DNA from: a virus
Virus record (IMG/VR): IMGVR_UViG_3300027793_000305
Location: 1 to 22,209 of that record
Length of the DNA: 22,209 nucleotides
Direction: 5' to 3' (one strand)
Of the stretch, positions 1-22,209 are shown one piece after another (within the stretch, counting starts at the first letter, position 1; each line of letters starts with the position of its first letter). The translations under genes and the position numbers were made by a program. The notes under the pieces are model-generated. The model was not told the origin of the DNA and ran no database searches. It saw only the letters and a program-made list of their open reading frames with translations.

Positions 1-2007
1 GTGAGCCTCAATATCCCTGGATGGCTGCAAAGTCTGAATCGCAGTGGGCGCATCGCCACTGCCAGCGATGCCTACGAAGTGGTGCCGATGCTGTACCGTG
101 CGGTGAACTTGCGATGCGATGCGATCAGCACGGTGCCGTACACACTGACCCGCCGAGGTGAGACCGTGGATTGGCCATGGCGTCAATCGGTGAGTGAGCT
201 TATCCGTGCCACGGAGCGGTCAATGCTGCTCACAGGTGGCGCATACTGGTACAAGGTGACCCGAGGTCGCACGATGACCGGCTTCGTCGTGCTGAACCCG
301 ACCACCATGGTCGTCGGCTTCGAGCCAACTGCGGCCACGCTCGAAGACCCCTACAGCGGTGCGCTCTTCACCCAGTCGCAGATGGGCAAAGTCTACGGAC
401 CGTGGACCATCAATGAGATTGTCTACTTCAGAGAGCCGTCGTACCGTGACGACATTCGCCCAGGTCTCGCCCCTGCTGCCGTCGCCCTGCAAAGTGCCCA
501 GCTGGGTCACTACCTCGAGCGCTTCACCTCGGCGTTCTTCGAGGGCGGTGCACAGCCCGTGATGGTGATGAACTTACCCGAAGCGATGGACGATGCGGAA
601 TTCGCGCGATTCCGTGGTGACTTCTCGCAACGGGTCAACGGAGTGGCCAATGCGTTTCGCAGTTTGTTTGTGCGCACCCAGGAAATCAAAGTCCAAAAAA
701 TCACACCCGACATCAACACGATGATGTTGCCCGAACTCCAAGAGCGGGTCATCACCTCCATCGCCATGACGATGGGCGTACCTCGTACCATGCTCGAAGC
801 CAGCGCCGCCAACTACGCCACGGCGGATTCTGACCGCCAAAGTTTCTGGCGTGAAACCGTCGTCCCACGCCTTGGTCTCTATGAGCAGGTGATGAACAAT
901 CAGCTTCTCGGCCCGATTGGCTATGAAATCCGCTTCGACCCTGAGAAGCTCGACGTCATGCAAGCCGACGAAGCCGACCGTGCCGACTCACTCCTGAAAC
1001 TGACGCAAGCCGGTGTCGCACTGCCAGACGCCATGCGCATCCTCGGCTACGACAACGTCGATGAGATGTTCTTGACACCGACTGTCGAAGCGCCCATCGC
1101 CGAGTTACCACAGGAGGCGACGCAACCCGCCGCCGACATCATCGCTGAGCCAGCGCTGTTGCCAGACACCAAGGCGATGCGTGCGGAACACTGGGGACTG
1201 CTGGCAAAAAAACTTGAGCGTCGCATCAAAGCGGGGAAGTCACTCCGGTGCACTTTCGAGAGCGACGTCTTGACCGCTGATGAAGTCCATGCCGTTATGG
1301 CCAGAATCGAGGACGGCATGACGGTGCACGATGTCCAGCACGTCGTCGCCGAGGTCAAAGCCGTCGATGATATGACCGACGATGAACGCCGTATCTACAA
1401 CGACCTCATCGGAGAATTCCGCAAACGTGGTCAGTCGTGGACACGCAAGATTATGCGTGGCGAAGACGTTGACCCAACCTTGGCGGACGTCGTTGCGCCA
1501 ACGCTGAATCGTGAGCTGACCCGTGTGGCAGGACAGCGCATCGATGAACTGGGCAACGATATTGGCGTGGTCGCCACCGATGCCACCAACGACCGCATCG
1601 TTGATTGGCTCGTGGACTACGTGCCACAGGAAACACGGCTCATCGACGCCACGACCGCAGAGCGCATCAAGAAAGTTATCGACGCCTATCGTCAGACCCC
1701 TGGCATGACCGCCGAAGACGTCGCAGCGATGTTGAATCCTTCGGTAGACCCCGCGCGTGCGCTGATGATCGCACGCACCGAAATCGTCAGGGCACAGACA
1801 CAGGCAACGAACATCTACCAAGGCTACCTCAAAGAGCGCGGGCTTAACTACGTGCGCATCTGGGTGACGGAACGTGATGAACTGGTCAAAGAATGTCCAA
1901 TCTGTGAACCGCTGGATAACAAGCCCGAATCAGAGTGGGATGGCTATGAACCGCCCGCACATCCGAATTGTCGTTGTGCCATCGCTATGCGATTGGTCAA
2001 GGAGTAA
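1..2007 (+). CDS. Portal protein fused to MuF-like minor head protein
   Basis: The 668-aa product joins two head-morphogenesis proteins that are often separate. Residues about 1-380 look like an HK97-type portal, the dodecameric DNA channel at the capsid vertex: the N-terminal MLYRAVNLRCDAIS segment and the later RTMLEASAANYATADSDRQSF segment (split around residue 270) are typical. Residues about 530-668 look like the Mu gpF/SPP1 gp7 head-morphogenesis domain, with ARTEIVRAQT near residue 590, a CxxC pair at C632/C635 and the HPNCRC signature at 654-659. A charged linker (about 385-480) joins them. Portal-MuF fusions are known in other phages. The GTG start is the first base of the window, so the true N-terminus could lie upstream, although the protein begins like a normal portal. 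The terminase genes would be expected just upstream. The next gene begins 3 nt after the stop. Confidence 0.9.
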   Translation: MSLNIPGWLQSLNRSGRIATASDAYEVVPMLYRAVNLRCDAISTVPYTLTRRGETVDWPWRQSVSELIRATERSMLLTGGAYWYKVTRGRTMTGFVVLNPTTMVVGFEPTAATLEDPYSGALFTQSQMGKVYGPWTINEIVYFREPSYRDDIRPGLAPAAVALQSAQLGHYLERFTSAFFEGGAQPVMVMNLPEAMDDAEFARFRGDFSQRVNGVANAFRSLFVRTQEIKVQKITPDINTMMLPELQERVITSIAMTMGVPRTMLEASAANYATADSDRQSFWRETVVPRLGLYEQVMNNQLLGPIGYEIRFDPEKLDVMQADEADRADSLLKLTQAGVALPDAMRILGYDNVDEMFLTPTVEAPIAELPQEATQPAADIIAEPALLPDTKAMRAEHWGLLAKKLERRIKAGKSLRCTFESDVLTADEVHAVMARIEDGMTVHDVQHVVAEVKAVDDMTDDERRIYNDLIGEFRKRGQSWTRKIMRGEDVDPTLADVVAPTLNRELTRVAGQRIDELGNDIGVVATDATNDRIVDWLVDYVPQETRLIDATTAERIKKVIDAYRQTPGMTAEDVAAMLNPSVDPARALMIARTEIVRAQTQATNIYQGYLKERGLNYVRIWVTERDELVKECPICEPLDNKPESEWDGYEPPAHPNCRCAIAMRLVKE

Positions 2008-2009
2008 CG

Positions 2010-2468
2010 ATGGCAACCGAAATCGAAGTACTTGGCCGAGTGACCACCGGTGCCATCCTCGAAGCGTGTCGCACCGTCACGCTGGCATATGCACAAAGTG
2101 TGCAAGGCATTTTGCTCACGGACAAGCCACCGCCCCCAGCACCTGGGTCAATGCAATTTGTCAGTGACCGCCAGCGCAAATTCGTGATGGCAAACATTCG
2201 CAAAGGATCGATCACGGTGCCCTACGTGCGTGGTCGTGGCAACAAACTACGTGGCAGTCAAAGCCTTTCACAGTCGTACCGCACCAACCTCGATGGAGAC
2301 GAAGCGGTGTTGACCTCGTCGGCATCCTACGCCAATTACGTGGTCGGCGACCAGCAAGCACCGATACACCAAGGGCGCTGGACGACGGCACGCCAAGCCG
2401 CCGAACAGATGAAGCAAAGCGGAGACCTGCAATACATCGTGGACAAAGTTTTTGCGGAGGTGCAGTAA
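2010..2468 (+). CDS. HK97 gp10-like neck / tail-completion protein (candidate)
   Basis: The product is 152 aa from the ATG at 2010, chosen because AAGGAG (1999-2004) lies 5 nt upstream; an in-frame ATG at 1968 would overlap the portal-MuF gene by 40 nt and lacks this RBS. The C-terminal half contains SASYANYVVGDQQAPIHQGRW followed by a helical tail, a pattern I associate with gp10-like minor virion proteins, which act at the head-tail joint. The assignment is from memory of the motif, not from a search. Its position before the capsid gene is unusual, since gp10-like proteins usually lie between the head-tail connector and the tail tube. It could instead be a minor capsid protein. The stop overlaps the next start in TAATG. 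Confidence 0.5.
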   Translation: MATEIEVLGRVTTGAILEACRTVTLAYAQSVQGILLTDKPPPPAPGSMQFVSDRQRKFVMANIRKGSITVPYVRGRGNKLRGSQSLSQSYRTNLDGDEAVLTSSASYANYVVGDQQAPIHQGRWTTARQAAEQMKQSGDLQYIVDKVFAEVQ

Positions 2469-3550
2469 TGCCCTATCACATCGAAGAAAACGCTGGCCAA
2501 TACTGCGTGTACAAAGACGGCGACGATACGCCGATGGAGTGCTACGACAGCGAAGCCGACGCCGATGCATACCTCACGGCGCTCACCATCGCCACCGCAG
2601 ACGAGGTCAAGGCGGAGTCGTTCACACCGCCAGCCACCGTGGCAGACAATGCCCGCATGGCACTCGAAGTCAGGGCATCGAAGCCACCGTCACAGCGTGG
2701 CATGACGAGCATCGGCATTGCCCGCGCATCGCAGTTGGCCAATCGTCGCCCCGTCAGCATCGACACCATTGAGCGCATGGTGGCGTACTTCGACCGCCAC
2801 GAGGTGGACAAAGACGGTGCGACGTGGAGTGAGCAGGGCAAGGGGTGGCAAGCGTGGATGGGCTGGGGCGGTGACGAGGGTCGCACATGGGCGAATCAGA
2901 TTATGAAGGAGTATGAAATGAGTGAGACCAAAGAAGCGTACAAAGCAAGCCGCCGTCACAGCGAGGCGGACATGAAACTCATTCGCAGCGCTCGACGCAT
3001 GGCTATCGACATCGCGAAATCGATGTTCGACCTCGGCGACGACGGCGACGAGGCGATGGAGATGGACATGGAACCCAAGGCGGTCAAGGCGGTCGAGATG
3101 GGCGCCGAATTCAACACACGCCAGCGCATGATGGTGTCGTCGCTGGTCGAAGTGACGCACGAAGCGGGGAAGTTCGACTGGGGCGTCGGTGCCAACGGCG
3201 CGCACTACATGCCCGCAGCGCAGAACCCCTTCGCCACGCAAGGCATCGCCTGTGAGCATTGTTTTTTCTACCAACCCACGATACTTGAAGGCATGGGGCA
3301 ATGCGCTATCGTCGAGGGCATGGTCGAGGAGTACGGTGTGTGTAAACTGTGGATAATCCCCGAAGACACCATCACCGAGGAGACCGCCGAAGCCGCCGCC
3401 GAGATGGCCGACGACGCCGAAGACGACGACATGATCGAAGAGGGCATGGCATCCGAGGGGGGTGTACAAAAAGCCCTTGACAACCCCACCACAATAGAAG
3501 TAAGCGATGCGGCTAAGATGCTGGCGCGTCGATTGCTGGGGAGACAATGA
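2468..3550 (+). CDS. Capsid-region protein with HiPIP-like four-cysteine module
   Basis: The 360-aa product is encoded between portal and capsid genes and starts at the ATG inside TAATG, with GGAGG at 2457-2461. Three parts can be seen. Residues 1-42 form a small domain with C13 and C25 (ending in AYLTAL). Residues about 52-146 match a domain often met in phage head-region proteins, running from FTPPATVADNARM through SIGIARA and RMVAYFDRHEVDK to MGWGGDEGRTWA. Residues about 235-297 hold four cysteines, C262-x2-C265-x13-C279-x12-C292, with the C-terminal GVCKLW, resembling high-potential iron-sulfur proteins. A very acidic stretch (300-330) and a short basic tail follow. The role is unknown; a scaffold or minor capsid protein fits the location. 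The 3' end overlaps the protease-capsid gene by 4 nt. Confidence 0.7.
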   Translation: MPYHIEENAGQYCVYKDGDDTPMECYDSEADADAYLTALTIATADEVKAESFTPPATVADNARMALEVRASKPPSQRGMTSIGIARASQLANRRPVSIDTIERMVAYFDRHEVDKDGATWSEQGKGWQAWMGWGGDEGRTWANQIMKEYEMSETKEAYKASRRHSEADMKLIRSARRMAIDIAKSMFDLGDDGDEAMEMDMEPKAVKAVEMGAEFNTRQRMMVSSLVEVTHEAGKFDWGVGANGAHYMPAAQNPFATQGIACEHCFFYQPTILEGMGQCAIVEGMVEEYGVCKLWIIPEDTITEETAEAAAEMADDAEDDDMIEEGMASEGGVQKALDNPTTIEVSDAAKMLARRLLGRQ

Positions 3551-5154
3551 TGGACTTTGTGAAATCATTCGGCGGCGGTGTCAAAGCCGTTGCAGACTAT
3601 ACAATCCGTGGTCGTGGCGTCGTGTACGGCGGTGCAGACCTCACCGGCGACACGTTCACCAAAGACACCGACTTCGGCGACACACGCCCATTCATCGGGA
3701 TGCCCGTCTACTACGACCACAGCCTCGGTTCCATGCGTGGCCAGATTGGCACGGTCAAAGCATGGATGCCAACCGATGACGGCATCGACGTCGAAATCGA
3801 ACTCGACCGCCGCAACAAATACATCGGCGACGTGATGAAGTTGGTGAAGTCGGGAGCCCTCGGGCTTTCGACGGGTGCACTGAGTCATCTCGTTGTCCGA
3901 GACGGTGGCGAAGTCAAGCGCTGGGTCGTCGGTGAAATCTCACTGACGCCAACGCCCGCAGAGCCCCGAACTCTATCCGCAGTCAAGCGCCATCAGGACA
4001 CGGTGTCGAGCGATGCTGGCACCACGTCAGGCGATGACCATACATCAGCATCACAGCAAGGAATTACACCTACCATGTCAGACATCAAAGACGCAGTCAA
4101 AGCCGCCATCAATGAGCTGGCCGGCGAACCCGTCGCAGGCGGAACCTTTGTGCCAGCCCCACAGCCCACCGTGAAAAGCATCGCCGTCGATAACGACGAA
4201 GACCCCTTCGCCAGCCGTGACTACGAGCGTGCCTACAAGAGCCTGATCCGTGGCACCGCCACCGACGACTCCATGCGCATCCTTCGCAACGCCTCAGCCG
4301 TGGCATTCAAGACCATGACCGAAGGCACCAACAACAATGGCGGCTTCACCGTTCCCACCACGGTCAACCGTGACATCGTGGCACGCCGTGACGACATGTC
4401 ACTCCTTGGCCAGTTCGCCTTCACACGGGTGACGACTGAGTCATGGAAGCACATCATGCCCGCACAGTCAACGAAGGCAACTCCAGGGATTGTCGGCGAA
4501 GGTGTTACCGCCACCGCCAGCGAGCCAAACTTTGCCAACTCGAAGACCATCCAGCTGTACAAGGACACATTGGAATTCGCCTTGTCCGATGAACTCTTGT
4601 CGGACACATCGAGCAACCTCGAGCAGTTCCTCCAAGTGGAAATCGCACGTGCCATGGCCGTGTCAGCGAACAGCTACATCATCCTCGGCACCGGCAGCGG
4701 TCAGCCCTACGGCTTGGTAACTCGTGTAACCAACTCGGTTGCCCTCAGCGCCACCGCATACACCAACGCACAGGTCGTCGCACTCAGCACCGCCGTCAAT
4801 GGCAACTACTTGCAGAACGGCGAAACGGGCTGGATCATGCGCAACGCCACTTGGGGCGCCATCCGCACGTTGGACCTGACCAACTACCATCCGTTGACCA
4901 GCATTGAAAACGGCGTACGCAAAATCGAAGGTTGGAACGTCGCCCTCAGCGAGAGCGTTGCGGCCATCGGTACGACCAACAAGTCGAGCTACTTCGGGAA
5001 CTTCGCCTACTACGCCTTCTGTGAGCGCACCAGCGGCGTGCAGATTGACCGCTGGCGTGACGTACGCACAGGCATCACGTACATCGTGGCGTCATGGCGC
5101 TACGGTGGCGACGTGACCCAGCCCGAAGCCTTCGCTGTCGGTACACACGCCTAA
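3547..5154 (+). CDS. Prohead protease fused to HK97-fold major capsid protein
   Basis: The 535-aa product appears to combine maturation protease and major capsid protein. Residues about 10-150 match the HK97-type (S78) prohead protease: H58 in YYDHS, S108 in GALGLSTGAL and E130 in VVGEISLTPTPAEP would form the active site, cleaving the capsid N-terminal region during head maturation. After a Ser/Thr/Asp linker, residues about 177-225 (from MSDIKDAVKAAINELAG) would be a short scaffold-like delta region. Residues about 240-535 look like the HK97 shell subunit, with NNNGGFTVPTTV, SDELLSDTSSNLEQFL and the terminal RYGGDVTQPEAFAVGTHA. An in-frame internal ATG at 4075 is preceded by AAGGA (4058-4062, 12 nt away) and could make a capsid-only product. 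The start overlaps the previous stop. Confidence 0.88.
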   Translation: MMDFVKSFGGGVKAVADYTIRGRGVVYGGADLTGDTFTKDTDFGDTRPFIGMPVYYDHSLGSMRGQIGTVKAWMPTDDGIDVEIELDRRNKYIGDVMKLVKSGALGLSTGALSHLVVRDGGEVKRWVVGEISLTPTPAEPRTLSAVKRHQDTVSSDAGTTSGDDHTSASQQGITPTMSDIKDAVKAAINELAGEPVAGGTFVPAPQPTVKSIAVDNDEDPFASRDYERAYKSLIRGTATDDSMRILRNASAVAFKTMTEGTNNNGGFTVPTTVNRDIVARRDDMSLLGQFAFTRVTTESWKHIMPAQSTKATPGIVGEGVTATASEPNFANSKTIQLYKDTLEFALSDELLSDTSSNLEQFLQVEIARAMAVSANSYIILGTGSGQPYGLVTRVTNSVALSATAYTNAQVVALSTAVNGNYLQNGETGWIMRNATWGAIRTLDLTNYHPLTSIENGVRKIEGWNVALSESVAAIGTTNKSSYFGNFAYYAFCERTSGVQIDRWRDVRTGITYIVASWRYGGDVTQPEAFAVGTHA

Positions 5155-5165
5155 GAAATGACCAT

Positions 5166-5193
5166 GGGGGCGGCGGTGCAAATCGCCGCCCCT
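5166..5193 (+). promoter_or_regulatory. Stem-loop with GCAA tetraloop after the capsid gene
   Basis: Twelve nucleotides after the capsid stop, 5166-5177 pairs with 5182-5193 (12 bp, including G-U pairs) around GCAA at 5178-5181, a GNRA-type tetraloop. No T-run follows, so it is not a classical Rho-independent terminator. It lies just before the RBS (GAGGAG, 5197-5202) of the next gene. A role in mRNA stability or in lowering expression after the abundant capsid protein is inferred. Confidence 0.65.
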
Positions 5194-5209
5194 AACGAGG
5201 AGATGCCAC

Positions 5210-5389
5210 ATGGAAATCCAACTAATCCACCGCCTTGTCCACAGTGACGGCAACACCCACACCGTGTACGAGCCTGGCGATATCTACGAGTGCAGCGCCG
5301 CCGATGCGAAGATTCTCATCGAGCAAGGCAGTGCCGTTGCCCTCGAGGAAATCAAAGCCGAAAAGCCGAAACCGAAGAAGGTGTCATAG
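5210..5389 (+). CDS. Small acidic head-region protein
   Basis: The product is 59 aa, starting MEIQLIHRLVHSDGNTHTVY and ending in a lysine-rich KAEKPKPKKVS tail. ATG 5210 follows GAGGAG at 5197-5202. The pattern YEPGDIYECSAADAKILIEQGSA recalls short phage proteins (V-Y-x-x-G-D ... A-x-x-L-I-x-x-G-A) commonly encoded between the capsid and head-tail connector genes; their function is not established. The stop TAG shares its last base with the GTG start of the next gene, so the two are probably translationally coupled. The family resemblance is from memory. Confidence 0.75.
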   Translation: MEIQLIHRLVHSDGNTHTVYEPGDIYECSAADAKILIEQGSAVALEEIKAEKPKPKKVS

Positions 5390-5988
5390 TGGCGTACATC
5401 ACCGCAACCGACCTCAAAAACTACATGAAGATCAGCGGAAACTCCGATGACACCCAGCTGGCACTCTTTGCAGACCGTGCCCAGCATGTCGTGGACAGCT
5501 ACACACACCGTGTCTTCGAGTGGTCAGGTGCAGGGACGGTGAAGAAGTTCACGCCAGTGTCGTACCTCGACGGCGGCGACCTCTACGATATGTACACGCT
5601 GTCCCTTGGGCTGAATGAATTCTATGAACTCACCAGCATCACCAACGGCGACGGTGTGGCCATATCGACCAGCGACGTCGTGCTGTTGCCACAGAACATC
5701 ACGCCGAAGTACGCCATCCGCATCAAGAGCAGTGCGAACAAGACATGGACGTACACGACGACCATCGAGGAGTCCGTTAGCATTACGGCGAAGTGGTCAT
5801 ACAGTGCCACACCGCCGGCGGACATTGTACAAGCGGCGTTGCGCATCGGGGCATACCTGTATCGTCAGCGTGACGGCACGCCAGACAGCGACCGTCCCAT
5901 CGTGTCCGCCGACGGTGTTGTGTTGTCGGCGCCGCGGATTCCCTCGGACGTCCTAGAGTTACTGCGACCGTATCGGCGGAGGTCATAG
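5389..5988 (+). CDS. Head-tail connector protein (gp6-like)
   Basis: The product is 199 aa from GTG at 5389 (MAYITATDLKNYMKISG). The helical N-terminus with a DDTQLALFADRAQHVVDSYTHR segment, a central beta-rich part, and a C-terminal helix (PADIVQAALRIGAYLYRQRDG) match the gp6/gp15-like head-tail adaptor family, which forms a ring under the portal. The GTG start overlaps the upstream TAG by one base and is preceded by a purine-rich GAAGAAGG. A further 99 nt of open frame upstream overlap the preceding small gene and were not taken as coding. Its place directly after the capsid genes supports the call. Confidence 0.75.
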   Translation: MAYITATDLKNYMKISGNSDDTQLALFADRAQHVVDSYTHRVFEWSGAGTVKKFTPVSYLDGGDLYDMYTLSLGLNEFYELTSITNGDGVAISTSDVVLLPQNITPKYAIRIKSSANKTWTYTTTIEESVSITAKWSYSATPPADIVQAALRIGAYLYRQRDGTPDSDRPIVSADGVVLSAPRIPSDVLELLRPYRRRS

Positions 5989-6404
5989 TGGGTAGTCAAC
6001 TCGCCACCATCGTCACCGCCATCGCTGGCATGACCATCACGGGGTACGCCTATGATGTCCATGTCGGCGATGAGATGCGCAGAGTCATCAATGCCATCGG
6101 CCTCGCTTCGTCAATGACCAAAGTGCAGACCTTCGGTTCTGGCCACGTCATGACGACGGAGTGGACCATCACCGACATCGCACTCATACGCAAAGCGGGC
6201 ATGGGGCTAGGACTGAAAGATATTCAGCCTAACCTCCAAGGCTACCTCGCAGCGTACCACGATGCGGTGCGCACCTTGGTGGCGAATCGGTGGACGTTGA
6301 CACGGTGCCAGCTGCGGTCATCGGTGCTGGAATGGCCACAAGCGTCGGGCTCGTGGCATGACGCAGTGACGGCGACTTTGACCATATCGGAAATCATCGA
6401 ATAG
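5988..6404 (+). CDS. Tail terminator or head-closure protein (candidate)
   Basis: The product is 138 aa from GTG at 5988, overlapping the upstream TAG by one base. It begins MGSQLATIVTAIAGMTITGY and has a mixed alpha/beta composition without a recognisable motif. The assignment rests on position: a gene of this size between the head-tail connector and the tail tube gene is normally a head-closure protein or the tail terminator that caps the tube. The C-terminal strand-like segment WHDAVTATLTISEIIE resembles tail terminators more than closure proteins, but this is weak. Confidence 0.5.
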   Translation: MGSQLATIVTAIAGMTITGYAYDVHVGDEMRRVINAIGLASSMTKVQTFGSGHVMTTEWTITDIALIRKAGMGLGLKDIQPNLQGYLAAYHDAVRTLVANRWTLTRCQLRSSVLEWPQASGSWHDAVTATLTISEIIE

Positions 6405-6415
6405 GAGACTAGACC

Positions 6416-6865
6416 ATGGCACAGACAACTGGCGCCGTCAACGGTGCCGCCGCTACGGTATCAATTTACAGCGGTGCCGCATATGTAGACATCAGCGGGT
6501 CATCGCAAAGCGTCGATGCGGTCACTGCGACCGTGACGACTGGCGAAGCGTACACCTTTGACGGAAACTTCGCTATCACCACCATCGGCAAGTATGAGCC
6601 CGTCGAGGTCACGGTGAACATTGTGTACACCGAAACATCGAATGAATCATGGCAACTTGCTCGTGCAATCTTTGAGGGACGCACGGCCACACAGGTCAAG
6701 TGGGTACCCCTTGGCGCTGCGAGCGGTGCCGACACCTACGAGACAAAGACCGTGGGGTACATCACATCCATCGACTACCCACCAATCGACGCTTCAAGCG
6801 CTGGACCAATTATGGTCAGCTTCACCGTGCGTGCGCCTGGCATTACCTACACCAGCGTCACGTAG
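6416..6865 (+). CDS. Major tail (tube) protein
   Basis: The product is 149 aa with a beta-rich, Thr/Ser/Ala-rich sequence. The segments YTFDGNFAITTIGKYEPVEV, VNIVYTETSNESWQLARAIF and a terminal MVSFTVRAPGITYTS fit the siphovirus tail tube fold, in which a beta-sandwich subunit forms stacked hexamer rings. ATG 6416 follows GGAGACTAGACC. The position before the chaperone and tape measure genes is the standard one. A strong hairpin at 6878-6904 follows, as for the capsid gene, consistent with high expression of both. I see no Ig-like C-terminal domain. Confidence 0.8.
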   Translation: MAQTTGAVNGAAATVSIYSGAAYVDISGSSQSVDAVTATVTTGEAYTFDGNFAITTIGKYEPVEVTVNIVYTETSNESWQLARAIFEGRTATQVKWVPLGAASGADTYETKTVGYITSIDYPPIDASSAGPIMVSFTVRAPGITYTSVT

Positions 6866-6877
6866 TTCAGAGGGCTA

Positions 6878-6904
6878 GGCGGAGGTCACGGCATCGCCTC
6901 CGCC
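6878..6904 (+). promoter_or_regulatory. GC-rich stem-loop after the tail tube gene
   Basis: GGCGGAGG (6878-6885) pairs perfectly with CCTCCGCC (6897-6904) across an 11-nt loop, 13 nt after the tail tube stop and just upstream of the next RBS. There is no T-run. It shares the GCATCGCCTC string with the repeated hairpins at 15685 and 16245, so it looks like a member of the same hairpin family. Confidence 0.6.
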
Positions 6905-6936
6905 TCGCCATGATGCCGAGATGCCGAGGAGATGCC

Positions 6937-7149
6937 ATGTATACGATTGATGCCGACAAAGTGACCATCCGCGATATGATTGCACTGCAGAAAATCGGGG
7001 GCGACATTGAATTGGCTATGCCGATTCTGCGCAAGTGCGTCATCGTTGACGATGGTCGAGACCTCGAAGATTTGCCTGCACGTCACCTGCGTATCATCAT
7101 GCAGGAGCTGTCGAAGCGCCTCGGCGCCGACGCCTCACTGGGAAACTAA
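6937..7149 (+). CDS. Tail assembly chaperone (gpG-like)
   Basis: The product is 70 aa, MYTIDADKVTIRDMIALQKI onward, ending in ADASLGN. ATG 6937 follows GAGGAGA (6926-6932). It lies between the tail tube and tape measure genes, the place of lambda G and its equivalents, whose products coat the tape measure protein during tail assembly. The last two sense codons, GGA and AAC, form with the preceding G a G_GGA_AAC slippery heptamer (7140-7146) directly before the TAA. A fraction of ribosomes would therefore continue in the -1 frame into the 7161 gene to make a GT-like product of about 132 aa. The protein is much shorter than lambda G (140 aa). Confidence 0.75.
   Translation: MYTIDADKVTIRDMIALQKIGGDIELAMPILRKCVIVDDGRDLEDLPARHLRIIMQELSKRLGADASLGN
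7140..7146 (+). promoter_or_regulatory. Programmed -1 frameshift site GGGAAAC
   Basis: The heptamer fits X_XXY_YYZ in the correct frame (codons GGA, AAC) and sits immediately before TAA at 7147-7149. After slippage, reading continues CTA AAG GCG CAG ACG ATG, in frame with the gene at 7161. A possible stimulatory stem pairs 7151-7160 with 7177-7186 (4 bp, a 2x2 internal loop, 4 bp), four nt downstream of the site. Frameshifting here is a conserved feature of long-tailed phages. Confidence 0.8.
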
Positions 7150-7160
7150 AGGCGCAGACG

Positions 7161-7334
7161 ATGGCGCATCTCTGGACGTCATCGCCTGCACCACTGGAAT
7201 ACATCGAACTCATTTTGTGTCGTGATGTGTATCACTGTCCGCCGTCACAGCTGCCGCCGTGGCACATCTGCCAGCAGGCACTCACGATGATGCAGGTCGA
7301 GGCGGATGTGAGAAAGCGAAGGAATCGTGGCTGA
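7161..7334 (+). CDS. Tail assembly chaperone frameshift extension (T-like)
   Basis: This 57-codon frame (MAHLWTSSPAPLEYIELILC onward, ending RKRRNRG) lies between the chaperone stop and the tape measure. It is most likely translated as the C-terminal part of a -1 frameshift fusion entered at 7146, giving 62 extra residues. The ATG at 7161 has only a weak upstream GGCGCAGACG, so independent translation is less likely. In phages with this arrangement the extension contacts the tape measure and tube subunits. The pattern LCRDVYHCPPSQLPPWHICQ has three cysteines. The frame overlaps the tape measure start by 8 nt, the expected tight arrangement. Confidence 0.7.
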   Translation: MAHLWTSSPAPLEYIELILCRDVYHCPPSQLPPWHICQQALTMMQVEADVRKRRNRG

Positions 7335-9165
7335 AGAAACGGTCATTATACGATTTACCGGCGACGCCTCGAGCGTCGAGTCCGCCGCCGACCAAGCATC
7401 AAAAGCCGTCGGCGGTCTGGAGTCTACGGCCAAGACCGCCGGCAAAGGCTTCGACGTCCTCGGCGAAATCGCTACCGGTGCGATGCGTCGCATTGGCGAA
7501 GCCGCCATCAATGCGGTCGGCACGGGACTGTCGATGATTGGCAACGTTATCGGCGACAGCATCAAAGAGGCGACGGAGTTTCAAAATGTGTTTGCCCAGA
7601 CCCAAGCCGTCATCGAATCCACGGGCATGGCTGCGGGCTTCACCGCCGAAGAAATGGCGGGCTTAGCCAGCGACCTGAGCGCTGCATCGGGCATGTCGCT
7701 GTTCAGCGATGACGCCATCCTCGGCGCCACCAATGTTTTGGCCACATTCAAGGAAATCCAAGGTGTCCAATTCGAGAACGCTACGGCGGCAATTTTGGAT
7801 ATGTCGCAGGCGATGGGCATGGATTTGCAGTCGGCGACAGTGCAGGTCGGCAAAGCACTCAATGACCCCATCGGCGGCATCGGTGCATTGTCCCGTGTCG
7901 GCGTGCAGTTCACCGAAGACCAAAAAGCCATGATCGAGGAGATGGTCGCATTGGGCGACGTCGCAGGGGCACAGGAACTCATCCTCGGCGAACTCAATAG
8001 CCAATTCGGTGGCAGTGCGGCGGCGGCGGTCAATACGTATGCAGGGCGCATGAAGGTCTTAGAGGAGCAGTTCAACGATGTCAAGCAAGGCGTCGGCGAA
8101 GCGCTGTTGCCCATCCTCTCCGAGCTTGGGCGCTTCGCTATTGCCTACGTCGTGCCAGCGGTCGAAAAAATGGCGACGGCGTTCACGACGTGGCTGGCAT
8201 CGGTGGACTGGGTCGGGCTGATGAGCCTCTTTGAGACTATCTTCGAGACCATCTCCAACGCCATCACATCGGTGGACTGGGACGGAATCTTTGCATCGAT
8301 TAGTACTGCCATCGAAACGGTGATGGAGACGTTTCAGACACTTCGCACGGTCTTCTACGAAGTAATCGGCGCCATCACCACGCAAATTGATATCTTCTGG
8401 GGAATCGTCGAGCCCGTATGGAATCAACTTGTCGCCGTCTTTGAGGAGGCGTGGACAAAGCTTGAACCCCTCGGCGCTGTGCTTGAAGAAGCCTTTGGCG
8501 GCATCGAGGAGCAGAGTACTGCCATGGCGCCGATTGGCGAAATCCTCGGCAATATCGTCACCGCGATTCTCAACGTGGTCGGGGTCATCGTGAAAATCCT
8601 CGTGCCCATCATCCAAGTCGCATTTCCGATTTTCGTAAACTATGTCAAAAGCTTGGTCGAAAACTTCATGTCACTCTACAACACGATTAACTACGTCTTC
8701 TCTGGTGCACTGCAAAAAGATGTAGTCAACTGGTGGACATCGACGGTTGCGAGCATCACATCGGTCATCAATGAACTCATCGCCAAAGCACGACAAATTG
8801 GCGCCGATATTGTTGGCGGCATTGCCAATGGCATCCGCGGTGCAGGCAATGCCTTGCGTGATGCCTTCTCGGCAACCATCGGCGATGCAATTTCATTCGC
8901 CAAGCGCATCCTGGGTATTGCGTCACCATCGAAGCTCTTCGCCGACGTCATCGGCAAGCCCATTGGCCAAGGCATCGCGGCGGGCATCGTCGCATCGTCG
9001 CCGTCTATCGCTGGCGCACTTGGTGGCACCATCGGAGCGGCGACGGCAGCAACGCAGCAGACGGTGCAAAACTTCTACCTCACCGCCAACTACGCAACCG
9101 CACAGTCGCAGTCGGACATCATGACCGATGTGCGCACGATGCAGCTACTCGCAGGGGGTGTCTAA
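7327..9165 (+). CDS. Tape measure protein
   Basis: The product is 612 aa from GTG 7327 (MAEETVIIRFTGDASSVESA), preceded by GCGAAGGAA. The N-terminus (FTGDASSVESAADQASKAVGG) is the usual tape measure opening; residues about 60-240 contain a TP901-type core (EFQNVFAQTQAVIESTGMAAG, LNDPIGGIGALSRVGVQFTE). The middle holds hydrophobic helices (about 260-300, 410-450) and two VDW repeats (ASVDWVGL, TSVDWDGI). The C-terminal half has a glycine-rich GIANGIRGAGNALRDAF / SPSKLF segment typical of these proteins. The protein sets tail length; at about 1.5 angstrom per residue it suggests a tail near 90 nm, a rough rule only. It may also act in membrane passage during DNA ejection. Confidence 0.9.
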   Translation: MAEETVIIRFTGDASSVESAADQASKAVGGLESTAKTAGKGFDVLGEIATGAMRRIGEAAINAVGTGLSMIGNVIGDSIKEATEFQNVFAQTQAVIESTGMAAGFTAEEMAGLASDLSAASGMSLFSDDAILGATNVLATFKEIQGVQFENATAAILDMSQAMGMDLQSATVQVGKALNDPIGGIGALSRVGVQFTEDQKAMIEEMVALGDVAGAQELILGELNSQFGGSAAAAVNTYAGRMKVLEEQFNDVKQGVGEALLPILSELGRFAIAYVVPAVEKMATAFTTWLASVDWVGLMSLFETIFETISNAITSVDWDGIFASISTAIETVMETFQTLRTVFYEVIGAITTQIDIFWGIVEPVWNQLVAVFEEAWTKLEPLGAVLEEAFGGIEEQSTAMAPIGEILGNIVTAILNVVGVIVKILVPIIQVAFPIFVNYVKSLVENFMSLYNTINYVFSGALQKDVVNWWTSTVASITSVINELIAKARQIGADIVGGIANGIRGAGNALRDAFSATIGDAISFAKRILGIASPSKLFADVIGKPIGQGIAAGIVASSPSIAGALGGTIGAATAATQQTVQNFYLTANYATAQSQSDIMTDVRTMQLLAGGV

Positions 9166-10065
9166 GTGGCATACTCACTGACCTACTCCGTTGGTGGCAC
9201 GACGTACACGCTGTCAGGCTACGACGCCACCACGGGCATGACCATCAACTACTTGGGTGACCAAGGATTCGGCATGGCGCCGATGCACCGCATTACCCAG
9301 CGTGGACCACTGCAGCAGGGTGACAGCGACATTGATTTTCGCCTTGACCCGCGGGTGCTGCAGGTGCCGCTCTTCGTCGATGCGACGACCATCGCAGAGC
9401 ACTACGCCGTGCGGGCAAAGCTGATGCAGATTTTCACACCGTCCAACATTGTCGGCACACTGACCGTGACGGTGGACAGCTTTGTGCGGAGCATCGATGT
9501 CGAGGTGCTCGGTGGACTGACGATGGACATCGATGTAAAAGCGGGCTACAGCGTGCGTGCCGTGGTGCAACTGCGTGCCGCCGACCCGACGTGGTACGAC
9601 CCGACACCGCAGGTTATCACGTTGACACCGTCGATTGCGGGCACCGCCTTCGCCATTCCGATGGCCATACCGCTCACCATGGGTACGGCGTCGATTAACT
9701 CGACGACCACGGTGTCCTACGATGGCACGTGGCTGAGCTACCCCATCATCACCGCCATCGGTCCTATCACTGGGCTAAGCATCACCAACAACACGACGGG
9801 CGACGTTATCTCGTTGGGCGCCGTGGTCATCGGTGCGGGTACAACATATATCTTCGATTTGCGCTACGGCTACAAGACGGTGAAGACTACGGCAGGAGTG
9901 AATCGCATCCAAGACGTCACCGCAGGGTCGAACTTGGCGACCTTTGCGATTGTGCCAGCACCGACGGCGACGGGTGGCGTCAACTCCATCACCATCACCT
10001 CGTCGTCATCGTCATCACCCGCAGAAGTATCACTCACGTACTATACACGCTACATTGGCATATAG
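9166..10065 (+). CDS. Distal tail protein (Dit-like)
   Basis: The product is 299 aa from GTG 9166, immediately after the tape measure TAA. The segment GDQGFGMAPMHRITQRGPLQ followed by DIDFRLDPRVLQVPL and a RAKLMQIFTPSN motif is typical of the N-terminal domain of Dit (SPP1 gp19.1-type), which forms the hexameric hub joining the tail tube to the tip. The C-terminal half (from about residue 140, ADPTWYDPTPQVITL) is the beta-rich second domain. Location directly after the tape measure supports the call. Confidence 0.8.
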   Translation: MAYSLTYSVGGTTYTLSGYDATTGMTINYLGDQGFGMAPMHRITQRGPLQQGDSDIDFRLDPRVLQVPLFVDATTIAEHYAVRAKLMQIFTPSNIVGTLTVTVDSFVRSIDVEVLGGLTMDIDVKAGYSVRAVVQLRAADPTWYDPTPQVITLTPSIAGTAFAIPMAIPLTMGTASINSTTTVSYDGTWLSYPIITAIGPITGLSITNNTTGDVISLGAVVIGAGTTYIFDLRYGYKTVKTTAGVNRIQDVTAGSNLATFAIVPAPTATGGVNSITITSSSSSSPAEVSLTYYTRYIGI

Positions 10066-10074
10066 GAGGCTCAA

Positions 10075-11001
10075 ATGGCATCAACTGAACGATCTTTGGG
10101 ATGGGCAACGTCGGGCACCGGAGACGGTCCCGCAGGTGGCTACGACTCTACTCGCTGGCGTGCCAACGCACAAAAGTCGGACGGCACGGGCATCACGCTG
10201 TTCGGCTCATACATGGCGATGTCAGGAACGACGACATCGACCCTGACCATCGCTGATGGTGCAATCATCATCAACGGGTACACCTACGAGACCAACGGCA
10301 GTGTCACCATCTCGACCTCGGGACTCACTGGCACCTACAGCGTCATCGTTGTGGCCAATTCGACGGCGGGCACGGTGACGGTCACACAGACCGGCGCTGG
10401 GGGCACGACGATTGCGGCATCGACGGTGCGTGCGGCGATTGCGACGGCGGCACAGGTCACGACCATCACCACTGCCGTCGGTGCTGCCAACGTCATCACG
10501 CTGGGCACCATCGTCACCGCCGCCGGTGTCATCTCGTCGATTACGCCAGCATACCCATATAGCACCTCGCTGCAGGTGCCGTCGCAGGTCTACGGCTCGA
10601 TGTACGCACCTGGCGTCACCAGCATTCCCAACGTCACCTCGACGACGGTACTCTGGGCGACGACGGCGACGTCAGGTGAGGGCATCATCACTGCCAACGG
10701 CGCCACAGGAGAGTTCACCGTCGCACTTGCGGGCATCTATCAGGTCGATGGGCGTGTCGTATGGGACAGCAACACCGCAGGCGTGCGTCACATCCAAGTC
10801 GGCGGCACCGGCTTCACCTACGGAAGCATTGATGCACAGTACGAATCAATGCTGGCCACAAATCTCACCTACGGACTGGCGATGCAGATGAGCGGCACCA
10901 TCGCACTCAACGCCGGTGCGACGGTCAGGCTTGCAGTGTATCAGTCCAGCGGGTCAGCACGCACCATCACCGATGGCATCATTAAAATCGTGAGACTCTA
11001 G
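10075..11001 (+). CDS. Tail fibre or receptor-binding protein with C1q-like C-terminus
   Basis: The product is 308 aa, Thr/Ser/Ala/Gly-rich, with ATG 10075 after AGGAGG (10065-10070). The N-terminal 170 residues are low-complexity beta-rich (TTTSTLTIADGAIIINGYTY, SVTISTSGLTGTYSVIVVAN), probably a tip-attachment module. Residues about 200-308 have a C1q/TNF-like jelly-roll pattern: GEFTVALAGIYQVDGRVVWD, then ALNAGATVRLAVYQSSGSAR and a closing strand IIKIVRL. Such domains are common at the distal ends of fibres and bind host surface sugars. Trimer formation and receptor binding are inferred. No catalytic motif is visible. Confidence 0.6.
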   Translation: MASTERSLGWATSGTGDGPAGGYDSTRWRANAQKSDGTGITLFGSYMAMSGTTTSTLTIADGAIIINGYTYETNGSVTISTSGLTGTYSVIVVANSTAGTVTVTQTGAGGTTIAASTVRAAIATAAQVTTITTAVGAANVITLGTIVTAAGVISSITPAYPYSTSLQVPSQVYGSMYAPGVTSIPNVTSTTVLWATTATSGEGIITANGATGEFTVALAGIYQVDGRVVWDSNTAGVRHIQVGGTGFTYGSIDAQYESMLATNLTYGLAMQMSGTIALNAGATVRLAVYQSSGSARTITDGIIKIVRL

Positions 11002-11002
11002 C

Positions 11003-12088
11003 ATGGCACCGCAGTACGTTGTCCAAGTCTATACCTCGACGGGGACACTGCAAGCTACCGTCGTGGACTACCTCGCCCTGAAGATTCAGCGCATCGTCAA
11101 CGGCATCGATGGGCTGACGATTTCGCTGGGTGGCACGTCGCCCAGTGCACAGTACATCAGCTACGGCGCCATCATCGAGGTGTACCGCAGTGACACGGCG
11201 GCGGGCATCGCCTCATACCGTGAGTTCGCCGGCGTTATCCGTGACATCACGCAGACCATCACCGACCAGACCATCTACCAAGTCGTTGCGGTGGGGTGGA
11301 ATGCACTGCTCGCTGATCGCCAAGTCGCCTACTACGCCGGCGTCGCCAATCGCACGCAGTTCACCGCGCAACCCAGCGAAACGATTCTGAAAACGCTGTG
11401 GAACTTCAACGTGAGCACATCGGCCACCACGGCGAATGGGCGATTCCTCGATGGGCGCCTCACTGGTGCATCGGCGGCGACGTCAGGCGGTGCGGGTACG
11501 TCGCAGTCCATTAGCGTTGCCCAGCTCAATCTCCTCGTGGCGATGCAACGGGTACAGCTGGGTGCGGGCGGAGATTTCGCCGTGGTGTACACCGCTCCTG
11601 CGACGTGGGCGTTCAACTGGTACACGGGGCAACTGGGCACCGACCGCACGGCATCGGTGATTTTCAGTGTGGCCACTGGCACCATCGGCAAGCTCGTTGT
11701 GCGCACCGCACGCATCGACGACGTCACCGCCGTCATCGTCGCAGGGCAGGGCGAGGGCAGTGCCCGTGCCATCGTGACCCGCCCTGCATCACTGCCGACG
11801 GGACTCGACCTGCGTGAAGGCTATGTCGATGCTCGCAATCAGAAAACGACGGCGGAGTATCAGCAGGTCGGTACGGCGCTCATCACGCAGTATGAGCGCC
11901 AGCGCACCACGGTGGCGGCGTCGGTGCTGCAAAGCGATGCGCTGCGCTATGGCCGAGAGTACTTCTTCGGTGACCTCGTCAGTGTGTACACGGGGTCAGC
12001 CACCGTGACCCGCAAGATTTCGTCGATTGAGCTCAGTGTCAGCACTGAGGGAGCGGAGAGCATCAATGTCGGACTCAGTCCTAACTAG
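11003..12088 (+). CDS. Gp37-like tail tip / baseplate hub protein
   Basis: The product is 361 aa, MAPQYVVQVYTSTGTLQATV onward. A strand-rich N-terminal part includes FAGVIRDITQTITDQTIYQV and then NALLADRQVAYYAG, a pattern I recognise from siphovirus ReqiPepy6 Gp37-like proteins, which sit at the tail tip after Dit. The C-terminal part contains YEYF-like hub features (ALRYGREYFFGDLVSVYTGS, VTRKISSIELSVSTEG) resembling Tal/gp27-type hub domains. No peptidase or lytic motif is seen. The start lies one nt after the upstream TAG, so coupling is likely. The family name is from memory, unsearched. Confidence 0.65.
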   Translation: MAPQYVVQVYTSTGTLQATVVDYLALKIQRIVNGIDGLTISLGGTSPSAQYISYGAIIEVYRSDTAAGIASYREFAGVIRDITQTITDQTIYQVVAVGWNALLADRQVAYYAGVANRTQFTAQPSETILKTLWNFNVSTSATTANGRFLDGRLTGASAATSGGAGTSQSISVAQLNLLVAMQRVQLGAGGDFAVVYTAPATWAFNWYTGQLGTDRTASVIFSVATGTIGKLVVRTARIDDVTAVIVAGQGEGSARAIVTRPASLPTGLDLREGYVDARNQKTTAEYQQVGTALITQYERQRTTVAASVLQSDALRYGREYFFGDLVSVYTGSATVTRKISSIELSVSTEGAESINVGLSPN

Positions 12089-12548
12089 CGTGACGCGCAC
12101 CGCACAGGCGGTCGGCGACCTGACACGCCAAGAGCGCCCCGCTGCGGCGATCACGTTGACGCGGTCGGCGACGCTGGCGATTGCGACGACGGGCACACTG
12201 ATTACATGGCAGACACAGACGCGCGGTCAGGGCATCACGTGGTCAACCACGGACATCACGATACCGACGGCGGGCTACTACCTCATCCAGGTGCGCCTCG
12301 CCACGGCTGCGAGTGTGACGATGCCGATACAGGTGACGGTCAACGGAACGGCGCTGGGGTACTTCGCTAACACCTTTGTGGCCACCACGTACCACACGGG
12401 CACGACCATGCGCTATCATGCCACTGGCGATGTCATCCAAATCCGTCTGCTGCCGTCAGCGAATACCACGCTGAATCAAGCAGCGGAGAATACGCTCACT
12501 GAGAGTCCATTCCTCCACATCGCACAGTTGACCAGCGTGGTCACCTAG
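12066..12548 (+). CDS. Second jelly-roll tail protein
   Basis: The product is 160 aa from ATG 12066, with GGGAGCGGAG about 10 nt upstream; it overlaps the upstream gene by 23 nt. An in-frame ATG at 12027 would overlap by 62 nt and is less likely. Residues 1-50 include a low-complexity Thr-rich lead. Residues about 55-155 resemble a C1q-like jelly roll: TWSTTDITIPTAGYYLIQVR, QVTVNGTALGYF, a GD turn in YHATGDVIQIRLLP, and FLHIAQL. It is the last gene of the late operon, before two strong hairpins. It could be a minor fibre, a tip accessory protein or a capsid decoration protein; the context favours the tail. Confidence 0.55.
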   Translation: MSDSVLTSVTRTAQAVGDLTRQERPAAAITLTRSATLAIATTGTLITWQTQTRGQGITWSTTDITIPTAGYYLIQVRLATAASVTMPIQVTVNGTALGYFANTFVATTYHTGTTMRYHATGDVIQIRLLPSANTTLNQAAENTLTESPFLHIAQLTSVVT

Positions 12549-12581
12549 GATATACTACAGCTGGACATCTGAGACACTCCG

Positions 12582-12617
12582 CACGAACACCGCCGAGCGC
12601 ACACGGCGGTGTTCGTG
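12582..12617 (+). terminator. Perfect 14-bp hairpin after the late operon
   Basis: CACGAACACCGCCG (12582-12595) pairs perfectly with 12604-12617 around an 8-nt loop, AGCGCACA, 33 nt after the last tail gene. There is no T-run, so termination would rely on the second hairpin or on a factor. Confidence 0.6.
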
Positions 12618-12621
12618 TATA

Positions 12622-12666
12622 CACCGACCCCCCACGTAGTTGGCCAGACTACGCAGGGGGTCGGTG
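12622..12666 (+). terminator. Composite terminator hairpin of the late operon
   Basis: CACCGACCCCC (12622-12632) pairs with GGGGGTCGGTG (12656-12666), and inside it CGTAGT (12635-12640) pairs with ACTACG (12648-12653), separated by a symmetric CA/CA internal loop. A weak T-rich tail (GTTATTT) follows. It sits between the late operon and the divergently composed small-gene region. Both orientations could terminate, but only the + strand has genes here. Confidence 0.7.
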
Positions 12667-12744
12667 CCGTTATTTAGTGCATCTCCGTCGAAAGGAACTC
12701 AAAACCAGAGACTCACCACGAGCAGTATATCACGATTTTGGTTG

Positions 12745-12856
12745 TAATCTTTCTGTCATGAAAATATCAGGTAATTATCAGGTTGAAGGTGTTGACAGGT
12801 GATATTACTAGTGCTACAATGTGTGCATAAGGTTGAACGAGAGAGTCAACCGAACG
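12745..12856 (+). repeat. 112-bp promoter/operator/leader module, copy A
   Basis: This block recurs at 13491-13602 with four mismatches by my alignment. It contains two direct TATCAGGT sites (12765-12772, 12776-12783) 11 bp apart, then a sigma70 promoter and a 5' leader hairpin, GGTTGA (12831-12836) with TCAACC (12846-12851). The 12549-12744 stretch before it holds the two terminator hairpins and no gene I can support. Confidence 0.9.
12792..12820 (+). promoter_or_regulatory. Sigma70 promoter A
   Basis: TTGACA (12792-12797), a 17-nt spacer and TACAAT (12815-12820) are five or six matches to each consensus hexamer. Transcription would start near 12827, just before the leader hairpin. The TATCAGGT pair directly upstream of the -35 is a likely activator or repressor site. 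Confidence 0.85.
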
Positions 12857-12875
12857 CCACAGAAAGGGCAAAACG

Positions 12876-13493
12876 ATGAGCAAGCAGTTTTCAGTAACCC
12901 GCGACGAGATGTACGCCTGGATGACCGAAGCCCACGAGAGCATCACCAACGTCATGACCGAGGGCACCGGCGTCATGATCGGCATCATCCGCGACAGCAT
13001 GGCAGAGGATGCCATGTGGTGGGAGACCAGTGGCACCATCACCGACACCGACATCATCGAGGTACTCGAGGAGTGGCGCGCTGATAATCGCGTCGAGGAG
13101 ACGACGCCCACGACGCCAGCCCCCGTGGCTGGCACAACGGGCACCGGATTCGAGACGATGAGCGTCGATGATCTGCGTGAGTATGTGGCCACCGTCGAGG
13201 GCGAGTGGCAGCGTGGCGAAATCGAGGGGGCGATGGGACGCGAGGTGGTTCGCCAAGCCCGCCAGCGCCTCGCCGAGGCGGAGGAGACGACGCCCACGAC
13301 GCCAGCTCCAGTGGTTGATCGCACCGAACGCGCCGCTCTCGCCTCGATGTTCTGCTGGAACATGGCCGTCGATGCCGATATCAAGGCGCGCCGATGCCGA
13401 GACGCTGGCGATGACGAAGGCGCCAAGCGCCACGATGTCGCAGTGGCGCACTACATCCGCAATTACACGCGGTTGCAGTACGGCGACGAGTAA
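12876..13493 (+). CDS. Unknown 205-aa protein with duplicated ETTPTTPAPV linker
   Basis: I do not recognise this family. ATG 12876 is preceded by AGAAAGGG in the leader of promoter A. The protein has three acidic/helical segments (about 1-70, 88-135, 147-205) separated by two nearly identical linkers, EETTPTTPAPV, at about residues 74-84 and 136-146, encoded by nearly identical DNA. The first segment is rich in Met/Glu/Asp; the last has two cysteines (CWNM, RRCRD) and basic residues. There is no signal peptide or transmembrane segment. The bead-on-string layout suggests an adaptor or anti-host protein made early. Its TAA stop is the first codon of repeat copy B. Confidence 0.8.
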   Translation: MSKQFSVTRDEMYAWMTEAHESITNVMTEGTGVMIGIIRDSMAEDAMWWETSGTITDTDIIEVLEEWRADNRVEETTPTTPAPVAGTTGTGFETMSVDDLREYVATVEGEWQRGEIEGAMGREVVRQARQRLAEAEETTPTTPAPVVDRTERAALASMFCWNMAVDADIKARRCRDAGDDEGAKRHDVAVAHYIRNYTRLQYGDE

Positions 13494-13602
13494 TCTTTCT
13501 GTAATCGAAATATCAGGTAATTATCAGGTTGAAGGTATTGACAGGTGATATTACTAGTGCTACAATGTGTGCATAAGGTTGAACGAGAGAGTCAACCGAA
13601 CG
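13491..13602 (+). repeat. 112-bp promoter/operator/leader module, copy B
   Basis: Second copy of the block at 12745-12856, same length, with four mismatches (three near the start, one just before the -35). The TATCAGGT pair is at 13511-13518 and 13522-13529; the leader hairpin arms are 13577-13582 and 13592-13597. It begins with the TAA stop codon of the 205-aa gene. Together the copies bracket that gene. Confidence 0.9.
13538..13566 (+). promoter_or_regulatory. Sigma70 promoter B
   Basis: TTGACA (13538-13543), 17-nt spacer, TACAAT (13561-13566), identical to promoter A. It would drive 13619 and probably the overlapping small genes after it. Confidence 0.85.
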
Positions 13603-13618
13603 ACGAAAGGGAACGACG

Positions 13619-13894
13619 ATGAACAAGCCAATCCGCTACAGCAACAGCCAACAGAAAAAGCTCGACCACCTGTTCTTTTGTCACGCCGCTGCAATTCAGA
13701 CCAGCAACAAAGTGCGCGCCGAAGCGTTGATGGTCGAGATTGACGCACTCCGCGCCAAAGTCGCCGCCAACAAAGCTCGCGCCGCTGCCAGCGCCGAAGC
13801 GCGCCGCCAAGCCAGCCGCGAGAAGTGGCTCCAAGAGCAGATGGAGATTGCCGCCGCAGCCGAAGCACAGCGCCAAGCAAGCCGCAGCAAGTAA
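13619..13894 (+). CDS. Small coiled-coil protein, unknown function
   Basis: The product is 91 aa, MNKPIRYSNSQQKKLDHLFF onward. From about residue 28 it is almost entirely Ala/Glu/Arg/Lys helix, with repeated AEARRQASREK / AEAQRQASRSK units, predicting a coiled coil. The N-terminal 27 residues contain one cysteine and are less regular. ATG 13619 is preceded by GAAAGGGAACGACG, the RBS just after the promoter B leader. The family is not recognised; DNA binding or a scaffold role would fit such a protein, but nothing decides it. Confidence 0.75.
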   Translation: MNKPIRYSNSQQKKLDHLFFCHAAAIQTSNKVRAEALMVEIDALRAKVAANKARAAASAEARRQASREKWLQEQMEIAAAAEAQRQASRSK

Positions 13895-13906
13895 GACGAA
13901 ACCGAC

Positions 13907-13946
13907 GGGGCGTGCGATGCCCCACAGTCTGGCGGTGATGCCGCCA
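13907..13946 (+). promoter_or_regulatory. Two small intergenic hairpins
   Basis: GGGGC (13907-13911) pairs with GCCCC (13919-13923), and TGGCGG (13930-13935) with CCGCCA (13941-13946). They lie in the 72-nt gap before the next RBS, as do the larger hairpins elsewhere in the genome. Pairing only; no function is shown. Confidence 0.4.
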
Positions 13947-13966
13947 CTGATGAGTCGAAAGGAACG

Positions 13967-14251
13967 ATGATGGAAGGCAAGTACAACGCCAGTTTTCGAG
14001 AGTCATGGAGCATTGATGACCAGACCACGGTCGTCATCGAGTACACCAAGGTGCACGGGTCGCACACGTGGCACATCCACGCCATGCTCGATGTCGGTCA
14101 TGCGGGCATCGATATCCTGCGTACGCAGGCATCGTCACGCAACGCCGTGGAATTCGACGCCATGCTGCGGTTCGCACGTGAGGAAGTCGAAGCGCGGCTC
14201 AGCGCCATCGCGGCGCGCGTCGCACGCACCGGAGGCACCCATGTGGAGTGA
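13967..14251 (+). CDS. Small protein of unknown function
   Basis: The product is 94 aa; ATG 13967 and 13970 are both possible, with GAAAGGAAC upstream (13957-13965). The N-terminal half is predicted beta-rich (ESWSIDDQTTVVIEYTKVHG, HTWHIHAMLDVG) and the C-terminal half a long helix (NAVEFDAMLRFAREEVEARL). No family is recognised. It overlaps the next gene by 11 nt, so it belongs to a translationally coupled run of small genes. Confidence 0.7.
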   Translation: MMEGKYNASFRESWSIDDQTTVVIEYTKVHGSHTWHIHAMLDVGHAGIDILRTQASSRNAVEFDAMLRFAREEVEARLSAIAARVARTGGTHVE

Positions 14252-14330
14252 CATCGTATTAATCGTGGCGTTCGTGATTCTTTGGCCACTGCTCTGTGCA
14301 GTCGCCGACAAAGTGAGGGGGAAGCGATGA
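14241..14330 (+). CDS. 29-aa single-pass membrane peptide
   Basis: The sequence runs MWSDIVLIVAFVILWPLLCA, then VADKVRGKR. GGAGG at 14231-14235 is 5 nt before ATG 14241, and the stop overlaps the next start in ATGA. Residues about 4-22 form one hydrophobic helix followed by a basic tail, so the C-terminus probably faces the cytoplasm. The RBS and the overlaps on both sides support translation despite its length. A membrane-acting regulator or a superinfection-exclusion peptide are options; nothing selects one. Confidence 0.6.
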   Translation: MWSDIVLIVAFVILWPLLCAVADKVRGKR

Positions 14331-14500
14331 CCGAAATGTTGATTGCGTTGGGACTCATGGCAGGCGTGGTCGGTGCCAGCATCTCGCTGGTCCAGCTGAT
14401 GCACTGGTCAGAGCAGAAGCGCGCGGAGCTACTGCGCAAGGCAATTATGAGCGCATTTCGTGAGGGCTACGATGTCCGCAAGTCAGAGGAGATGCAGTGA
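14327..14500 (+). CDS. 57-aa membrane protein
   Basis: The product begins MTEMLIALGLMAGVVGASIS and has one hydrophobic helix (about 4-25), then an amphipathic charged tail (HWSEQKRAELLRKAIMSAFR). ATG 14327 overlaps the previous stop in ATGA and follows AGGGGGAA (14317-14323). The stop overlaps the next start (TGATG). It has the size and layout of small phage membrane proteins, including some holins, but it is not in a lysis cassette and no endolysin is near. Function unknown. Confidence 0.65.
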   Translation: MTEMLIALGLMAGVVGASISLVQLMHWSEQKRAELLRKAIMSAFREGYDVRKSEEMQ

Positions 14501-14709
14501 TGGAACAGCGATTGATTTACCGCAAGGTCGGCGATGTGGAGGCATGGATGAGTGTGGCCGATGACGGCATCGAGGTGACGGTGTACGACGCCTCGACCCA
14601 GCAGTGGACACGCACGCTGGTGCGGTCGTTCTCCAGGGCGTATGCCATGGTCAACGAGGCGGCACAGCAGGGTGCACAGCGATTGGCGGAGGTGTACCGT
14701 GGGGTATAA
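14500..14709 (+). CDS. Small protein of unknown function
   Basis: The product is 69 aa from ATG 14500 in the TGATG overlap, RBS GAGGAG (14486-14491). A GTG one codon earlier is an alternative start. The sequence has a strand-rich front (LIYRKVGDVEAWMSVADDGI, EVTVYDAST) and a helical C-terminus (FSRAYAMVNEAAQQGAQRLA). No family is recognised. It overlaps the following gene by 11 nt. Confidence 0.65.
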   Translation: MEQRLIYRKVGDVEAWMSVADDGIEVTVYDASTQQWTRTLVRSFSRAYAMVNEAAQQGAQRLAEVYRGV

Positions 14710-21071: not shown

Positions 21072-21509
21072 ATGACCCTGCGACACCCACCCGACGCCTT
21101 TCAATGTTTCGTTTGTCGTGACCGCATTGATCTGGCCAATCCGTATCCGCAGCTATGCGTGGTGCACCGCGTCGATGCCAGCGCCGCGCTTCGCCAGCTC
21201 GAAGACGACGCCGATGTCCTGAACGACGCTGTGACGCCAGCACTCATCGCACCGCACGAAGCGCGCTTCATGACGATGCTCACCGCAGCGGCTGACCTCG
21301 AACTGCCAGGCATCCACTACGTCAAGACCAAGCGGATTGCGGACTTCCTGCGACGGGTCGAAGTGACCGTGGCCAAAGACGACGACTTTGCGCACGTGGT
21401 GCGGACATGGTGGAACGCACGGCAGACCAAGGTGGATGCGGAGAAGCTGGCACTGCAACTCGCATGGGCGCCAGTGAGCGTCGAGATCAGAGCGGAGAAA
21501 CAGCGATGA
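21072..21509 (+). CDS. Small protein with N-terminal zinc-finger-like motif
   Basis: The product is 145 aa. ATG 21072 is chosen since AAGGAGG (21060-21066) is 5 nt upstream; in-frame ATG 21051 is upstream of the RBS. Near the N-terminus FQCFVCRDRIDLANPYPQLC followed by VVH gives C-x2-C-x15-C-x2-H, likely a zinc site. The remainder is helical (DASAALRQLEDDADVLNDAV, FLRRVEVTVAKDDDFAHVVR) with several Trp residues near the end. Not recognised. A role in DNA replication or late regulation would fit its place after the primase, but this is inference. Confidence 0.7.
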   Translation: MTLRHPPDAFQCFVCRDRIDLANPYPQLCVVHRVDASAALRQLEDDADVLNDAVTPALIAPHEARFMTMLTAAADLELPGIHYVKTKRIADFLRRVEVTVAKDDDFAHVVRTWWNARQTKVDAEKLALQLAWAPVSVEIRAEKQR

Positions 21510-22209
21510 CCGCATCACGAGACCAACGGGCATGGCGACCCGAAGAGATTGACATCGTGAATCGCCACGCCCACCTGACCGCCAAGGCGCTCGGTGCTAT
21601 GCTTGGCCGAAGCGAGGGCGCCATCTGGAATATCCGTGGGAAGCTTCGCCATGGCACGCTGTCACTCCGACCATTGAAGCGCCATCGCCAGTCATTGGTC
21701 AAGCCACGCTGGACCCAGCGCGACTTCGACACACTGCGGATGTACTGGGGTGATTGGCCAATCCAAAAAATTGCAAGGGAGCTTGGGCGCTCAGTTGAGT
21801 CTGTGCGCCAGCGTGCGTGGATGCTTGGCATTAGCCGAGAGTACGTCGATAGCATCAGTGAGTACGGCGTCGCCAGCTGGGGTGAGATGCTCGGCATTGA
21901 CTTTGCAGCCATGCACGCTAATGTCAAGTCGTCGATGCCCCTGACGAGAGGAGACCGTCGCTACGGCAACCGCCACATCATCAGCATCGAGACTATGACG
22001 AACTGGCTGCGTTCTGGCCATGCGTGCAAGTGCACCGTGAATTCTCAGACGCCACAGTGGCTGGCGACGATCATCAACGAGGTCAAGGCGGAGTACATCA
22101 CCGACGTTGCACTCAAGGCTATCGACGAGTGGCTGGCACCGCATCACATATCAGGCATCAAGGGAATTGCCCAGATGCCACGCATGAAGCGCATCGTCAG
22201 TGGCAATGG
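21506..22209 (+). CDS. Tandem HTH (Myb/SANT-like) DNA-binding protein, 3' truncated
   Basis: The frame is open from ATG 21506, which overlaps the previous stop in ATGA, to the window end (234 codons), so the C-terminus is missing. Two similar helical units occur: RAWRPEEIDIVNRHAHLTAK with ALGAMLGRSEGAIWNIRGKL (about 9-48), and RWTQRDFDTLRMYWGDWPIQ with KIARELGRSVESVRQRAWML (about 67-108). Each has a conserved Trp, an L-x-x-x-LGRS turn and a recognition helix, as in Myb/SANT-like or GcrA-like HTH domains. Residues about 109-234 are not recognised; CKC and WL.R.GH segments there may form another binding unit. It could be a transcription factor of late genes or a terminase small subunit, given the likely gene order. 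Confidence 0.65.
   Translation, partial: MTASRDQRAWRPEEIDIVNRHAHLTAKALGAMLGRSEGAIWNIRGKLRHGTLSLRPLKRHRQSLVKPRWTQRDFDTLRMYWGDWPIQKIARELGRSVESVRQRAWMLGISREYVDSISEYGVASWGEMLGIDFAAMHANVKSSMPLTRGDRRYGNRHIISIETMTNWLRSGHACKCTVNSQTPQWLATIINEVKAEYITDVALKAIDEWLAPHHISGIKGIAQMPRMKRIVSGN

Follow-up and report, generated by a model that had tools for sequence, protein, structure and literature searches.

A duplicated putative promoter-leader module that probably moves with early genes in an uncultured phage

The window, an uncultured virus contig of 22,209 nt from a metagenome, carries two nearly identical blocks that bracket a single gene. We consider it likely that these blocks are strong early promoter/leader modules which shuffle together with early genes. 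The sequence evidence comprises the repeat itself, an empty site in relatives, the distribution across the phage family, the duplication of a whole unit in one relative and covariation in the leader hairpin; promoter activity, a role of the hairpin as RNA and the route of recombination are what we infer from it.

Each block would be a complete early promoter-leader module with a strong predicted promoter of the sigma70 type, boosted or controlled by upstream A/T tracts that are phased by 11 bp, one helical turn. The transcript would carry a short stem-loop at its 5′ end. The module and the single open reading frame after it would recombine as a whole, with the array start and the stop codon as the ends of the unit. 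In the window, a 401-bp unit of module and gene B would have been inserted directly behind the stop codon of a 205-aa gene via matches of 4 and 13 nt, probably during co-infection with a related phage, and new early genes would thereby arrive with their own promoter. This would be a concrete case of small phages gaining early genes with ready-made regulation, and it combines an exact empty site, defined unit ends and a paralogous duplication with covarying hairpins.

Parts of the duplicated block

The longest direct repeat of the window comprises 113 nt (12744–12856 and 13490–13602) with 96% identity and a spacing of 746. None of the other repeat pairs listed for the window exceeds 43 nt, which excludes chance as the origin of this one. 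The features to which we refer are the following:

12582–12666 (no strand): two strong inverted repeats, 14 bp with 100% identity (12582–12617) and 19 bp with 89% identity (12622–12666)
12745–12856 (+): module 1, consisting of array, promoter and 5′ leader, from repeat comparison
12754–12783 (+): array of module 1 with 11-bp units, TGTCATGAAAA, TATCAGGTAAT, TATCAGGT
12792–12820 (+): promoter 1, TTGACA-N17-TACAAT, predicted
12831–12851 (+): leader hairpin 1, GGTTGA-9 nt-TCAACC, 6-bp stem
12876–13493 (+): 205-aa early gene, open reading frame
13491–13602 (+): module 2, with array at 13511–13529, promoter at 13538–13566 and hairpin at 13577–13597
13494–13894 (+): inserted unit of 401 bp, the remainder of module 2 plus gene B up to its stop
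13619–13894 (+): gene B, 91 aa, directly after the single module in G001
13895–13966 (+): intergenic hairpin element, after gene C in G001 and L015 and after gene B in the window

The two modules differ at four positions (12757, 12760, 12761 and 12791). TATCAGGT starts at 12765 and 12776 in the first copy and at 13511 and 13522 in the second, and on either strand of the window there is one further exact copy outside both blocks, at 10738. The hexamers of the predicted promoters reach 11/12 in a sigma70-type score in both copies, and these are the top two promoter scores within 12.4–22.2 kb. The A/T tracts of module 1 match the family register of −29/−18 from the −35 hexamer, which is described below. 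Both leader hairpins begin about 4 nt past the predicted transcription start. Folding of the leader RNA gave −11.7 kcal/mol for copy 1 (z −3.35, 0/200 shuffles equally good) and −8.3 kcal/mol for copy 2 (z −1.6, 14/200 shuffles equally good). The TAA of the 205-aa gene forms the start of copy 2. A preliminary description had read these features from the letters (four differences between the blocks, paired TATCAGGT sites at 11-bp phasing, a TTGACA-N17-TACAAT promoter in each block, a leader hairpin near the start, and a second copy opening exactly at the stop codon of the 205-aa gene), and all of them were recovered in our analysis.

The inverted repeats at 12582–12666 lie after the last tail gene and upstream of module 1. 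They are conserved in the relatives G001 and L015 and probably mark the end of late transcription.

Empty site, family distribution and leader hairpin

G001 (27,275 nt) and L015 each have the block once, and L026 has it on the opposite strand; in G001 and L015 the tail protein beside it is 98–99% identical to that of the window. In L026 (G003) the tail region is inverted relative to the capsid region, and this contig is probably an assembly or rearrangement chimera.

In G001 the module is followed by gene B, a spacer, gene C and gene D. In L015 gene X and gene C come after the module, and the contig breaks off in the same post-C spacer. The window has module 1, a 205-aa gene composed of a new N-terminal part and C, module 2, gene B and gene D. 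Residues ~134–205 of the 205-aa protein correspond to the separate 67-aa gene C of both relatives, so that in the window the C part is fused to a different N-terminal part. When 13494–13894 was deleted in silico, the junction between the stop of C and the following sequence (C/D) of G001 and L015 was restored, with both flanks continuous in the relatives and the empty site aligned at the stop codon. The moved unit thus consists of promoter, leader and open reading frame and has 401 bp; the 4-nt match GTAA forms its left join and the 13-nt match AGTAAGACGAAAC its right join.

The preliminary description had proposed a recombination that excises 746 bp and leaves one promoter. Such an event would indeed yield a single-module layout like that of G001, with the module directly before gene B, but according to the relatives the unit that is present or absent is the 401-bp segment. 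The one module of G001 has a leader tail like that of copy 1 (GCCACAGAAAGGG), followed by a start region like that of copy 2 (AACGACGATGAACAAG). It may be a hybrid of the kind left by recombination between two modules; equally, G001 may represent the ancestral state.

A tandem duplication of the module and its first gene in the lineage of the window, with later replacement of the intervening gene and no import, appears unlikely to us. It could draw on L208, which has the module and the same gene twice, and on the blocks of the window being slightly more alike (96%) than module 1 is to the L015 module (94%). However, simple duplication should produce two copies of one gene, while copy 2 precedes the nearly identical gene B (91 aa) of G001 and the gene before it ends in gene C of G001; moreover, the empty site holds neither module 2 nor gene B. 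We regard it as highly improbable that the assembly merged two co-occurring strains into a chimeric tandem. In favour of this, the window stems from a metagenome, the search for its module 2 junction in other contigs found none, so that the junction is known from one contig, and the family includes L026 with its inverted, probably chimeric layout. Against this, the copies differ and their flanks are unique, the 4-nt match at the left join is too short for a k-mer misassembly, and layouts with two or three modules were assembled independently in nine other contigs. The exchange of module and gene as a unit is our preferred reading.

No assignment of the 205-aa protein was obtained from Pfam or PHROG, and a search of viral contigs revealed no close relatives of it. 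A 37-bp repeat (13095–13131 and 13281–13317) encodes two copies of an ETTPTTPAPV linker within this protein, and first genes of relatives bear similar low-complexity linkers (EVVEAPAAEV), which suggests domain swapping at linkers. The intergenic element at 13895–13966, which ends with GGCGGTGATGCCGCCACTGATGAGTC, adjoins the right-hand match of the inserted unit. It recurs between small early genes of G001 (L142:7141 and L142:7575), and a diverged form is present in L208.

Among 50,697 phage records the window has no near relative, and none of T4 type; its capsid protein is encoded at 72 IMG/VR loci. By alignment of the tail protein, 45 family loci were retrieved. In nearly every genome with enough sequence, the start of a homologous module lies downstream of the tail361 gene, at +706 to +1310 nt. 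The module probably forms the point, conserved in the family, at which early transcription begins shortly after the tail genes. Ten genomes contain two or three copies (the window, L190, L191, L193, L197, L198, L201, L208, L211 and L212). Copies within a genome are 67–91% alike, versus 47% (maximum 56%) for shuffled sequence. The genes after the modules belong to several families, which do not cluster cleanly as low-complexity linkers join them. Gene X follows the sole module in L015 and the last module in L208 and L212, and gene B follows the sole module in G001 and the second module in the window. The block, which the preliminary description had proposed to look for in other genomes, is thus not confined to the window, being found in G001, L015 and L026 and family-wide. 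Its view of a self-contained cassette likewise agrees with the single-module relatives, with the repeats before different genes and with the unit duplicated in L208. Comparison of the block with cultured phages returned only short Vibrio phage matches (E 0.4), which we rejected as chance, and comparison with plasmids returned none.

The age of the two-module layout appears to differ between lineages. In the AAATTGGT clade, second copies are mostly at least as similar to second copies of other genomes as to the first copy of their own genome, so that the layout there is old and mostly inherited rather than constantly shuffling. In the lineage of the window the layout is recent, as the 27 kb of G001 contain only one copy.

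L208 holds two copies, 92% identical, of a 332-bp unit that runs from the beginning of the array through the stop of the gene; between them lies an unrelated gene that resembles Dam methylase as judged by eye. The hairpin stems of the duplicates are GGTTGAA/TTCAACC and GGTTAAG/CTTAACC and thus differ by two compensatory pairs. At the same place, stems of GGTTC/GAACC (L026), GGTTCA/TGAACC (G011) and GGTCAA/TTGACC (L076) were found. Loop length varies from 2 to 9 across relatives, which favours an RNA hairpin over a fixed dimer site on DNA. The hairpin probably protects the mRNA. One clade of family members has no leader hairpin, which counts against the preferred reading. A search of Rfam gave nothing credible.

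The phased array upstream of the promoter

In 22 family modules the A/T content reaches 95–100% near −41, −29, −18 and −8 from the −35 hexamer, and autocorrelation of the arrays peaks at lag 11. The heptamers between the A/T tracts (TATCAGG, CTCGTCG, TTGGTGC) are specific for lineages, yet are repeated within an array, and the L187 array mixes two kinds. Phase and A/T tracts are thus constant across the family, and the heptamer is the variable part.

Contacts of the alpha-CTD and phased A-tracts are established knowledge. The array could be only an extended UP element, in which phased A-tracts are touched by the alpha subunit of RNA polymerase or bend the DNA and give a strong, unregulated early promoter. 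We give this close to an even chance: the A/T maxima of the 22 modules lie in the known UP-element zone, but the non-A heptamers, which an UP element does not need, repeat in each array too. A role of the array as operator, implied in the preliminary description, is also possible and in our judgement falls somewhat short of even; its tandem 11-bp units would be bound by a repressor or an activator, and the duplicated gene would be co-regulated. The heptamer repeats inside the array and its difference between lineages would fit such sites. Conversely, the heptamer varies freely among lineages while the A/T phasing is constant, and the L187 array contains both heptamers. UP element and tandem operator may coexist, and each is compatible with the preferred reading of a mobile early module.

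An operator could be bound, for example, by a host regulator of the PhoB/OmpR type or by a protein of the phage itself:

18405–18599 (+): 64-aa ribbon-helix-helix protein near primase, candidate array binder

A PhoB/OmpR-type box takes the place of the −35 element and lies some 10 bp ahead of the −10 hexamer. The window array shares with such boxes 11-bp repeats beside a promoter; it differs by a perfect TTGACA, and the last array unit begins at a distance of 28 or 39 nt from the −10 box. The 64-aa protein has homologues in several family genomes, which counts in favour of the operator. Its AlphaFold model (pLDDT 79) gave Arc, CopASO, AmrZ and CopG as best PDB matches, with probabilities up to 1.0 but E values of at least 0.045, and the HMM match to Arc had an E value of 0.054. 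In the monomer model the strand of the beta-alpha-alpha ribbon-helix-helix fold is not formed. The structure comparison supports assignment of the modelled protein to an Arc-like ribbon-helix-helix fold.

A palindrome in the −35/−10 spacer was considered as a repressor site in the window; it is not significant there and is not claimed. Perfect palindromes (TATCTATATAGATA, TTGTATATACAA) occur in the spacer of the L213, L214, L208 and L221 modules and are clear in G011/L214, L208 and L221; in some clades they are a possible repressor site.

We also scanned for pairs of TATCAGGT with no promoter required and found six contigs with 3–5 tandem units of the TATCAGGTATT type. In 6/6 a −10 box (at least 5/6) lies exactly 28 nt after the start of the last unit, a fixed distance that speaks for an operator. 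The units of the window, 39 and 50 nt before the −10 box, keep the same 11-bp register. By gene content the six contigs are unrelated to the window. Blastp comparison of the window with the other array phages showed almost no shared proteins (E<=1e-4) and no shared regulator, which counts against the operator reading. The shared 28-nt register could mean that one regulator acts in a host group that these phages have in common. That the TATCAGGT array is a regulatory code common to phages without common genes seems doubtful to us on the present sequence comparison. If it were true, one regulator, encoded by the host or spread among phages, would control many such early promoters, and the mobile modules would put captured genes under its control. 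The combination of array and −10 box, searched in 84,980 species genomes, returned only two hits, both in Bacteroidales, which look like coding sequence and were rejected as chance. We set aside many further hits of the pattern scans that look like protein-coding stretches in other phages.

Further observations were made on the array phages. Four of them have, downstream of the array, an early gene of a common family (MFYAIEHAYG...), for which Pfam gave no match:

G018:1341–1940: member of the family
G019:33786–34187: member of the family
G020:320–724: member of the family
G022:16428–16817 (minus strand): member of the family

An 83-kb phage contig (L153/G031) has two near-identical TATCAGGTATT-type promoters (40044–40086 and 41334–41376), about 1.3 kb apart and in the same 28-nt register. 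At the end of the G021 contig (L145 1–900) successive small-gene cassettes each have an array-like promoter, and two of these cassettes have a terminator-like palindrome (GGGGGTAGGGGGACCCCCTACCCCC) ahead of them.

Related promoter cassettes and a second repeat-bounded site

In the PeSL (promoter early stem-loop) cassettes of T4-type phages, each copy has a stem-loop that acts as a terminator and is joined to the promoter on its upstream side. These cassettes were reportedly first described by Arbiol (2010) and Comeau (2014). PMC4503421 presents them as a repeated intergenic early promoter with stem-loop and ties them to gene shuffling between related phages. The window module resembles them by its predicted sigma70-type early promoter with high scores in both copies, and by the occurrence of two or three copies in ten genomes, with different genes after them and at boundaries of shuffled genes. 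It differs in that the hairpin lies in the leader after the start and an 11-bp array lies upstream. No upstream terminator is joined to it: the inverted repeats of copy 1 are about 80 bp upstream, and copy 2 directly follows a stop codon. Furthermore, the module is carried by small-genome contigs (up to ~30 kb) that are not of T4 type. By analogy, the module may function like PeSL with a different anatomy.

Repeated intergenic promoter sequences before many viral genes are also found in archaeal viruses. Halovirus HF2 has intergenic promoter repeats of 29 or 58 bp with proven promoter activity (PMC8707807), and for HGTV-1 shuffling was suggested for a repeated promoter/inverted-repeat motif (PMC3950731); in contrast to the window, these are archaeal promoters with more copies per genome. 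In Cluster K mycobacteriophages, SAS and ESAS are repeats with inverted repeats (17 bp) just upstream of genes; their sequence is specific for the subcluster and conserved with the gene, SAS is linked to translation starts, and the role of ESAS was left open (PMC3203893). They are like the module in being repeated upstream of genes, with inverted repeats and a clade-specific sequence, whereas no 11-bp array or comparable leader hairpin is described for them in that paper. Repeated viral promoter cassettes are thus already known, and the combination of a leader hairpin with an upstream phased array is the new anatomy.

In archaeal viruses, conserved regulatory sequences of early genes were used to find anti-defence genes, the functions of which were tested (PMC11065993). 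As there, a common strong early promoter would mark an early gene set; the systems differ in that those viruses are archaeal and their gene functions were tested, while the module is known from its sequence. The module would mark fast-changing early genes, candidates for host takeover or anti-defence, and could hence be used as bait for collecting such genes from metagenomes, comparable to the approach in PMC11065993.

A 42-bp repeat (15681–15722 and 16240–16281) includes a ribosome-binding site and brackets a 166-aa gene. The preliminary description had counted such hairpin-RBS repeats as another kind of cassette in this phage, and G001 bears this out: it has one copy (near L142:9338–9383), which joins the left flank of copy 1 to the right flank of copy 2 and is followed by other genes. 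The locus appears to be a second repeat-bounded site of gene exchange.
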